Origin: Anaerobacillus isosaccharinicus
GTDB taxonomy: Bacteria > Bacillota > Bacilli > Bacillales > Anaerobacillaceae
Assembly: GCF_001866075.3 (NCBI RefSeq)
Contig: NZ_CP063356.1
Span: 124,001-188,000 of the forward strand
Reading direction: 5' to 3'
Length of the DNA: 64,000 nt
Position 1 is the first letter of the stretch, and each line of letters starts with the position of its first letter. The notes beneath the pieces are model-generated. The model was not told the DNA's origin and did no database searches. It was given only the letters and a program-made list of their open reading frames with translations. The position numbers and the translations under genes were made by a program. This document shows positions 1 through 64,000 of the stretch, piece by piece.

Positions 1-406
1 TTAATTGAGATTTTTCACTAACCTCTAAGCCGCTAAAAATCGTCTCAATTGCTTCTTTATGCTTAGGGAAGATTTCATCCATAAGTTCTTTGCCCTGTTC
101 TGTAATAACAGCATAAGTAACACGACGATCTTTTGGGCAAGACTTACGCAATAATAACTGCTTTTTCTCCAATTTGTCGACTACATAGGTGATACTCCCA
201 CTTGAAAGTAAGACTTTCTTGCCTATTTGTTGGATTGGTTGATCACCTTTATGGTACAACAACTCTAAAACGGCAAATTCAGTAGGATTAAGACCATAAG
301 TCCTAATATCTTCTTCTGCTAGGTCATGAATTGCTCTCGTTGCCCTAGATAGAACAATAAATAGCTTTAAAGATAAATTGGTTTCATCTACATTCACATT
401 TATCAT
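1..406 (-). CDS. MarR-family transcriptional regulator (partial, C-terminus outside window)
   Basis: The frame opens at an ATG at 404-406 and runs off the left edge without a stop; the TTA at 1-3 is not in frame. About 135 residues are visible. They hold a winged-helix MarR fold: an N-terminal helix, a recognition-helix region with VLLSSGSITYVVDKLE, and the wing CPKDRRVTYAVIT, which is the DxR signature of the family. MarR proteins of this size (about 140-150 aa) bind palindromic operators as dimers and respond to phenolics, oxidants or metals. The ligand here is unknown. It is transcribed in the same direction as sigK but separated by hairpins, so the two probably form separate units. Confidence 0.85.
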   Translation of the reverse strand, partial: MINVNVDETNLSLKLFIVLSRATRAIHDLAEEDIRTYGLNPTEFAVLELLYHKGDQPIQQIGKKVLLSSGSITYVVDKLEKKQLLLRKSCPKDRRVTYAVITEQGKELMDEIFPKHKEAIETIFSGLEVSEKSQL

Positions 407-498
407 ACCTTTAATTTTAATATCTTGAATTCGAGATAATTATAAAATAAAAGAGTAACTAGTGTCAAGTAAGAAGCAAAACAATAAGTAATTAATTT

Positions 499-537
499 CC
501 GTTAAAAGTTTAGTGTGGGCACTATACTTCTTAACGG
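499..537. repeat. Imperfect inverted repeat between sigK and marR
   Basis: CCGTTAA at 499-505 pairs with TTAACGG at 531-537, with further pairing of TTTAGTG with CACTATA-type bases inside. The hairpin lies upstream of the MarR-family gene. It could be an operator or a second termination hairpin; the sequence does not decide which. Confidence 0.35.
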
Positions 538-542
538 ATGTA

Positions 543-572
543 CGAAAAGACCGCCTGACAGCGACCTTTTCG
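543..572 (-). terminator. sigK: Hairpin downstream of sigK, terminator candidate
   Basis: A 12-bp stem (CGAAAAGACCGC with GCGACCTTTTCG, two G-U pairs) with a 6-nt loop begins 11 nt after the sigK stop. It lacks a clean U-run on the minus strand, so it may be a weak or Rho-assisted terminator. Confidence 0.4.
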
Positions 573-582
573 TTACAATATT

Positions 583-1290
583 TTATTTCTTCCCCTGACT
601 CTGCTTATAAAACTCATGAAATAGTTTCATCAAGGCTCGCTTTTCAATTCGAGAAACATAACTCCGCGAAATCCCTAATTCTTTAGCAATTTCCCGTTGT
701 GTACGCTCTTTTTTCATATCAAGTCCAAATCGCCCGATAATCACTTCCTTCTCTCTGCCATCTAATATATGGATATATTCGTATACTTGCTTTTTCTCCA
801 TCTTCAGCTGAATTGTATCAACAACATCTGCGGTATCAGCTTGGAGGACGTCAATCAAGGTAATTTCGTTTCCTTCTTTATCTGTTCCGATCGGATCATG
901 AAGAGAGACGTCTTTTTTCACTTTCTTTAATGCCCGCAGATGCATGAGGATTTCATTTTCAATACACCTCGCTGCATAGGTTGCTAATTTTGTACCTTTT
1001 CCTGTGGAATAGCTGTCGATTGCTTTCATTAAACCAATTGTACCAATTGAAATCAGATCTTCTGTATCTTCTCTTGTGTTCTCAAATTTCTTGACAATAT
1101 GTGCAACAAGTCGAAGGTTATGCTCGATAAGGCGATTTCTGGCAATGTCATCTCCTTCAGCCATGAGCTTTAAATATTTTTTCTCTTCTTCTTCCTTTAA
1201 AGGTTGGGGAAAAGCGTTGTTTTTTACGAAGGAGACAAAGAAGAATATTTCTTTGATAAAATAGCTAAGTGCTGCGATAATACTGGACAT
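583..1290 (-). CDS. sigK: RNA polymerase sporulation sigma factor SigK (pro-sigma K)
   Basis: At 235 residues this is a full-length sigma-70 family factor of the mother-cell sporulation type. The hydrophobic N-terminus (about residues 1-25, ending before NNAFPQPL) matches the pro-sequence that the SpoIVFB protease removes. Region 2 is clear ([20 protein letters not shown] and [16 protein letters not shown]), and so is region 4 ([22 protein letters not shown]). Many bacilli carry sigK split by a prophage-like skin element; here the frame is continuous and needs no excision. A GGAGGTGAG ribosome site precedes the ATG. In the family, sigma K drives late coat and cortex genes after engulfment. 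Confidence 0.96.
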
Positions 1291-1311
1291 TCGCTCACCT
1301 CCATAGGCATT

Positions 1312-1320
1312 TATTCTATG
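1312..1320 (-). promoter_or_regulatory. sigK: Sigma K/sigma E-like -10 element upstream of sigK
   Basis: On the minus strand this reads CATAGAATA, which fits the CATANNNTA -10 consensus of mother-cell sigma factors. It sits about 22 bp upstream of the sigK start. A matching -35 element is not convincing, so this is only suggestive. Confidence 0.3.
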
Positions 1321-1407
1321 TCTATGTAACGGTGAGCTTGTGTGTGTCTGTACAAATGTAAAACCTAAAAAAATATCATTGGAGAGTTTGCAAATAAGTT
1401 TTCTGAC

Positions 1408-1442
1408 AAAAAAGGACTGCGGAATAATGCACAGTCCTTTTC
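1408..1442 (-). terminator. Rho-independent terminator after the FN3 multiheme cytochrome gene
   Basis: The arms AAAGGACTG and CAGTCCTTT form a strong stem, followed on the minus strand by a run of T. It starts about 11 nt beyond the cytochrome stop codon at 1453 and closes the Fe-S/NHL/cytochrome operon. Confidence 0.85.
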
Positions 1443-1452
1443 CAAATATATT

Positions 1453-4400
1453 TTACTTCCAATGATAACCATTAAATGGTGTAAAACCTGAGCCAGAGCT
1501 CGTATCACGAAAATGTGTTCCGTTTATTTTATAAACCTCAGGTCGATTGTTTAATAACCAGGAATCCGTTTTCCAGTTTGTTTTTAACGCCCAATCACCA
1601 CTTGCTCTAGTTGCTCCACTCACACGCCAGCCTGAATGATTTCTTCCATGGCAATGAACATAACAACTGCCTCCACTACTGCCCCTTTCGTAGCGTGGTA
1701 TCTCACTAGATGGAACAGAACTCCAACGGCTTCTTCTACCACTAGTTCCTAATACATTGGGAGATGGCCAACCTACTCGATGATTTATATTCGAATTAAC
1801 ATTTTCTTCTGGAATAGCACCATGCGGTCGATGGCAGTGTTTACAAGTTGCTTGTTTTCCACTACCAGTCCAGTGAGATCTGCTAGTTCCATGCATCCGA
1901 GTAGCAGTTTGAGTTAATTTACTATAATCGTGACAATCAAAGCATAGTGCGTTGCTTTGTGTAAATGTTGTAGCATTCCAACTCCAACCACTCGTCTGTC
2001 TACTTGTATCTTGTCGATAAGGTAGTCTTAACTGCTTTGGATAAGCGGTACCATGAACGTTATGACAAACCTGGCAATCGAATTGTGCATGACCAGACTG
2101 CTCATTATTTGGGTATCCAAAGTAATTATCGGTCCAACTTCCGGTGAATTTTTCATTAGAATGGCATTGATAACAAAAATCTTTTGTATTAGCATTTACG
2201 TTTAAATTCGCTCTTTGCTGTGGTGTAAGATTCCCAATATCTGAACGTAATAATGGTTTTATCTCTGAGCCATGTCTTTCATGGCAAACTAAGCATTGTA
2301 CTCCTAAGTATTCAGCATTGCGTGGGTCGATCCCAGCCAATTCATACATTCTTGGAGAATTATGATTTCGCATATCTGTTGGTAATGGGTAATACGTTTG
2401 ATGATCAGTTAAATATAATCCCACATTTAGCGTTATAGATCCTGTTATCCTAACAGTAGTTTGCTTTAGTCTGTTTGTTCCGCTTTTAGAGATATCATCT
2501 GAATATCCATATGAATAGAATGGTCCAGCGATATTACCATGACAAGTCCAACAATAATCTTTTCCATTAACAACTTCGGTCTTTTTAATATGCTGTGGTG
2601 GATTATTAGTACTTGTTAATAATTTTCCAATTGCAGGTAGCCGATTTCCAGTATCTAAATCAATTCCCGCATCATGAAACTTATGACAATCTGCACATTT
2701 CACCTCTGTTCCTTCATCACCACCTGGACCATAAATTGGGTGAATACTTACATTTTGTGAATTTTGCGTACCAAATTCTTTTTGTGTATTATATTTACTT
2801 CCAAGCCCATTATGACATGTAAAACAAACTGCATTAACAGAGTTACTAGATAATAAGCCTTCTGCTTTTCCATTATGCGTATTATGACAGCTTTTACATA
2901 AATGTGTATTGTTCGTATAATTACCATGTGGCTGAACAAATTGCGAAGACCCGGTAGTAAAAGTTGACAACATGGTTTGACCAAATTGAAGATTTGATAC
3001 GTTCTTAATTTCTGGCCTTATTAAGATTTCATATTCTGTATTAGGTTTAAGCCCTCCATGAATAAATTGAATTTCATTTGGATTTAAAAATACAAAATCT
3101 CCATTTACTTGTTGTCCTGATTTTTCTCTAACAATAAATGTTGACGTTGTAACAGTACTTTGATCAATATGATCATCAAATCTAACTAGGATCGTTTCAG
3201 ATGTTCCTATTCCAGTTGCACCATCATAAGGTCTTTTCAATAGTACGATTGGCGGAGTTATATCAGAATACGTAGCCTCTTCAATTTCCGTACTAATTGA
3301 AAAATTTTCTGAAGTATCAAAGGCAACTACTCGCATTTTATATGTCGCCCCTGGTGTTAATTCTGTTAGAACAACTTGATTATTCAACCCAGAAATCGTT
3401 TTTACTGTTTGAAAACTCTCCATTTGTTGTTGTAACTGTACTTCATATCGATCTACTTGAACATTATCAGTTGAATGATCCCAGCCTACTTCAATAAATG
3501 TTCCGCCCTTGCTTAAAACTCTAATATTGCTAGGGGGTGTCGGCGGTTCAATATCACGGATAGGAACTACAACACTTAATGGAACACTGCCAGCTGAGTA
3601 ATTTCCATTTCCATCAATAGCCATAATTCTAAATGAGTATTCTTCGCCATCAATTACCTCTACTCTATAGCTATTATTAAGTGTTTCTCCCACCTTTTCA
3701 TATAAATTTCCTTCTTGGGTCATCCATATTAAATAGGAAGTAGTAGTTTGATCACCTTCATCCCAAACTAGATCAACATTTGTATACGATAGGGATGTAA
3801 CCGAAATGTTTAGGGGAGTTTCCGGAATGCTAGTAATTGGCAAATTTTCACTACGATTTACTACTTGAACATTACTAGGATTTGATTCATAACCTTCATC
3901 ACTTACTGCTGTTACGAAATAATAATAATTTTCACCCGGATGGGCTATAGGATCAATAAAATCTTTTGAAGTAGTAGTTCCAAGCAAGGAAAAATTATTC
4001 AGGTCATTACTATTTGTACTTCTATACACTTTATATCCTATAACGCTAGTTTCTTGGTTATGTGACCACAAGATTTCAGTACTTGAAACATTATAAGAAT
4101 AAACTGCCTCAAGTGTTGGCGGTATTGGTTTAGTAAAGTCAATTTCTATTTTTACATTATCTACTTCTATCCATGAGAGTGAATTTTCATTTTCTTCAGC
4201 TGTTGCAATCATTGCCGCAAAACTAATGACGTATTCACCAGGGTCAAGAATTGGAAGATTAATAGTAGCATTACCTGTATAGTTTTCATATATTGAATCT
4301 TCAAACCATATAGAGTCTACCCCTTCCCAAGAGGCCCCTTTTGGTTTAATGTAAACGTCTAACTCTTGAATACTACCAGCCCCAACATGACTAGTACCTT

Positions 4401-5505
4401 TTTTCCATGTAAAAGATAATCTCGTATTGTTTATTTCCTCAGGTGCAATATAAAAAGCAAATTCTTCTTTTAAATCAGCATGTGCAATATCTATTTCAGG
4501 TTCATTATTCCGTTCCCATCGAGCTTTACCATTAACAAAAACAAGCCAATCTTTATCACTAGTCCATTTATGATTTGAAAAACCTTCTTCATATACAACC
4601 CTTTCATTATCACTGTAGATATTTACCCCACTAATAGTTATAAAACCAGCTGAATTGACTTCTGCTATTTGTTCATTGATATTATTTTCCTCTATATTTA
4701 TTTCTTCTTGATTCTCTAACTCAACCTCTTCACCTGGAATTTCTAATTCAATTGATTGCTCTTCCTCTTCACCTGGAATTTCTAATTCAATTGATTGCTC
4801 TTCCTCTGGTAATGAATATTCTATTTCAACTAATTGATTCTCTAGAGTGCTTTCTTCATTAATACTGCTTGTAGTAGTAATACCAATTGTATTAGAGATT
4901 GCTGATCTACCAGTATTATCAACAGTTACTACATAATAATCATATGAAGTAGCCGCACTTAGCCCAATATCATGATACATTACGAATGGATCACTCTTTA
5001 CGACTCCAACTTTACTTCCGTCCCGATATATTTCGTAATGATGTACATCTATATCATCCGTAGCATTCCAAGAGAGCTGAACCCAATAGTCACCTTGCAA
5101 ATCAGAATAAATGTTAACTGGTAATGGGTCTGTAAAATCTGTAGTCCGAATTGAAAGCGGAATACTTGGAAATGTTTCTTCACCATTTACGATTGCGGTG
5201 ATTTCATAATGATATAACATGTTTTCTTTGATAGTTGTGTCAATAAAGGAGGTTTGTTGACCGACTGTATCTAGTTTCAGAAATTCGTCTGCTGTTATCC
5301 GATAAATATTGTATCCCGTTGCATCAGGGAAGTAATCCCAAGTTAAATTAAGTTCACTTCCGTTTAATTGAAAACTAGTTAGCCCTGTTGGTCCTTCTCT
5401 TTTTGTATCGGCTAATGTAGAAAAAGCAACTACTCCTGCAATAAATAACAGTACGATTGTAATATAAAGTTTCTTTTTTATACCAAGTTCTCTTATCGTT
5501 TTCAT
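1453..5505 (-). CDS. Giant surface multiheme c-type cytochrome with fibronectin III and Ig-like domains
   Basis: The protein has 1350 residues. An N-terminal hydrophobic segment (about 12-30) is a signal peptide or anchor. FN3-like modules lie near 40-125 and 128-212, followed by an acidic Glu-rich linker (about 215-285) with a 13-residue tandem duplication. A beta-rich module follows (about 290-450), then three more FN3 modules (about 460-755), then a Big_5/SbsA-type Ig-like domain (about 757-855). The C-terminal 490 residues carry nine CXXCH heme sites, including a doubled-CXXCH pair (CKSCH...CFTCH), plus an unusual CYVHCH (CX3CH) near residue 1281. No LPXTG or SLH motif was seen, so the wall attachment is unknown. 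It is the last gene of its operon, 39 bp after the 6-heme cytochrome. The likely role is surface electron transfer or acceptor binding, which is inference. Confidence 0.88.
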   Translation of the reverse strand: MKTIRELGIKKKLYITIVLLFIAGVVAFSTLADTKREGPTGLTSFQLNGSELNLTWDYFPDATGYNIYRITADEFLKLDTVGQQTSFIDTTIKENMLYHYEITAIVNGEETFPSIPLSIRTTDFTDPLPVNIYSDLQGDYWVQLSWNATDDIDVHHYEIYRDGSKVGVVKSDPFVMYHDIGLSAATSYDYYVVTVDNTGRSAISNTIGITTTSSINEESTLENQLVEIEYSLPEEEQSIELEIPGEEEEQSIELEIPGEEVELENQEEINIEENNINEQIAEVNSAGFITISGVNIYSDNERVVYEEGFSNHKWTSDKDWLVFVNGKARWERNNEPEIDIAHADLKEEFAFYIAPEEINNTRLSFTWKKGTSHVGAGSIQELDVYIKPKGASWEGVDSIWFEDSIYENYTGNATINLPILDPGEYVISFAAMIATAEENENSLSWIEVDNVKIEIDFTKPIPPTLEAVYSYNVSSTEILWSHNQETSVIGYKVYRSTNSNDLNNFSLLGTTTSKDFIDPIAHPGENYYYFVTAVSDEGYESNPSNVQVVNRSENLPITSIPETPLNISVTSLSYTNVDLVWDEGDQTTTSYLIWMTQEGNLYEKVGETLNNSYRVEVIDGEEYSFRIMAIDGNGNYSAGSVPLSVVVPIRDIEPPTPPSNIRVLSKGGTFIEVGWDHSTDNVQVDRYEVQLQQQMESFQTVKTISGLNNQVVLTELTPGATYKMRVVAFDTSENFSISTEIEEATYSDITPPIVLLKRPYDGATGIGTSETILVRFDDHIDQSTVTTSTFIVREKSGQQVNGDFVFLNPNEIQFIHGGLKPNTEYEILIRPEIKNVSNLQFGQTMLSTFTTGSSQFVQPHGNYTNNTHLCKSCHNTHNGKAEGLLSSNSVNAVCFTCHNGLGSKYNTQKEFGTQNSQNVSIHPIYGPGGDEGTEVKCADCHKFHDAGIDLDTGNRLPAIGKLLTSTNNPPQHIKKTEVVNGKDYCWTCHGNIAGPFYSYGYSDDISKSGTNRLKQTTVRITGSITLNVGLYLTDHQTYYPLPTDMRNHNSPRMYELAGIDPRNAEYLGVQCLVCHERHGSEIKPLLRSDIGNLTPQQRANLNVNANTKDFCYQCHSNEKFTGSWTDNYFGYPNNEQSGHAQFDCQVCHNVHGTAYPKQLRLPYRQDTSRQTSGWSWNATTFTQSNALCFDCHDYSKLTQTATRMHGTSRSHWTGSGKQATCKHCHRPHGAIPEENVNSNINHRVGWPSPNVLGTSGRRSRWSSVPSSEIPRYERGSSGGSCYVHCHGRNHSGWRVSGATRASGDWALKTNWKTDSWLLNNRPEVYKINGTHFRDTSSGSGFTPFNGYHWK
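4725..4807. repeat. 39-bp in-frame tandem duplication in the cytochrome linker
   Basis: Two identical 39-bp units (4725-4763 and 4764-4802) are followed by five bases of a third. Each encodes a 13-residue acidic block, EEEQSIELEIPGE. The perfect identity suggests a recent duplication that lengthened the linker between the FN3 stalk and the next module. Confidence 0.9.
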
Positions 5506-5544
5506 GGCTTTTCACCCGCCTTGTAGAAATCCTCTATTATTTTA

Positions 5545-6798
5545 TTATTTCTTATGACACTCTTGACAAACTCCCATATTATCTAACCTTCGAAGATGAC
5601 TTTCGCCTGTATAAGCATCTAGCTTTTTTGTGCCATGAGCAAAATGGCATGTAATGCAAGTTACTTTTGATTGACTATTTGGAGCAGGTGGTCGTACCGT
5701 ACTTGCTTCTAGGACAGAGCCATCATCAACAAACGTAAAAATTTCATTTTCTAATTGGAAGCGGTGTCTATTGGTATCAGTACTGCTTCTTGCTACCAAG
5801 CTATATGATTCAAGTGCGGTTGGCTGATTTGCAAGTGGTCCCGCACGATATACAGAATAATGCACTGCATTATTAATATACTCCCACTTTAAAATAACTC
5901 TCCCTGTAACAGGAACATTGACTCTTTTTATATAGCCTTGGTGTGATTCTTGAAGTTCTTCTACCTTTTCTCCATCAATAATATTTGTAGTTATATTACT
6001 TGCGGTGATAATATAGTAATAATTATTTGCCCCAGAAAACAGAGTACCTCCACCTGCTAGAGTTGATGTATTTGGATTTGGATACGCTCCTGAAGGTGCC
6101 CCTTCCGTTGGTAAAGTAGTAAAACGAATTTCTCCTTTACTGTCTAATCCTACATTAATTGGGTGACGGTGCTGTGTTTTATCAATAACTTCTGGTTGGC
6201 TATTGGTATATTGATAATCATTATGACAAGCGCTACACATGTTACTAATACCGCTTTCATATGATGGAATTTCTCGGTTTGTAAAAAAACTTCTAGTAAT
6301 ACTACCCTTTACAACAATTCCTTCCTTACCATTAATAACATTATTTATTATTCGATAATTATCACTACCATGTGGATTATGACAACTAGTACAAGTAAGA
6401 AAAATACTTTCTCCCGCCCCACCTTTTGGAGCATTCATTTCTTCGATTGAGTGTGACGAAGTAAATCCAGCTGCTGGATTAAATCCGCCGCCAAGACTAT
6501 CAATTTTAATACTTTCAAATTCACTTATTTGATAATCAGTTTTTCCATTTTTCACATCATACTTACTGCCTCTACCATCATGGCACATATAGCAAGTATC
6601 TCTTACTGTTGTAGCAACAAGTAATTTTTCAGCTTTTGCCCTGTGGGTCGAATGACACAAACTGCAAACATTCGTATTATTTGTATATTCACTATGAGGA
6701 TTTTCATAATCTCTATTACTACTCCCCTCAACTACAGGAGTAAAAATGAAATAGAAGAAGGAAAATACTAGCAAGTATAAGTATTTATTTTTCATCAT
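5545..6798 (-). CDS. Secreted 6-heme c-type cytochrome, doubled-CXXCH family
   Basis: The 417-residue product opens with a signal peptide (hydrophobic residues 5-22, then VVEGSS). Six CXXCH motifs are present: CSLCH and CYMCH as a doubled pair with the family spacing, then CTSCH, CSACH, CITCH and CQECH at the very C-terminus. Between hemes 4 and 5 (about residues 235-360) lies a heme-free segment with an FN3-like strand pattern. The N-terminal doubled motif resembles the paired heme motif of the neighbouring 1350-residue cytochrome. An AAGGAGGG ribosome site precedes the start; the second Met is an equally good start. It lies 26 bp after the NHL gene. Heme attachment would occur outside the membrane. 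Confidence 0.9.
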   Translation of the reverse strand: MMKNKYLYLLVFSFFYFIFTPVVEGSSNRDYENPHSEYTNNTNVCSLCHSTHRAKAEKLLVATTVRDTCYMCHDGRGSKYDVKNGKTDYQISEFESIKIDSLGGGFNPAAGFTSSHSIEEMNAPKGGAGESIFLTCTSCHNPHGSDNYRIINNVINGKEGIVVKGSITRSFFTNREIPSYESGISNMCSACHNDYQYTNSQPEVIDKTQHRHPINVGLDSKGEIRFTTLPTEGAPSGAYPNPNTSTLAGGGTLFSGANNYYYIITASNITTNIIDGEKVEELQESHQGYIKRVNVPVTGRVILKWEYINNAVHYSVYRAGPLANQPTALESYSLVARSSTDTNRHRFQLENEIFTFVDDGSVLEASTVRPPAPNSQSKVTCITCHFAHGTKKLDAYTGESHLRRLDNMGVCQECHKK

Positions 6799-6823
6799 TC
6801 TCCCTCCTTAAATCTAATTTGTT

Positions 6824-7768
6824 TTATTTTAACTTCAATATAAAAGTTTGGTTGCTCCCTTTATCAACTATATACAGTCGATTATTGGCTACTTCTAAGC
6901 CTTCTGGAAAATTGAGCTGTATATTTTTCTTATTTAATTTCGAAATTATCTTTTTCTCTTTTCCTTCATGAGTTGTAACAACAACTCTACTATTAATTGG
7001 GTCAGTTATATAAATATTTTCATGATCCACTGCTATTCCACTTGGCATTCCGAAGCTTCCTTTAAAGCTATACTGAAAAATCCCTTGCTCATTAAAAACT
7101 TGAATTCTGCCGTTCCCCGTATCAGAAACAATAATATTTCCTTCGGGTAAAACTGCAATATCAAATGGATATTGGAACTGTCCATCTCCATTACCTTGAG
7201 TCCCAAATGAAAGAACTAAGTTTCCATTGAGAGTGAATTTTTTTATTTGATGATCAAATTTATCGAAAAAATATAAAAAGCCTTCAGAATAAGTTACTAT
7301 TGTTGGATCAATTAACATGCGATTTTCCACATAGAAATTTTTAAGGAATTGACCTTCTTTACTAAAAACTGCAATTCTTTGGTTAATTAAATCTACTATA
7401 TAAAAAATTTCATCATTGTCTACGGCAATACTAACTGGGTAGTTTAAGATCGCCTCAACATCTTCGCTATCTTCTCCTCCAAAGTGAAATAGAAATTCTC
7501 CTTTCTTATTAAAAACTTGAATTCTATTATTATCACTGTCAGTTACATATAGGTTCCCACCATTAGTTACTGTTAAGTCTAAAGGGCTACTTAATGGAGT
7601 TTCTTTATTACCTTTTACAATAAGCTCTAATTTAAAATTTTCTTCCTTACCAAAATTAAGTATCTCTATAGCAAATCCTTTACTCATAAATAAGAAGTAG
7701 CCTATACCTAAAACGATTACACTTATGATCGAGAGTATCACATAGCTTCTTTTTTCTTTATTGGACAT
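6824..7768 (-). CDS. Membrane-anchored NHL-repeat beta-propeller protein
   Basis: About 314 residues. An N-terminal transmembrane anchor (roughly residues 10-28) is followed by repeated NHL units such as LDLTVTNGGNLYVTDSDNNR, VDNDEIFYIVDLINQR, VLPEGNIIVSDTGNGR and VDHENIYITDPINSR, typical of a six-bladed propeller. The ATG at 7766-7768 is preferred over a GTG three codons upstream, because the GGAGGTG ribosome site overlaps that GTG. Located between the Fe-S gene and the 6-heme cytochrome gene, it is probably a scaffold outside the membrane. NHL proteins often accompany multiheme cytochrome clusters. No catalytic residues are recognisable. Confidence 0.82.
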   Translation of the reverse strand: MSNKEKRSYVILSIISVIVLGIGYFLFMSKGFAIEILNFGKEENFKLELIVKGNKETPLSSPLDLTVTNGGNLYVTDSDNNRIQVFNKKGEFLFHFGGEDSEDVEAILNYPVSIAVDNDEIFYIVDLINQRIAVFSKEGQFLKNFYVENRMLIDPTIVTYSEGFLYFFDKFDHQIKKFTLNGNLVLSFGTQGNGDGQFQYPFDIAVLPEGNIIVSDTGNGRIQVFNEQGIFQYSFKGSFGMPSGIAVDHENIYITDPINSRVVVTTHEGKEKKIISKLNKKNIQLNFPEGLEVANNRLYIVDKGSNQTFILKLK

Positions 7769-7825
7769 CAACTTCACCTCCGTTACATGTTATTTATTAG
7801 AAGATTTCAAAATTTTGGAGTCTCG

Positions 7826-8797
7826 TTAAATAAGTTTTTCGTGTAACGTTTTCCTTTTCAATAGATCTTCGTTTAACTTTGTTTCTGTTGATCGATTTAT
7901 ATATAAACAAGTATTCTTGCAAATTTCACAGTCAATGCATTTCATCATTTGGAATTGTAGTATCTCTTTTTTTGTGTTAGAAGTAATACTAAGGGCACCA
8001 ACAGGACAATTTTCCACACAATCTCCACATAGTATACATTCATCACTAACTTCGATCTTAACTAACTTCAAGGCCTTTGCTAGTTTTTTTGATAAATATT
8101 GTTCCTTTTGGTCTATTTTCAAGTATTCCAACAAATAGGTTCGATTTAAAATTTCACCGATATTTTCGTTGTAGCTACAAGAGGTCAAATTAGTTTGTTT
8201 TTTTAATCGTCTAGTAATGACGTCAAATAAGTCAATAGCTCTCCTTTTTAAAGGACTTTCTTTCATTTTTTCATATTGCCCATTGATAATTTCTACATGA
8301 CAGTTAGATAAATAATTTAATTCTTGAAGATAACTAATTGATTTTTTCATGCTCCAATTATTCTTACATGTTTTACAAGTATTTTTATCAAGATAAATTT
8401 GAACGGGTTTTTTATGAACAAAAGCTACAAATAACAATTCAGGAGACAATATCGATAAGCACGGAACTGTTATATCGCCTTCAAACTTAATATTTTGATC
8501 ACATGTGAAGCAAACTACTTCTGAGCGTTTTATTTTTTCTTCGTACTTATAGATAACATCTGTTTCTAGATGAATGGCATATGTTGGACAGTGATAGATA
8601 CAAAATTTACAATTTTCACATTTTGAATAATCTAAATTTAGTTTTCCATTATCAAAGAAAAGGGCTCCAGGTTGGCATAGTTCTATACACGTTGTACAAA
8701 TTGGAGTTGTTCTGTTTGAATTTAGACAGTATTCTTCAAAAAGAACTCCTTGAAAATTTCTAACCCCAATTTTCTTTTTGAGTAATGAAAACCACAC
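7826..8797 (-). CDS. Cytoplasmic multi-cluster 4Fe-4S ferredoxin-like protein
   Basis: The 323-residue product has no signal or membrane segment. Two ferredoxin-type modules are visible: one near residues 33-75 (CTTCIELCQPG followed by CENCKFCIYHCP) and a classical one near 255-300 (CILCGDCVENCP followed by CIDCEICKNTC). The middle region (about 95-145) has further cysteines, CFTC, a VPCLSILSPELL element and CKTC, recalling the cysteine-rich parts of hydrogenase or heterodisulfide-reductase accessory subunits. The start is GTG, eight to nine nt after AGGAG. As first gene of a four-gene operon behind an Fnr-type box, it could connect cytoplasmic reductant to the cytochromes. Its partner is not known. 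Confidence 0.8.
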   Translation of the reverse strand: MWFSLLKKKIGVRNFQGVLFEEYCLNSNRTTPICTTCIELCQPGALFFDNGKLNLDYSKCENCKFCIYHCPTYAIHLETDVIYKYEEKIKRSEVVCFTCDQNIKFEGDITVPCLSILSPELLFVAFVHKKPVQIYLDKNTCKTCKNNWSMKKSISYLQELNYLSNCHVEIINGQYEKMKESPLKRRAIDLFDVITRRLKKQTNLTSCSYNENIGEILNRTYLLEYLKIDQKEQYLSKKLAKALKLVKIEVSDECILCGDCVENCPVGALSITSNTKKEILQFQMMKCIDCEICKNTCLYINRSTETKLNEDLLKRKTLHEKLI

Positions 8798-8843
8798 CTA
8801 GAGTCACTCCTTTAACTTTTTGTTGAAATATAGTGTAATTGAC

Positions 8844-8859
8844 TGTGATATTTATCACA
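8844..8859. promoter_or_regulatory. Fnr/Crp-type palindrome upstream of the Fe-S/NHL/cytochrome operon
   Basis: The site reads TGTGA-TATTTA-TCACA, a perfect match to the TGTGA-N6-TCACA consensus bound by B. subtilis Fnr. It lies 47 bp upstream of the GTG start of the Fe-S gene, where an activator site would be expected. A second half-site, TGTGA, is at 8867-8871. This suggests oxygen-responsive induction of the operon. Confidence 0.7.
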
Positions 8860-8944
8860 CTGTTTTTGTGACTTTTGACACTGTAGATTAAGAAAGCATA
8901 TTATATGCTAAAAAGTATGAGATACTGTAAAATATAAATAAAGT

Positions 8945-8979
8945 ACTAAAGTATGGAAAGATACTTCCCATACTTTAGT
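8945..8979 (-). terminator. Terminator between the two cytochrome operons
   Basis: A perfect 12-bp stem (ACTAAAGTATGG / CCATACTTTAGT) with an 11-nt loop follows the 561-residue cytochrome gene. Its minus-strand exit is AT-rich rather than a pure T-run. It probably separates the upstream five-gene unit from the Fnr-box operon. Confidence 0.6.
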
Positions 8980-9000
8980 TTTAAGGTTCTTTTTTCTTCG

Positions 9001-9030
9001 GCTATCATTTAGTTGCCGCTAAATGGTAGC
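9001..9030. repeat. Inverted repeat just after the 6-heme cytochrome stop codon
   Basis: GCTATCATTTAG and CTAAATGGTAGC form a 12-bp stem with one wobble around TTGCCG. It lies 4 nt beyond the stop at 9035 and lacks a T-run on the minus strand. It could stabilise the 3' end of the transcript, upstream of the terminator at 8945-8979. Confidence 0.5.
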
Positions 9031-9034
9031 TATT

Positions 9035-10720
9035 TTAATCTCCTGAAGGAGGTAATACTACTGGTCTTGTGGTTGGATCAGCAATCATTCCACTTGGAGC
9101 TAGTGGATCACGATTTGTATTCTTAATTGTTGTCGCTTTTGAACTATTGTGACAAGCCCAACAACCAGACATACCGGTAAACTTCTTTAAAGCTGAAGAT
9201 GGATTTTTATCTAGCATATAATCTTTAGCATTTTCTAAAGACAGAGTCTCATTACCATCAACTTTAAACGGAGCACGTTCTGCTAATTCATAAATATTCT
9301 CACCCATACCGTCTACCATTATTTCAACATCAGAACCATGAGCATAATGGCAACGTAAGCAAGTATATGTCGCACTACTTGTTGTATGACCATATGAAGT
9401 TTTGTTAGCTTCAAAGATTTTTGTCGATGGGTCTTTAGATGCTGCTTGAACGTAGTCTGTATGGCAGCTTCCACAAAATACTGACATTTGAATTCCACTA
9501 GCCTTAGTAGCTGCAGTCCATAAATCAGGTACATCGTGTTTAGTTACTACATTTGACATACCAGGAACTGGATCAAGTTTTAGCTTAACTTGGTAAGCAC
9601 GACCAACTCTTGCTGTTACAAGATTATCTAAATTAGTTGTTTCAGAGTAAATTAGTCCTTTATCATACTTTAGGCCGACAGTTCCAGCACTATAATCATA
9701 ATGGTCAATAACTTTACCATCGTCATCTTTATGATATCTATTTTGGCTATCAAGAGTTACAGATTCAGTAAAGAATTGAACCTCATAACCATGTCTTGTA
9801 TCTCCACTACCACGATTATATGAATATAACCAAGGGTTTGTTGTTTTTGTATAGCTCCAAACTGCTGGATTACCTGTTGATGTAAGCTCATAAATCATAA
9901 TAACAGTTGCAGCTGGAATATCTTCATATCCAGTAGTTAATGAATGTTCTGCTTTTGTTCCTCTTACTGCCTTATATTTAACTGCACCTTGAGCAGCGCC
10001 TGTATTTCGATCAGCAAAATTCACAACAGAAACCATGTTTGCTTGAATACCACCAGCGGTTGCAGGCGTTAACCCCATGTTATTTGGATTGTAATGTAAC
10101 AAACGATCACTGTATGATCCGTGTGGAGCATGACAACTTGCGCAAGTGAATAGTCCGTCCCATGAACCTGTACCTGTTGGATTACCACCTGGGGCTGCTT
10201 TGATTTTTACAGCTCCAGTTGCTAAGTGAACACTCATGTTTCCTGCATGGGTCCCACCGAATGTACCAGCAGTACTTGGGCTATCAAAGAATGCTTCTCC
10301 GCTTTCATATACGTTATAAAAACCTAATGTTCCATCATGACAAGCTGAGCAAGTTTGAGCTGTGCTATCAGCAAATAATAAATTTCTCGATGATGCTGTA
10401 TGTGTTTGGTGACAGCTTGCACAAGAGTTTGTGTTGTTTTGATATGAACCATGTGTTTTGTGATCCTTAAGAACGCCATGGTTATCAAGCATATCCGTAG
10501 ATTTAATTACACCTTCAAAGTTTTCCCCTGGTTCATTTACACCAACCCCAGTGTTATTTGCATTGGGGTTGATTGTTCCTGTATCCTCAGGGTTCATTTC
10601 TTTATTATGCTCTACCCCTGGTGATGTTCCCGGTGGATTCGGTCCTTCTGCAAATGAAGATGTAGCCATAAACCCTAATAATAATATAAAACATATAATA
10701 CTAAAACTTACTTTTTTCAC
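9035..10720 (-). CDS. Secreted 6-heme c-type cytochrome (561 aa), doubled-CXXCH family
   Basis: A clear signal peptide (KKVSFSIICFILLLGFMATSSFA) precedes a Pro/Asn/Gly-rich N-terminus. Six CXXCH motifs follow: a doubled pair CASCH...CSACH, then CASCH, CGSCH, CLRCH and CWACH. A long heme-free stretch of about 200 residues, rich in Tyr, Gly and Thr, separates hemes 3 and 4 and may be a beta domain. The start is GTG, 8 nt after GGGGAGGT. It is the last gene of the upstream operon, behind an NHL gene, the same NHL-then-cytochrome order found at 7768-5545. The likely role is an extracellular electron carrier. Confidence 0.9.
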   Translation of the reverse strand: MKKVSFSIICFILLLGFMATSSFAEGPNPPGTSPGVEHNKEMNPEDTGTINPNANNTGVGVNEPGENFEGVIKSTDMLDNHGVLKDHKTHGSYQNNTNSCASCHQTHTASSRNLLFADSTAQTCSACHDGTLGFYNVYESGEAFFDSPSTAGTFGGTHAGNMSVHLATGAVKIKAAPGGNPTGTGSWDGLFTCASCHAPHGSYSDRLLHYNPNNMGLTPATAGGIQANMVSVVNFADRNTGAAQGAVKYKAVRGTKAEHSLTTGYEDIPAATVIMIYELTSTGNPAVWSYTKTTNPWLYSYNRGSGDTRHGYEVQFFTESVTLDSQNRYHKDDDGKVIDHYDYSAGTVGLKYDKGLIYSETTNLDNLVTARVGRAYQVKLKLDPVPGMSNVVTKHDVPDLWTAATKASGIQMSVFCGSCHTDYVQAASKDPSTKIFEANKTSYGHTTSSATYTCLRCHYAHGSDVEIMVDGMGENIYELAERAPFKVDGNETLSLENAKDYMLDKNPSSALKKFTGMSGCWACHNSSKATTIKNTNRDPLAPSGMIADPTTRPVVLPPSGD

Positions 10721-10816
10721 TAGATTTACCTCCCCGTTTAATTTTTTTTTTTATTTTCTAACTCTATATCTGACGATCCCTTACAACCACCCCCTTAAAA
10801 GTTAAATGAATTACTA

Positions 10817-11788
10817 TTATTGAAAAACAGAAATCCTTTGGTTAATAGTATCAGTGATGAAAATTTTATTGTTTTCATCAATGTACAATCCGTTAGGCAG
10901 ATATAGCTGTCCTGGTCCTTCTCCTAAGCCACCAAACTGAAATAATTCTTTTCCATCTTTATCAAATCCATAGACTATATGAGTTAAATTACTAACAACA
11001 TAAATTGTTCCACTCGAACTTATTCCAATTCCTCTAGGATTAACGAACACGGAACTGCCATCCGAACTACTAGCACCATTGATAATGTTTAGAAAGTTAC
11101 CTTCTTTATCAAAGCTCTGAACACGTTGATTGCCTGTATCTACAACATAGATATTACCTTCGCTATCAGCTGTTACAGCGTTAGGAGCTAAAAATTGTCC
11201 TGGGTTCTCTCCAAATCCTCCTATTTCTAGCGTTATTTCTCCTGACATATTCAACACAATTACTTTATTAGCTTGAATGTCAGTTACATAAACATGATTA
11301 TTTATAATCCTTAATCCTGCGGGTGATGTAATCCTCTTTTCCTTACTTAAATTTGGAGCGAAGTATTCTATAAATTCACCTTTTGAATCATGGATAGAAA
11401 TATCACCATTGTACATATCAGCTACGAAAACTCTACCTTGATTGTCACCGGAAATGCCATAAGGAAAATTAAACTTACCTGGGCCCTTGCCAGCCTCACC
11501 AAATGTAAATAACGGTGCTCCTGCCAAATCAAAAACTTGAACCCTTTTGTTATTTGTATCCGTAACGTAAATAAATTCATTCGTTTTTGTAACATCCATT
11601 GGTTTATTTAAGGTTAGCGCAAAGTCGCCGTGAAGAAAGTCAGTAAATCTTGGAGCGCCATTACTGCTATCAAACCCCTGCAAACCTGTTGGTAATGCAT
11701 AAGATGAATTGGCAAAAATTAAACCAAACACTACGGTGTTAATTATGATAATTGCAACCATCCCAACATAAACTGTTAGTCTATTCAT
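10817..11788 (-). CDS. NHL-repeat beta-propeller protein with N-terminal anchor
   Basis: About 323 residues. A hydrophobic segment at about residues 5-28 anchors or exports the protein, and the rest is a set of NHL blades: NEFIYVTDTNNKRVQVFD, GRVFVADMYNGDISI, NHVYVTDIQANKVIVL, GNIYVVDTGNQRVQSFD and NKIFITDTINQRISVFQ. The ATG at 11786-11788 is preferred, because GGTGAG lies 5 nt upstream; an alternative GTG two codons earlier overlaps the TPR stop. It is a paralogue of the NHL protein at 6824-7768, and each precedes a 6-heme exported cytochrome. A scaffold or docking role is inferred. Confidence 0.83.
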   Translation of the reverse strand: MNRLTVYVGMVAIIIINTVVFGLIFANSSYALPTGLQGFDSSNGAPRFTDFLHGDFALTLNKPMDVTKTNEFIYVTDTNNKRVQVFDLAGAPLFTFGEAGKGPGKFNFPYGISGDNQGRVFVADMYNGDISIHDSKGEFIEYFAPNLSKEKRITSPAGLRIINNHVYVTDIQANKVIVLNMSGEITLEIGGFGENPGQFLAPNAVTADSEGNIYVVDTGNQRVQSFDKEGNFLNIINGASSSDGSSVFVNPRGIGISSSGTIYVVSNLTHIVYGFDKDGKELFQFGGLGEGPGQLYLPNGLYIDENNKIFITDTINQRISVFQ

Positions 11789-11790
11789 TG

Positions 11791-12561
11791 TCACTCACCC
11801 ACATTTTTAAGTTCATTTTTTTCGATCCGGTCTAAAGCCACTGCTGCATTTTCATAAAGCGGGTCATATTGGAGTGCATCTTTATATATTTCAACTGCTG
11901 TTTTTAAATCACCTTGAGCCTCAGCAACTAATCCGATTTGATATATAATGTCAGAATTAGCAGGCGCTAGCTTGTTTGCTTCATTAAGTGCATTTAAAGC
12001 TTCTTCTAACATGTTTAGGTGTCGGTAGGTAATACCTAATTGTGCATGACCTTTATAATCTCTTGGTGCAATATCTACGGTCTTTCCAAACATAGATAAT
12101 GCTTCATAATGTTTTTTTTCATCCAAGTAAACTAACCCTAGATTATAGTAAGCGTCATAATACTTATCATCTTGGTCTAAAACGTATTTAAACTCTTGAA
12201 TGGCACTATTATTATTTCCTTTTAAATAATGGGTATAGCCTAAGATAATTCGGTCTTCTAAGCTGTTAGGATTTATTTTTACCTTTTCTTCATAGAAAGC
12301 TAGCTGTTCATTGATTCTTTTTGCTTCCAAGCTGTTCCAAAAGTAAAAGTGACCCAAAGCATAACCTCCACCAGTACTGAAAAATAACGTTAATGTTAGG
12401 ATTGTAATTGCTTGTATTTTTGTAAACGTTTTATTAAATTTTTTAGACGTGACTCCTCCTTTTTCATTTTCAAAATCTTGTAATAGCTCTTTTCGAATTT
12501 GCTCTCTTAACTCTCTTTCTGTTTGCTCGTCTAAAGGTGATTTGGAATTGTTAGGTTCCAT
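11791..12561 (-). CDS. Membrane-anchored TPR protein
   Basis: About 256 residues. A charged cytoplasmic N-terminus (residues 1-50) leads into one transmembrane helix (about 53-75) and then five or so tetratricopeptide repeats (YDAYYNLGLVYLDEKKHYEAL, YKGHAQLGITYRHLNMLEEAL and others). The start chosen is the ATG 7 nt after AGGAGGG. It is translationally linked to the NHL gene. TPR proteins such as NrfG and CcmI help attach heme to multiheme cytochromes in Gram-negative bacteria. A similar maturation or assembly role here is plausible but inferred from context only. Confidence 0.8.
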   Translation of the reverse strand: MEPNNSKSPLDEQTERELREQIRKELLQDFENEKGGVTSKKFNKTFTKIQAITILTLTLFFSTGGGYALGHFYFWNSLEAKRINEQLAFYEEKVKINPNSLEDRIILGYTHYLKGNNNSAIQEFKYVLDQDDKYYDAYYNLGLVYLDEKKHYEALSMFGKTVDIAPRDYKGHAQLGITYRHLNMLEEALNALNEANKLAPANSDIIYQIGLVAEAQGDLKTAVEIYKDALQYDPLYENAAVALDRIEKNELKNVGE

Positions 12562-12581
12562 TTTCATACCCTCCTGTTTGT

Positions 12582-13742
12582 TTATTCGCCTTCTCTTTTA
12601 CTAACGGTATGACATTTGGTACAAGTAGTTTCGACATGACAATTTAAACATGTTTTTTCAAACTTTTGATTATCTGGTATCGGAACTGGGTGTCTTCTTT
12701 TCCATTCACTTTTGTGATTACTAGGATGACAAGATGAACACGAAATGTTCGTAACAGGCGTTTCTGAAAATGCTTGATTTTCATGACATGTAAAACAAGT
12801 ATCTTTTGTTTCATCTGCTAACCTACCGTGATTCATTAAAAATAGACGGTCATTATGACTATTCGGTCGAACACTGTGGCAAGTAATACAGTATGTGTTT
12901 GTTTTTGCGTACTGTTGAACTGTGAAAAGTTTTTCTATTGTATCAGAATTAATGTATTTCATGTAGTTTGTTTGTTCACGGAATTCTTTAATTGGATTTT
13001 TCGACATATATGAGTGACAACTTTCGCAATACATTAGATCTTGAGAAGCCAAATTTCCGTGCTTCCCTTTTAGAAAATCATCTTCTTCATGGGTTTCTGG
13101 GAGCATTCCTGTGGTATGACATGTCTCACATGTTAGGGGGGCACCCCTCAGTTCATGGCAATCCATACATTTTGACATCACTGGCCTTACAGATTTTTCG
13201 TCTTTCATAAACCTTTTGGCAAGCGTTTCATTCCAACGTTGATAATCACTTTTATACGTAACTCGTTTCTCAGACACCTTTCCATGAGCAACACCATCAT
13301 GGCAGGTTACACAGGCAACTTCCTTAGTTTCATGAATATCATGGTCTATAACGATATCCCCGGATGTTGAAACATCTCGATTTGACATGTTATGGCAAGC
13401 AGTACATGATTCATTAGGAATATAGCTAGGCATCCTAATTGGCGCGATATAGTTATCTGTTATTGTATGGTATAGCTGTTTAATGCCTCCCGCTTTTTGT
13501 TTCGCTAAATTTTCCAATCCTGGCTGTACGTGGCATTGTACACATTCGACTTGGCTATGTGAGGATGCCTCCCAAGTTAATACTTGTGGTTTCATACTAT
13601 GGCAATTTGCACAAAAGCTAGAAGATGATGTTGCATGAACACCGATTTTTAATATAAAGGCTGCTCCAACAATTATTATGATTAGAACAGTCATAAACTT
13701 TATGATCTTTAGCTTTTTGGATAAAGACTGTTCCTTCTCCAT
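12582..13742 (-). CDS. NapC/NirT-like membrane-anchored 12-heme cytochrome c
   Basis: About 386 residues with one N-terminal transmembrane helix (about 15-38) and twelve CXXCH motifs: CANCH, CVQCH, CTACH, CVTCH, CMDCH, CETCH, CESCH, CITCH, CFTCH, CSSCH, CLNCH and CTKCH. The first four resemble the tetraheme quinol-oxidising head of NapC/NirT/CymA, including SHSQVECVQCH and KQLYHTITDNY. The remaining eight extend it. The start is the ATG 6 nt after GAGGTG. It follows the 10-heme paralogue and precedes the TPR gene by 20 bp. It probably takes electrons from menaquinol or from the 10-heme partner and passes them outward. Confidence 0.88.
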   Translation of the reverse strand: MEKEQSLSKKLKIIKFMTVLIIIIVGAAFILKIGVHATSSSSFCANCHSMKPQVLTWEASSHSQVECVQCHVQPGLENLAKQKAGGIKQLYHTITDNYIAPIRMPSYIPNESCTACHNMSNRDVSTSGDIVIDHDIHETKEVACVTCHDGVAHGKVSEKRVTYKSDYQRWNETLAKRFMKDEKSVRPVMSKCMDCHELRGAPLTCETCHTTGMLPETHEEDDFLKGKHGNLASQDLMYCESCHSYMSKNPIKEFREQTNYMKYINSDTIEKLFTVQQYAKTNTYCITCHSVRPNSHNDRLFLMNHGRLADETKDTCFTCHENQAFSETPVTNISCSSCHPSNHKSEWKRRHPVPIPDNQKFEKTCLNCHVETTCTKCHTVSKREGE

Positions 13743-13815
13743 AAGTGTCACCTCTCACAATTGTTAGTTGGTTGACCTTTAGTCAATAGTTAATTATTTC
13801 AAACTAACATTCTAT

Positions 13816-15087
13816 TTATTTTGCATCTTTTAATCCAGTTCTATGGCAGAACATGCAATATACATCAGTTGCTGCAGTTTGACTTTCATTTTTTTCGTAA
13901 TCGTGACACACGTAACATTCTCTTTTTTGCTGCTTAGTTTCAGCAAAATCAGCGTGACCAGTGAGCCATTCTTCATCATCACCGTGTCCTGGCGGACGTT
14001 CAGTGTGACATGTAAAACAGAAAATACTATTTCGCGATTCACTCTTTACCACAAAGATATCTGGAACATAGAATTCTAGATTTGGCTTACTTCCAGGGTT
14101 TAAAATTTCGTCAATTGAAGTAGCAGCTACTCGTTTTATCCATTTTGCTTCTTCATGGCAGGTTAGACAGTTGTTTAAGTCAGTTAATGCATAGCTGCCA
14201 TGGTTTTCATTCCAGCCATGTTTCTGGTGATTTAACGGTGTAGCAACTTCTAGATGACATGTTAGGCAATCCATTGAAAGCTCCACATCGCCATGTTGTT
14301 TACCTAGTCCTTGCAAAATCAGATTTGATGTATAGGACTTGTCATCCACTTTGTGCCCTTCTTCAATTGAGCTTGGTGGTGATGACATGACGTATGAAAT
14401 ATCTTCCCATGGCTTTAATCCTTGGTTTACTTTATCATGACAGTCAATACAAGTACCCATATTAGGGCTAGTGTAAGCAGTTTTAACTAAGATATCTGCA
14501 TTTTCCTCGATCCAGTGATCGTATGCATCATGTGTATTAAGACCTCTTTCAACAACTTTTGCATGTGCTACACCAGAGTGACATGTTAAACAAGGTATTT
14601 CTGCCTCAATATGGCCTTCATGATTAACAATTAAATCACCTGTGGCAGTTACCATCCGGTTAAATGAGTGACACTTAACACAGACAACATCTTCAACTTT
14701 TTTATGAGCATAAATTGGATTAGGAACAGTTCTGGTAACATGATGGTACAATTCCTTCATTGCGCCGATTTTTGATTTTATTTTATTATCAATACCTGGC
14801 TTAATATGGCAATCGACACAATTTACTTGACTGTGTGAAGTAACTTTATGAGTTACAGCTTCAGGAGACATTTCATGACAGCTTGCGCAAAATGTATTCG
14901 TAGAGGTTGCTGCAATTGCCCCGTATGAACCTCCTGCTAATCCTATGAAAGTTAACACTAAGAAAAATAATAGCTTCCACCTATTTAGTGGATCTTTCCA
15001 ATCTGTGGTTTTAAAGCGCTTCCACAGCCTTTTAATAACCGACCCTCTTTTAGCTTTTCCTTCTATAATTTCATCTTCCTTATTCAT
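13816..15087 (-). CDS. NapC/NirT-like membrane-anchored 10-heme cytochrome c
   Basis: About 423 residues: a basic cytoplasmic stretch, one transmembrane helix (about 38-60), then ten CXXCH motifs (CASCH, CVDCH, CVKCH, CLTCH, CIDCH, CLTCH, CLTCH, CFTCH, CYVCH, CMFCH). The head aligns by eye with the 12-heme neighbour (SHSQVNCVDCH, KELYHHVTRTV), so the two are paralogues. The ATG at 15085-15087 is preferred, with GGGGGTGG 5-7 nt upstream; an earlier ATG at 15100 overlaps that site. This is the first gene of the cytochrome locus, directly behind two copies of the TGTGAA repeat module. Quinol oxidation is inferred from the NapC-like head. Confidence 0.88.
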   Translation of the reverse strand: MNKEDEIIEGKAKRGSVIKRLWKRFKTTDWKDPLNRWKLLFFLVLTFIGLAGGSYGAIAATSTNTFCASCHEMSPEAVTHKVTSHSQVNCVDCHIKPGIDNKIKSKIGAMKELYHHVTRTVPNPIYAHKKVEDVVCVKCHSFNRMVTATGDLIVNHEGHIEAEIPCLTCHSGVAHAKVVERGLNTHDAYDHWIEENADILVKTAYTSPNMGTCIDCHDKVNQGLKPWEDISYVMSSPPSSIEEGHKVDDKSYTSNLILQGLGKQHGDVELSMDCLTCHLEVATPLNHQKHGWNENHGSYALTDLNNCLTCHEEAKWIKRVAATSIDEILNPGSKPNLEFYVPDIFVVKSESRNSIFCFTCHTERPPGHGDDEEWLTGHADFAETKQQKRECYVCHDYEKNESQTAATDVYCMFCHRTGLKDAK

Positions 15088-15112
15088 AATTTCCACCCCC
15101 ATGTAGTTATAT

Positions 15113-15267
15113 AGTTAGTACCTACTCACTCACATAATAATCTTTAATACAATAAAATACTCGTGACGCAAATGTGAATTATGTGTTTTTGTGTGAAGTT
15201 GTGTTCTACTTGTGAATACCAATATATCTAACTTTAGCAAGAATATTACCTATTTAATAGTGTTAAT
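15113..15267 (-). promoter_or_regulatory. Regulatory repeat module, copy A (ResD-like boxes)
   Basis: This is one of three related ~155-bp modules. It contains TGTGAA at 15173, 15192 and 15211, exactly 19 bp apart, with extra TGTG words near 15182 and 15200, roughly one helical turn apart. The last box reads CTTGTGAAT, close to the TTTGTGAAT element reported for ResD in B. subtilis. It ends with a conserved ACCTATTTAATAGTGTTAA tail. It lies 26 bp upstream of the 10-heme cytochrome gene. Together with copy B it fills the 15088-15545 gap. Confidence 0.65.
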
Positions 15268-15287
15268 TAATATTACTTAATTTTATT

Positions 15288-15442
15288 AGTTAGTATCCAC
15301 TCACCATCATAGTAATCTCTCAATTCAAAAAATACTCGTGTCAGAAATGTGAATTGTGTATTTATATGTAAATTTGTGATCTATTTGTGAATGCCACTAT
15401 TTCTAACTTCGAAAACGAAAATACGTATTTAATAGTATTAAC
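15288..15442 (-). promoter_or_regulatory. Regulatory repeat module, copy B (ResD-like boxes)
   Basis: A diverged tandem copy of the module at 15113, offset by 175 bp. The three boxes TGTGAA (15348), TGTAAA (15367) and TGTGAA (15386) keep the 19-bp spacing. The third is an exact TTTGTGAAT. The ends are also conserved, from AGTTAGTA to TATTTAATAGTATTAAC. Confidence 0.65.
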
Positions 15443-15476
15443 TTGCACACTTTATAGTTTTTTGAGAACAATAAAA

Positions 15477-15524
15477 AGAAACTTCATTCTACACTGTTAT
15501 AAATACATGGAGAATAAAGTTTCT
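15477..15524 (-). terminator. Terminator after the PAS-GGDEF gene
   Basis: AGAAACTTCATTCT pairs with AGAATAAAGTTTCT (one mismatch) around a 20-nt loop. Runs of T follow on both strands. It begins about 22 nt beyond the stop at 15546 and insulates the GGDEF gene from the cytochrome operon. Confidence 0.75.
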
Positions 15525-15545
15525 GTTTTTTTATAAATTAAGTTA

Positions 15546-16505
15546 TTACAAATGATACAACTCATATCCATTCCTACCATTTTCCTTTGAACAGTAAAGA
15601 GCACTATCAGCATTTTTTAGTAAGGTATTAATGTCGGTTCCGTGGAAAGGGAAAAGACTTATTCCTATACTTGTAGTGACGTTGAATACTTGGTTTTCAT
15701 ATGAGAATGGATCTTCCATCATTTCTTTTATACTTTCACTTATTGTAATTATGTCATTTTCACTTTCTAAATTTGGTGCAAGTATAATAAACTCATCTCC
15801 ACCCCATCTGGCAATCGTAAATGATGGAGAAAACAGTTTTTGTAACCGTCTTGATACTTCCTGTAGTAGTTTATCACCTGCCAAATGTCCAAAATTATCA
15901 TTTACAACTTTAAAGTGGTCAATATCAAGAACAAAGACTGTAATGGTATGTTCTCCATCTTTGTTTTTTTCCATAAAGTCCGCTAAAAATTTGTGGATAT
16001 ACCAACGATTTGGTAAGTTCGTTAAATTATCGTGATATGCCATATGTTCAATTTGTTGTTCTGCTCTCTTTCGAGCAGTAATATCTAACCCGAATCCCAG
16101 AAGGTATTCTCCATCAAAACTATCATCAAGGTGAATAATCGTTTTCCCATTATACATATGTACTTCTGATTCCTGAAATTTTACTACTGTTTCTTTTGTT
16201 AAAAATTGTTTAGTCTCCCAAACCTCAAGATCCTCTTGCCTAACTTTTTCGGCAATAACCCTTGGAAAAAGATCAAAAACAGTTTTTCCTTGGACTTCTT
16301 CTCTAGTCATTTTATTACAATCACAAGCCCTCTTATTTGCAAAAATGGTCCGACCTTGTTTATCTTCAACAAAAATATTAATTGGCAAAGAATCTAAAAT
16401 TTTTTCATAGAGCGTTTCTTTTTTTACCAATTCATTTATAAGCTCTTGTTCACGCTTTTTTAATTCTTCAATTTTTTTTTCATAAATATTGGCTGTTTGA
16501 TCCAT
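15546..16505 (-). CDS. PAS-GGDEF diguanylate cyclase
   Basis: About 319 residues: a coiled-coil start (about 5-35), a PAS domain (about 38-150, with PINIFVEDKQGRTIFANKRA and the LGFGLDITARKRAE exit), then a GGDEF domain (about 160-315). The active-site loop ARWGGDEFIIL is intact, as are the NLPNRW and DIDHFKVVND metal- and nucleotide-binding segments, so it should make cyclic di-GMP. No RxxD inhibitory site precedes GGDEF. The ATG at 16503-16505 with GGGGGTG just upstream is preferred over an upstream TTG. No membrane segment is present. It sits behind a third copy of the module that precedes the cytochromes, which suggests co-regulation. Confidence 0.9.
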   Translation of the reverse strand: MDQTANIYEKKIEELKKREQELINELVKKETLYEKILDSLPINIFVEDKQGRTIFANKRACDCNKMTREEVQGKTVFDLFPRVIAEKVRQEDLEVWETKQFLTKETVVKFQESEVHMYNGKTIIHLDDSFDGEYLLGFGLDITARKRAEQQIEHMAYHDNLTNLPNRWYIHKFLADFMEKNKDGEHTITVFVLDIDHFKVVNDNFGHLAGDKLLQEVSRRLQKLFSPSFTIARWGGDEFIILAPNLESENDIITISESIKEMMEDPFSYENQVFNVTTSIGISLFPFHGTDINTLLKNADSALYCSKENGRNGYELYHL

Positions 16506-16951
16506 AACACACCCCCAAAAAAACAAGCCTTAACTTCCTTTAAACAATGTGAACTGACCTGAGTTAACAATCTTCCTACTGTTGTAATAATTTGTTTTTA
16601 AAAATTAAAAGCTAAATTAGCTCAATTCTCAAATATAGTAAATTCAACTTTGTTAGTAAATACTCACCAACATCATCAACTTCATATTATTCTCTATTTT
16701 TAGATATTACTCGTGAAAAATATGTGAATTATGTATTTTTATGTGAAGTTGTGTTCTACTTGTGAATGCCACTATTTTTAGCTTTAATAAGTAAATTACC
16801 TACTTAATAGTTAAAACTACAGTGAAAATGCTTAAATAATCCAGCTATTCTATTCACACCTTCATAAAGTAAGTTTCTTGAGACTAAAATTGCTATTTAA
16901 ATATAAAAAAAGAGAATTAGCCTAAATGCTATTTCTCTTAACCCTTATTTT
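16506..16951. other. Intergenic region between the GGDEF gene and the broken TetR gene
   Basis: The only organised element here is regulatory module C (16652-16816). The remainder is AT-rich, with no recognisable gene, and has an A-run at 16903-16912 near the end of the TetR remnant. Confidence 0.5.
16652..16816 (-). promoter_or_regulatory. Regulatory repeat module, copy C (ResD-like boxes)
   Basis: The third copy of the module found at 15113 and 15288, about 150 bp upstream of the GGDEF gene. TGTGAA occurs at 16723, 16742 and 16761, again exactly 19 bp apart. Flanks are shared with the other copies (GTTAGTA, TACTCACC, ATTACTCGTGA, TACTTAATAGTTAA). Copies A and C are more alike within the box region than either is to B. 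Confidence 0.65.
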
Positions 16952-17575
16952 TTAAATTTCAAAACTGTAGTTATGCATAATTTTAGCAGGAGGAATTCCA
17001 CTTAAACCCCTCGCAAAAACTTTAACACTATGTTCTATGAAGATCTCCATGGGAATTTCCGCCACATTCTCTACTGAAATAAATTGGGATGAAGAATAAC
17101 CCAAGTTCATTAAAATAAAACTCATAGCTGTATATTCAATATCGAGATCTCCTATCTTTCCCATATCTCTCATTTCAGTTAAATAATCTATTAATTATTG
17201 CTTCATGAGTCTTGGATTAGCTGAAATCTGTTCTGAAATTTCATCATGGATGCCACTCTCTTTAAAAGCTAGAAGGAGAACTTTTTTATTTTCATTAACT
17301 ACACGATGATAGGTTCTACTTAAATTAACAAGGTCTACTTCAAGGTCATAAACTAAATCTTCTTTAGAATATAGTAGATTATCCTTAAAGGAAACTGTGC
17401 ACTTTTCTATTAGTTTTTCTAATATTTGCTTCTTAGTGTTAAATTTTCGAAACAATGTCATTTCAGCTAATCCAGCCACTTGAGCTATTTCCCGAGTAGT
17501 TGTGGCCGTGTACCCCTTAACACTCATTAAATCAATCGCTGCTTCAAGAATTTTATTTCTAGTCTCTTGTGGCAT
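16952..17575 (-). pseudogene. TetR/AcrR-family regulator interrupted by an in-frame TAA
   Basis: An N-terminal TetR helix-turn-helix (EIAQVAGLAEMTLFRKF, residues 28-44) opens a 126-residue frame that stops at TAA 17195-17197. The same frame continues without a shift through LIDYLTEMRDMG to a stop at 16952. Together they give about 207 residues, the normal TetR length, so a single base change explains the break. The stop falls in the ligand-binding half and would leave a truncated DNA-binding protein. It lies next to the leucine-degradation operon, where TetR-type acyl-CoA-responsive repressors are common, so that operon may now be deregulated. A sequencing error remains possible. Confidence 0.8.
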
Positions 17576-17784
17576 AAAGTTTTCCTCCTTTCAAAAACAC
17601 CGTAACAAACTTTACCATATTATTTAACATTAATACATATATATATTTAATAATAATTATTATAATTAAGTATGTCAATAAAAATAGTTACTTTATACCA
17701 TTTATAATAGGTATATTGTAGTGAATAATTTAACCTCCAATGGTATTGCAACGAACTGCATTAGACTTATCTCTGTAAAAAAAA

Positions 17785-17811
17785 ATCCCCCAACATAAGT
17801 TGAGGGATTTG
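17785..17811 (-). terminator. Terminator of the leucine-degradation operon
   Basis: AATCCCTCAAC and GTTGGGGGATT flank a 4-nt loop on the minus strand, followed by nine T. It lies 5 nt beyond the scoB-like stop codon. Confidence 0.92.
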
Positions 17812-17815
17812 TTAA

Positions 17816-18457
17816 TTATAATAACTCTTCAGCAATAATCAGCTCTGGTTCTGTAGAATTTTTAATATCTTCGACTGTAAATCCGTCCATAACTTCGATT
17901 AATTTCAAGCCATTCTCAGTTACGTCAATGACGGCACGATCAGTAATAATTCGATTTACTACAGCTTTTCCTGTCAGAGGAAGAGTACAATTTTTTAGGA
18001 TTTTTGGCTCACCTTTTTTGTTGACATGCTCCATAATGATGACGACCTTTTTGGCACCGTGAACTAAGTCCATGGCTCCACCCATACCTTTAATCATTTT
18101 CCCTGGGATCATCCAGTTTGCTAAGTCACCGTTTTCTGCAACTTCCATTGCTCCTAAAATCGCTAAGTCAATATGACCACCGCGAATCATTGCAAAGGAT
18201 TCGGCACTGCTGAAATACGAAGCTCCTTTTATTGCAGTTACTGTTTCTTTCCCTGCATTGATTAAATCTGGATCGACGTTTTCTTTCAATGGATATGGAC
18301 CGATCCCTAATAAGCCATTTTCTGATTGCAAGACAACATCCTTGTCTTCTGATATATAGTTGGCAACAAGTGTTGGCATACCGATTCCTAAGTTTACGAA
18401 AAATCCATCTTGAACTTCTTTTTCAGCACGTCGGGCAATTCGTTCACGAATATTCAC
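17816..18457 (-). CDS. scoB: 3-oxoacid CoA-transferase subunit B
   Basis: The 213 residues are the full length of a class I CoA-transferase beta subunit. The catalytic glutamate lies in [10 protein letters not shown] (Glu46), and the glycine-rich [19 protein letters not shown] segment is typical. With subunit A it moves CoA from succinyl-CoA or another acyl-CoA to acetoacetate. The start is GTG behind GGGAGG. It is the last gene of an operon whose HMG-CoA lyase releases acetoacetate, so this pair recovers that product as acetoacetyl-CoA. An acetate/butyrate CoA-transferase specificity cannot be excluded. Confidence 0.9.
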
Positions 18458-18477
18458 TATTTAACGCCTCCCTTTTC

Positions 18478-19176
18478 TTAATCGCTCACAGTTAATCGTT
18501 CAATGCGCTTTTCTTGTTTGCCAACAATCAGTCGCTGCACATAAACACTTGGTGTATGGATTTGTTCTGGGTGAAGTTCACCGATTTCATAAAGCTCTTC
18601 TACTTCAGCAATGGTCACTTTACCTGCTGTAGCAATCATTGGGTTAAAGTTTTGGGCTGTTTTATTATAAATTAAGTTTCCTAGCTTATCACCCTTCATT
18701 GCTCTAACTAAACTGAAATCAGCAACTAAGGCTTCTTCTAACAAATATTCTTTTCCGTTAAAAAATTTTGTTTCTTTTCCATCGGCAATTGGTGTACCGA
18801 CTCCAGCTGGTGTATAAAAAGCGGGAATTCCAGCACCACCGGCTCGAATTTTTTCAGCGAGTGTACCCTGTGGAACTAATTCAACTTCTAGTTCGCCTGA
18901 TAAAACTTGGCGTTCAAATTCTTTGTTTTCACCAACATAGGAAGCAATCATTTTTTTGATTTGCTTGTTTTTCAAAAGTAAACCAAGACCCCAATCATCA
19001 ACACCACAATTGTTTGAAATCACTGTTAAATCTTTTACACCTAACTCTAGTAATGCTTTAATTAAATTTTCAGGAATTCCAACTAAACCAAAACCACCTA
19101 CCATTAACGTAGCACCATCATGAATATCTTTTACTGCATCAACAAATGAAGTATGGATTGTTTTCAATTTACTCAC
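18478..19176 (-). CDS. scoA: 3-oxoacid CoA-transferase subunit A
   Basis: The 232-residue protein matches the alpha subunit of class I CoA-transferases: [13 protein letters not shown] near residue 28, [15 protein letters not shown] near 55, and the [18 protein letters not shown] loop. It pairs with the beta subunit encoded 20 bp downstream. GTG at 19176 sits almost on the AAGGAGA ribosome site, so the TTG at 19167 may be the true start. It lies after the carboxyltransferase gene in the leucine-degradation operon and completes acetoacetate use. Confidence 0.9.
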
Positions 19177-19204
19177 TCTCCTTCATCTTTATAGTAAAAA
19201 TCTA

Positions 19205-20734
19205 TTACACTGGGTAAACAGGGTGTTTCCGCTCTGAGAATAGTACATATTTTGACATGTACATCGAAAGTCTCGTGCCCAACTCGTCACGAAGGGAGTT
19301 GGCTGGAATGATGCCGTCAATAATTAGTTCGGAAGCTAGTCGATAAATATCTACATCTTCCCTGTACTCATTCCTTTTTTCTTCAATAAAGGCAGGGCGT
19401 TCTTCTTCACTTAACTGAGCAATTTTGTTTGCGTAAACAGCATTTACCGCCGCTTCTGGACCCATTACGGCAATTGAAGCCGTTGGTAAGGCTAGACAGC
19501 AGTCTGGATCAAAAGCAGGACCTGCCATTGCATAAAGGCCTGCTCCATATGCTTTTCTGACAATGATTGAAATTTTTGGAACAGTTGCTTCAGCCATCGC
19601 TGAGATCATTTTTGCGCCATGACGAATTATACCTGCTCGTTCAACTTTTGTACCAATCATAAACCCTGGAATATCCGCTAAGAAAACTAAAGGAATATGG
19701 AAAGCATCACACAAGGTAATAAACTTTGCTGCTTTATCAGCAGAATCATGGAACAATACTCCACCTTTTACTCTTGGTTGATTAGCAATAATCCCTACGG
19801 ATTGTCCGTTAATTCTAGCAAATCCAGTGAGTAGTTCTGGAGCAAATAGTTTCTTAATTTCAAAGAAGCTATTTTCATCAACGACACGATTGATTAAATC
19901 CATCATATTAAAAGGGGCATTTTGATTTTTCGGGATGATTTCTTCAAGAGACTTCTCGAATTCTTTTACGTTTACCGTTTCCACGACTTTAGGTTTTTCT
20001 AAATAGTTTGCTGGTAAATATGATAAGTAGTTTCGAGCTTTTTCAATGGCCTCTTGTTCACTTTTTGCAAGGATGTCACCACACCCCGAAACTGAACAAT
20101 GCATTTTTGCTCCGCCCATTTCCTCTAACGATACTTTCTCACCGATGACCATTTCAGCCATTCGTGGTGAACCTAGATACATCGAGGCATTTCCTTCAAC
20201 CATAATGACAACATCGCAAAATGCAGGTATGTATGCACCACCTGCCGCTGACGGACCAAACAGCACACAAACTTGCGGAATTCTCCCCGAAAGCTTCACT
20301 TGATTATAAAAAATTCGGCCTGCTCCTCGACGACCTGGAAACATCTCAATTTGGTCTGTAATTCTTGCACCAGCTGAATCAACTAAATAAATCATCGGTA
20401 CTTTAAGTTTTTCTGCTGTCTCTTGTATTCTAATAATTTTTTCTACTGTTCTTGCACCCCAAGAACCAGCTTTGACTGTAGAGTCGTTTGCCATAAAGCA
20501 AACAGATTGTCCATTAATTTTCCCCATACCACAAACAACACCGTCAGCAGGTAATGTATCATCTAAGTTGTTTGCTAATAATCCATCTTCAATTTCAATC
20601 CCTTCGTCAAGTAAGAGATTTAGTCTCTCTCTAACGAAAAGCTTTCCCTTTTCGGCATTGCTTTGATGATATTTCTCAGCGCCACCCTTTTTAATTTGGT
20701 CAACACGCTCTTGTAAACGATCTTCTAACGACAT
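19205..20734 (-). CDS. Methylcrotonoyl/propionyl-CoA carboxylase, carboxyltransferase subunit (YngE-like)
   Basis: About 509 residues of a biotin-dependent acyl-CoA carboxyltransferase. The N-half carries DSAGARITDQIEMFPGRRGAG and the oxyanion-type SAAGGAYIPAFCD; the C-half carries FLADIPGFMIGTKVERAGI and RKAYGAGLYAMAGPAFDPD. Start at the ATG after AAGGAGG. It works with the biotin carboxylase and the separate 70-residue biotinyl protein encoded upstream. With the adjacent HMG-CoA lyase and hydratase, 3-methylcrotonyl-CoA is the most likely substrate, though propionyl-CoA carboxylases look alike. Confidence 0.9.
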   Translation of the reverse strand: MSLEDRLQERVDQIKKGGAEKYHQSNAEKGKLFVRERLNLLLDEGIEIEDGLLANNLDDTLPADGVVCGMGKINGQSVCFMANDSTVKAGSWGARTVEKIIRIQETAEKLKVPMIYLVDSAGARITDQIEMFPGRRGAGRIFYNQVKLSGRIPQVCVLFGPSAAGGAYIPAFCDVVIMVEGNASMYLGSPRMAEMVIGEKVSLEEMGGAKMHCSVSGCGDILAKSEQEAIEKARNYLSYLPANYLEKPKVVETVNVKEFEKSLEEIIPKNQNAPFNMMDLINRVVDENSFFEIKKLFAPELLTGFARINGQSVGIIANQPRVKGGVLFHDSADKAAKFITLCDAFHIPLVFLADIPGFMIGTKVERAGIIRHGAKMISAMAEATVPKISIIVRKAYGAGLYAMAGPAFDPDCCLALPTASIAVMGPEAAVNAVYANKIAQLSEEERPAFIEEKRNEYREDVDIYRLASELIIDGIIPANSLRDELGTRLSMYMSKYVLFSERKHPVYPV

Positions 20735-20753
20735 TCCGTTAGCCTCCTTCTCT

Positions 20754-21530
20754 CTATTCACCAATATAGTTCGGTGATCTTTTTTCTTTAAAAGCTTGCA
20801 GTCCTTCTAAACGATCCTTTGTTGGAATTGTTATTTCGTAAGCCGCTTGTTCAAATGCTAACCCTGCATGAAGATCCATTTCATATCCTTTATCAATGGC
20901 AAGTTTTGCTTGAGTAACAGCAATCGGAGCATTTTTACAAATCAACCCGGCTAATTCATTTGCTTTTCCTAAGAAATCTTCTTCAACATACTCGACAAGA
21001 CCAATTTTTTCAGCTTCAATTGCACTAACTTTCTTAGCTGTAAAAATTAGTTCTTTCGCTTTACCTTTTCCAATTAATCGGGCCAGTCTTTGGGTACCTC
21101 CAGCTCCAGGGATGATACCTAGGGATGTCTCAGTTAGACCGAGCATTGCATTTTCTCCTGCAACGCGAATATCACAAGCAAGGGCGAGTTCTGTTCCGCC
21201 ACCGAGGGCTACGCCATTAATAGCGGCGATAACCGGCTTTGGTAACTCCTCAATGTCATTGATCGTCTTACGGATAAGGGCGACGGTTTTGCGAACTTCT
21301 TGTTGGCTCATCGTTGCTCGTTCTTTTAAATCAGCACCAGCACAAAATGCTTTATCTCCTGAGCCAGTAATAATGACACAACGAATGTCTGGGTTATATT
21401 TGATATTTTCAATAATATCTTGTAGTTCGTTCAGCATCTGTATAGATAATGAATTTGCTTTTTGGGAACGATTTAAGATAATCGTTGCTATTTGTTGATC
21501 TTGAATTGATAGAATTACTTCACTTCCCAC
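20754..21530 (-). CDS. Enoyl-CoA hydratase, probable methylglutaconyl-CoA hydratase (YngF-like)
   Basis: About 258 residues of the crotonase fold. The oxyanion-hole segment CAGADLKERATM and the ALGGGTELALACD helix are present, followed by GIIPGAGGTQRLARLIG with the usual catalytic acidic region. The start is taken as GTG at 21528-21530, 6 nt after GGAGG. The longer open frame to 21617 would read through the GC-rich repeat and adds an unrelated N-terminus. Context between YngE-like and HMG-CoA-lyase genes indicates hydration of 3-methylglutaconyl-CoA. Confidence 0.9.
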   Translation of the reverse strand: MGSEVILSIQDQQIATIILNRSQKANSLSIQMLNELQDIIENIKYNPDIRCVIITGSGDKAFCAGADLKERATMSQQEVRKTVALIRKTINDIEELPKPVIAAINGVALGGGTELALACDIRVAGENAMLGLTETSLGIIPGAGGTQRLARLIGKGKAKELIFTAKKVSAIEAEKIGLVEYVEEDFLGKANELAGLICKNAPIAVTQAKLAIDKGYEMDLHAGLAFEQAAYEITIPTKDRLEGLQAFKEKRSPNYIGE

Positions 21531-21546
21531 TTGATCTCCTCCATTT

Positions 21547-21837
21547 AAGAAAAGCGCAGAGCGCCCGCTGTGCTTCGACAAGCAAATGTTCTGACAAGCA
21601 ACTTCTTGAATAAACATCTTGCAAGCTTTGCGACGAGTAACCGCAGGAGCAAGGAAGTGCGCTTTTTCACTTTTTTATCTAAGAAAAAGTGAAATCCCTT
21701 TTCCTCGGCAGGTTATTTGACCTCGAGCCAAATACCTCTTTGAGCTACTTCATCGCAATTTTGCGACGAGTAACCCCAGAAGCCGCTGGCGCTCGGAGCT
21801 AGACAACTTTTAAAGTTCAAAAAATTTATACTTTCTT
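21547..21837. repeat. GC-rich dispersed repeat, copy 1 (long form)
   Basis: This 290-bp intergenic segment fills the gap between the hydratase and HMG-CoA lyase genes. It shares blocks with 25672-25833: AGAGCGCCCG, GACAAGCAAATGTTCTGACA, the CTTTTTCACTTTTTTA hairpin arm, GGCAGGTTATTTGACCTCGAG and CCGCTGGCGCTCGGAGCTAG. A TTGCGACGAGTAACC word occurs twice inside it. It is richer in GC than the genes around it. Similar GCTAGAC/GCGCC-ended intergenic repeats are widespread in bacilli. No gene was seen in it. Confidence 0.75.
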
Positions 21838-21869
21838 AATCTTACAAGTAAATCTACTACTCTCTCTTT

Positions 21870-22772
21870 TTAACAATTACTGCTATGCACTAATAAGCTA
21901 TGACTCATTAATTTTTTATTTAAAGGTTTTTCAATATATTGTGCTGCCTCTAGCAATTTTTCATCGTCAATGTTCGTTTCAATGCCCATTTGTTTAAGCA
22001 TGTAATTCACATCATCAGTGGCCACATTCCCCGAAGCTCCTGGAGCATATGGACAACCACCTAATCCACCTAACGAACTATCAAACGTCGTTATTCCCAT
22101 TTGTAACGAAGCATAAATGTTCGCTAGTGCCAACCCTCTTGTATCGTGAAAGTGGAGGGCTAGCCGCTCTTTTGGAAAAACTCTCAAAAATTGTTCGAGG
22201 ACATTTTGTACTTGTCTTGGATTTGCAACTCCGATTGTGTCTCCTAGAGAAAGTTCTGAAATTCCCATTTCAAACAACTTCTCAGAAACTTTCAAAACTT
22301 GATCTATCTCAATATGTCCTTCGTACGGACAACCAAAAACTGTTGACACATAACCACGAACTGATTTACCTTCTGCTAATGCTTCTCTTACAACTTGTTC
22401 TAATATAGGATATGTTTCAGTTATTGTTTTATTAATATTTTGCTTGTTATGGGATTCACTTGCAGACATAAATACAGAAATTTCATCTATATTAGCCTCT
22501 AGAGCTTTTTCTAACCCTCTTTGATTTGGAACTAGCGCGGCATAAGTTACTCCTTCTTTCCGTTCAATGGAAGTAGCTACTTCATAGCAATCAGCTAGAG
22601 CTGGGATCCATTTTGGGTTAACAAATGAAGTAACTTCAATATAAGGTAAGCCTGTATGAGACAATTTATTAATCCAGGCGATCTTATCTTCCACAGGAAT
22701 AACTATTTTTTCGTTTTGCAGTCCATCTCTGGGGCCAACTTCTTTAATTGTCACTGCCTTTGGTAACTGCAT
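21870..22772 (-). CDS. mvaB: Hydroxymethylglutaryl-CoA lyase (YngG-like)
   Basis: About 300 residues of the DRE-TIM/HMGL family. EVGPRDGLQNE gives the metal and catalytic Arg-Asp pair at the N-terminus, FHDTRGLALANIYASLQMG carries the metal-binding His/Asp region, and GGLGGCPYAPGASGNVATDD is the HMG-CoA lyase signature with the active-site Cys. Starts at the ATG 7 nt after GAGGAGG. It cleaves HMG-CoA to acetyl-CoA and acetoacetate, the last carbon-cleaving step of leucine breakdown, and the acetoacetate can be used by ScoAB encoded downstream. Confidence 0.95.
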   Translation of the reverse strand: MQLPKAVTIKEVGPRDGLQNEKIVIPVEDKIAWINKLSHTGLPYIEVTSFVNPKWIPALADCYEVATSIERKEGVTYAALVPNQRGLEKALEANIDEISVFMSASESHNKQNINKTITETYPILEQVVREALAEGKSVRGYVSTVFGCPYEGHIEIDQVLKVSEKLFEMGISELSLGDTIGVANPRQVQNVLEQFLRVFPKERLALHFHDTRGLALANIYASLQMGITTFDSSLGGLGGCPYAPGASGNVATDDVNYMLKQMGIETNIDDEKLLEAAQYIEKPLNKKLMSHSLLVHSSNC

Positions 22773-22785
22773 CGAATTCCTCCTC

Positions 22786-22998
22786 TTATTCAACAATAAT
22801 TAAAACATCATCCTCATTTACAAAATCACCTTCATTAATTTTGACACTTTGTACAGTGCCCGACACTTCTACAGTGATTGGAATTTCCATTTTCATTGAT
22901 TCTAGGATCACGACATCTTGACCTTCTTCGACTTGATCTCCTTCTTTTACAAGAACCTTCCATACGTTCCCTGCCATACTCGCTAATACTTTCTCCAT
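22786..22998 (-). CDS. Biotin carboxyl carrier protein, single-domain (YngHB-like)
   Basis: A 70-residue biotinyl/lipoyl domain with nothing else attached. Lys36 in ESMKMEIP is the biotinylation site. The hammerhead strands AGNVWKVLVKEGD and SGTVQSVKINEGD flank it symmetrically. In most acyl-CoA carboxylases this domain is fused to the biotin carboxylase; a free 70-residue form next to its carboxylase is the arrangement known from the B. subtilis yng operon. It shuttles carboxybiotin between the two enzymes encoded on either side. Confidence 0.95.
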   Translation of the reverse strand: MEKVLASMAGNVWKVLVKEGDQVEEGQDVVILESMKMEIPITVEVSGTVQSVKINEGDFVNEDDVLIIVE

Positions 22999-23024
22999 GT
23001 TAATTCCTCCTAATAATCTCTCTA

Positions 23025-24374
23025 TTATTTTTTTGCTTTCGTTAAATACGTTTCTACGAAGCTAGTCGTTGTTGCCCCATGAACAAACGCTTCGTGCTCT
23101 GCAACTTCTTGAAGCATTGGGATATTTGTTTTTATCCCCTCAACGTGATAATTACTTAATGCTTTTTGTAACTCCAAAATTGCACTTAACCGATCGTCAC
23201 CTCGAACAATTAGCTTAGCAATCATCGGATCGTAAAAAGGTGTAACTTTACTAGTAGCATCAACGCCCGTTTCATTTCGGACATTTTCACCTTCTGGTAA
23301 TGTAAAAGCAGTAATTTGGCCTGGTGAAGGGAAAAATCTTACCGGGTCTTCAGCGTAAATTCTAACTTCAATGGCGTGCCCTTTTAGTTGAATATTTGAC
23401 TGTTCAAATTCTAAAGGATCACCATAGGAAATTTTTAACTGTTGTTCAACTAAATCTAAACCAGTAATTTCTTCTGTAACCGGATGTTCCACTTGTAATC
23501 TCGTATTCATTTCTAAAAAGTAAAAATTCTTTTCCTCATCTACTAGAAATTCAATCGTTCCGGCATTGGTATACCCAATTTCCTTTGCAGCACGAACTGC
23601 AGCTTCACCCATTAGATGTCTTGTCTTAGGATCTAAAAATGGTGATGGAGCTTCTTCGACAACCTTTTGGTGACGGCGTTGAATGGAGCACTCTCTTTCC
23701 CATAAATAGACAGTATTACCCTGGTTATCAGCTAAAATTTGAATTTCTATATGGCGTGGATTAGCGATATATTTCTCCAAATACATAGCCCCATCGCCAA
23801 AAAAGTCTTGTGCTCGCTTTTGGTTACTAGCAAACGCTTTTATTAATTGTTCGTCATCTTGAACAATTTGCATGCCAATACCTCCACCGCCACTAGAAGC
23901 TTTCAGCATGATTGGATAGCCCATCTCATTTGCTTTTACTACAGCTTCCTCTGCATCTGCTAATGGCTCACTTCCACCAGGAACAATCGGAACATTGGCT
24001 TTTTCCATTGTTTTACGAGCTTCAATTTTACTACCCATACTCTCAATGACACGGGGACTAGGACCAATAAAAATAATTCCTGCTTCCTCACAATGTCTTG
24101 CAAAGTTAGCATTCTCAGATAAAAGCCCATAACCTGGGTGAATGGCTTCTGCTCCTGTCTGCTTTGCAATTTCGATTATTTTATCAACTTTTAAGTAGCT
24201 TTCATTTACTTTTGGTGGCCCAAGTAAAAATGCTTCATCAGCGTATTTTACATGCAGAGCTTGGGCATCTGCTTCTGAATAAACAGCTACCGTTTTAATC
24301 CCTAATTTTCTACAAGTGCGCATGATCCGTATAGCGATTTCGCCGCGGTTTGCAATTAATAGTTTCTTAAACAT
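23025..24374 (-). CDS. Biotin carboxylase subunit of acyl-CoA carboxylase (YngHA/AccC-like)
   Basis: About 449 residues with the three biotin carboxylase parts: the N-domain KLLIANRGEIAIRI, the ATP-grasp with the glycine-rich lid KASSGGGGIGMQIV and the catalytic FLEMNTRLQVEHPVTE, and the C-domain HAIEVRIYAEDP. It carboxylates biotin on the carrier protein encoded 26 bp downstream. Start at the ATG after GGGGTGA. It is probably specific to the leucine pathway carboxylase rather than fatty acid synthesis, judged from its neighbours. Confidence 0.93.
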   Translation of the reverse strand: MFKKLLIANRGEIAIRIMRTCRKLGIKTVAVYSEADAQALHVKYADEAFLLGPPKVNESYLKVDKIIEIAKQTGAEAIHPGYGLLSENANFARHCEEAGIIFIGPSPRVIESMGSKIEARKTMEKANVPIVPGGSEPLADAEEAVVKANEMGYPIMLKASSGGGGIGMQIVQDDEQLIKAFASNQKRAQDFFGDGAMYLEKYIANPRHIEIQILADNQGNTVYLWERECSIQRRHQKVVEEAPSPFLDPKTRHLMGEAAVRAAKEIGYTNAGTIEFLVDEEKNFYFLEMNTRLQVEHPVTEEITGLDLVEQQLKISYGDPLEFEQSNIQLKGHAIEVRIYAEDPVRFFPSPGQITAFTLPEGENVRNETGVDATSKVTPFYDPMIAKLIVRGDDRLSAILELQKALSNYHVEGIKTNIPMLQEVAEHEAFVHGATTTSFVETYLTKAKK

Positions 24375-24485
24375 TAGCTCACCCCTCATAGTTTTCTCTA
24401 TTAATCTAATAAAAAAAAATTTATGTACGGACTAGCATTCGAGCTAGCCCGAAAGATTAAACTTATAGAAACCTATTACCGAATT

Positions 24486-25628
24486 TTATGAAAGAAGTTG
24501 ACGAGCAATCACTATTCTTTGGATCTCAGAAGTTCCTTCGCCAATTTCCATTAGTTTAGCATCCCTTAAGTAACGTTCAACCTGATATTCTTGCATATAG
24601 CCATAGCCACCATGAATTTGAATCGCTTGATTACAAACGCGCGTCGCCATTTCAGAAGCAAACAACTTAGCATAAGCCGCTTCCTTTTTAAATGGTTTAT
24701 CTTGATCCTTTAACCACGCTGCCTTAAGTACCATGTTCCGAGCTAACTCTATTTCCATCGCCATATCAGCTAACTTGAACTGAATGGCTTGGAAACTAGA
24801 GATTGTTTTTCCAAACTGTTTTCTTTCTTGAGAATAGTTTAACGCAGCCTCAAATGCAGCTTGAGCAATACCTACTGCAAGAGACGCTATCGAAATTCTG
24901 CCTCCATCTAAAGTATAGAGGAATTGTCCGAATCCTTTTTCGGGATCTCCTAATAAATTCGTTCTTGGAACCCGAACATCTTCTAAAACTAATTCCGTTG
25001 TATTTGAAGCGCGAACACCCATTTTTTCATATGGCGTATTAATAGTAAGACCTGGCGAATCTGTAGGAACGATAATCGCAGAGATCTTATTTTTCCCACG
25101 GTCATCTTTACCCGTAACCGCCGTCACAATAACAGTTCTAGCAAAGCTTGTATTTGTAATCCAGCACTTTTCACCATTAATGACAAAATCGTGACCATCA
25201 ATAACAGCCTTCGTTTGCGTCCCGCCTGCATCCGAGCCTGCATTCGGTTCTGTTAAACCAAAGGCTCCTAAAGACTCTCCTGAAGCTAGTGGAACTAAAT
25301 GCTCACGCTTTTGCTCTTCTGTACCAAAATAATAAAGTGGACTAGCTCCGAGCGAAATAGCAGCCGCGTAACTTAATCCAGTACTACCGCAAGCCTTACC
25401 AATTTCTTCAACAGCTAAAATATAAGAAATCGTGTCTCCACCAGAACCTCCGTATTCCTCAGGAAAGGGTATTCCCATCAAGCCCAATTCTTCCATTTTT
25501 TTAAATGTCTCAATTGGGAACCGTTCAGTTTTGTCTAATTCTCTAGCATAAGGAGCAATTTCTTTCTTAGCAAAATCCCTAACCATCTCTTTGATCATTT
25601 GTTGTTCTTTTGTTAATTCAAAATTCAT
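24486..25628 (-). CDS. Acyl-CoA dehydrogenase, probable isovaleryl-CoA dehydrogenase role (YngJ-like)
   Basis: Full-length 380-residue FAD-dependent acyl-CoA dehydrogenase. The FAD/substrate segment GAFGLTEPNAGSDAGG, CWITNTSFA and the C-terminal IHGGYGYMQEYQVERYLRDA motif are intact. The glutamate in EIGEGTSEIQR (about residue 364) is at the catalytic position of short/medium-chain enzymes; true isovaleryl-CoA dehydrogenases usually place the base elsewhere. So the substrate is assigned from context, as the first step of the leucine operon. It is the first gene of the operon, with GGGGGAT as ribosome site. Confidence 0.9.
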   Translation of the reverse strand: MNFELTKEQQMIKEMVRDFAKKEIAPYARELDKTERFPIETFKKMEELGLMGIPFPEEYGGSGGDTISYILAVEEIGKACGSTGLSYAAAISLGASPLYYFGTEEQKREHLVPLASGESLGAFGLTEPNAGSDAGGTQTKAVIDGHDFVINGEKCWITNTSFARTVIVTAVTGKDDRGKNKISAIIVPTDSPGLTINTPYEKMGVRASNTTELVLEDVRVPRTNLLGDPEKGFGQFLYTLDGGRISIASLAVGIAQAAFEAALNYSQERKQFGKTISSFQAIQFKLADMAMEIELARNMVLKAAWLKDQDKPFKKEAAYAKLFASEMATRVCNQAIQIHGGYGYMQEYQVERYLRDAKLMEIGEGTSEIQRIVIARQLLS

Positions 25629-25671
25629 GTGTATCCCCCTTATTTTTTTCTAATGTAAGTGCTTTCATTAT

Positions 25672-25833
25672 ACGAAAAGCAAAGAGCGCCCGCCTAGCGG
25701 CGACAAGCAAATGTTCTGACAGTAAAAAAGTGTGCTTTTTCACTTTTTTAGCTGGCAGGTTATTTGACCTCGAGCCGCTGGCGCTCGGAGCTAGACAATT
25801 TTTAAAGTGCGAAAAGTTTATACTTTCTTTAAC
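25672..25833. repeat. GC-rich dispersed repeat, copy 2 (short form)
   Basis: A 160-bp version of the repeat at 21547-21837, sharing GACAAGCAAATGTTCTGACA, TGCTTTTTCACTTTTTTA, GGCAGGTTATTTGACCTCGAG and CGCTGGCGCTCGGAGCTAGAC. It lies immediately upstream of the leucine operon. The rest of the 25629-26073 gap is AT-rich and shows no gene. Confidence 0.75.
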
Positions 25834-26073
25834 TTTAAAAAAAGCTGATTCCTCACCTGAACAACCGCTCATCTGCTTCGAAACCAAACTTCAATTTTAT
25901 TATATTATAATATTTAGAATTTTAATAATATTTTTACTCAGAAATTAAAAATATTGTCACTTGACAAGAAATATAAGCTACTTCGTTTAGTAGGCTATAA
26001 GTGGACACGGTCATCAGTTTCATACTATTATTGAAACAATAATTAATGGTAGAACATTAAAGGAGAATAAACA

Positions 26074-26874
26074 TTGGCCACAAGTCGACCGTATTTATCT
26101 TTAATCCAAAGCTCAGTAAAAAATGATGGTGTTTCTTTCGAGGAGGTTTCCCCTAATTATTTGTACCGTGCAATCCTTGATGATAAGTCTTTTTTAATGC
26201 ATGACGTTGAAATTGGTTTGAATAATAGCGCTGCTGCAAAAACAGCGCTGAGCAAATCCGGAACTTTTGATGCGCTATCCTATTTTCAGGTACCAGCTAT
26301 TGAACACATCTTTCTTATCAACACTAATTCTAGGTTTAACAAAAGTGATGTTTTTGAAATAGCAAAAAAACAATTTTATCAGTGGAATGAAAACGTCGTC
26401 TTAAAGCAAGATAACGGCTCTCAAGGAAATAATGTTTATAAAATTACTACCCTCGCTGAATTTGAAGAAAAACTTCATTATTTATTTAATTTGAACGTTA
26501 ACGGAGCAATTAGTCCTTATCACCCTTCAACCTATGAATATAGAATCGTTACCTTAAATAATGAACCAAAATTATTTTTAGCAAAAGAACGAACAATTTC
26601 ATGGAAGCATAATTTAATAAGCGGGGCATTGTCTGTAGATGTTCCTGAGGAAAAAATTCCACTTCTTTCGGATCTAGCAAAGAAAGCAGCGATAGCTTTA
26701 GAGCTTGATTTTTGTACGGTTGACATCTTAGAGACTGCAACTGGGCTCTTAGTTTTAGAAGTAAACGAACAGGTGATGCTTGATGAGTATTGTAAGAACG
26801 ATACTTTGCGTCAACAAAAAGTAGCTGCTTTATATCGTGAAGCTATCCTTACACGATTCAATAAAATGGCCTAA
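26074..26874 (+). CDS. RimK-like ATP-grasp protein of unknown substrate
   Basis: The 266-residue protein starts at TTG, 8 nt after AAAGGAGA. The ATP-grasp core is recognisable in order: a lysine/glycine-rich loop VVLKQDNGSQGNNVYKI (about 112-128), YRIVTLNNEPKLFLAKER (about 151-168) and the metal-binding VDILETATGLLVLEVNE (about 217-233). Such enzymes join a carboxylate to an amine or thiol through an acyl phosphate. The N-terminal 100 residues match no family I recognise. It is monocistronic, with no pathway neighbours. The fold call is fairly safe; the function is unknown. Confidence 0.75.
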   Translation: MATSRPYLSLIQSSVKNDGVSFEEVSPNYLYRAILDDKSFLMHDVEIGLNNSAAAKTALSKSGTFDALSYFQVPAIEHIFLINTNSRFNKSDVFEIAKKQFYQWNENVVLKQDNGSQGNNVYKITTLAEFEEKLHYLFNLNVNGAISPYHPSTYEYRIVTLNNEPKLFLAKERTISWKHNLISGALSVDVPEEKIPLLSDLAKKAAIALELDFCTVDILETATGLLVLEVNEQVMLDEYCKNDTLRQQKVAALYREAILTRFNKMA

Positions 26875-26973
26875 TTTAGTGAGTTCAGTGATACATGTCC
26901 CTTTCAAACTAAACATCCTAGCATAAACTATGGGTATGCAAAGTTAGTTACTGCTAGTTAGGGGTGAATAAAA

Positions 26974-27276
26974 ATGGCTGAAAAACAGCAGTTACAAACT
27001 GAAGTCAATGAGCTAAAGACAAAAGTAGCCCTTGCCCTAGATCGACTTAAACAATTAGAGGACGTTCCTACGTATGAAAAAACAGAAAATATGATAAATC
27101 GGTCTATAGAATCTCTTCCGAACGAAGACAAAATCATCGTCATCATTCAAGATACGATCAAAAAAGAAAACTTAGTCACAAATGAAGTTGTCGAGAAAAA
27201 ACTATCCAAGTTAAAACTTTGGTTATATGTATCTATTGTCGGTACAATCGGTATAGCCCTGAGAATATTTTTATAG
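26974..27276 (+). CDS. Small coiled-coil, tail-anchored membrane protein
   Basis: A 100-residue protein I do not recognise. Residues 1-30 form a heptad-rich coiled coil (QLQTEVNELKTKVALALDRLK), 35-75 are charged helix, and 80-99 make a single C-terminal transmembrane helix, giving a tail-anchored layout. AGGGGTG lies 7 nt upstream of the ATG. It is followed at once by a terminator and is probably a single-gene unit. Confidence 0.7.
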   Translation: MAEKQQLQTEVNELKTKVALALDRLKQLEDVPTYEKTENMINRSIESLPNEDKIIVIIQDTIKKENLVTNEVVEKKLSKLKLWLYVSIVGTIGIALRIFL

Positions 27277-27278
27277 AC

Positions 27279-27316
27279 AAAAGCGAAGGAATAATCCTCC
27301 GCTTTTCTTTTTTAAA
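27279..27316. terminator. Bidirectional terminator between the coiled-coil gene and deoD
   Basis: AAAAGCGAAGGA and TCCTCCGCTTTT pair around ATAA, with T-rich exits on both strands. It serves both convergent genes. Confidence 0.85.
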
Positions 27317-28019
27317 ATTGAATAGCTGTATCTAAAGCAATTTCAACCATTTCACCGAACGTTTTTTGACGTTCTTCAGAAGTTGTTTCTTCTCCTGTTA
27401 GGATATGATCGCTAACTGTCAAAATTGAGAGCGCTCTTACTCCAAATTTCGCTGCTAATGTATAGAGGGCTGTCGTTTCCATTTCAAGAGCCAAAATGCC
27501 ATGCTTTGCCCAATTTTGAACTGCTTCTTTATCTTCATTATAAAACGTGTCGCTCGTAAACACGCTTCCTACATTTACTTTTTTATTACGGCTAATTGCG
27601 ATATCATACGCAGCTTTTAATAAATCAAAATTAGCTGTCGGAGCAAAATCGATTCCTTTAAAGCGAATTTTATTTACTGCAGAATCTGTTGACGCACTCA
27701 TTGCAATAATTAAGTCCCTAACTTTTACATCTGCTTGGATCGCTCCACACGTTCCAACGCGGATTAAGTTTTTAACGCCATAGCTTTGCATTAATTCTTG
27801 AGCATAAATAGATATCGAAGGAATTCCCATTCCTGTTCCTTGCACTGAAATACGTTTCCCTTTATATGTTCCTGTATACCCAAGCATTCCACGTACTTCG
27901 TTATAACATGTTGGATTTTCTAAGAAGTTCTCAGCAATAAATTTTGCTCGTAACGGATCTCCTGGTAGTAAGATTGTTTCTGCTATTTCATTTTCTTTTG
28001 CCCCTATATGTACACTCAT
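27312..28019 (-). CDS. deoD: Purine nucleoside phosphorylase, DeoD type
   Basis: The 235 residues match the hexameric PNP family in full. [17 protein letters not shown] binds phosphate at the N-terminus, [18 protein letters not shown] and RVGTCGAIQ follow, LEMETTALY binds the ribose, and LTVSDH carries the catalytic Asp. It splits purine nucleosides with phosphate to base and ribose-1-phosphate in the cytosol for salvage. TAGGAGG precedes the ATG. It stands alone here, not next to other salvage genes. Confidence 0.97.
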
Positions 28020-28106
28020 TCGTATAACCTCCTAGAAATTCATTTGCCTAATTTATCATAGAATACTTAATTGTTCAAACAAATCCAATTATGTTTTAAA
28101 CACACA

Positions 28107-28146
28107 AAAAAACCCCTAATTATAACAGTCCCTATAGGTTTTCCCC
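28107..28146 (-). terminator. Terminator candidate after the small basic ORF
   Basis: On the minus strand AAAACCTA and TAGGGGTTTT form a stem ending in seven T. It lies about 30 nt past the stop of the 56-residue ORF at 28177. Confidence 0.55.
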
Positions 28147-28176
28147 TATTAGAGACGTTATTCATGAAGGGATATC

Positions 28177-28347
28177 TTAATTATTGGGCAATTCTCGGTC
28201 CCTCTTAACTCTCGCTTTTTCTATGACTAATGCTTTTTTTGTAACGAGTCTCTTTCTTTCATTAAAACATGATGAACTTTTTAATTTATCTTGCAAATGT
28301 TTTACTTTTTCAATGTCTCTATTACTTAAAAAATCGTTGTTGTCCAT
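28177..28347 (-). CDS. Small basic protein of unknown function (56 aa)
   Basis: An ATG at 28345-28347, preceded by GAAAGGG about 8 nt upstream, opens a 56-residue frame ending in TAA at 28177-28179. The product is hydrophilic and strongly charged (DIEKVKHLQDKLK, ERKRLVTKKALVIEKARVKR) with no membrane segment, and is probably helical. It resembles no family I can name. The terminator-like hairpin just downstream supports a real short transcription unit. Chance coding in AT-rich DNA remains possible. Confidence 0.45.
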   Translation of the reverse strand: MDNNDFLSNRDIEKVKHLQDKLKSSSCFNERKRLVTKKALVIEKARVKRDRELPNN

Positions 28348-28487
28348 CAGCAAAACCCTTTCTCAGTAAATTTTGTTATACAACAAAGATACCACTTGTC
28401 TTAGTAAGGTAAGAAAGTTCTGTTACATAAATAATTATAACACATTTTGTAAGTATATATAACTAATTAAGTCGTTTAGTAGTTATT

Positions 28488-28520
28488 AAAGGGCTAACCT
28501 AAATTCTAGGTCAGCCCTTT
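28488..28520 (-). terminator. Terminator of the HesB-like gene
   Basis: AAAGGGCTGACCT pairs with AGGTTAGCCCTTT (one mismatch) around an 8-nt loop, 5 nt beyond the TAA. The minus-strand exit TTTAATAA is only moderately U-rich. Confidence 0.75.
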
Positions 28521-28525
28521 GTCTT

Positions 28526-28807
28526 TTAGCAACACTCATTAACCCCAACCATTACAAGGCCAGAACCTTGTGGTGTTTCTTGGAAATCAAGTGTTAATTG
28601 CTCTGTTTGGTCTTTAATGCTTTTTTCAAAAGCTACTTGAACACCGTTGATTGTTTCTACGATATCCTGGTCTGTTGCCTCATCCAGAGACAAACCTAGT
28701 TTTGGACCGCCTCAGCCCATACCTGCAAAAATGACTTTAATTCCTTTTGCGTTGTTTTCTTCAAGAACACCTTGAATAAACGACTTTGCTTCATCTGTAA
28801 TTTTCAT
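28526..28807 (-). CDS. HesB/IscA-like protein, apparent selenoprotein with in-frame UGA at codon 32
   Basis: An ATG at 28805-28807 opens a 93-residue HesB-like frame broken only by TGA at 28712-28714. The context is AGMG-U-GGPKLGLSLDE, where relatives have Cys (AGMGCGGP). Both halves are in the same frame and both fit the family: EAKSFIQGVLEENNAKGIKVIF before, and IVETINGVQVAFEKSIKDQ after, ending in NECC. Replacement of the conserved metal- or cluster-binding Cys by UGA is the hallmark of selenocysteine, and HesB-like selenoproteins are a described bacterial family. A terminator follows directly. A nonsense mutation of Cys (TGC or TGT to TGA) or a sequencing error is the alternative. Standard gene callers miss the gene because of the UGA. 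Confidence 0.78.
28672..28711 (-). promoter_or_regulatory. Candidate bacterial SECIS element
   Basis: Directly after the UGA, RNA bases 8-21 can fold as CAAA-ACUAGG-UUUG, giving a short stem whose 6-nt loop holds two G at 16-17 nt from the UGA, within the range of bacterial SECIS loops. Outer bases GUCC and GGAU can extend the stem across a 3' bulge. The fold was done by eye; energies were not computed. Confidence 0.4.
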
Positions 28808-29020
28808 TTTTTCACCTCAAAGATATCATTCATCAATTATTTAAAGAAAATAATTCGTAATTAGCGTACCAATATTTATTATTATTCACAAGCAAATCGA
28901 CCTCTAAACATGAATTTATTTTACTCTCCATAATAGAGGCTCTATCCCTTGGCATCATTGTCAATTAATTCCGTATTCTCATATGGTCCTGTATCAAAAG
29001 ATTGTTAAACGAAAAAAAAT

Positions 29021-29043
29021 AAGTAAGCTCCTAACGCTTACTT
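29021..29043 (-). terminator. Terminator of the small membrane protein gene
   Basis: AAGTAAGC and GCTTACTT form an 8-bp stem with a 7-nt loop, then eight T on the minus strand. The stem overlaps the stop codon at 29042. Confidence 0.8.
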
Positions 29044-29194
29044 ACTTTATTTGAGTGTTTATTGTATTTGTTTTAAAAATATTTTTAATTTTTGAAACGA
29101 ATGTAACTGTTTTAGTGTCATTAATTCCATGAAAAATGCGGATGACGATTAGAAAATAAATTACAATTGTTAAAGCTATTAGTGCATATACCAT
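29042..29194 (-). CDS. Small single-span membrane protein (50 aa)
   Basis: Start at the ATG 6 nt after GGGGGAG; a longer frame to 29236 lacks such a site. Residues 2-20 (VYALIALTIVIYFLIVIRI) form one transmembrane helix, followed by a basic tail with KIKNIFK. I do not recognise the family. It lies between the HesB-like gene and the M-box and has its own terminator. Function unknown. Confidence 0.6.
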   Translation of the reverse strand: MVYALIALTIVIYFLIVIRIFHGINDTKTVTFVSKIKNIFKTNTINTQIK

Positions 29195-29368
29195 CAAGAT
29201 CTCCCCCGCTTTATTGAGAATAATTTTCAATATCATTATATGCTACTTTTACTAAAACTTTCAAGTATTTTCTAAATTTTTATTAAAAGTTCACAATTTT
29301 ATGAATTCGCCTTTAATGGTTGACAGTCTAATTGTTGTTCTGTAACCTTATACATACAATTCAATACC

Positions 29369-29592
29369 TTCGTTAGGTGAGGCTCCTATGCTGGAGAGAC
29401 GCTACTGCCCAAAAATGTCCAAAGACGCCAATGGGTCAACAGGAACTATCGACATAAGGTGGTTTTTAATGTAGCTGGATGCAATCCTATGCCGCATAGT
29501 GCTAAAGCTCTACGATTAGAAGGTCTAACCGCATGTTTAAGCTTATTTTAGTATGCCCATTTAACACCTTCTTTCGTAGAAGGTGTTTTTTG
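29369..29592 (+). promoter_or_regulatory. mgtE: M-box (ykoK-type) magnesium riboswitch with terminator
   Basis: The aptamer (about 29369-29532) shows the M-box conserved blocks in order: CGTTAGGTGAGGCTCCTATG, CTGGAGAGACGCTACTGCCC, AAATGTCCAAAGACGCCAAT, GGTCAACAGGAACTATCGAC, AAGGTGGTTTTTAATGTAGC, and CATAGTGCTAAAGCTCTACG. An intrinsic terminator follows (AACACCTTCT / AGAAGGTGTT, 29563-29587, then six T). Mg2+ binding is expected to favour the terminator and shut off the downstream transporter. A TTGACA lies upstream at 29320-29325, with only a weak -10. Confidence 0.95.
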
Positions 29593-29620
29593 TTGATTTT
29601 GAATCTATGGAGGTGGGGAA

Positions 29621-29725
29621 ATGGATAGTGACCCAGGAAGTTGGAATAACAAGCTCAAAGTAATACACAATATTAAACAGCGGCAGGAACTATCATTTCC
29701 ACCTCAATTGGTGAGTAGTTCCTAA
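29621..29725 (+). CDS. Short leader ORF (34 aa) between the M-box and mgtE
   Basis: ATG at 29621 is preceded by a strong GGAGGTGG site at 8-nt spacing and opens a 34-codon frame ending 15 nt before mgtE. The product is polar, with SFPPQL near the end. Within it, AGGAACTA (29684) and TAGTTCCT pair, enclosing CCACC/GGTG, so translation of the ORF and folding of the region before the mgtE ribosome site could affect each other. I know no homologue; it may be a regulatory leader peptide or a chance ORF. Confidence 0.4.
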   Translation: MDSDPGSWNNKLKVIHNIKQRQELSFPPQLVSSS

Positions 29726-29740
29726 AAGGAGGAAAGCCTG

Positions 29741-31114
29741 ATGGTAAAATTAGACCAAGAAAATCGTGCTGGATATACAAAACAGTTAATTGAAACTCTT
29801 AACGAGCAAAACATCACGGATTTTAGAGAGTTATTTTTTGAATTACATCCTACAGATCAAATCGATGTTTTTAATTCAATAACAAAAAAACAAAGAATTA
29901 CTGTATATAAATATATATCACCAGAGGAATTCGCTGAAATTTTCCAAGGATTAGAGTTATATAAGCAAAAGCAATATATCGCTGAGCTGCAGCAAAACTA
30001 TGCTATAGACGTCATTAACCATATGTCCTATGATGACATTGCTGATTTTTTAGGCGAACTGCCCGAAATCACGAAAGATCTTTATTTAGGCATGATGGAA
30101 AAAGAAGAAGCCGCAGAAGTTATTCACTTGTTAAAGTACGAGGACCAAACTGCTGGAGCTATCATGACTACAGAATTTATCTCTGTTTCTACAACGGAAA
30201 CTGTTAGCGACGTTATGGTACGGTTAAGGACTGAAGCACCGGAAGCCGAAACGATTTATTACTTATATGTTATCGATCATCAGTTTAGATTAGTTGGGGT
30301 TGTTTCTTTACGAGACTTAATTATTTCTCCGTTAGAAGAAACGATTGAAGAGGTTATGTTATCAAGAGTTAGAGCAGTTGAAACACATACTGACCAAGAA
30401 GAAGTTGCACGGATTATTAGAAAATATGACTTTTTGGCCATTCCCGTAACTGCCCAAGGGAAGCTCGTCGGTATCATCACAGTAGACGATATTATGGATG
30501 TTGTAGAAGAAGAAACTGAAGAAGACTTTGGTGAGATGTTCGCCGTGAGAGGTTCTCTTGATACTAATGTCACTTCCTATACAGCTGCAAAAAAGCGTTC
30601 ACCATGGATTATTATGTTAATGTTTCTTGGTCTTATAACAGCAGGTGTAATTGGTCAGTTTGAAGAAACACTAGAGGAAGTTATCTTACTTTCGGTTTTT
30701 ATACCTCTTATAATGGGTTCAGCTGGAAATACCGGAACACAAGCACTAGCTGTTGTTGTACGTAGCTTAGCTCTTGGCACTGTAGATAGATCAACTATAA
30801 GTAAAATGCTTCGTCGCGAATTTGGAACCGGAATAATGCTAGGTATTATTTGTGCTTTTACTCTACTGATTTTAATACCACTGATCTACCCTCAAGGAGG
30901 TTTTTGGTTAGCTGGTATCGTTGGTTTATCTTTATTCGTCACACTTAGCATCTCCACAATGGTAGGTGCCACTGTACCATTAATTATTAACAAACTTAAA
31001 ATAGACCCTGCTGTTGCATCCGGTCCATTTATTACGACAATTAACGATTTATTAGGTTTAATTATTTACTTTTCTATTGCTACTGCTCTTTTAGATTATA
31101 TGCCACCCCAATAA
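29741..31114 (+). CDS. mgtE: Magnesium transporter MgtE
   Basis: 457 residues with the full MgtE layout: an N-terminal superhelical domain (about 1-125), two CBS domains (about 130-255, with AGAIMTTEFISV and LVGIITVDDIMDVVEEE), a connecting helix, and a five-helix membrane domain (about 285-455) containing the pore signature PLIMGSAGNTGTQALAVVVRSLALG. It is a Mg2+-gated Mg2+ channel of the cell membrane, closed by Mg2+ binding to the cytosolic domains. Expression is under the M-box just upstream, so Mg2+ controls both synthesis and gating. AAAGGAGG precedes the ATG. Confidence 0.97.
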   Translation: MVKLDQENRAGYTKQLIETLNEQNITDFRELFFELHPTDQIDVFNSITKKQRITVYKYISPEEFAEIFQGLELYKQKQYIAELQQNYAIDVINHMSYDDIADFLGELPEITKDLYLGMMEKEEAAEVIHLLKYEDQTAGAIMTTEFISVSTTETVSDVMVRLRTEAPEAETIYYLYVIDHQFRLVGVVSLRDLIISPLEETIEEVMLSRVRAVETHTDQEEVARIIRKYDFLAIPVTAQGKLVGIITVDDIMDVVEEETEEDFGEMFAVRGSLDTNVTSYTAAKKRSPWIIMLMFLGLITAGVIGQFEETLEEVILLSVFIPLIMGSAGNTGTQALAVVVRSLALGTVDRSTISKMLRREFGTGIMLGIICAFTLLILIPLIYPQGGFWLAGIVGLSLFVTLSISTMVGATVPLIINKLKIDPAVASGPFITTINDLLGLIIYFSIATALLDYMPPQ

Positions 31115-31128
31115 GTAAAGAAGTAGGA

Positions 31129-31158
31129 AACTCACCTTTAAGTTATGGTGAGTTTTTT
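31129..31158 (+). terminator. mgtE: Terminator of mgtE
   Basis: AACTCACC and GGTGAGTT enclose a 10-nt loop, followed by T residues, 15 nt after the mgtE stop. Confidence 0.88.
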
Positions 31159-31242
31159 ATCATTTTTAAAATTTTACACTTGTGAGATTTTACTATTTTT
31201 CTTAATATTAAAATAAAACAAGTTTAATTAGGAGTGTGGTCT

Positions 31243-32148
31243 ATGATTATAAAATCTCGCATCGAATCTAAACAACTCAACATTTTGAGATGTTTAGACA
31301 AGAGAGGCATTTTAACAGAAAAAGAAGTATCAAACTATCATTCACTTGAAAAAGGCTTCATCGGTGAGCAAAAATTTGATAGATGGTTAGAAGGCTTGTC
31401 TGAAGGAACGCTTATTCTTTCAGATTTATTACTAGAGTGTAACAATACTTTTTTTCAAATTGATTCGTTGATCATATCCGAAACCACAATTTATCTTATC
31501 GAAGTAAAGAATTATGAAGGTGACTTTTTGATCGAAAAAGATAAATGGTATACCGTAGCTGGAGCTGAAATTAAGAACCCATTGCTTCAGTTGGAACGGT
31601 GCGAAGGATTACTCAGAAAATTACTTCATGTACTAGGATACAAAATCCCTATAGAAGCCTACCTTACATTTGTTAACCCTGAGTTCCACTTATATCAAGC
31701 ACCGTTAAAGTCCTCAATTATTTTCCCGACACAACTCAAACGTTTCATAAAGAAGCTGAATATGACCCCCTCTAAAGTAACGACAAAACACATAAACTTA
31801 GCAGAAAAACTCATATCACTCCACACGAATAACTACTCATTCATTCGTCTCCCTGATTATAATTTCGAGAATATCCCTAAAGGTATTACGTGTCAATATT
31901 GCCATTCGTATTTAAATAAACATGATACGTTTACTTTGGTCTGTAAGGAATGCAATAAGAAAGAGACTGTAATAGTTGCAGTTCTGCGAAGTATCGAAGA
32001 GTTTAAAATTCTATTTCCAGAAAAGAGAGCAACATTAATTACCATATACGATTGGTGTAAAATTATTGATTCTAAGAAAACGATAAAGCGGATTCTTGCA
32101 ACAAATTATAAACAAATAGGTCATGGAAGGTCCTCATATTATATTTAA
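31243..32148 (+). CDS. NERD-domain (nuclease-related) protein
   Basis: About 301 residues. The NERD domain (about 38-150) shows the nuclease-like pattern KGFIGEQKFDRWLEG, LLLECNNTFFQIDSLII and IYLIEVKNYEGDFLIE, with Asp and E-x-K arranged as in restriction-type folds. Near 220-245 two CxxC pairs (CQYC and CKEC) suggest a zinc ribbon. The ATG at 31243 has AGGAG 7 nt upstream. NERD proteins are common in bacilli, and their substrate is generally unknown. It is a single gene; nothing nearby suggests a partner. Confidence 0.85.
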   Translation: MIIKSRIESKQLNILRCLDKRGILTEKEVSNYHSLEKGFIGEQKFDRWLEGLSEGTLILSDLLLECNNTFFQIDSLIISETTIYLIEVKNYEGDFLIEKDKWYTVAGAEIKNPLLQLERCEGLLRKLLHVLGYKIPIEAYLTFVNPEFHLYQAPLKSSIIFPTQLKRFIKKLNMTPSKVTTKHINLAEKLISLHTNNYSFIRLPDYNFENIPKGITCQYCHSYLNKHDTFTLVCKECNKKETVIVAVLRSIEEFKILFPEKRATLITIYDWCKIIDSKKTIKRILATNYKQIGHGRSSYYI

Positions 32149-32257
32149 AATCAAGATCTCTGTTGAAACGGAATGCTTTTAGGTCTAAGAGCACTAATCG
32201 ATTTTAGTTTCTTTCTGCTTTACATCCTTAAATCGGTATACAGGGGAATATAGCGGT

Positions 32258-32647
32258 TGTTTATTCCCAGTATTTACAGTTTGTGGTAATATCGAGAACT
32301 ACTTTTATTGTTTGTTCCCGGTGTTTACAGTTTGTGGTAATATCGGGAACTATTTTTATTGTTTGTTCCTGATATTTACAATTTGTGGTAATACAGGGAA
32401 CTATTTTTATTGTTCGTTCCCGGTGTTTACAGTTTGTGGTAATATCGGGAACTATTTTGATTTTCCGTTCCTAGTATTTACAGTTTGTGGTAATATCGGG
32501 AACTATTTTTATTGTTTGTTCCTGATATTTACAGTTTGTGGTAATATCGGGAACTATTTTCATTGTTCGTTCCTGATATTTACAGTTTGTGGTAATATTG
32601 AGAACTATTTCAATTGCCCATTCCCGGTATTTACAGTTTACGGTAAA
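32258..32647. repeat. Tandem array of 51-bp hairpin-forming repeats (seven full copies plus one partial)
   Basis: Units start at 32258, 32309, 32360, 32411, 32462, 32513, 32564 and 32615 (33 bp). Each reads GTTCCCGGTGTTTAC-AGTTTGT-GGTAATATCGGGAAC with small changes, then a TATTTTTATTGTTT spacer. The two arms are complementary with G-U pairs, so each unit can fold into a hairpin. The middle TTTACAGTTTGTGGTAAT is nearly invariant. It occupies most of the 32149-32743 gap, and no gene is otherwise seen there. No spacer diversity, so it is not CRISPR. Confidence 0.9.
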
Positions 32648-32708
32648 TAAGAAAGCTATTCTTCTGATTTGTGCACTTTCATCATCTAGCTAAAACACAT
32701 AATTAGAA

Positions 32709-32732
32709 AACCACACCTGTGATGGTGTGGTT
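32709..32732 (-). terminator. Terminator of the oligo-1,6-glucosidase gene
   Basis: Perfect 9-bp stem AACCACACC / GGTGTGGTT with a 6-nt loop, T-rich exit on the minus strand, 12 nt past the stop at 32744. Confidence 0.88.
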
Positions 32733-32743
32733 CCAGCCAAATT

Positions 32744-34420
32744 TTATTTTAATAAGTAAACTCTTGCTTCATAGGGCTTTAGTGTAAATTCTTCTACGCT
32801 ACCTTCTGTTGCAGCGTAATTACAAACAATTAACTCACTTTTCGTAAAACGAATGTCGTCTGGCAAATGAAATGTTGGCTCCTGGTCATAAAAGTTACAA
32901 ACAACGACAAGCTTCTCATCACCTAATGTTCTTACATATGAAAATATATCAGCGTTTTCTTCTAATAGTATGTCATAACCCCCGTAAACGATAATTTCAT
33001 GCTGTTTACGTAAACGAATTAAATTTTGATAGTAATAGAAGATTGAATTTTTATCTTCCACAACTGCCTTTGCATTAATCTCTTTATAATTTGGATTTAC
33101 TTCAATCCATGGTGTTCCCGTTGTAAATCCTGCATGTTCACTATCATCCCACTGTACAGGAGTTCTAGCATTATCTCTTCCTTTTACATAAATCGATTCC
33201 ATAATCTTTTCATGTGGAATCCCTTGCTCACGTTTTTCCTTATACATATTTAACGTTTCAATATCTTTGTATTGTTCGATATTTTCAAAACGGATATTTG
33301 TCATACCCATTTCTTCACCCTGATAAATATACGGTGTGCCTTTCATCATGTGCAATAATGTTGCTAGCATTTTTGCTGACTCTACTCGGTACTTCCCATC
33401 ATTCCCAAAACGGGAAACCATCCGTGGTTGATCATGATTGTTAAAATAAAGACTGTTCCAGCCAATATTTTCCAACCCCTTTTGCCAACCTGATAGATTT
33501 TCTTTTAAATCAGCTAATTTTAACGGGCGAAGATCCCATTTGCCATCAGGACCAGAATCTAAATCGACATGTTCAAATTGAAATACCATATAAACTTCCC
33601 CGCGTTCCTCTGCAGTATAGGCTCTTGCTTCCGCAGGTGTAACACCAGGCATTTCACCAACTGTCATGACATCGTAGTTAGCTGTTGTTTTTTCATGCAT
33701 TTCTTGTAAGAATTCATGAATTCTAGGACCATTCATAAAATACTCATGTCCTGAAACATATTTTTTTCCTGCCTCTGATGGTGCGTCCGGTAGTCCTTCC
33801 ACCTTAGAAATGAAGTTTACAACGTCCATCCTAAAGCCGTCAATCCCTTTATCAAGCCACCAATTCATCATCTTATAAACTTCTTCACGTAGCGTTGGAT
33901 TTTCCCAATTTAAATCGGGTTGCTTTTTTGAGAATAGATGTAGGAAGTACTCATCTGTTGTTTCATCATATTGCCATGCCGAACCACTAAAAGCACTTGC
34001 CCAATTGTTTGGCTCTCTCCCATCTTTACCTGGGCGCCATATGTAATAGTCACGATAAGGGTTGTCCTTTGATTTTTTAGATTCAATGAACCACTTATGC
34101 TCATCAGAACTATGATTAACGACTAAATCCATAATTAGCTTCATGCCTCGATTATGAACTTCAGCCAAAAGCTCTTCCCAGTCAGCCATAGTCCCAAACT
34201 CATCCATAATGTCTTGATAATCGCTTATATCATATCCGTTATCATCATTAGGAGATTTATAAACTGGAGAAAGCCAAATTACGTCAACTCCTAGTTTTTT
34301 TAAATAGTCTAGCTTTGAAATAATCCCTTTTAAATCACCAATTCCATCACCATTACTATCCGCAAAGCTTCGAGGATATATTTGATATACTACACTTTCT
34401 TTCCACCAAGTTTTTTTCAT
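32744..34420 (-). CDS. malL: Oligo-1,6-glucosidase / alpha-glucosidase (GH13)
   Basis: The 558 residues match the GH13 oligo-1,6-glucosidase group in length. Conserved regions are intact: DLVVNHSSDEH (region I), GFRMDVVNF with nucleophile Asp199, VGEMPG with acid Glu256, and FNNHDQPRM with Asp330. The Val after Asp199 is the residue associated with alpha-1,6 preference; Thr marks alpha-1,4 enzymes. There is no signal peptide, so it acts in the cytosol on isomaltose-type oligosaccharides or sucrose. A cre-like site lies upstream at 34627-34640, suggesting CcpA repression. No transporter gene is adjacent. Confidence 0.93.
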   Translation of the reverse strand: MKKTWWKESVVYQIYPRSFADSNGDGIGDLKGIISKLDYLKKLGVDVIWLSPVYKSPNDDNGYDISDYQDIMDEFGTMADWEELLAEVHNRGMKLIMDLVVNHSSDEHKWFIESKKSKDNPYRDYYIWRPGKDGREPNNWASAFSGSAWQYDETTDEYFLHLFSKKQPDLNWENPTLREEVYKMMNWWLDKGIDGFRMDVVNFISKVEGLPDAPSEAGKKYVSGHEYFMNGPRIHEFLQEMHEKTTANYDVMTVGEMPGVTPAEARAYTAEERGEVYMVFQFEHVDLDSGPDGKWDLRPLKLADLKENLSGWQKGLENIGWNSLYFNNHDQPRMVSRFGNDGKYRVESAKMLATLLHMMKGTPYIYQGEEMGMTNIRFENIEQYKDIETLNMYKEKREQGIPHEKIMESIYVKGRDNARTPVQWDDSEHAGFTTGTPWIEVNPNYKEINAKAVVEDKNSIFYYYQNLIRLRKQHEIIVYGGYDILLEENADIFSYVRTLGDEKLVVVCNFYDQEPTFHLPDDIRFTKSELIVCNYAATEGSVEEFTLKPYEARVYLLK

Positions 34421-34474
34421 AAACTATGTAGTCAACTCCCTATTAATTCAAATCATTCCTATACAGTTTTACCT

Positions 34475-34592
34475 GAGTGAATTTCATAATTACCGAAAAC
34501 GAGCCATATTAAATTATATGTAGTTGCGAGCGAATTTACGCAACTCATATATTATCCTAATGGTGATAATACGGGATTATGAAATTCATTAA
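34475..34592. mobile_element. MITE-like element, copy 1 (with nested hairpin)
   Basis: Perfect 13-bp terminal inverted repeats, TGAATTTCATAAT (34478-34490) and ATTATGAAATTCA (34576-34588), enclose CGAAAACGAGCCATATTAAA and a CTAATGGTGATAATACGGG end. Relative to the copy at 37567 it carries about 40 extra bases that themselves form an inverted repeat (ATATGTAGTTGCG / CGCAACTCATAT). It is non-coding and lies between the glucosidase gene and its cre-like site. Confidence 0.65.
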
Positions 34593-34626
34593 CCATATTT
34601 AATCTTACTATAAGAAAAACGTTTTG

Positions 34627-34640
34627 TGCAAACGGTTTCC
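34627..34640 (-). promoter_or_regulatory. cre-like CcpA site upstream of the oligo-1,6-glucosidase gene
   Basis: TGCAAACGGTTTCC fits the cre pattern TGNAANCGNWNNCA in all but the last base. It lies about 210 bp upstream of the start, with the MITE-like element in between. Confidence 0.55.
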
Positions 34641-34692
34641 GAAACTGTTAAAAATAGCTCGAAAGTAACACATTGGTGTTTAATTAAACGAA

Positions 34693-34729
34693 AAAAATGG
34701 GATCCATCATGACTTGGATGCCCATTTTT
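34693..34729 (-). terminator. Terminator downstream of the HPr-like gene
   Basis: AAAAATGGGATCC and GGATGCCCATTTTT form a long stem (one bulge) with T-runs on both strands, about 55 nt after the stop at 34783. Confidence 0.78.
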
Positions 34730-34782
34730 TTCTAAATACCACTTATCAATGGAAAGTATTTTAACCTTACAAACAAGTAGAT

Positions 34783-35028
34783 TTAATTTGTTTCTTCAAA
34801 AAGTTCTAGTTGTTTTAACTCTGCTAATAGTTCTTTATCTTCTGTTTCCATACTAAATTCAATAATCTGACCAGGCTGTAGAGCAATTGCCAATACTCCG
34901 AGTAAACTTTTTGCGTCAACAACCCAATGGTCCTTTTTTATTAAGATTGTATTAGGATGCTTACTTGTAGCGTTTACTAGCTTACTTGCTGCTTCTGCAA
35001 ATATAGGTGTTAGTACTTTTACCTTCAT
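34783..35028 (-). CDS. HPr/Crh-like protein lacking the phosphorylatable histidine
   Basis: 81 residues, the length of HPr. The region that reads G-I-H-A-R-P-A in HPr is P-I-F-A-E-A-A here, so the PEP-dependent phosphorylation histidine is replaced by Phe10 and the Arg by Glu. The regulatory serine region is kept as DAKSLLGVL (Ser41, matching Ser46 of HPr). This pattern recalls Crh, which cannot carry phosphate for sugar uptake but acts with CcpA after HprK phosphorylation. It is more diverged than typical Crh, so CcpA binding is uncertain. AAAAGGAG precedes the ATG. It is not in a PTS operon. Confidence 0.75.
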   Translation of the reverse strand: MKVKVLTPIFAEAASKLVNATSKHPNTILIKKDHWVVDAKSLLGVLAIALQPGQIIEFSMETEDKELLAELKQLELFEETN

Positions 35029-35189
35029 TATCTAGTCTCCTTTTCAATATTGAAATTTAAGTGAATATCCTAATCCCTTACATTAACTACAAAACAAAAT
35101 GACTAATTTAAAGGAAGTTAAAATTCACTCTGTTATAAGACCATTATCATATTTTCCCGGTGAAATTGGAAGTTATTTATCAAAAATTG

Positions 35190-35203
35190 TGCAAACGTTT
35201 TTA
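35190..35203 (+). promoter_or_regulatory. cre-like CcpA site (weaker)
   Basis: TGCAAACGTTTTTA keeps the TGNAANCG core of cre but lacks the final CA. It lies about 430 bp upstream of the symporter operon. Confidence 0.35.
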
Positions 35204-35402
35204 AAACCAATTGCAAATTCATATAAAAAATCATGCTCAATAGTTTCTTCAAATTTGATAAAAAAAATTTTTTCTCTACTACTATAGCAATTCAACTACC
35301 ATTTCCAAATACCTTACTAATACCAACAACTGGAAATGTTATACTAAAAAACTTACTTTCACCCTTTTAATTTAAAGATTTTAAATTTTCTAAATTTTCA
35401 CT

Positions 35403-35416
35403 TGAAAACGTTTACT
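35403..35416 (+). promoter_or_regulatory. cre-like CcpA site upstream of the symporter operon
   Basis: TGAAAACGTTTACT fits the degenerate cre consensus TGWAARCGYTWNCW at every position. It lies about 220 bp before the small symporter-subunit gene, suggesting carbon catabolite control. Confidence 0.6.
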
Positions 35417-35636
35417 TTTTATTGTAAATTCAAGTAAGTACTATTTAGATTTTATTTCCAGAAGGGAGGTACGTTTTTTACTAAACTATTTATAAAAACT
35501 TCACTTATGATTGAGCACTCGCTCGGAATGTTGTCAAATTTAAGATTGAATGGTTTTCACCCTTCAATGAATTAGACATATTAACGCCAATCTAGAGAGG
35601 AACGGTATTATTTTAACTTAAAAAGGGGGAGTTTTT

Positions 35637-35903
35637 ATGGACGCTTATAAAAAAGAGGTTTGGTTCACCATTATCATGTCAATAATTCTTGTTATTTCAG
35701 GCCATTTAGGAGTATTCTTTTCACTTTTTCCTGTTCACGGCTACTTATTTGGCTTTCCAATTATGTACATTGTTCCTATTCTTGTTGGGTGGTTCGGTGT
35801 CCTTGGTTTAACAATCATTTCTGGTAAAATAGGAAATCACATTGATGAAGCTATTGAAAAAGAAAATCAAGAAAATAATAAAAGTGGCGAGGAGGTTATC
35901 TAG
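35637..35903 (+). CDS. Small membrane subunit of a sodium:solute symporter
   Basis: 88 residues with two transmembrane helices (about 9-28 and 43-65) and an acidic tail. Small two-helix proteins of this kind are encoded directly before SSS-family transporters in many bacteria and are thought to be accessory subunits. GGGGGAG precedes the ATG, and the next gene starts on the base after its stop, so the two are translationally coupled. Which small-subunit family it belongs to I cannot say. Confidence 0.75.
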   Translation: MDAYKKEVWFTIIMSIILVISGHLGVFFSLFPVHGYLFGFPIMYIVPILVGWFGVLGLTIISGKIGNHIDEAIEKENQENNKSGEEVI

Positions 35904-37553
35904 ATGGAGGATCAAGTTTGGCAAATTAGTAATCCAATAATCGGCATTGTTATCGTTGTTTTAACTTTCATCTTGTTTTACGTTGTTGCTTATTTCTCAA
36001 ATCGAGCAAGTTCCTCAGTAGAAGATCTATATGCCACAAAAGGTGGCGTAGGACCAATTACAAACGGTCTAGCCATGGCATCAACATACATGAGTTTAGC
36101 TACCTTTTTAGGGGTTACTGCATTAATTTTACGTCTTCAAGCACCATTCGTTATGTTATGGATTCAATTTATTTTAGCAATACCATTAATTACAATCATT
36201 TACGGCGTTAGTTTACGTCGCATGGGGGCGTTCTCTCCAACTCACTTTATTAGAGACCGCTATGGAAAATCGGCATCAATAATCGCTGCTCTTTGGATGA
36301 TCCTTGTATCAATCATGTATGCATTAGGGCAAATGATCGGGATAGCCGTTACGTTTGAAACATTATTAGGAATTCCGTATATGACTGGTTTATTTGTAGG
36401 TGGTTTCCTAATCATTGGTTATGTAACAATGGGTGGAATGAGTGGGGCTACCAATAATGCCGCTATTCAAATGGTTATTATTGCATTGATGTTTATTGTA
36501 CCGTTAGGGGCAATCATGAAAGCAATGGGTAGTACTGGTTGGTTCTTCCCACCACTTTTCTACGCTGACATGGTTCCATCTATGTTAGAAGCATTACCAA
36601 CCTTCTTTGATTATCAATATTCTGTAAAATGGTATGTTGCCCTAATCCCAGCACTAACCATTGGTTCCTTAGGGTTACCTCACTTAGCAATGCGTGTTTA
36701 TACAGCATCTAGTTTAAAAAGTGCTCGTTCAGCAATGATTTGGTTTGCGTTAGCACTTGGATTAGTATTCTCAGCGACTTATACAATGGGCTTTGCTGGT
36801 GTGTTTGAAATGACTGCCAACGGAACACATATTGCAGCTGGAGATACTGACAAATTAACAATTATCTTAAACTTAGTCTATAACCCTGAGTGGGTTACTG
36901 CTTTAGTTATTGCTGGGGCGATTTCCGCTGGTTTATCTACATTAAGTGGTAACCTTCTAGCAATTGGTGCATTAATTTCTCAAGATATCGTTACTACACT
37001 TAAGCCAAATTTAACAAACAAAACAAAAGTTCGCCTTGGTTATATTTCAATTGCTCTTGGTGGTGTAGCCGCCGTTTTATTAGCGATAGAACCACCTGCA
37101 TTCTTAATTGTTAGTATACTTTGGGCGTTTGGTCTAGCCGGTACGACAAATGCTCCACTTATCATTATGGGGGTTTGGTGGAAACAAGCTAACCGTTATG
37201 GAGCCATTGCAGCTTCCTTAGTCGGTGGTATCATCTACGTTGTCGTGTCTCCATTCGTATTCCCAGAAATTGTGGTTAGTGGTCACGCTTTAACAGATAG
37301 TATGGGCCTTTCAGGCGGAATGCTTGCCGTTCCACTTAGCTTTGTTATATTAATTGTCGTTTCTTACATTGCGAACCGCATCCCGTCACTAAATGATGAG
37401 AAGTCTAAACTTGAAATTAATAAGCTAGTTGAGCGAATTCATGGTTGGACAGATATTAATCCGAAGCGCTACAACAGCACATTAGGTGCATTTATAATCA
37501 CATTCGTTTGTGCTTTAGTTGCGATTTGGGCGATCATGCCATGGCAGTTTTAA
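35904..37553 (+). CDS. Sodium:solute symporter (SSS family, ActP-like monocarboxylate type)
   Basis: 549 residues with about 13 membrane helices. SSS features include SSVEDLYATKGGVGPITNGLAMA... near helix 1, VTMGGMSGATNNAAIQMVI, and GAISAGLSTLSGNLLAIGALISQDI, where the sodium-site serines of helix 8 lie. The overall pattern resembles the acetate/pyruvate (ActP-like) branch more than sugar or proline carriers. With a small membrane subunit encoded just before it and cre sites upstream, uptake of acetate or another short carboxylate is likely but not proven. GCGAGGAGG precedes the ATG. Confidence 0.85.
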   Translation: MEDQVWQISNPIIGIVIVVLTFILFYVVAYFSNRASSSVEDLYATKGGVGPITNGLAMASTYMSLATFLGVTALILRLQAPFVMLWIQFILAIPLITIIYGVSLRRMGAFSPTHFIRDRYGKSASIIAALWMILVSIMYALGQMIGIAVTFETLLGIPYMTGLFVGGFLIIGYVTMGGMSGATNNAAIQMVIIALMFIVPLGAIMKAMGSTGWFFPPLFYADMVPSMLEALPTFFDYQYSVKWYVALIPALTIGSLGLPHLAMRVYTASSLKSARSAMIWFALALGLVFSATYTMGFAGVFEMTANGTHIAAGDTDKLTIILNLVYNPEWVTALVIAGAISAGLSTLSGNLLAIGALISQDIVTTLKPNLTNKTKVRLGYISIALGGVAAVLLAIEPPAFLIVSILWAFGLAGTTNAPLIIMGVWWKQANRYGAIAASLVGGIIYVVVSPFVFPEIVVSGHALTDSMGLSGGMLAVPLSFVILIVVSYIANRIPSLNDEKSKLEINKLVERIHGWTDINPKRYNSTLGAFIITFVCALVAIWAIMPWQF

Positions 37554-37566
37554 TTAGAACTTAGAA

Positions 37567-37644
37567 GAGTGTATTTCATAGTTGCCAAAAACGAGCCATA
37601 TCAAACTCCTTAATGCGATAATACTGAATTATGAAATTCATTAA
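37567..37644. mobile_element. MITE-like element, copy 2
   Basis: A 78-bp relative of 34475-34592: TGTATTTCATAGTT and AATTATGAAATTCA as near-perfect ends, with AAAAACGAGCCATATCAAA and AATGCGATAATAC shared. It lacks the nested hairpin. It directly follows the symporter gene. Confidence 0.65.
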
Positions 37645-37802
37645 GGTGTCTAAAAATTTAATGGAAGTGACCTTGAGCAAATCAAGTATTCCGTGTATTA
37701 ACTCGTCACGTGAAAATATTGCTCCTCGGTCACTTCGTTTTTTATCGAAATAGTTTGGTATACTTATAAAGAAAGTGTTTAAGTGAGTTGGAGGGGATTA
37801 CT

Positions 37803-38381
37803 ATGGGTAAGGTCATTTTAATTTTAAAAGCATTAATACTAGACAAAGAAGCAATTAAACAACTTTCTGATCCTAAAAATAATTGGAAACTACTTAGTAT
37901 GTGTATTACAGTCTTATTAGGCTTAGTTTATGGATACACGTCAATTTCAATTAATAGTGAAACGATCGCTTCATTTGAAACACCTCTATTAAGAGAAACG
38001 ATTGTTCCTGCCCTTTTTCTATTTTTCGGATTTTTAATGATTTTAATTACTAAAGTAGGACTTTCATTATTATTGTGGGCTGGTTCAAAGGGGTTAAGTG
38101 GGCAAGGGTTGTTAAGAGTTTTATATCGAAATACTACAGTTGCGCTTATTCCTTCCGTTATTGCTTTACCTGCTTTTATATCACAGCAAGTAGGAACATC
38201 ATTAACCACATTAATGATTTTGTCAATGATCGTTTCAATTATTTGGATTTATTTAATTTGTTCAAAGATTGTTGAAGTTACCCAACAATTTGTTCCTTGG
38301 CGAGCGTTTGTTGCCGTGTTACTAGCATTCGTCTTTTTTATGAGCATTTACTACATCATTTTGCCACCAGCTACAGCCTAA
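37803..38381 (+). CDS. Polytopic membrane protein, Yip1-like topology
   Basis: About 192 residues with five predicted transmembrane helices (about 30-47, 65-85, 105-128, 135-155, 165-187) after a cytosolic N-terminus, the pattern of bacterial Yip1-domain proteins. ATG at 37803 has GGAGGGG 8 nt upstream; an earlier TTG is unlikely. No catalytic motif is visible. It is a single gene between the symporter operon and a shared terminator. Function unknown. Confidence 0.65.
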   Translation: MGKVILILKALILDKEAIKQLSDPKNNWKLLSMCITVLLGLVYGYTSISINSETIASFETPLLRETIVPALFLFFGFLMILITKVGLSLLLWAGSKGLSGQGLLRVLYRNTTVALIPSVIALPAFISQQVGTSLTTLMILSMIVSIIWIYLICSKIVEVTQQFVPWRAFVAVLLAFVFFMSIYYIILPPATA

Positions 38382-38386
38382 GAGAA

Positions 38387-38416
38387 AAACCTCTACATTT
38401 ATGAGTAGAGGTTTTT
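38387..38416. terminator. Shared terminator between the Yip1-like gene and yrhC
   Basis: Perfect 12-bp stem AAAAACCTCTAC / GTAGAGGTTTTT, with T-runs on both strands between convergent genes. Confidence 0.92.
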
Positions 38417-38417
38417 G

Positions 38418-38660
38418 TTATTCTTCACTATAAAGTTGTTCTTGAGCCTTCATTGCTTTTTTATGAAATAGTGCTGCAAATGCAAGAGAACAAACACTTA
38501 AGCCAATTAACGCTATTTGTTGATATTGGCTCACGCCTTCATTTGGAACAATTAGTCCGATAAAAAGAAATACACTAAGAGCTAATAAGATAAAGGCAAA
38601 TCTTTTATAATCTGTTACTTTATCTGCTAACATATTTGTTAACTTTGTTTTATCTGCCAT
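38418..38660 (-). CDS. yrhC: YrhC-like small membrane protein
   Basis: 80 residues with two transmembrane helices (about 20-38 and 48-66) and charged ends. Size, topology and position next to mtnN match YrhC of B. subtilis, which closes the mtnN-mccA-mccB-yrhC group. Here the mcc genes are missing and 220 bp without a gene separate it from mtnN. Function unknown in the family. The name rests largely on synteny. Confidence 0.65.
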   Translation of the reverse strand: MADKTKLTNMLADKVTDYKRFAFILLALSVFLFIGLIVPNEGVSQYQQIALIGLSVCSLAFAALFHKKAMKAQEQLYSEE

Positions 38661-38880
38661 TTTAAATAACCTCCACGCTCTTTCATATAATACTATTTTA
38701 GTATAACATGATCTAGAGTTAGAGGTTACTTGAAAAATAAACCAAAAGAGGCAGACTCATAAGTACCTGCTATCTTAAGTTGCGACTAAATACTAAAAGA
38801 AAAAGATTTTCTCCTACCTGTATATAGTACTTGAGCTAACGGACACTTTTCTTTTGAGTTTTCCACAGGTGACTACTAAA

Positions 38881-39576
38881 TTAATCTTTTAACTGATCTA
38901 ACATTAGTAAAACGAGATTTGCTGAGTTGACTGAAGCTGTTTGCAAAAATTGATCGTAAGACATTTTAGCGTCGCTTCCGGCAATATCACTTAACGAACG
39001 AATAATCACAAATGGACAACCAAATTGATAACAAACTTGGGCGATCGCTCCTGCTTCCATTTCTGCACAATACGCATTTACAAACTTCTCTTTAAGTTCA
39101 AAAACCCTTTTTTCATCACTCATAAAAGAGTCTCCTGATAAGATGAGACCTTTTACTGAATGAACCCCAACTTCAGCTGCACTTTTTTCTGCTATAGAGA
39201 CTAACATTTCATTAGGCTCATAAAAAGCTGGCATTCTCGGTACTTGTCCAAACTCATAACCGAAAACTGTAGCATCAACATCGTTATAACGAACTTCTGT
39301 AGATATAACGATATCCCCGACTTTTAACGATTGTTCAAATCCCCCAGCAGAACCTGTGTTAATAATATAGTCTGGTTTGAATTTCTCAATTAAAAGGGTT
39401 GTACCAACAGCAGCATTCACTTTACCAATGCCTGATTTTAACAACACTACTTCTATACCAGCTAAATTACCGCTATAAAATTCACATCCAGCAATCGTTT
39501 CTGCTTCTTTATTCTCAAGTTTGTCGATAAGTAATTCAACTTCTTCATCCATAGCACCAATAATTCCAATACGCAA
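38881..39576 (-). CDS. mtnN: 5'-methylthioadenosine/S-adenosylhomocysteine nucleosidase
   Basis: 231 residues of the MTA/SAH nucleosidase family. [14 protein letters not shown] carries the catalytic Glu12, NTGSAGGF binds the substrate, [12 protein letters not shown] binds the ribose, and RSLSDIAG contains the catalytic Asp. It hydrolyses MTA and SAH to adenine plus the thioribose, in the activated methyl cycle. The start is TTG, about 10 nt after AAGGGA. It follows yrrS, as in B. subtilis, but the usual methyltransferase (yrrT) between them is absent. Confidence 0.95.
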
Positions 39577-39644
39577 ATAGATCCATTCCCTTCTTAATCA
39601 CCATTATTAATTTAAATGAGGAACTCATTTTTGAGACCTCAAGG

Positions 39645-40355
39645 TTAGTTATTATCTGTACTCTCATTTGTAGAATTCGTAGTAGACTCAGCTGCTGAAC
39701 GATCATGAGGATTACTGTCTAATTGTTCAACACTAACTGGCATCCAGCCTTCGTTTGTAACCCATTCTAATCTTACTTGATAAGGTGTGGAACGGGTAGA
39801 TGCATCTGCAACAACTCCAACTGCACTTTGATGGTTACCGCCATTTCCAACACGCCACAATGTTAAATCGTCACCCAATCCTGTTGCCACTTGGAATGCT
39901 CTTCGCATTTCTTCCCAGTTTACATGATCCCTCTCGAAGACAGCAACAAATGGCTCTTGCTGCACTGTACCAATTGGTTTCCATTGTCCCATTTGAGGAC
40001 TTGATGTCACTTGTTCAGAGGTTGCTGGTGGATCCTTTGGCTTTTGTTGCTCTGTTGGGGTAGAACTTGGTTCCGTTGTCGTTTTTTCTTTTTCTAATGG
40101 CTCTTCTGGCTTAGCTTCTTCAATTTCTTCTAACGCTTCCTCATTTAAGTCTTCGTGCTCAAACTCACCTTGTTCGTCGATCTGATCACTGACTACTTTT
40201 TCAGTTGATTTACCACCTAAAAGTAATTGTCCTCCAACTAGTAAAATGAGAAACAAAACAACTCCTATCGAGATATTTAAAATTTTATCAGCTTTCTTAC
40301 GTTTTCTTTTATGGCTTCTTACTCCACTTCCGTAAAAATCATGATCGTCGCTCAC
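39645..40355 (-). CDS. yrrS: YrrS-like membrane-anchored protein (DUF1510)
   Basis: 236 residues: a basic cytosolic stretch with KRKRKKADK, one transmembrane helix (about 27-48), a long acidic and Pro/Thr-rich linker (about 55-120), and an extracytoplasmic domain (about 122-215, with GQWKPIGTVQQEP and WRVGNGGNHQSAVG). This layout and the place after pbpI match YrrS. GTG start with GGAGGGA. B. subtilis yrrS and pbpI are sporulation-associated; a cell-wall role is likely. Confidence 0.85.
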   Translation of the reverse strand: MSDDHDFYGSGVRSHKRKRKKADKILNISIGVVLFLILLVGGQLLLGGKSTEKVVSDQIDEQGEFEHEDLNEEALEEIEEAKPEEPLEKEKTTTEPSSTPTEQQKPKDPPATSEQVTSSPQMGQWKPIGTVQQEPFVAVFERDHVNWEEMRRAFQVATGLGDDLTLWRVGNGGNHQSAVGVVADASTRSTPYQVRLEWVTNEGWMPVSVEQLDSNPHDRSAAESTTNSTNESTDNN

Positions 40356-40475
40356 TAAAATCCCTCCTAAGTTGACTACTAGTTTCCATTATAATCAAAT
40401 ATTACATTTTTTTCGATAACTAGTCAGGAAAAAATTAATTCTTGTTAGATTTTTAGACTATTTACGGAGAATTGA

Positions 40476-42254
40476 TCAATCTTTTGTTTTTGTCTTATTG
40501 TCGTATTTATATAAGTATTCCACGATATTTTCATAAGCTTTTAATGTCTTTATATTTCCATTTTGGTGGTTTAAATCAACGATAACCATGACATATTTTG
40601 GTTTGTTAGCAGGAAAATAACCAGCAAACCAGTGACTCTCCTCTTCTTTAGTTAATCCTTTTTGTGCCGTCCCTGATTTCCCTGCAATAGGATAAGGACT
40701 ATTTTTTAAAAATGAATGTGCTGTACCCTTCTCCATTTTGACTACAGACCTTAGTAATTCTTGTAGACGCATTGCTGTATAAGGGGAAATTTTATCACGA
40801 TTTTCTAGCGTTTGCTTTGGGAACTCAACAACAGTTGTTCCATTTTCATATTTAATTTTGGATGCGGCTCGTACTTGCTTTTTTTCGCCACCGCGAGCAA
40901 TTGTCGCTAACATATTAGCTACTGCAAGTGGGGTAACTCGTACATTCTTTTGCCCAATAGCAGTTTGTGCGATTGCGAATTTGTCACCAATATCTTGTTC
41001 ATCAATTATAACCGTCCCTATTTCCTCTTCAGGGAAATGGGAAACCTCTTCTAGTCGGTAAACATCACCTATCCAGCCTACTTTATCGACTAACCCTAAT
41101 TTCGTAGCATAGCGTTCTAAAATCAGTTTATCCTGACGAACTAGTTTATTGGCCAACTGAGTAAAGGTATAATTACAGCTTTGAGCAAAGCTTTCTTGAA
41201 ATGTTAATTTCCCTAGTTTCCTAGGCTCCTCGCCGTCACCATATAGATTTTGATTACAATCAAACAAATCCAATTTATTTATGAGGTTTAAATCAATGGC
41301 TGCTGCGGCAACGACAATTTTGAAAACTGATCCTGGAGTATAAGCCGTCACCATATGATTTTTTGCACCACTATCAAAAGGAAAATTTATATTAAAAGTA
41401 GGCAAACTAACGAGAGAGAGGAGGTCATTCGTTTTAGCATCGATAATAACCGCCCCACCGTTTATCAGCCCTGCTTCTTTTAGCGCATTTGTTACATGGA
41501 TTTGCAATTCTTTATCAATAGTAGTAACTACCTCTGTAGGGTGATAAGGATCAGCCGGGGCCGAATAACGAACATCAAATCCGAACAGGGGACGATCTAG
41601 GTTATCAACGAAGTAGGCTAATGCTGAGTGGCCTTGTGAAATTAAAAACGGATCAAATGATCGTTCCATCCCTGAAACACCAATTCCACTGTTTACAGAT
41701 ATTGTACCATTCTCAACTTGTGCTGCGTATCTCCGTTTCACTTCTTTATGATTCTCACCAACAACCCCAATTAAATGAGGGGCGATATTTTCAACCCGTT
41801 CTTGAACATATTGAGCATAAACTCCTGGAATTTTTAAATCATTTATTTTTTTCATCTCATCCATAGTAAGCTTTCGTCGCTTGTTATTTTCCTCAAATAA
41901 AATTGGATTTTCAGAGTTTTGAACCGCATCCATTAATTGTTCATTTGATACATTTAGAATTTTTGCTACTTTTCCTATTGGCCAAATTCCTTCTTTTAGA
42001 AATGGAAATAAAATTAGGCTTGGATAATAATCGATATGTAACGAATGTCCATGGCGGTCTGTGAAATATCCTCTTCCCGAATGTAAAATAAATTTCTTCG
42101 TTCGCTGTTTAATGCTTTCTTCAACTAAATCAATTTCATACTTCGATATATGATGTGTAGCAATGAGCTGAACATAGGCAAGCCTAAAAACAAATACTAG
42201 CAATACCAAATTTATTAAAACCAGCATCTGCACGATACGTTTATGTACATTCAC
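40476..42254 (-). CDS. pbpI: Penicillin-binding transpeptidase PbpI/YrrR-like (class B)
   Basis: About 592 residues. One N-terminal transmembrane helix is followed by a dimerisation domain and the transpeptidase with all three motifs: GSVFK (SxxK nucleophile Ser), SCN (SxN) and KSGTA. It cross-links peptidoglycan outside the membrane. The GTG at 42252-42254, about 5 nt after GGAGGTGGG, is preferred over an ATG eight codons upstream that lacks a ribosome site. Position after greA and before yrrS is that of B. subtilis pbpI (PBP4b), which is sporulation-specific there. Confidence 0.9.
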   Translation of the reverse strand: MNVHKRIVQMLVLINLVLLVFVFRLAYVQLIATHHISKYEIDLVEESIKQRTKKFILHSGRGYFTDRHGHSLHIDYYPSLILFPFLKEGIWPIGKVAKILNVSNEQLMDAVQNSENPILFEENNKRRKLTMDEMKKINDLKIPGVYAQYVQERVENIAPHLIGVVGENHKEVKRRYAAQVENGTISVNSGIGVSGMERSFDPFLISQGHSALAYFVDNLDRPLFGFDVRYSAPADPYHPTEVVTTIDKELQIHVTNALKEAGLINGGAVIIDAKTNDLLSLVSLPTFNINFPFDSGAKNHMVTAYTPGSVFKIVVAAAAIDLNLINKLDLFDCNQNLYGDGEEPRKLGKLTFQESFAQSCNYTFTQLANKLVRQDKLILERYATKLGLVDKVGWIGDVYRLEEVSHFPEEEIGTVIIDEQDIGDKFAIAQTAIGQKNVRVTPLAVANMLATIARGGEKKQVRAASKIKYENGTTVVEFPKQTLENRDKISPYTAMRLQELLRSVVKMEKGTAHSFLKNSPYPIAGKSGTAQKGLTKEEESHWFAGYFPANKPKYVMVIVDLNHQNGNIKTLKAYENIVEYLYKYDNKTKTKD

Positions 42255-42309
42255 ACTACCCACCTCCGCATTATCCATTGTTGCTAATTAAGGGAAGATT
42301 ATACAAGTG

Positions 42310-42385
42310 AATGTAAAATGTAAAATGTAGAATGAAAATTTTTTAGATTTTGCTTCGAAGCATTACTATCAATAATTCTACATTA
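42310..42385. repeat. AATGTAGAATGT-type repeat, copy R1
   Basis: Left arm ATGTAAAATGTAAAATGTAGAATG, here shortened in notation to tandem ATGTAR-AATG words, at 42311-42334; centre TTGCTTCGAAGCATTACT; right arm AATTCTACATT at 42374-42384. It lies between pbpI and greA. Confidence 0.8.
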
Positions 42386-42434
42386 AAAAAAGATGCCTTC
42401 CCTCCACTTAAAGTAAAGGGTAGACATCTCTGTT
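42386..42434 (-). terminator. greA: Terminator of greA
   Basis: AGATG and CATCT arms with paired CTACCCT/AGGGAAGG inside, followed by seven T on the minus strand. It begins about 20 nt after the greA stop. Confidence 0.7.
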
Positions 42435-42455
42435 AATTGCTCTAAAAATAAGTCC

Positions 42456-42932
42456 TTATTTAATTTCTAAAATTTCAACTTTCATTTCTCCACCAGGAGT
42501 TTGAACTGTTACTTTATCACCTACAGTTTTACCTAATAAGCTTTGCGCCATTGGCGAATCATTTGAAATTTTACCTTCGAACGGATCACTTTCAGCACTA
42601 CCAACAATCGTATAAAACTCTTCGTCACCGTCAGGAAGTTCTTTGAATTTTACTGATTTCCCTAAAGAAACAACAGATGAGTTTGTTTCATCTTCTTTAA
42701 TCATGACTGCATTACGAATCATTTTTTCTAATGTGACAATACGCCCTTCTACAAAAGCTTGCTCTTCTTTAGCTGAATCGTACTCTGAGTTCTCCGATAA
42801 ATCACCGAAAGAGCGCGCAATTTTAATACGCTCTACTACTTCTTTTCTCTTTTCGCTTTTCAGAAAATCTAATTCTTGTTCTAGCTTTGCTTTACCATCT
42901 AACGTCATATAAAACTTTTTGTCTTCACTCAT
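42456..42932 (-). CDS. greA: Transcription elongation factor GreA
   Basis: 158 residues, the exact GreA length. The N-terminal coiled coil carries the tip acidic pair in [25 protein letters not shown]; the C-terminal FKBP-like domain ends [21 protein letters not shown]. It enters the secondary channel of RNA polymerase and stimulates cleavage of backtracked RNA. AAGGAGTG precedes the ATG. Neighbours udk and pbpI match B. subtilis order. Confidence 0.98.
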
Positions 42933-43271
42933 CTTGTTCCTTCACTCCTTAAAAATGTCTACATTTAAGTTACTATTTGGTAAATGTTTTAATTTCATAC
43001 TCTTTGGTAAGGTTTTCAATTTTGCTGTGTGAAAATTGTGAGGTTGAAAAACTCAACTTCTGGCATGATCTTAAGGTTTGCCTTCACTTTTCTTACACTA
43101 AAAAAATTAGATTTTTAAAGTATAAAACCAATTTCATAATAAGATCTGCCAACCATATGTATGCAGAAAAGCTTAGCATCTACACAAAAAGTGAAATGCA
43201 CAAGCTTTTCATTACATCTTATGAATAACTAGCTGAAAAGTAAACAATTAAAGACCCTATTCTCTATGCTA
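42933..43271. other. Intergenic region between greA and udk
   Basis: About 340 AT-rich bases. An 83-codon plus-strand frame (42977-43228) has no ribosome site and no recognisable protein, so it is not accepted. I see no clear terminator for udk and no strong promoter. Confidence 0.4.
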
Positions 43272-43907
43272 TTACAAAATTTCTTTTTGTTCAAGGATTG
43301 TTCTGATTTTTGTCACCATTAGATCAATTGCGACAAGATTCTGCCCACCTTCTGGAATAATCACATCAGCATAACGTTTTGTCGGTTCAATAAACTGAAG
43401 ATGCATCGGTCGAACGACAGAAGTATATTGATTTATGACAGAATCCAACGTTCTGCCTCGCTCTTCAATATCACGGACCAGTCTTCGAATAATGCGAATA
43501 TCAGCATCTGTATCAACAAAAAGCTTAATATCCATCAAATTACGAAGGCGTTCGTCTTCTAATATTAAGATACCCTCTAAGATAATAACATCTTTTGGTT
43601 CAACAACTGATACTTCTTCAGCCCTTGTATGATTAGCATAATCATATACCGGCTTTTCAATTTTATTATATGTTAATAACTTTTGTAAATGGTCAATTAA
43701 AAGGTCATTGTCAAAAGCTAATGGATGATCATAATTCGTGCGAACCCTTTCTTCCATTGTTTTATGACTTTGGTCTTTATAATATGCATCTTGTTCAATC
43801 ATTAATATTGATTTATCCTTAAAATTCCGGTAGATTTCCCTGGCAACCGTTGTTTTGCCTGATCCAGTTCCTCCGGCAACTCCAATGACAACGGGTTTTT
43901 GTGTCAT
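43272..43907 (-). CDS. udk: Uridine kinase
   Basis: 211 residues of the P-loop uridine/cytidine kinase family: [14 protein letters not shown] (Walker A), [12 protein letters not shown] and [12 protein letters not shown] for nucleoside binding, then [14 protein letters not shown] and the lid [12 protein letters not shown]. It phosphorylates uridine and cytidine with ATP or GTP. Its ATG overlaps the trhP2 stop codon by one base, with AAGGAG in the end of trhP2, so the two are coupled as in B. subtilis. Confidence 0.97.
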
Positions 43908-45178
43908 TATAGAACTCCTTTACGCATCATATTATTAGGGTAAAGCTTTTTGTCCACTTTGAATTTTACAATTTGCAGTGGGTGTCTTGCAGCATCCATT
44001 TCTTCACCAGTTTTTGCATCCCAGATATTTCCTACCGTAATTGTGAAATTCTCAATTTCCGGTCCGAAAAATTCAAGTTTATCACCAGGTTTAAAATAAT
44101 TACGTTGCTGCAATGTGACGATGTTCGTTTCTTCATCATATTCTAAGACAAGACCTGCGAAATCATAAGTCGTTTTCTTCCCATCAATTCTTCCAAATAA
44201 CTGCTCTTTATACGTAGGTTCACTTTCAAAGAAGGAAGATGCAGTATCACGATTTGCGCATTTATCTAGTTCTTCAATCCACTTAGGATCTAATTTAAAG
44301 TTGTCAGGATCTGCACAATACGCATCAATTACTTTACGGTACACTGATGTAACCGTCGCTACATAGTGAATTGATTTCATTCTACCTTCAATCTTTAAGC
44401 TATCAATTCCAGCCTCGATTACCTTTGGAATTCCTTCGAGTAAGTTTAAGTCTTTTGGACTCATAGAAAAAGGTAAATCCTGTTCTGAAAATAATGGATT
44501 TTCATTCTCTTCTTGATCTTGTTCGTATAGGCCGTAATCCCAACGGCAAGACTGGCAGCAACCACCTCTATTTGAATCTCGAGCTGTCATGTGATTACTT
44601 AATACACATCGTCCTGAATAAGATATACACATTGCTCCATGAATAAACGTTTCAATTTCAATGTCGACGTTTTTTTTCATTTCTAACATTTCTTCTAATC
44701 CTACTTCACGAGCTAAAACAACGCGGTGAAGACCTTCTTCTTTCCAAAACTTAATTGCTTGCCAGTTAGTTAAGGATTGTTGAGTGCTTAAGTGAACTTC
44801 AACCTTTGGCGCTACTCGTTTACATGTTTCGATGATTAGTGGGTCAGCTACAATAATTCCTGTTACACCAACCTCTTGAAGGTCTTGTAAATATTCCTCT
44901 AAACCTTCCATATTTTCATTATGGGCAAATATATTTGTCGTTACATATATTTTTGCTCCATACTTATTCGCAAATTCAACACCTTCACGCATTTCTTCAA
45001 TGGAGAAGTTGTCCGCATTTGAGCGTAACCCGAACTCTTGACCACCAATAAAAACTGCATCTGCTCCATAGTGAACAGCAATTTTCAATTTTTCTAAACT
45101 ACCCGCAGGGGCTAATAGCTCAGGCTTCTTTGTAATGACACGTTTTCCTTCTGGAGTAACAGTTGAAATTTGTTCCAT
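43907..45178 (-). CDS. trhP2: tRNA 5-hydroxyuridine synthesis protein TrhP2 (U32 peptidase family, YrrO)
   Basis: 423 residues of the U32 family, with the [18 protein letters not shown] start, the [18 protein letters not shown] signature and cysteines ([10 protein letters not shown]) expected to hold an Fe-S cluster. A C-terminal beta domain (about 335-420) follows. In B. subtilis YrrO (TrhP2) works with TrhP1 to hydroxylate U34 of tRNA from prephenate. It overlaps udk and lies 15 bp after trhP1. The older name is peptidase or collagenase-like, but a protease role is doubtful. Confidence 0.93.
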
Positions 45179-45193
45179 TGTATAAACCCCTCC

Positions 45194-46126
45194 TTAATAA
45201 ACAGTTTCTTTAAAGAAAAACCCTGTATCTAATTTACGATTAGCAGGTTGAATTTTCTCAACTTCTTGTAAGAAATAATATTTTTTATCTTGATAAGCAT
45301 CAGGGTCCTGTAAATAAAGCTCTATTGCCTCATCATACAACGCTGTTACTTTCTCTAAATAGTCGACGCTTTTTAAAATACCATCGATTTTAAACGAGTC
45401 TACACCAGCCTCAAGCATATCCTCTAATTCATCAATGATACAAATATCATTAGGGCTCATAATATGAGTTCCATTTTCATCTTCAAAAACAGGATATTTC
45501 GCTTCTCGTTCAGGGTCATGTAAGATTAGAGAACGATCCTTACTGCGCCCTTCAACCTTCAAATCTTTCCCTTGGAATTCCATATAATTACCTATCAACG
45601 TTCGTTTTGATTGAAACATACAAGTCATACCATGAACTTGTACTTCGATCTCGACCTCAGCATTTTCTTTTGTTTCAACGATTGCATCCATATTGATCTC
45701 TCTAGCCATAACTGCACGCTTAGCACCTTTTTGCCCCCAATAATTTGCAGTGAAATAATTGGTGGCTGTTGTTTCTGTATTCCAATGAAGTGCCATTTCT
45801 GGAGCTACCTCTCTTGCTGCCATGATAATAGCTGGATCACCAAAAACAATTGCATCTACTCCTACCTCAGCTAAAAATGAAATATAGTCCGGTAAAAGTT
45901 CTAATTTATCATTATGAAAAAGGGCATTCATCGCAACATATATTTTTGCATTAGCATTATGAGCGATTTTAACCGCTTCCTTTATGTCTTCTCTGGAAAA
46001 TTCACCTGCTAAACGTAAAGCGAATTTTTCTTCGCCAATGATAAAGGCTGTAGCTCCAGCCTTAATTAGTCTGCTAATATCTTCTACTTTTGACGGTGTT
46101 ACAAGAATTTCGGGTTTCTTCATCAT
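45194..46126 (-). CDS. trhP1: tRNA 5-hydroxyuridine synthesis protein TrhP1 (U32 family, YrrN)
   Basis: About 310 residues of the short U32 type, with EILVTPSKVEDISRLI at the start and the EVQVHGMTCMFQSKRTLIGNY signature. It lacks the C-terminal beta domain of TrhP2. The start is the ATG at 46124-46126. The open frame extends to 46324, but that part crosses into the IS110 element and encodes no family sequence. AAAGGA is about 12 nt upstream, a longish spacing. The IS element now lies between this gene and trmR, its usual upstream partner, so transcription must come from elsewhere or through the element. Confidence 0.92.
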   Translation of the reverse strand: MMKKPEILVTPSKVEDISRLIKAGATAFIIGEEKFALRLAGEFSREDIKEAVKIAHNANAKIYVAMNALFHNDKLELLPDYISFLAEVGVDAIVFGDPAIIMAAREVAPEMALHWNTETTATNYFTANYWGQKGAKRAVMAREINMDAIVETKENAEVEIEVQVHGMTCMFQSKRTLIGNYMEFQGKDLKVEGRSKDRSLILHDPEREAKYPVFEDENGTHIMSPNDICIIDELEDMLEAGVDSFKIDGILKSVDYLEKVTALYDEAIELYLQDPDAYQDKKYYFLQEVEKIQPANRKLDTGFFFKETVY

Positions 46127-46203
46127 AATAAGTTTCATTCCTTTCGCTGTGCTCAAGGCACAAAAAATTGATGAAAGAAGATCTCTCCCCCTATTAAAGT
46201 TGC

Positions 46204-46209
46204 TATAAT
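46204..46209 (+). promoter_or_regulatory. -10-like TATAAT at the left end of the IS110 element
   Basis: A perfect TATAAT without a good -35 in the flanking DNA. In IS110 elements a promoter is completed only when the ends join in the circular form; here TTGTGG at 47735-47740 could provide the -35. Confidence 0.4.
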
Positions 46210-46210
46210 G

Positions 46211-46420
46211 TATTTGGATAAGCAGATACACTACAGAGCACGAGGAGGTGAGTGGTGCAGTATAAAACTGCCCGCATAATAAGATGTGCCGTTTGCTGTC
46301 TTCAAGTACAAATAAGTGTGCCATCGAGCACGTAAACTAATCTTTGTGTAAACAATTCCCGTTTATGACATGGCAAACAGTCAATGTCTGCTTTATCCAC
46401 TATAAACTTTATGGGGGGAT
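46211..46420 (+). ncRNA. Candidate IS110 guide (bridge) RNA region
   Basis: The 210 bases between the TATAAT and the transposase gene have no ORF but several short stems, such as GCAGTATAAAACTGC near 46258-46272 and paired GTGCC / GGCAC-type words. Related IS110 elements encode their target/donor-recognising RNA at this position. No covariance search was possible, so this rests on position and element type. Confidence 0.4.
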
Positions 46421-46426
46421 GTGTTT

Positions 46427-47683
46427 ATGCTCAAAATTGTTTACCCTATTTGCTGTGGAATTGATGTCCACAAAAAATTTGTTGTTGCTACGATTGGTAA
46501 AACGAACAAATCGGGGGTTACGGAATACCAAACAAAGCAATTTTCAACATTCACCGAAGATTTACACCGTCTTCTAGATTGGTTAAAATCCCAATCTTGT
46601 AAACATGTCTGTATGGAGTCTACAGGCAAGTATTGGCACCCAGTGTTTAATATTTTGGAGCACGATTGTGATGTTGTCGTGGCTAACCCAAAATATGTTA
46701 AGGGCATCCGTGGCAAGAAAACCGATAAAAAAGATTCGATTTGGCTTTGCGACTTACACAAACATGGCTTAGTTCCTGGCAGTTTTATCCCGCCCTTGCT
46801 TATACGTCAAGTTCGAGATTTAATGCGATATCGTTTTAAACTTATCAATTTTAAGTCGAGTGAGAAAAACCGTGTTCAAAACTCGCTTACCGTTTCCAAC
46901 ATCATGATTTCAAGTGTAGTTTCAGATACATTTGGTGCAAGTTCTATGCGGATTATTAACCATATCTTAGATCATCCTGATGATATGGATTTTGATGTTT
47001 CATCGATGCTACACGGAAAGATGAAACACAAAACTGATACCATTGTTAAATCTATTCAAGGGCATTTGACGGAACCGCAAGCAGATAAAATGCGTGTATG
47101 CCTCGACCACATCGACAGTATTGAAAAGCACATCGCCGATATTGAATCTGTTGTTTTAAAACTAGTCCAACCCTACATGCCACAAATCCAATTGATATTG
47201 TCCCTACCAAGTATCAAGGATATCTTTACGGCTATCTCTATTCTTGGAGAAATCGGCATAGATATGTCTGTGTTTGTTTCTGACAAACATCTCTGTTCTT
47301 GGGCAGGGCTTACTCCGCAAAACAATGAAAGTGCAGGAAAGAAAAAATCTGTCCGTGTTTCGCGAGCTGGTGTGTATATCAAACCGTTACTAGTTCAATG
47401 TGCTAATGCTGCGATTAAGAGTAAAAAGTGTCCTTACTTTAAAATCCGTTATGACCAAATTAAGAAACGTCGAGGTCACAAAAAAGCGATTATTGCCATC
47501 GCGCATAAGCTACTCATTTGCATTTACCATATACTGAGTAAAAATGAACCTTTTAACGAAGAGTTATACAATACAGAAATCAAACCAAAAACAACTTATG
47601 CACCTCAGATTACAGAAGAAATGGCTTTACGATACCTAAAAACTTTAGGTTATCAGATCCCCGATAAGCTTACACACGTTTAA
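46427..47683 (+). CDS. IS110-family transposase (DEDD recombinase)
   Basis: About 418 residues. The N-terminal RuvC-like DEDD domain shows CCGIDVHKKF (first Asp), CMESTGKYWHP (Glu) and KTDKKDSIWLCDL (last Asp pair). The C-terminal Transposase_20 domain shows LILSLPSIKDIFTA, SWAGLTPQNNESAGKKKS with the expected catalytic Ser, and KKAIIAIAHKLLICIYHIL. Full length and apparently intact. ATG at 46427, 7 nt after GGGGGGA. Confidence 0.95.
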   Translation: MLKIVYPICCGIDVHKKFVVATIGKTNKSGVTEYQTKQFSTFTEDLHRLLDWLKSQSCKHVCMESTGKYWHPVFNILEHDCDVVVANPKYVKGIRGKKTDKKDSIWLCDLHKHGLVPGSFIPPLLIRQVRDLMRYRFKLINFKSSEKNRVQNSLTVSNIMISSVVSDTFGASSMRIINHILDHPDDMDFDVSSMLHGKMKHKTDTIVKSIQGHLTEPQADKMRVCLDHIDSIEKHIADIESVVLKLVQPYMPQIQLILSLPSIKDIFTAISILGEIGIDMSVFVSDKHLCSWAGLTPQNNESAGKKKSVRVSRAGVYIKPLLVQCANAAIKSKKCPYFKIRYDQIKKRRGHKKAIIAIAHKLLICIYHILSKNEPFNEELYNTEIKPKTTYAPQITEEMALRYLKTLGYQIPDKLTHV

Positions 47684-47792
47684 CCTTTATTTTAATACAT
47701 TTTTTTCCAAGTCCTCTTATAGAGTAGGCTTATTTTGTGGTGCCTAATTTTAGTTAATGACGAAGTTCAGAGTTCTTTCAAACTATCACCAC

Positions 47793-48431
47793 CTATTTTT
47801 TCTTCGATATTGCCATACCATCGCCAATTGGATAGAATGTCGTCTCATACCCATCATTTTGCATTAACATTTCATTATAACTTTTTAAATTAGTGACCAT
47901 CGTTCTTATCCCCTTGGCAATTTTCCCCTCATTTGCCACTATCCCCTTATAGAGGACATTATCACTGACAATAAGACCATGTTGTTGAACTAGGGGGCTG
48001 TATAACTCAAAGAACCGCTTATATTGACCTTTAGCTGCATCTATAAATAAACAGTCAAACGAACCATACTGTTCAATTTCAGTAGCTACTTCTAGGGCAT
48101 CTCCAAACATAAGAGTAACTCGACTTTCAAGATTAGCTCTCTTAATAAACTCTTTTGCAACAAGATATCTTTTTTCATCTCTCTCAACTGAAACAATTTG
48201 ACAATGTGGTAGCTTCTCGGCAACCCTCATCGCTGAATAACCTATGGCTGTGCCAATTTCCAACACTTTACTTGTTCCTGTAAAAGAAAGAATTTGTAAC
48301 ATTGCTTCAATACTAACAATATCCATGATCGGAACATCATGTTCCTCTGCATACTGTTCCATTTCCGTTAACAATGGATTTCGCGGCTTAATTAAAGAGC
48401 TTAGATATGCATTTACTTGCTCTGAGACCAT
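47793..48431 (-). CDS. trmR: tRNA 5-hydroxyuridine methyltransferase TrmR (YrrM)
   Basis: 212 residues of the class I, catechol-O-methyltransferase-like fold. VLEIGTAIGYSAMRVAEKL binds SAM, FDCLFIDAAKGQYKRFFE carries metal/catalytic Asp, and GLIVSDNVLYKG completes the metal site. In B. subtilis TrmR methylates ho5U34 to mo5U34, the step after TrhP1/TrhP2. AAGGAGG precedes the ATG. Downstream the usual partners trhP1-trhP2 are still present but cut off by the IS110 element. Confidence 0.93.
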   Translation of the reverse strand: MVSEQVNAYLSSLIKPRNPLLTEMEQYAEEHDVPIMDIVSIEAMLQILSFTGTSKVLEIGTAIGYSAMRVAEKLPHCQIVSVERDEKRYLVAKEFIKRANLESRVTLMFGDALEVATEIEQYGSFDCLFIDAAKGQYKRFFELYSPLVQQHGLIVSDNVLYKGIVANEGKIAKGIRTMVTNLKSYNEMLMQNDGYETTFYPIGDGMAISKKK

Positions 48432-48519
48432 TATAAAAAGCCTCCTTATATGAATTCTAAAAAGAACGATTTATTCTATCATAAACAGAAAGAGAATGCG
48501 AATAAATCACACTCTCTAC

Positions 48520-48539
48520 AAAAGGTTGACTAACCTTTT
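48520..48539. repeat. Short perfect hairpin downstream of mltG
   Basis: AAAAGGTT and AACCTTTT around GACT. Lying between mltG and trmR, it may act as a second terminator after the stem at 48559-48590. Confidence 0.5.
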
Positions 48540-48558
48540 AAGATACATCAAATTCTTA

Positions 48559-48590
48559 ACCGACCTAAGCTGAGTTTTAGTTAGGTCGGT
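48559..48590 (-). terminator. mltG: Terminator-like hairpin after mltG
   Basis: Perfect 10-bp stem ACCGACCTAA / TTAGGTCGGT with a 12-nt loop, about 38 nt past the mltG stop. The T-run is weak on the minus strand. Confidence 0.65.
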
Positions 48591-48627
48591 GTTGTGTATT
48601 TATACCTCTTGATAAAAACGGTGATTA

Positions 48628-49755
48628 TCAGTTACGATACTGACTCAAAATTTGTTGATGTTGTTGGAACGTTTCTGAGTACATGACTTCTCCATCACTT
48701 CTTGCATAGAAGTATAAATACTTATGCTCTTGTGGTTGGAGGGCAGCTTTTATCGACGCTTCACCTGGATTATTGATTGGTCCTATAGGAATCCCAGCAT
48801 AACGGTATGTGTTATAAGGTGAATCGATTTCTAAATGCTCATATAATGTCCTTGAAAAATGTTCACCATGTGCATAAGCGACAGTTGGATCTACCTGCAG
48901 TGCCATATTAATATTCAGGCGATTATAGAGCACTCCAGAAATAATGTAACGGTCTTCAGTTTTTTGAGCCTCACCTTCAATAATCGAAGCCAATGTCATG
49001 ATTTCGTGAATGTTATATTCACTTTCCTCTAGATCTTCAAAATATTTACCTACAACTTGTTCTGTTCTTTGGAGCATCGCTTCGATAATTGCTTCAATCG
49101 AAGGGTTTTCTTCGACAAAATCATATCTAGATGGGAATAAATAACCTTCTAGAGGCCATCTTATCCTTTCATCTAATATATCATCAGTTAGGATTGAATA
49201 ACGATTGATTAAGCTTTGAAGATAGTCTTTATCTTGAACTTTTTCTGTCAGATCTTCAATTGTATGATTAGTTTTTTCTGAAATAACATTTAAAATACTT
49301 TCCAGCCATCTTCCCTCTGGAATAGTGAAAGAAAACGCATATTCTTGATACACTGTCCCTTCTTTTAAAGCAGCGATCATTTCATCCATGTGCATCGACT
49401 TTGATAACTGATAATCGCCAGCCTGGAACCCTGTTTCATTTTTATAGCGAATATAATAACGGAAAAAACTAGCATTTTTAATAAGTCCATGTTCTTCTAA
49501 TATAGTACCAATTCTAGTACTCGTTGAACCAATTGGAATATGCACATTAATTAACTCTTCACTAGTCTCGTCTATTGGTTCTAGTCCACCTTTTACGTAA
49601 TAATATGCAGATGTTCCAGCAACTGTAAATGCAATAATTAGTAGCAATAAACATACCATGACAATTTTCCGAACGATACTTGCTTCTTCTTGACGTTCCC
49701 TTAATAATTTCTTTTTTATTTCTTGCTTTACTTTTTGTTTATCATCTGAAGACAT
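48628..49755 (-). CDS. mltG: Endolytic murein transglycosylase MltG (YrrL)
   Basis: About 375 residues of the YceG/MltG family. A basic cytosolic segment and one transmembrane helix (about 33-53) lead to a LysM-like domain (about 70-150) and the catalytic domain, with Glu in MTLASIIEGEAQ, then LQVDPTVAYAHGEH and SPYNTYRYAGIPIGPINNPG. It cuts nascent glycan strands outside the membrane. The ATG with GGGGGAGG upstream is preferred over one seven codons earlier. Order mltG-trmR matches B. subtilis. Confidence 0.95.
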   Translation of the reverse strand: MSSDDKQKVKQEIKKKLLRERQEEASIVRKIVMVCLLLLIIAFTVAGTSAYYYVKGGLEPIDETSEELINVHIPIGSTSTRIGTILEEHGLIKNASFFRYYIRYKNETGFQAGDYQLSKSMHMDEMIAALKEGTVYQEYAFSFTIPEGRWLESILNVISEKTNHTIEDLTEKVQDKDYLQSLINRYSILTDDILDERIRWPLEGYLFPSRYDFVEENPSIEAIIEAMLQRTEQVVGKYFEDLEESEYNIHEIMTLASIIEGEAQKTEDRYIISGVLYNRLNINMALQVDPTVAYAHGEHFSRTLYEHLEIDSPYNTYRYAGIPIGPINNPGEASIKAALQPQEHKYLYFYARSDGEVMYSETFQQHQQILSQYRN

Positions 49756-49866
49756 TATTTTCCTCCCCCTCAACATGTACCATAGAGGACCATTTTATAC
49801 ATTTATTTTGAACTCATAAAAAGTACAACACTCCTATTATACTATATTTCAACAAAATTTCATTAT

Positions 49867-49911
49867 CTATGTAGAATTACAATATAAAATGTAGAATGTA
49901 AAATGTGAATG
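49867..49911. repeat. AATGTAGAATGT-type repeat, copy R2 (partial)
   Basis: ATCTATGTAGAATTAC, AATATAAAATG and TAGAATGTAAAATGTGAATG words without a right arm; upstream of mltG. Confidence 0.65.
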
Positions 49912-49967
49912 AACACTAAGTACAAGGGTTCTGAGTGATTTTTTTAACCAAGTTTTTACATAAAAAA

Positions 49968-50001
49968 AGCAGTTCTCATTTATTTGAGAACTGCTTTTTT
50001 A
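49968..50001 (-). terminator. yrzB: Terminator of yrzB
   Basis: Perfect stem AAAAAGCAGTTCTCA / TGAGAACTGCTTTTT with a short loop, T-runs on both strands, 7 nt from the stop at 50008. Confidence 0.93.
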
Positions 50002-50007
50002 TAGTTA

Positions 50008-50316
50008 TTATTGATCTTCGTCTTCGTCGTCTTCTTCGCCTTCTTGGAATGTGTTGAGCATTTCTTCAACAATTTCCCACTCTTCGTCTGTTTCGATTGG
50101 GATAAGCTGTAAATCGTCTTCTCCCTCTCCTGTTTCTGTGTATTGGAAAGCATGAACTTCTACTTCCTCGTCATCACTATCTTCATCACCAACAGCGATT
50201 AAAACCATGTATGACTTACCTGTCTCATCTACATCAAATGTAAATAAAACTTCAAATAAGTGCTCATCTCCATTTTCATCTGGAATTACGATACGTTCTC
50301 TTTCAGTATTTTCCAT
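50008..50316 (-). CDS. yrzB: DUF1292 family protein YrzB
   Basis: 102 residues, highly acidic, with the DUF1292 pattern RIVIPDENGDEHLFEVLFTFDVDETGKSYM split by Asp/Glu clusters, ending in a run of Glu and Asp. No catalytic residues are known for the family. It follows ruvX, as in B. subtilis (ireB-like, ruvX, yrzB). Cytosolic; function unknown. Confidence 0.9.
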   Translation of the reverse strand: MENTERERIVIPDENGDEHLFEVLFTFDVDETGKSYMVLIAVGDEDSDDEEVEVHAFQYTETGEGEDDLQLIPIETDEEWEIVEEMLNTFQEGEEDDEDEDQ

Positions 50317-50405
50317 AATAACACCCCATTAATTTTATATATCAAAATGCTTTAAATACTCATAAGTTAATATTCACATATTTACTTGTTTGCATTCGTA
50401 TTACA

Positions 50406-50822
50406 TTATGATGATGAATCTAAGTACCCTTGTAGGATCATTACTGCAGCCATTTTATCAATGACCTTCTTTCGCTTTTTACGGCTCATATCCGCAGCAA
50501 TAAGCATTTTTTCTGCAGCAACTGTAGTTAAACGTTCATCCCACATAATAACAGGCAAGCCAAACCGTTCCTTGACCTCTTCGGCAAATTGCTGGCATGC
50601 TACGCCACTAGGTCCGATTGTTCCATTCATATTTTTAGGAAGACCTACAACTACCTTATTAATTTCAAGTTCAGTAATTAGTTTTTTTAACTTCTGCCAA
50701 TCACTCTCAGGATTTTCACTATCGCGTCTAATCGTTTCTACGCCTTGGGCTGTCCAGCCTAATTCATCACTAGCTGCTACGCCAATTGTTTTCGTACCAA
50801 CATCTAAGCCTAATGTTCTCAT
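50406..50822 (-). CDS. ruvX: Putative Holliday junction resolvase / pre-16S rRNA nuclease RuvX (YqgF family)
   Basis: 138 residues of the RNase H-like YqgF family: [17 protein letters not shown] carries the first catalytic Asp, [16 protein letters not shown] follows, and [15 protein letters not shown] supplies the acidic DER motif. E. coli YqgF matures 16S rRNA 5' ends. GAGGAG precedes the ATG, which lies 1 nt after the ireB-like stop. Confidence 0.95.
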
Positions 50823-50823
50823 A

Positions 50824-51090
50824 TTACTCCTCTTGGTGCTGTGATAAATAAGATTTCACTAATTCTTCAATTAATTCATCTCTCTCAAGCTTACGAATTA
50901 ACGACCTTGCATCTTTATGCCTTGGAATATAAGCAGGATCTCCTGATAATAAATAACCAACAATCTGGTTAATAGGATTATATCCCTTCTCTTCCAATGC
51001 TTTGTATACAGTTAGTAGTACTTCTTGAACATTCGTATCTACTGAGTCATCTTGGAAATTAAATTTCATCGTATTATCCATAGAACTCAT
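50824..51090 (-). CDS. yrzL: IreB-family regulatory protein (YrzL, UPF0297)
   Basis: 88 residues, the standard length, starting at the ATG before [31 protein letters not shown] and [21 protein letters not shown] are family signatures. In Enterococcus the orthologue IreB is a target of the IreK kinase. Encoded between alaS and ruvX as in other bacilli. A frame to 51120 adds ten unsupported residues. Confidence 0.93.
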
Positions 51091-51191
51091 CACAAACACC
51101 TCTTTTCCTACAATGCACATTGATTTTTTACAAATCCAATAAAACTGGACAAGTAATACTGATAACCATATTGTACACTAACATGAATTAT

Positions 51192-53828
51192 TTAGGAAAT
51201 TGTTTTCAGAAATTGTGGGACAAAATCTAACGCTTCTTGAAGCTGGTCAGGATTTTTACCACCGGCTTGGGCCATATCAGGTCGCCCTCCACCGCCGCCA
51301 CCACAGCGTGTTGCCACTTCTTTAACAATATTTCCTGCGTGGTATCCACCCTTGATTAGATCATTTGTTACTCCTGCAACAATATTTACTTTCCCATTAT
51401 TGACAGCACCTAATACAACAATACCTGATCCAAGCTTATTTTTTAATGTATCTACAAGTCCACGAATGCTATCCATGTCAGCAACCTTTACTACTTGTGC
51501 AATAACTGACACATCATTAACTTTAATTACATTATCAATAAGCCCACCTGCTTCCATGTTTCCAAGCTTCGCTGCTAAAGACTCGTTCTCCCGTTGAAGG
51601 TTACGTAGTTGTAATTGTAACTGCTCTACTTTATCAGGTACATCTTTTAAATTAGATTTCACTAATTTTGCAGTGTCTTTAAGTAAATCAACTTGAGAAT
51701 TCATGTGCTCATAAGCACCTTTTCCTGTAACAGCTTCAATACGACGAATACCTGCCCCGATTCCCGATTCAGAGACGATCTTAAACAACCCTATTTCAGC
51801 TGTATTTTTCACGTGACAGCCCCCACATAGTTCTAGACTATAATCGCCAACTTGAACAACTCGGACTACATCGCCATATTTTTCACCAAATAACGCCATC
51901 GCTCCCATTGCTTTTGCCTCATCAATTTTCTTATTAGAAATATTGACAGAGATTGCATCCCAAATCTTATGGTTCACAATTGATTCGATCTTACTTAATT
52001 CTTCTGGTGTAACTTGACCAAAATGTGAAAAGTCAAAGCGTAAACGATTTTCCGAAACTAATGATCCAGCTTGATTAACATGCTCTCCAAGAGTATCTTT
52101 CAGAGCCCGATGCAGTATGTGAGTAGCCGTATGATTTTTTACAATTCCGATACGTTCCGTTTCTTCCACAACTGAAGTAAACTTCATTCCGGTTCTAACT
52201 GTCCCCTCAACGATTTTCGCTGTATGAAGATTTTGACCATTAGGAGCTTTTTGTACATCTTCAATCTGTAGAACCGTACCCTCAGCTCTCATCGTACCTT
52301 TATCCGCTACTTGTCCACCACTTTCCGCATAAAATGGCGTTTTGTCAACGATGATCTTAATTACATCACCAGCTGTCGCTTCAGTAACTAACTCTTTATC
52401 CTTAATAATCGCCTCAATAACTGAAGTTGTTGAAAGGTTTTCATATCCGACAAATTCACTGACAATTTTTAACTCACCTAAAACACTATCTTGTGTTTGC
52501 ATCGAATCGCCAGTTTGACGAGCTGAACGAGCTCTGTCTCTTTGTTTTTCCATCTCTTCTTCAAAACCGTGACGATCAATCGCAAGTCCTGCTTCCTCAA
52601 CATATTCTTCGGTCAAGTCGACAGGGAATCCGTAAGTATCATATAAGCGGAAAACGTTTTCGCCAGAAATTATCGATTCATTTGCTTGTTTTGCTTGTTC
52701 GATTACTTTTGATAAGATCGTTAAACCTTCATTTAATGTTTCATGGAAACGCTCTTCTTCATTCTTGATGACCTTTTGAACAAATTCAGTTTTGTCCTTA
52801 ACCTCTGGATAGAAATCAACCATGATTTCGCCAACAACAGGAACTAATTCATACATAAATGGTCTATGGATGTTAATTAGTTTGGCGTATCGAACAGCTC
52901 TTCGAAGTAAACGTCTAAGTACATAACCACGACCTTCATTTGAAGGTAATGCTCCATCAGCAATGGCAAAGCTAACAGTTCGAACATGGTCTGCGATCAC
53001 TTTAAATGAAACATCAATTTCTTTATTCTTACCATAAGCCTGACCTGATATTTGTTCAGTCGCCTTAATGATTGGAACAAAAAGGTCCGTATCAAAATTC
53101 GTTGGCACGTCTTGAACAACAGATACCATTCGTTCAAGTCCCATTCCTGTATCGATGTTTTTCTTAGGAAGTGGTGTGTAAGTCCCATCTGGGTTATGGT
53201 TAAATTGTGAAAATACTAAATTCCAAACTTCTAAATAACGCTCATTTTCTCCACCTGGATATAGCTCAGGGTCACTTTCATCACTTCCATACTTCTCACC
53301 GCGATCATAGAAAATTTCTGTATTTGGACCACTTGGACCTTCGCCAATATCCCAGAAATTCCCTTCTAAACGAATAATTCTTTCTTCAGGAACACCAATT
53401 TTTTTAAACCAAATGTCAAAGGCTTCATGATCTTCAGGGTGAATTGTAACAGAAAGTTTCTCTGGATCAAAGCCAATCCAGTTTTCGCTCGTTAAGAACT
53501 CCCAAGCCCACTCAATTGCTTCTTTTTTAAAGTAATCACCGATCGAAAAGTTCCCTAGCATTTCAAAAAATGTATGGTGACGGGCAGTTTTCCCAACGTT
53601 TTCAATATCATTTGTACGAATTGATTTTTGAGCGTTCGTAATTCTCGGATTATCAGGAATAACACGACCATCAAAATACTTCTTTAACGTTGCAACACCA
53701 CTGTTAATCCAAAGTAATGATGGATCTTCATGAGGCACTAGAGAAGCACTAGGCTCCACAGCATGTCCTTTCTCCTTAAAAAAATCTAAAAACATTTGCC
53801 TTACTTCAACAGAAGTTAATCGCTTCAT
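51192..53828 (-). CDS. alaS: Alanyl-tRNA synthetase
   Basis: 878 residues with all AlaRS parts: class II catalytic core ([14 protein letters not shown] start, [20 protein letters not shown] motif 2 region), tRNA-recognition helices, the editing domain with zinc-binding [11 protein letters not shown] and [15 protein letters not shown], and the C-terminal DHHA1/C-Ala end [15 protein letters not shown]. It charges tRNA-Ala and clears Ser or Gly mischarges. AGGGAGG precedes the ATG. Controlled by the T-box upstream. Confidence 0.98.
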
Positions 53829-53849
53829 TTAAAATTCCTCCCTTTAATT

Positions 53850-53949
53850 AATGTAGAATTGAGAATGCAAAATGTAAAATTACTCTTATGTACTGCTTCG
53901 AAGCTATTGCTCACATCATTCTAAATTTCACATTCTACATTCTACATTT
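53850..53949. repeat. AATGTAGAATGT-type repeat, copy R3, within the alaS leader
   Basis: A complete copy: left AATGTAGAATTGAGAATG and AAAATGTAAAAT, centre TGCTTCGAAGC, right CATTCTAAATTTCACATTC and TACATTCTACATTT. It sits between the T-box terminator and the alaS ribosome site, so it is part of the read-through mRNA. Confidence 0.8.
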
Positions 53950-53954
53950 GAATA

Positions 53955-54228
53955 GAAAAAAGCCCCCATCCCAAACAGGGACGAGAGCTGAACTCACGCG
54001 GTACCACCCTAGTTATGAGCAGAAATATGCTCATCACCTTCATCATTAATAACGGTTTTTAGCCGGCAGGTTTTGGCCTGCTTTCAGGAGTAGCATTTTA
54101 TTAACCTTCATCTAGAATTTCTCTCAGCCATGGAAATTCCTCTCTGCTTTAAGGAAAAGATTATCTTTCCTATTTAAGATGGACTTTAATAAAGGGTTCC
54201 TTCATCAAGTTTCAATATTTTGCTTATA
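53955..54228 (-). promoter_or_regulatory. alaS: Alanine T-box leader of alaS
   Basis: On the minus strand the leader contains the T-box AGGGTGGTACCGCG (53998-54011) and a terminator (CTCTCGTCCCTGTTTGGGATG then GGGGGCTTTTTT). Stem I includes an AGAGAGGAA-type element, and the likely specifier is GCU at 54092-54094 (in AATGCTACTC), an alanine codon. Uncharged tRNA-Ala should favour antitermination and raise alaS expression. Confidence 0.93.
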
Positions 54229-54234
54229 AAAGTC

Positions 54235-54263
54235 ATTATAGTTATGGGAAAACCCTTTGTCAA
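54235..54263 (-). promoter_or_regulatory. alaS: Sigma A promoter of alaS
   Basis: TTGACA and TATAAT, both perfect, separated by exactly 17 bp. The start point would be near 54228, at the head of the T-box leader. Confidence 0.93.
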
Positions 54264-54301
54264 TACAAGCCTAAGATTACTTCATTCTTTTATCAAGCAG
54301 A

Positions 54302-55384
54302 CTAGAGCTTGGCTTCTTTCTCATGTTTCTTTTGTAATTGTTCACGCACATGGACAAGAATAACCTTTATAATTGCTAGTATAGGAACAGCTATTATTAA
54401 GCCAATAATTCCACCTACTTCACCACCAACGATCAAAGCAAACATAATTAAAATTGGATGCATATGTAGGCTTTTTCCGACAATTAAAGGAGATAAAATA
54501 TTACCTTCTACTAGTTGAATTCCAAAGTTAACCATTAAGCCTAATAATACTAATTGGAATGATTCCGTAAAAGCAATAATTGCAACTGGAATTGCCCCTA
54601 TAATTGGACCAAAGTAAGGAATGATGTTTGTAACTCCAATAAAAATCCCTAATATTACTGCATAGGGCATTCCTATTAACCAAAGCCCAATCGTTGCTAT
54701 AACAGCAACTACTAAACAAACTAACAATTGTCCCCTTATGTAGTTTCCTAACGAGACATTAATATTTCTAAGTAATTCTCTACCAGAACTTCTCCATTTC
54801 CTTGGTGTTAAATACCAGGCTGTTTTTTCAAGCAAGTTAAAATCCTTTAACAAATAAAAAACAAGGAACGGAATAATAATGATCATTAATAAATAATCAA
54901 ATAATCCTCCTAAATTCTCTACAGTTCCTACAACACCTTCAGCTGCAACACCCTCAATATTCGTGAGCCAACCTTCAACTTTTACTCTAAAACCGTCTGG
55001 CATCATTGATGTCTGTTTATAAAAATCACCTACTACATCACGGTAAATATTAACAAAATGCGGGATGTTTTCCATTAAATCCTTAACTTCATCAATAATA
55101 TACGGAGTTCCTTTCATTAATAAATAGGCAAAAACAAACATAAATGCGATATAAATAAGCAGTATTGATATTGGTCTTGGAACTCCCATACTTTTCATCT
55201 GTTCAACAATAGGATGTAATAAGTAAGTAATTGCTCCTGCAATTAAAAAAGGAAGAGAAACCCTAATCAAAACCGTTAATACTGGTTGCCAAATTGGAGA
55301 GAGCAATAAAAAAACGTAGCCACACAAAAAGATTACTAGAAGACTAACAACACGTAAAAGCCACTTTATTGGTAATGGTTCCAA
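54302..55384 (-). CDS. yrrI: AI-2E family transporter (YrrI-like)
   Basis: 360 residues with about seven transmembrane helices of the AI-2E/PerM family: paired helices at about 8-65, a long soluble region (about 85-150), then helices through 350 with GVTNIIPYFGPIIGAIPVAI, the family signature. Substrates differ within the family and are mostly unknown. The start is TTG with GGGGTGAG upstream. Located just before alaS, as in B. subtilis (yrrI). Confidence 0.88.
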   Translation of the reverse strand: MEPLPIKWLLRVVSLLVIFLCGYVFLLLSPIWQPVLTVLIRVSLPFLIAGAITYLLHPIVEQMKSMGVPRPISILLIYIAFMFVFAYLLMKGTPYIIDEVKDLMENIPHFVNIYRDVVGDFYKQTSMMPDGFRVKVEGWLTNIEGVAAEGVVGTVENLGGLFDYLLMIIIIPFLVFYLLKDFNLLEKTAWYLTPRKWRSSGRELLRNINVSLGNYIRGQLLVCLVVAVIATIGLWLIGMPYAVILGIFIGVTNIIPYFGPIIGAIPVAIIAFTESFQLVLLGLMVNFGIQLVEGNILSPLIVGKSLHMHPILIMFALIVGGEVGGIIGLIIAVPILAIIKVILVHVREQLQKKHEKEAKL

Positions 55385-55445
55385 AAACTCACCCCATTTT
55401 TATCCAAGCTATCACTATTGTTAACAAAAATAGCTAAATTATAAT

Positions 55446-55483
55446 ATAGAATGTAGAATGTAGAATGTAGAATGTAAAATAAT
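55446..55483. repeat. AATGTAGAATGT-type repeat, copy R4 (left arm only)
   Basis: Three and a half consecutive 8-bp GAATGTAG words, then AATGTAAAATAAT. The right arm is missing. It lies between yrrI and the terminator of the yrzQ group. Confidence 0.8.
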
Positions 55484-55535
55484 AAGTAATGCTTTCTAGC
55501 AATTCCTTAGCCATATTTAAATTAGTCTCCATTAA

Positions 55536-55568
55536 AAAAGCCTCTAGCTCGTAGGCTAGAGGCTTCTC
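55536..55568 (-). terminator. Terminator after yrzQ
   Basis: AAGCCTCTAG and CTAGAGGCTT form a strong stem followed by T's on the minus strand, 6 nt from the yrzQ stop. Confidence 0.9.
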
Positions 55569-55573
55569 CCATT

Positions 55574-55762
55574 TTAAGAAAAGTTGCGCATCATGCGCTT
55601 TTGGAATTTTTGGATTGTACGCTTCGAAGGCATCATATCTGCCATTTCAATGTTGTTTGTCATCGGTTCCATCATTCGCATCATTTTCTTGCGACGTTTT
55701 GGATCCATCATTGTAATTGCAGCTGCCCCTAATCCTAAAGCCAATAATGTTGTTGTACGCAT
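55574..55762 (-). CDS. yrzQ: Small Met/basic-rich protein YrzQ-like (DUF3918)
   Basis: About 62 residues: a short hydrophobic segment (TTLLALGLGAAAITMM) then a Met-, Arg- and Lys-rich region with KRRKKMMRMMEPM and a basic C-terminus. ATG at 55762 has GGTGGTG 5-7 nt upstream. Position between yrrI and a zinc-ribbon protein corresponds to yrzQ of B. subtilis. Probably a membrane-associated protein; function unknown. Confidence 0.75.
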   Translation of the reverse strand: MRTTTLLALGLGAAAITMMDPKRRKKMMRMMEPMTNNIEMADMMPSKRTIQKFQKRMMRNFS

Positions 55763-55843
55763 TACATTCACCACCAATTTTAGAGTGTAATTCTTTTGAC
55801 TTTTGGTCAAACTTCTCTCTAACCCTTGATGAACGAACGTGAG

Positions 55844-56035
55844 TTAACTGCTTTCTACGCTCATATCTTCATCTTCAAAAAGATCATCAAGTGAGCTCAA
55901 GCTTCCGTCTTCTTCAACTTGGTGTAGTGAAAATCGCCCATTAACGATTGTTAATTCAATGAAACAATGCCAGCAATAATATTGATTTGTACCAATTTTT
56001 CCAATATCTTTCCCTTTGCAGTTAGGACAACGCAT
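55844..56035 (-). CDS. yrzR: Small zinc-ribbon protein YrzR-like
   Basis: 63 residues. Two CxxC pairs, CPNC (residues 3-6) and CWHC (21-24), form a zinc ribbon at the N-terminus; the C-terminal half is acidic (SLSSLDDLFEDEDM). GGGAGG precedes the ATG. Lies 13 bp after yrrD. The name follows gene order in B. subtilis; no function is known. Confidence 0.75.
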   Translation of the reverse strand: MRCPNCKGKDIGKIGTNQYYCWHCFIELTIVNGRFSLHQVEEDGSLSSLDDLFEDEDMSVESS

Positions 56036-56048
56036 CGTAGGGCCTCCC

Positions 56049-56528
56049 TTAACAATTTAAATCGATGACGATCACTTCTTCACCCACTGTTAAAGGAGCT
56101 GTTGATTTCAACACTCGTTTCCCCTCTTTTAAATCAGCGATAAAACCGTCTGTCACCTCATACCCTACGATATTGCCCAAATTTTCGTGAAAATATACAT
56201 CTTCTACCAAGCCCAACTTTTCCCCTTCAGTTGACATTAAAGTCTTCCCAACAATTTTCTTTGTCCCATTATGAAGTGAATAAAATGGAAACTGCTTCTT
56301 ATCATAAACAGATAACATTTTCACGTCATCAATGACTAACGCATCTTGTCCCATTGCATGGATATTTTCTAACGGTACAAATAGATGGCTGTTCAACCAA
56401 CCATTCTTATCAATAAGCAAGCCTTCCACATGTGTCTCTTGAAATAACAAATCAATAACCTTGCCGATTTCCTTTCCACCCTTTAAAGAAATGACGGACA
56501 AACCATTAAGAACGGAAAACGTTCGCAA
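56049..56528 (-). CDS. yrrD: PRC-barrel domain protein YrrD-like
   Basis: About 159 residues with two PRC-barrel-like halves: SVLNGLSVISLKGGKEIGKVIDLLF (about 5-29) and KKIVGKTLMSTEGEKLGLVEDVYF (about 90-113). Such domains occur in RimM and photosynthetic reaction centres and bind RNA or protein. The TTG at 56526-56528, 7 nt after AAGGTGGGAG, is preferred; an ATG 16 codons upstream lacks a site. It lies between recD2 and yrzR as in B. subtilis. Role unknown; sporulation expression is possible. Confidence 0.75.
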   Translation of the reverse strand: MRTFSVLNGLSVISLKGGKEIGKVIDLLFQETHVEGLLIDKNGWLNSHLFVPLENIHAMGQDALVIDDVKMLSVYDKKQFPFYSLHNGTKKIVGKTLMSTEGEKLGLVEDVYFHENLGNIVGYEVTDGFIADLKEGKRVLKSTAPLTVGEEVIVIDLNC

Positions 56529-56606
56529 AGTTATTCTCCCACCTTTCCGAACATTTATATGGTTTGTTAATCTCAACTAAACATGCTGGGTAACTAATTC
56601 CAATCC

Positions 56607-56702
56607 AATGTAAAATTCAGAATGTAAGGTGTAAAATGGTTGAAAGTAAAGCTTTGAAGCATTACTTAAAATTCTACATCTACATTTTACATTCTACATT
56701 TT
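56607..56702. repeat. AATGTAGAATGT-type repeat, copy R5, overlapping the recD2 3' end
   Basis: Left CCAATGTAAAATTCAGAATG, centre AAAGCTTTGAAGCATTACTT, right AAAATTCTACATC and TACATTTTACATTCTACATT. The right arm supplies the last codons (ENVECKM) and the stop of recD2. Confidence 0.85.
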
Positions 56703-58953
56703 CAATCAGTTTCTCCTTCAATTTCGTGTTACGCTTCATTTCGTTTTGTTGTTGAATGGCTGTTTGGAAAGCTTTTACTTCACCGCATAAAATTAAATAT
56801 TCTTTAGCTCTTGTAATTCCTGTATACACTAGGTTTCGGCGTAGCATACGGTGATACCCTCTGACAATAGGCATAATCACGATTGGAAATTCACTACCTT
56901 GTGATTTATGAACACTACAGCAGTAGGCTAAGGTAATTTGGTTTAAATCCTGTTTCGTGTACATCACTTCAATGCCATCGAATGAAATAATTAATTGATC
57001 TTGTTTTTCAACATTTTCTTTAGCATAAAAGATAGCTACAATTTCGCCCCTATCACCATTAAATACATTTTCTTCTGGATTATTGACGAGCTGCAAGACA
57101 ACATCACCAACCCGGTATGCTACCTCACCGAAAACAATCTCTCGTTGTTTTTCTTTTTTGGCGTTAAAAATATTTTGTAACTTTGCATTTAGCGCTTCTA
57201 TCCCAGCATTTCCCCGATACATCGGAGCTAACACTTGAATATCCTTTGCTGTATATCCTTTTTTTAGAGCATTTTGACAAATTTGTTCAATGACAGAAAT
57301 GACCTGTTCCTGACTGCATGGAAAAAAGCGGCGATCAGTTTTTGCTTCTATAATATCTTCAGGTAAATGTCCTTCCTTCATCTTATGGGCCAGCTGAATG
57401 ATGGAAGATTCCTTCGCTTGGCGATAAATATCGATAAGGTTCACGGTAGGGACAACCTTCGAATGAAGCAACTCACTTAGTACTTGACCAGGTCCAACAG
57501 ACGGAAGTTGATCCTCATCTCCGACTAATATCACTTGTATTTTACTTGGTAATGATTTAAAAAGTTGATTAGCAAGCCAAATGTCGACCATTGAAACTTC
57601 ATCAACAATGAGCAATTTTCCTGTAATAGGATTGTCTTCATCTTTTTCAAAACCTGAATGACCACCCTTCCAACCTAAAAGTCGATGAATGGTCTCTGCT
57701 GGTAAGCCTGTAGCTTCTGACATTCGTTTTGCTGCTCTTCCTGTTGGAGCAACTAAAAGTATCGGAAACGGATTTTCCCTACTGTAATCCTTTTTATTTA
57801 ATGAAAGTCCATGAAGCTTTGCATAAGATTCAACAATTCCTCTTATTACAGTTGTTTTACCAGTTCCAGGCCCACCTGTCAAAATCATCATCGAAGATTT
57901 TAGTGCAGTTTTAATTGCCTCTTTTTGCGAGGGCGCATACTCAATTTTCAATTCATCTTCTGTTTCACCAATCGCTTTTAGAAATTCAGACTCAGGAAAC
58001 TCATCTATTTGCTGCTCGCTCGTTAAAAGCTTACTAATATTTGTGACAAGTCCCTTTTCAGCAAAAAATAATGAAGGAAAGTAGACATTATCTCCTTCAA
58101 CAATTAGTTGTCCTTCTTCTTCTAAAAATAAAAGTTGCTGTTCAACCTCTTGTTTAGAAATTGAGTAACTATGATCGCTTAGTAGAGATATTGCTTCTGA
58201 TATAAGAGCATCTCTAACAATATAAACATGTCCCTCTTGCAAAGACATTTCTTGGACAATATGAAGACACCCAGCGTGTATTCGTTCTGGCTGATCTTTT
58301 GTAAACCCAAGTGTTTGTCCTAGGTTATCAGCTTTTGCAAAACCAATACCCTCAACATCATAAATGAGCTGATAAGGATTATTTTTCAGAACCTGTAATG
58401 TTTCTTCTTTGTATGCTTGAAAGATTTTCATCGCAAGTTGTGGACCAAACCCGAGTTTATAAAGCTCAATCAATACTTGTTCAATCCCTTGATGCAAAAT
58501 AACTTGATCATATATTAATTGAATTTTATCGTCATTTAGTGAAGCGACTGTTTTCAAGACGTTTTTGTCTTCCACAATTTTTGAAATCGCTTGTTCACCA
58601 AGCTTTTCGACTATTGCTTCAGCCGTTTTTCTTCCAATTCCTTTAAAACGTTCACTACTTAAATAGCGAATAATCCCCTCGGTCGTTTTAGGAACTTCTT
58701 TCTCAAACGTACTTACTTGGAACTGCTGCCCAAACTTCGGGTGCTCGATTACTTTCCCATAGAAAGTATATTGGTGCTCCTCGTCTAATTTAGGTAACGT
58801 TCCAACAATAGCAATGACCTTTTCATGAAGCTCTACATTCGTTTTCTGGACCTTAACCCTCGCTACTGTATAGAAGTTTTCTTCATTAGCATAAATAACT
58901 GTAATGAGCTCACCTTTAATAAATGGGTCATCTTTTTGATTTTCATCAATCAT
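56680..58953 (-). CDS. recD2: ATP-dependent 5'-3' DNA helicase RecD2 (YrrC)
   Basis: 757 residues, typical of the RecD2 form that lacks RecBC. N-terminal OB-like region and HhH repeats (RFKGIGRKTAEAIVEKLG, YDVEGIGFAKADNLGQ), then SF1 helicase motifs: GGPGTGKTTVIRGIV (I), LLVAPTGRAAKRMSE (Ia), LLIVDEVSMVDIWL (II), ILVGDEDQLPSVGPGQVL (III), and TLAYCCSVHKSQGSEFPIV (V), ending in LVYTGITRAKEYLILCG (VI). It acts in repair and replication-fork processing. The ATG 7 nt after AGAGGT is preferred. The C-terminus reads into a copy of the local repeat. Confidence 0.95.
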   Translation of the reverse strand: MIDENQKDDPFIKGELITVIYANEENFYTVARVKVQKTNVELHEKVIAIVGTLPKLDEEHQYTFYGKVIEHPKFGQQFQVSTFEKEVPKTTEGIIRYLSSERFKGIGRKTAEAIVEKLGEQAISKIVEDKNVLKTVASLNDDKIQLIYDQVILHQGIEQVLIELYKLGFGPQLAMKIFQAYKEETLQVLKNNPYQLIYDVEGIGFAKADNLGQTLGFTKDQPERIHAGCLHIVQEMSLQEGHVYIVRDALISEAISLLSDHSYSISKQEVEQQLLFLEEEGQLIVEGDNVYFPSLFFAEKGLVTNISKLLTSEQQIDEFPESEFLKAIGETEDELKIEYAPSQKEAIKTALKSSMMILTGGPGTGKTTVIRGIVESYAKLHGLSLNKKDYSRENPFPILLVAPTGRAAKRMSEATGLPAETIHRLLGWKGGHSGFEKDEDNPITGKLLIVDEVSMVDIWLANQLFKSLPSKIQVILVGDEDQLPSVGPGQVLSELLHSKVVPTVNLIDIYRQAKESSIIQLAHKMKEGHLPEDIIEAKTDRRFFPCSQEQVISVIEQICQNALKKGYTAKDIQVLAPMYRGNAGIEALNAKLQNIFNAKKEKQREIVFGEVAYRVGDVVLQLVNNPEENVFNGDRGEIVAIFYAKENVEKQDQLIISFDGIEVMYTKQDLNQITLAYCCSVHKSQGSEFPIVIMPIVRGYHRMLRRNLVYTGITRAKEYLILCGEVKAFQTAIQQQNEMKRNTKLKEKLIENVECKM

Positions 58954-59028
58954 TGTCATTACCTCTTTTGGAAAACTTAGCTTCTTGTCGAAGAAATATG
59001 CTAAATTTACTCTTTAATTATCTTATTT

Positions 59029-59691
59029 TTATTCTCCTTTGAGAAACGCTTCTAGTTGTTTTTTTCCATTCCCTGCAAGTAGATGACCTGGTTGAATTTT
59101 TAATGCCTGCTCAAAGCAATCCAATGCCTTTTCTCCATCTTCTTTAAATGTATAAGCCACACCTAAATTATAATAAGCATCTGCATGTGTTTCATCTAAT
59201 TTAACTACCTTTTCAAGAACAGTAATAGCTTCATCTACTTGCTCAAGTTGAGCTAATGTTAAACCATATTGAAACATCGCATCAACGTCATTAGGATTTT
59301 TCTCGGTAGCAGTACAAAAGTTAGCTAGTGCATATGGTAATACTCCGATGCTAGAGTAGCTAAGCCCTAACATAAAGTATGCATCTGCTTCAACTAGCCC
59401 ATTGGCGATCGCTTCTTTAAACATTCCTATGGCTTCTTCGTACTTTTCTTGTTCGAAGTAAGTATTTCCTGCCCCATAATAAGCAGTAGCCATTGTCTCA
59501 TCAATCTCAATCGCCTTTTGGTAGAAGGTAATTGCTCGGTCTTTTTCTCCAATAATCGATAATAAGTGACCAAAATTAACGTAGGCAATTGTATTATTTG
59601 GATCTTCTTGAATGGCTTCATTTAATAATTTCGCGGCTTCTTCTAATTTTCCTTCTTGAATTAATTGAGCCGCTTCTATATGTTTTTCCAT
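59029..59691 (-). CDS. yrrB: TPR-repeat protein YrrB-like
   Basis: 220 residues made of about six tetratricopeptide repeats (for example NTIAYVNFGHLLSIIGEKDRA, ATAYYGAGNTYFEQEKYEEA, ADAYYNLGVAYTFKEDGEKA). No signal or membrane segment, so cytosolic. AAAGGAG precedes the ATG. Between mnmA and recD2, as in B. subtilis, where YrrB may act in protein complexes around tRNA thiolation; that is uncertain. Confidence 0.9.
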   Translation of the reverse strand: MEKHIEAAQLIQEGKLEEAAKLLNEAIQEDPNNTIAYVNFGHLLSIIGEKDRAITFYQKAIEIDETMATAYYGAGNTYFEQEKYEEAIGMFKEAIANGLVEADAYFMLGLSYSSIGVLPYALANFCTATEKNPNDVDAMFQYGLTLAQLEQVDEAITVLEKVVKLDETHADAYYNLGVAYTFKEDGEKALDCFEQALKIQPGHLLAGNGKKQLEAFLKGE

Positions 59692-59748
59692 GTGTAAAAC
59701 TCCTTTTTATTTTCAGATTATCAAACTATGTACTTCAATTATAAAAAA

Positions 59749-60896
<1,148 letters not shown>

Positions 60897-62039
60897 TTAC
60901 TGTTTAATTCGATGAATAATTTTCGCTGTTTCCTCGGCAACTCGTTCGATTTCTTCTATCGTGTTCCCAAGTCCAAAACTAAAGCGTACCGCAGACATAA
61001 TTCTTTCTTTATCATTTTCAAACATCGCTGCTAGTACATGGGAAGGCTCTAGGCTCCCAGCAGTACATGCTGAGCCACTTGACGCAGCGATTCCCGCTAA
61101 ATCTAAATTAACTAAGAGCGATTCAACGCCGATTCCCTGAAAGCTAACATTTAATATATGAGGCAAAAAGTCGTTTTCATCACCATTAATTTTATAGACA
61201 AGTTCATGTTCTTCAAAGATCGCTAGCATTCTATTTCGAAAAGCAATATACTGCTCCCTTTTCGTTGCTCTTTCGGCAAACGCGATTTTAGCTGCTTCTT
61301 TCATTCCCACAATGCCAGGAACATTTTCTGTCCCAGCACGTCGCTTTCTTTCTTGATCGCCACCAAAAACATTGGCGAAAATCTGTTTCCCATTCTTTGC
61401 ATAAAGAAAGCCTACACCTTTTGGGCCATTTATTTTATGGGCAGATACACTTAAAAAATCGATATGCATCTTTTTCACATCGATCTCCTCTATGCCATAG
61501 GCTTGAACGGCATCTGTATGAAAAGCAACTTCTCTTTCCTGCAAAAACTGACCAATTTCTAAAATCGGTTGAATTGTTCCTACTTCGTTATTTCCATACA
61601 TAATTGAGACTAGAATTGTGTCTTCACGAACCGCACTCTTAAGGTCCTCTATAGAAATCATTCCATTTTCAGCGACTTTTAAATAAGTAACCTCAAAACC
61701 TTTTTTCTCTAAGTGCTGACAGGTATGCAGCAGTGCATGATGTTCAATTGCAGTTGTAATAATATGCTTACCTTTTTTCTTATTTGCTGAGGCATAACCG
61801 ATCATCGCTAAATTATCAGCTTCAGTACCACCACTTGTAAAGATAATTTCTTTTTCAGTCGCACGAATCGTACTAGCTAAAAACGCACGTGCCTCATCTA
61901 TAGCTTGTCTTGTTTTCCGACCAAATTGATGAATGCTTGATGGATTTCCAAAACTCTCATAAAAATACGGTAACATCGCTTCAACAACAGCTGGATGAGT
62001 TGGCGAAGTAGCCGCATGATCTACATAGATAGATTTCAT
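60897..62039 (-). CDS. iscS: Cysteine desulfurase (IscS/YrvO-like)
   Basis: 380 residues of the class V PLP aminotransferase family. TSGGTEADNLAMIG binds PLP, HTDAVQAYG has the Asp/Gln contacts, SVSAHKINGPKGVG carries the Schiff-base Lys, and SGSACTAGSLEPSH has the active-site Cys. Directly upstream of mnmA, it most likely supplies persulfide for tRNA thiolation (B. subtilis YrvO does this) and possibly Fe-S assembly. AGAAGGTG precedes the ATG. Confidence 0.96.
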   Translation of the reverse strand: MKSIYVDHAATSPTHPAVVEAMLPYFYESFGNPSSIHQFGRKTRQAIDEARAFLASTIRATEKEIIFTSGGTEADNLAMIGYASANKKKGKHIITTAIEHHALLHTCQHLEKKGFEVTYLKVAENGMISIEDLKSAVREDTILVSIMYGNNEVGTIQPILEIGQFLQEREVAFHTDAVQAYGIEEIDVKKMHIDFLSVSAHKINGPKGVGFLYAKNGKQIFANVFGGDQERKRRAGTENVPGIVGMKEAAKIAFAERATKREQYIAFRNRMLAIFEEHELVYKINGDENDFLPHILNVSFQGIGVESLLVNLDLAGIAASSGSACTAGSLEPSHVLAAMFENDKERIMSAVRFSFGLGNTIEEIERVAEETAKIIHRIKQ

Positions 62040-62057
62040 TTTTGCACCTTCTTACTA

Positions 62058-62156
62058 AAATGTAGAATGTAAAATGTAGAATGAAAAATTTAAAAGTTAA
62101 GCATCGAAGCTGAGCTGTCACTCATTCTACATTCTGAATTCTACATTCTACATTAT
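62058..62156. repeat. AATGTAGAATGT-type repeat, copy R6
   Basis: Left AAAATGTAGAATGTAAAATG and TAGAATGAAAAATT, centre AAGCATCGAAGCTGAG, right TCATTCTACATTCTGAATTC and TACATTCTACATTATTATGG. It fills the space between cymR and iscS. Confidence 0.85.
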
Positions 62157-62162
62157 TATGGA

Positions 62163-62582
62163 CTAAATATAAAACATATAGTATTCTTGGTTGCCTTTAT
62201 CTTCATAATTGGCTAATTGGTCTAGTGTTGTGTTATCGAGAACATCTTTGACCGCGTCTCTAATTTTAATCCAAAGATCGCGTTTTGCTGGCTCTTCGTC
62301 TTCCAATACTTCAACTGGACTAATTGGCCCTTCAAGAACTCTGATTATGTCACCTGCTGTAATTTTTTCTGCTTCTTTCGCTAGCATGTAACCACCGTAT
62401 GCTCCGCGAACACTTTTCACTAAAAGGGCATTCCGAAGCGGTGCAATTAATTGCTCTAGATAATGTTCTGATAAATCATGATCTTTGGCGATCGATTTTA
62501 ATGAAACTGGTCCCTCACCTTGCTTCTTTGCTAATGCCATCATGATTGTTAACCCGTAACGTCCCTTGGTCGATATCTTCAA
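62163..62582 (-). CDS. cymR: Rrf2-family cysteine metabolism repressor CymR
   Basis: 139 residues, MKISTKGRYGLTIMMALAK at the start being the Rrf2 winged-helix signature; SLKSIAKDHDLSEHYLEQLI is the recognition helix. No Cys cluster (C-x5-C-x5-C) as in IscR is seen, which fits CymR, the O-acetylserine/CysK-responsive repressor of sulfur genes in B. subtilis. It lies upstream of iscS as there. GAGGGAT precedes the ATG. Its first 68 bases overlap the preceding membrane-protein gene. Confidence 0.93.
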   Translation of the reverse strand: MKISTKGRYGLTIMMALAKKQGEGPVSLKSIAKDHDLSEHYLEQLIAPLRNALLVKSVRGAYGGYMLAKEAEKITAGDIIRVLEGPISPVEVLEDEEPAKRDLWIKIRDAVKDVLDNTTLDQLANYEDKGNQEYYMFYI

Positions 62583-63207
62583 TTTTTATCCCTCTTTCTA
62601 TCATAGCATCTACTAAACGTTGACATTGTGGCAACGTAAAACCTACGACATTACCAATCGTTAGACTAAATAGAATTGTTCCAATAAATACTGGTCCGCC
62701 TAAAATCCAGCCAATCATTAACACAACAATTTCCATGACAAAACGAACATGCTGAACTTTCCAACCACTTCGTTCAGTAATGGCAATCATTAAGCTGTCT
62801 CTAGGTCCAGCTCCACACTTTGGAGCTATATAAAGTCCAATACCATAACCACAAACTATGACTCCAACCAAAAGCATAACATATTGTCCTATTGTTGTGG
62901 CAGGTGTATTAATAAATATACGAAAAATGTCAATAAATACGCCAACAAGCACCATATTTAGAAAGGCACCGAACTGTGGCCATTCTTTTGTTAATATACC
63001 AGTTATTGTTATTATACAAAAACCCACTATTATTGACCACGAACCAACAGTAAGTCCTACTTGTTTTGTCAGACCAATGTGGAGCACGTCCCAAGGGGCA
63101 ACACCCAGATTTGCTTCTATCATTAAGACAATCCCAAATGACATAACAAGCAATCCTGTTAAAAAAATTAGCCATCTTCTACCAAATCTTCTTTTGTCTA
63201 GTGCCAC
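62515..63207 (-). CDS. YczE-like integral membrane protein
   Basis: About 230 residues with five or six transmembrane helices (LTGLLVMSFGIVLMIEANLG at the start; GVIVCGYGIGLYIAPKCGAGPRDSLMIAI). This matches the YczE/YitT-like group in B. subtilis; YczE is needed for export or processing of bacillaene or surfactin in some strains, but the general role is unknown. The GTG at 63205-63207 has AGGAGAGG about 11 nt upstream and is preferred; a TTG at 63270 is possible. Its end overlaps cymR. Confidence 0.75.
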   Translation of the reverse strand: MALDKRRFGRRWLIFLTGLLVMSFGIVLMIEANLGVAPWDVLHIGLTKQVGLTVGSWSIIVGFCIITITGILTKEWPQFGAFLNMVLVGVFIDIFRIFINTPATTIGQYVMLLVGVIVCGYGIGLYIAPKCGAGPRDSLMIAITERSGWKVQHVRFVMEIVVLMIGWILGGPVFIGTILFSLTIGNVVGFTLPQCQRLVDAMIERGIKIEDIDQGTLRVNNHDGISKEAR

Positions 63208-63384
63208 AGTTGTGTCATCCTCTCCTAGCCTTGCTACCAAACTGTTTATTTCATAATCAAATTCAATCAATTATATCACGATTTTCGAAATTAAAGGTAA
63301 GAATAAAAGCTGGTAGATAATCGTTGCATTTAGCTTTCTCATCAGTTATTCTGACTCAAAAGACTCTTAAGGAGTAGACAAACC

Positions 63385-64000
63385 GTGGACTTATTTAATT
63401 ACTCTTCCAAGCAAAATGAAAATATCAAAGGGCCTTTAGCAAGTCGGATGCGGCCTAGAACAATCGACGAAGTCATTGGCCAAGAAGAAATACTTGGCAA
63501 AGGAACGTTACTCAGACGAGCGATTGAGGCCGATCGCTTAACTCCAATGATCTTTTATGGACCACCTGGCACAGGAAAAACAACGATTGCCAAAGTCATT
63601 GCAAACTCAACTTCTGCTACTTTTGAACAGTTAAATGCTGTCACTGCTGGCATTGCAGATATAAGAAAAGTTACAGATGTCGCTAAAGAACGACTTTTAA
63701 TGTACGATAAAAAAACCGTTTTATTCATTGATGAGATCCACCGTTTTAATAAAGGTCAACAAGATGCTTTATTACCGAACGTTGAAGATGGAACCGTTAT
63801 TTTAATTGGTGCAACAACTGAGAGTCCGATGTTTGAGATAAACCAAGCTTTACTATCTCGGTCACGGCTTTTTCAATTAAGACCACATACAGATAAAGAC
63901 ATTAAAGAAATCTTATCAGTTGCAATTACCGATAAAGAACGAGGATATGGAAACTATCAAATTCATCTAAATGATGAAGCATTAGATCATATCGTGAATG
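63385..64000 (+). CDS. rarA: Replication-associated recombination protein RarA (MgsA/YrvN), partial
   Basis: The first 205 codons of a AAA+ ATPase: PLASRMRPRTIDEVIGQEE, Walker A YGPPGTGKTTI, the NAVTAGIADIRKV element, Walker B VLFIDEIHRFNKGQQDALLP, and sensor 1 LIGATTESPMFEIN. The frame is open at the right edge. Starts at GTG, 10 nt after AAGGAG. RarA acts on stalled replication forks. It is divergent from the cymR unit, as in B. subtilis. Confidence 0.95.
   Translation, partial: MDLFNYSSKQNENIKGPLASRMRPRTIDEVIGQEEILGKGTLLRRAIEADRLTPMIFYGPPGTGKTTIAKVIANSTSATFEQLNAVTAGIADIRKVTDVAKERLLMYDKKTVLFIDEIHRFNKGQQDALLPNVEDGTVILIGATTESPMFEINQALLSRSRLFQLRPHTDKDIKEILSVAITDKERGYGNYQIHLNDEALDHIVN

Follow-up and report, generated by a model that had tools for sequence, protein, structure and literature searches.

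An in-frame UGA codon in a HesB/IscA-like gene of Anaerobacillus isosaccharinicus as a probable selenocysteine codon

Introduction

The question raised by this locus is how an in-frame UGA codon is read in a small HesB/IscA-like gene of Anaerobacillus isosaccharinicus, found in a 64,000-nucleotide stretch of the genome (the whole stretch that was analysed, called the window below). The plain table-11 reading of the gene ends at codon 31, or alternatively restarts past the UGA as an open reading frame of 55 amino acids (28526-28693), and the curated HesB selenoprotein models match the product below their cut-offs, in agreement with the expectation of the initial annotation that routine procedures would truncate or miss the gene. 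The same annotation proposed a HesB-like selenoprotein and called such proteins a described bacterial family, and described they are: the excerpts available of the published surveys give 11 HesB-like selenoproteins in 2006, with three selenoproteins of three families for Bacillales in that count (PMC1794560), 90 in 86 organisms in 2016 (PMC5029168), and in 2026 a listing of HesB-like selenoproteins with TIGR01911 and a UxGP motif (PMC13188914). A search of a library of PMC papers returned none on a HesB-like UGA gene in Anaerobacillus.

Reading frame and coding constraint

The start codon is the ATG at 28807-28805 and the stop codon the TAA at 28528-28526 of the minus strand (Table 1). The translation begins with MKITDEAK and terminates with VNECC, and its single internal stop is the UGA at codon 32, inside AGMG-UGA-GGPKLGL; the 93-codon HesB-like frame with one break, as initially described, is thus borne out. 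The gene had also been credited with a proper start and a terminator, of which the former stands, the ATG being preceded by GAGGTGA, but the latter does not, since the inverted repeat 3' of the gene lacks a U-tract and is absent from the list produced by a terminator scan, and can therefore be called a possible terminator at most.

Table 1. Features of the HesB/IscA-like locus (positions in the window)
Feature	Position	Strand	Details
HesB/IscA-like gene, predicted selenoprotein	28526..28807	-	93 codons + TAA; translation, family matches, 46-sequence alignment, dN/dS
UGA codon 32, probably read as selenocysteine	28712..28714	-	aligns with Cys of Cys-type homologues
SECIS hairpin, 7 bp	28675..28693	-	5' arm 28693-28687, UGGAU loop 28686-28682, 3' arm 28681-28675
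Codons of C-terminal Cys92-Cys93 and stop	28526..28534	-	remaining conserved thiols
GAGGTGA, ribosome-binding-site-like, ahead of ATG	28812..28818	-	read from sequence
Inverted repeat 3' of gene, possible transcription terminator, without U-tract	28488..28520	-	read from sequence

In an alignment of 46 family sequences the site of the UGA is occupied by Cys, and not by Trp, in the 13 Cys-type sequences, as had been claimed for the relatives, and C92 and C93 are present in at least 90% of the sequences. Coding constraint is alike 5' and 3' of the UGA: over six of the seven genus copies the mean dN is 0.098 and the mean dS 1.04 before the codon, and 0.098 and 0.92, respectively, after it, which upholds the earlier statement that the family pattern continues in one frame across the UGA. 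The seventh copy (L027, in genome G003) was left out because its frame breaks at about codon 9, 5' of the conserved UGA. Sister genomes had been named as the place to look for TGC or TGT at this position; TGA is kept in all seven genus genomes searched, and a sequencing error is therefore very unlikely.

Family assignment and predicted fold

The product matches NF038090 (IscA_HesB_Se; E 7.7e-15, 55 bits against a cut-off of 85), TIGR01911 (HesB_rel_seleno; E 6.2e-13, 49.2 bits against a cut-off of 66.35), and PF01521 (Fe-S_biosyn; 24.9 bits against a gathering score of 26.3), remaining below the threshold in each case. Both NCBI models are matched at E<=0.001 by all 46 aligned family members, and the gene shows the IscA/HesB homology and the UxGP motif which together broadly define a HesB-like selenoprotein. 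Among 299 sampled genomes of the same class (Bacilli) TIGR01911 is matched at E<=0.001 in 244, while its cut-off is passed in none; in the class (inferred to be Clostridia) of G472, a Hungateiclostridiaceae genome containing locus L071, it is passed in 13 of 391 genomes.

The product is predicted to have an IscA-like fold. Its AlphaFold model (pLDDT 91.3, pTM 0.79) finds the best structural match in E. coli IscA (1r94; TM 0.82, E 2.1e-6) and further ones in 1s98, 1x0g, and 2d2a, and in the profile alignment residue 32 falls on a Cys of AQ_1857 (1nwb). The last three residues, including both C-terminal Cys, are poorly modelled (pLDDT 49), which keeps the metal site putative.

Selenocysteine machinery

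The initial annotation proposed a search for selA, selB, selC, and selD, and all are present: the genome, a single contig of 5.23 Mb, encodes SelA (553.9 bits), SelB (357.2 bits), and SelD (401.9 bits), each above the cut-off, and two identical tRNA-Sec genes above the gathering score, with anticodon TCA. The tRNA-Sec genes (L009 and L010, at G000:C1:3587722 and 3725088) are located on one strand, 137 kb apart, within a repeat of about 290 nt showing 95% identity; 3' of one of them there is a 327-aa open reading frame resembling, by eye, a tyrosine recombinase, and 3' of the other a shortened version, so that an element was perhaps integrated at selC. The selD gene itself has an in-frame UGA, and between selD and selA lies a small CxxU gene, also with an in-frame UGA (L017:2496-2792, the true start being inside the open reading frame), which by eye is SelW/Rdx-like. 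Three formate-dehydrogenase-like genes with in-frame UGA are also found (L170, L173, and G000:C1:1837990-1838736).

The distribution of the gene was followed in a sample of 199 genomes, the present one included, with TGA and no-TGA matches classed by hand. At E<=1e-9 a UGA-type gene is found in 51 of them, and its occurrence in a bacillus, which had been thought notable, is therefore less so. All of these 51 genomes have selA, versus 3 of the 38 holding no-TGA genes only, a difference whose Fisher value overstates independence and is indicative only, as the sampled genomes are related by descent; the three selA-bearing genomes with no-TGA forms only are a counter-point. Among the matches listed, down to about E 6e-5, selA accompanies the TGA-type gene in 57 of 57 genomes. 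A UGA-type gene is absent at E<=1e-9 from 45 of the 96 selA genomes. The two genes are on the same contig in 24 of the 51 genomes and less than 50 kb apart in 12, and in the present genome neither is within 50 kb of the other. Genomes G015 and G037 each carry both UGA-type and no-TGA HesB-like genes.

A second UGA-type copy occurs in at least 11 genomes. In the present one, a diverged HesB-like gene with an in-frame UGA (L072, G000:C1:4648938-4649168) is followed by a hairpin of the same type, CACTC-UGGAC-GAGUG, and lacks both the GGP motif and the C-terminal CC. The strict pattern CTCTGGANGAG has six matches in the genome, with convincing UGA frames only in the window gene and this paralogue, and was abandoned as a route to further selenoproteins.

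SECIS hairpin

A bacterial SECIS element is modelled as a hairpin soon 3' of the UGA, its loop having a G among the first two bases. The gene has such a hairpin, which begins 18 nt past the UGA, whereas its loop begins 25 nt past it; the two-G loop reported in the initial annotation is thus present, within a covarying helix, but further away than the distance of about 16 nt given there.

The helix was compared, at a constant distance from the UGA, between 72 Sec loci (67 TGA matches listed, L072, and four further loci, amounting to 69 distinct segments) and 23 Cys loci (L057 and 22 of 48 no-TGA matches passing E<=1e-9, with L058-L064 not counted). Pair cells are intact in 483 of 504 cases in the former versus 58 of 161 in the latter, all five core pairs can form in 67/72 versus 0/23 loci, and the UGGA loop is found in every Sec locus. 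Over the 69 distinct Sec segments, used for the covariation test, double changes occur in five of the seven stem pairs, and the 49 double-change cells, compared with a shuffle mean of 10.6, were reached in 0 of 500 shuffles, a count that overstates independence, the loci being related by descent. The covariation score is 0.371; shuffles give 0.158, and slid controls do not exceed 0.092. RNAalifold gives the same helix, and the fold of the single sequence recovers six of the seven hairpin pairs. In a further test, 12 of 15 TGA loci remained after removal of three already used, and 11 were new, as L144 duplicates L055; the core is kept in 10 of these 11 loci, which had no part in the definition of the hairpin (the exception being L146), and the UGGA loop in all 11.

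The stability of the hairpin was considered as evidence and rejected, as it is ordinary (z -0.18, with 89 of 200 shuffles folding at least as well), and the informative evidence is therefore the comparison between loci only. At gathering thresholds, the only Rfam match in the 64-kb window is an M-box riboswitch; the SECIS families have none.

Genomic neighbourhood

The nearest family-matched genes are, on one side, a purine nucleoside phosphorylase-type gene (27312-28019, minus strand) and, on the other, mgtE (29741-31114, plus strand), the latter preceded by the M-box magnesium riboswitch (29362-29528). A purine nucleoside phosphorylase gene is close to the UGA gene in the window and, by eye, in L052, and was not seen in L054. 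No conserved partner gene supporting a function was found, and the attempt to derive one from the purine nucleoside phosphorylase gene or from proximity to selA was given up, neither yielding a mechanism. Multihaem cytochrome genes, coding for five proteins with 6 to 12 CxxCH motifs, are located at 1453-15102, about 13 kb from the gene, and the earlier description of the gene as next to a cytochrome locus is therefore unsupported. This cluster, which also holds NHL-repeat, 4Fe-4S, and NapC/NirT-type proteins, possibly specifies an extracellular or metal-respiration electron pathway.

Interpretation of the UGA codon

The reading favoured here, with a probability of about 0.96 as judged from sequence comparison, is that the UGA directs insertion of selenocysteine and that the gene codes for a HesB/IscA-like selenoprotein of ~10 kDa. 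SelB carrying selenocysteyl-tRNA(Sec) would bind the hairpin 3' of the UGA and selenocysteine would enter at codon 32, which would place Sec32 at the first conserved Cys position of the IscA superfamily, with Cys92-Cys93 at the end of the chain.

A true stop, making the gene a pseudogene or the source of a 31-residue peptide, would suit the plain table-11 reading and the one frame-broken genus copy (L027), but it is opposed by dN/dS near 0.1 on either side of the UGA in six genus copies, by the conservation of the UGA codon itself across genera, tied to selA, and by the covarying hairpin directly 3' of it, and we regard it as very improbable. Low-rate readthrough of UGA is possible in Bacillus species, and on this general ground the codon might be decoded as another amino acid, e.g., Trp, without selenium; the presence of Cys, not Trp, in the 13 Cys-type sequences, the full set of Sec genes in the genome, and the lack of the hairpin core in all 23 Cys-type loci leave such leaky readthrough hardly any probability. 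An error of sequencing or assembly that turned TGC or TGT into TGA is given a negligible one, considering the TGA in all seven genus genomes and in other genera, in independent assemblies, and the selA found in each of the 57 genomes with a TGA-type gene among the matches listed.

Granted selenocysteine insertion, Sec32 and Cys92-Cys93 occupy the conserved Cys sites of A-type carriers, and thus they would most likely serve as ligands of iron or of an Fe-S cluster, like those of such a carrier, or perform a selenol/thiol redox step; the odds of the iron or Fe-S role taken alone are put at roughly even. Somewhat lower, though still considerable, are those of a selenoprotein that is not an Fe-S carrier and serves instead in thiol/selenol oxidoreduction or in metal(loid) binding. 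For a non-carrier role speaks the fact that no isc or suf gene was recognised by eye among those open reading frames of L052 and L054 that reach 130 aa, and against it the IscA-like predicted fold and the retention of one Sec/Cys and two C-terminal Cys.

Hairpin and protein sequence

At the fourth stem pair, the encoded residues Sec+8 and Sec+12 read Ala-Pro in 43 and Ser-Ala in 15 of the 72 Sec loci, and both combinations preserve the pair, while in the Cys loci the most frequent combination, Ser-Pro (13 of 23), disrupts it. Where stem and loop meet, Leu is encoded by CTG in all 72 Sec loci versus 2 of the 23 Cys loci. SECIS pairing inside the gene would thus restrict the residue combinations that can occur, and the RNA signal appears to shape the protein. 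These observations can be joined, tentatively and with the odds somewhat against the whole, into a picture of a widespread HesB-like branch of the Bacilli's own, lying below the curated models, with an RNA-shaped protein and perhaps a function of its own; it is speculation that this function might be tied to anaerobic or selenium-oxyanion respiration.

The gene is well supported, yet it is lost both by plain reading of open reading frames and by the curated HesB selenoprotein models, and a Bacilli-specific model combined with the hairpin would retrieve such genes. Sec lineages with the hairpin, paired with Cys lineages that lack it, make up a natural experiment on the gain and loss of SECIS elements, and G015 and G037 are useful for comparing the UGA-type and no-TGA forms.

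Comparison with known systems

With the HesB-like selenoproteins (TIGR01911/NF038090) the product shares a significant family match and, as far as the excerpt of PMC13188914 goes, the predicted Sec in a U-x-G-P motif. Among genomes of the class to which G472 belongs, 17 loci were passed through a motif filter to give 14 matches; these HesB-like UGA loci have all five core pairs, offset as in the present gene, in 10 of 14 cases and the UGGA loop in 13; the complete core is missing in L175, L190, L191, and L199. Three of the 14 exceed the TIGR01911 cut-off and two of these three keep the core, which at this offset is missing from L175, the locus with the highest score (103.7 bits). As HesB-like selenoproteins are described and the same hairpin is found in another class, the gene belongs to a known type, as a member of a Bacilli branch of probable HesB-like selenoproteins that does not pass the curated models.

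The FdhA-like gene L170 of the same genome likewise has a hairpin shortly 3' of its in-frame UGA (GUUGCC-GGUCU-GGCAAC), with the loop GGUCU, as compared with UGGAU in the HesB-like gene. With the IscA/SufA A-type Fe-S carriers (PF01521) the product shares the predicted fold, at 14-24% identity to the best-matching chains, and differs from them in the probable Sec32 at the site where they have Cys. The genome's own IscA-like protein, L073, has a C-terminal CGCG, whereas the product of the UGA gene has CC; the aligned Bacilli members mostly end in -CC as well, and those of the class of G472 in other Cys patterns.
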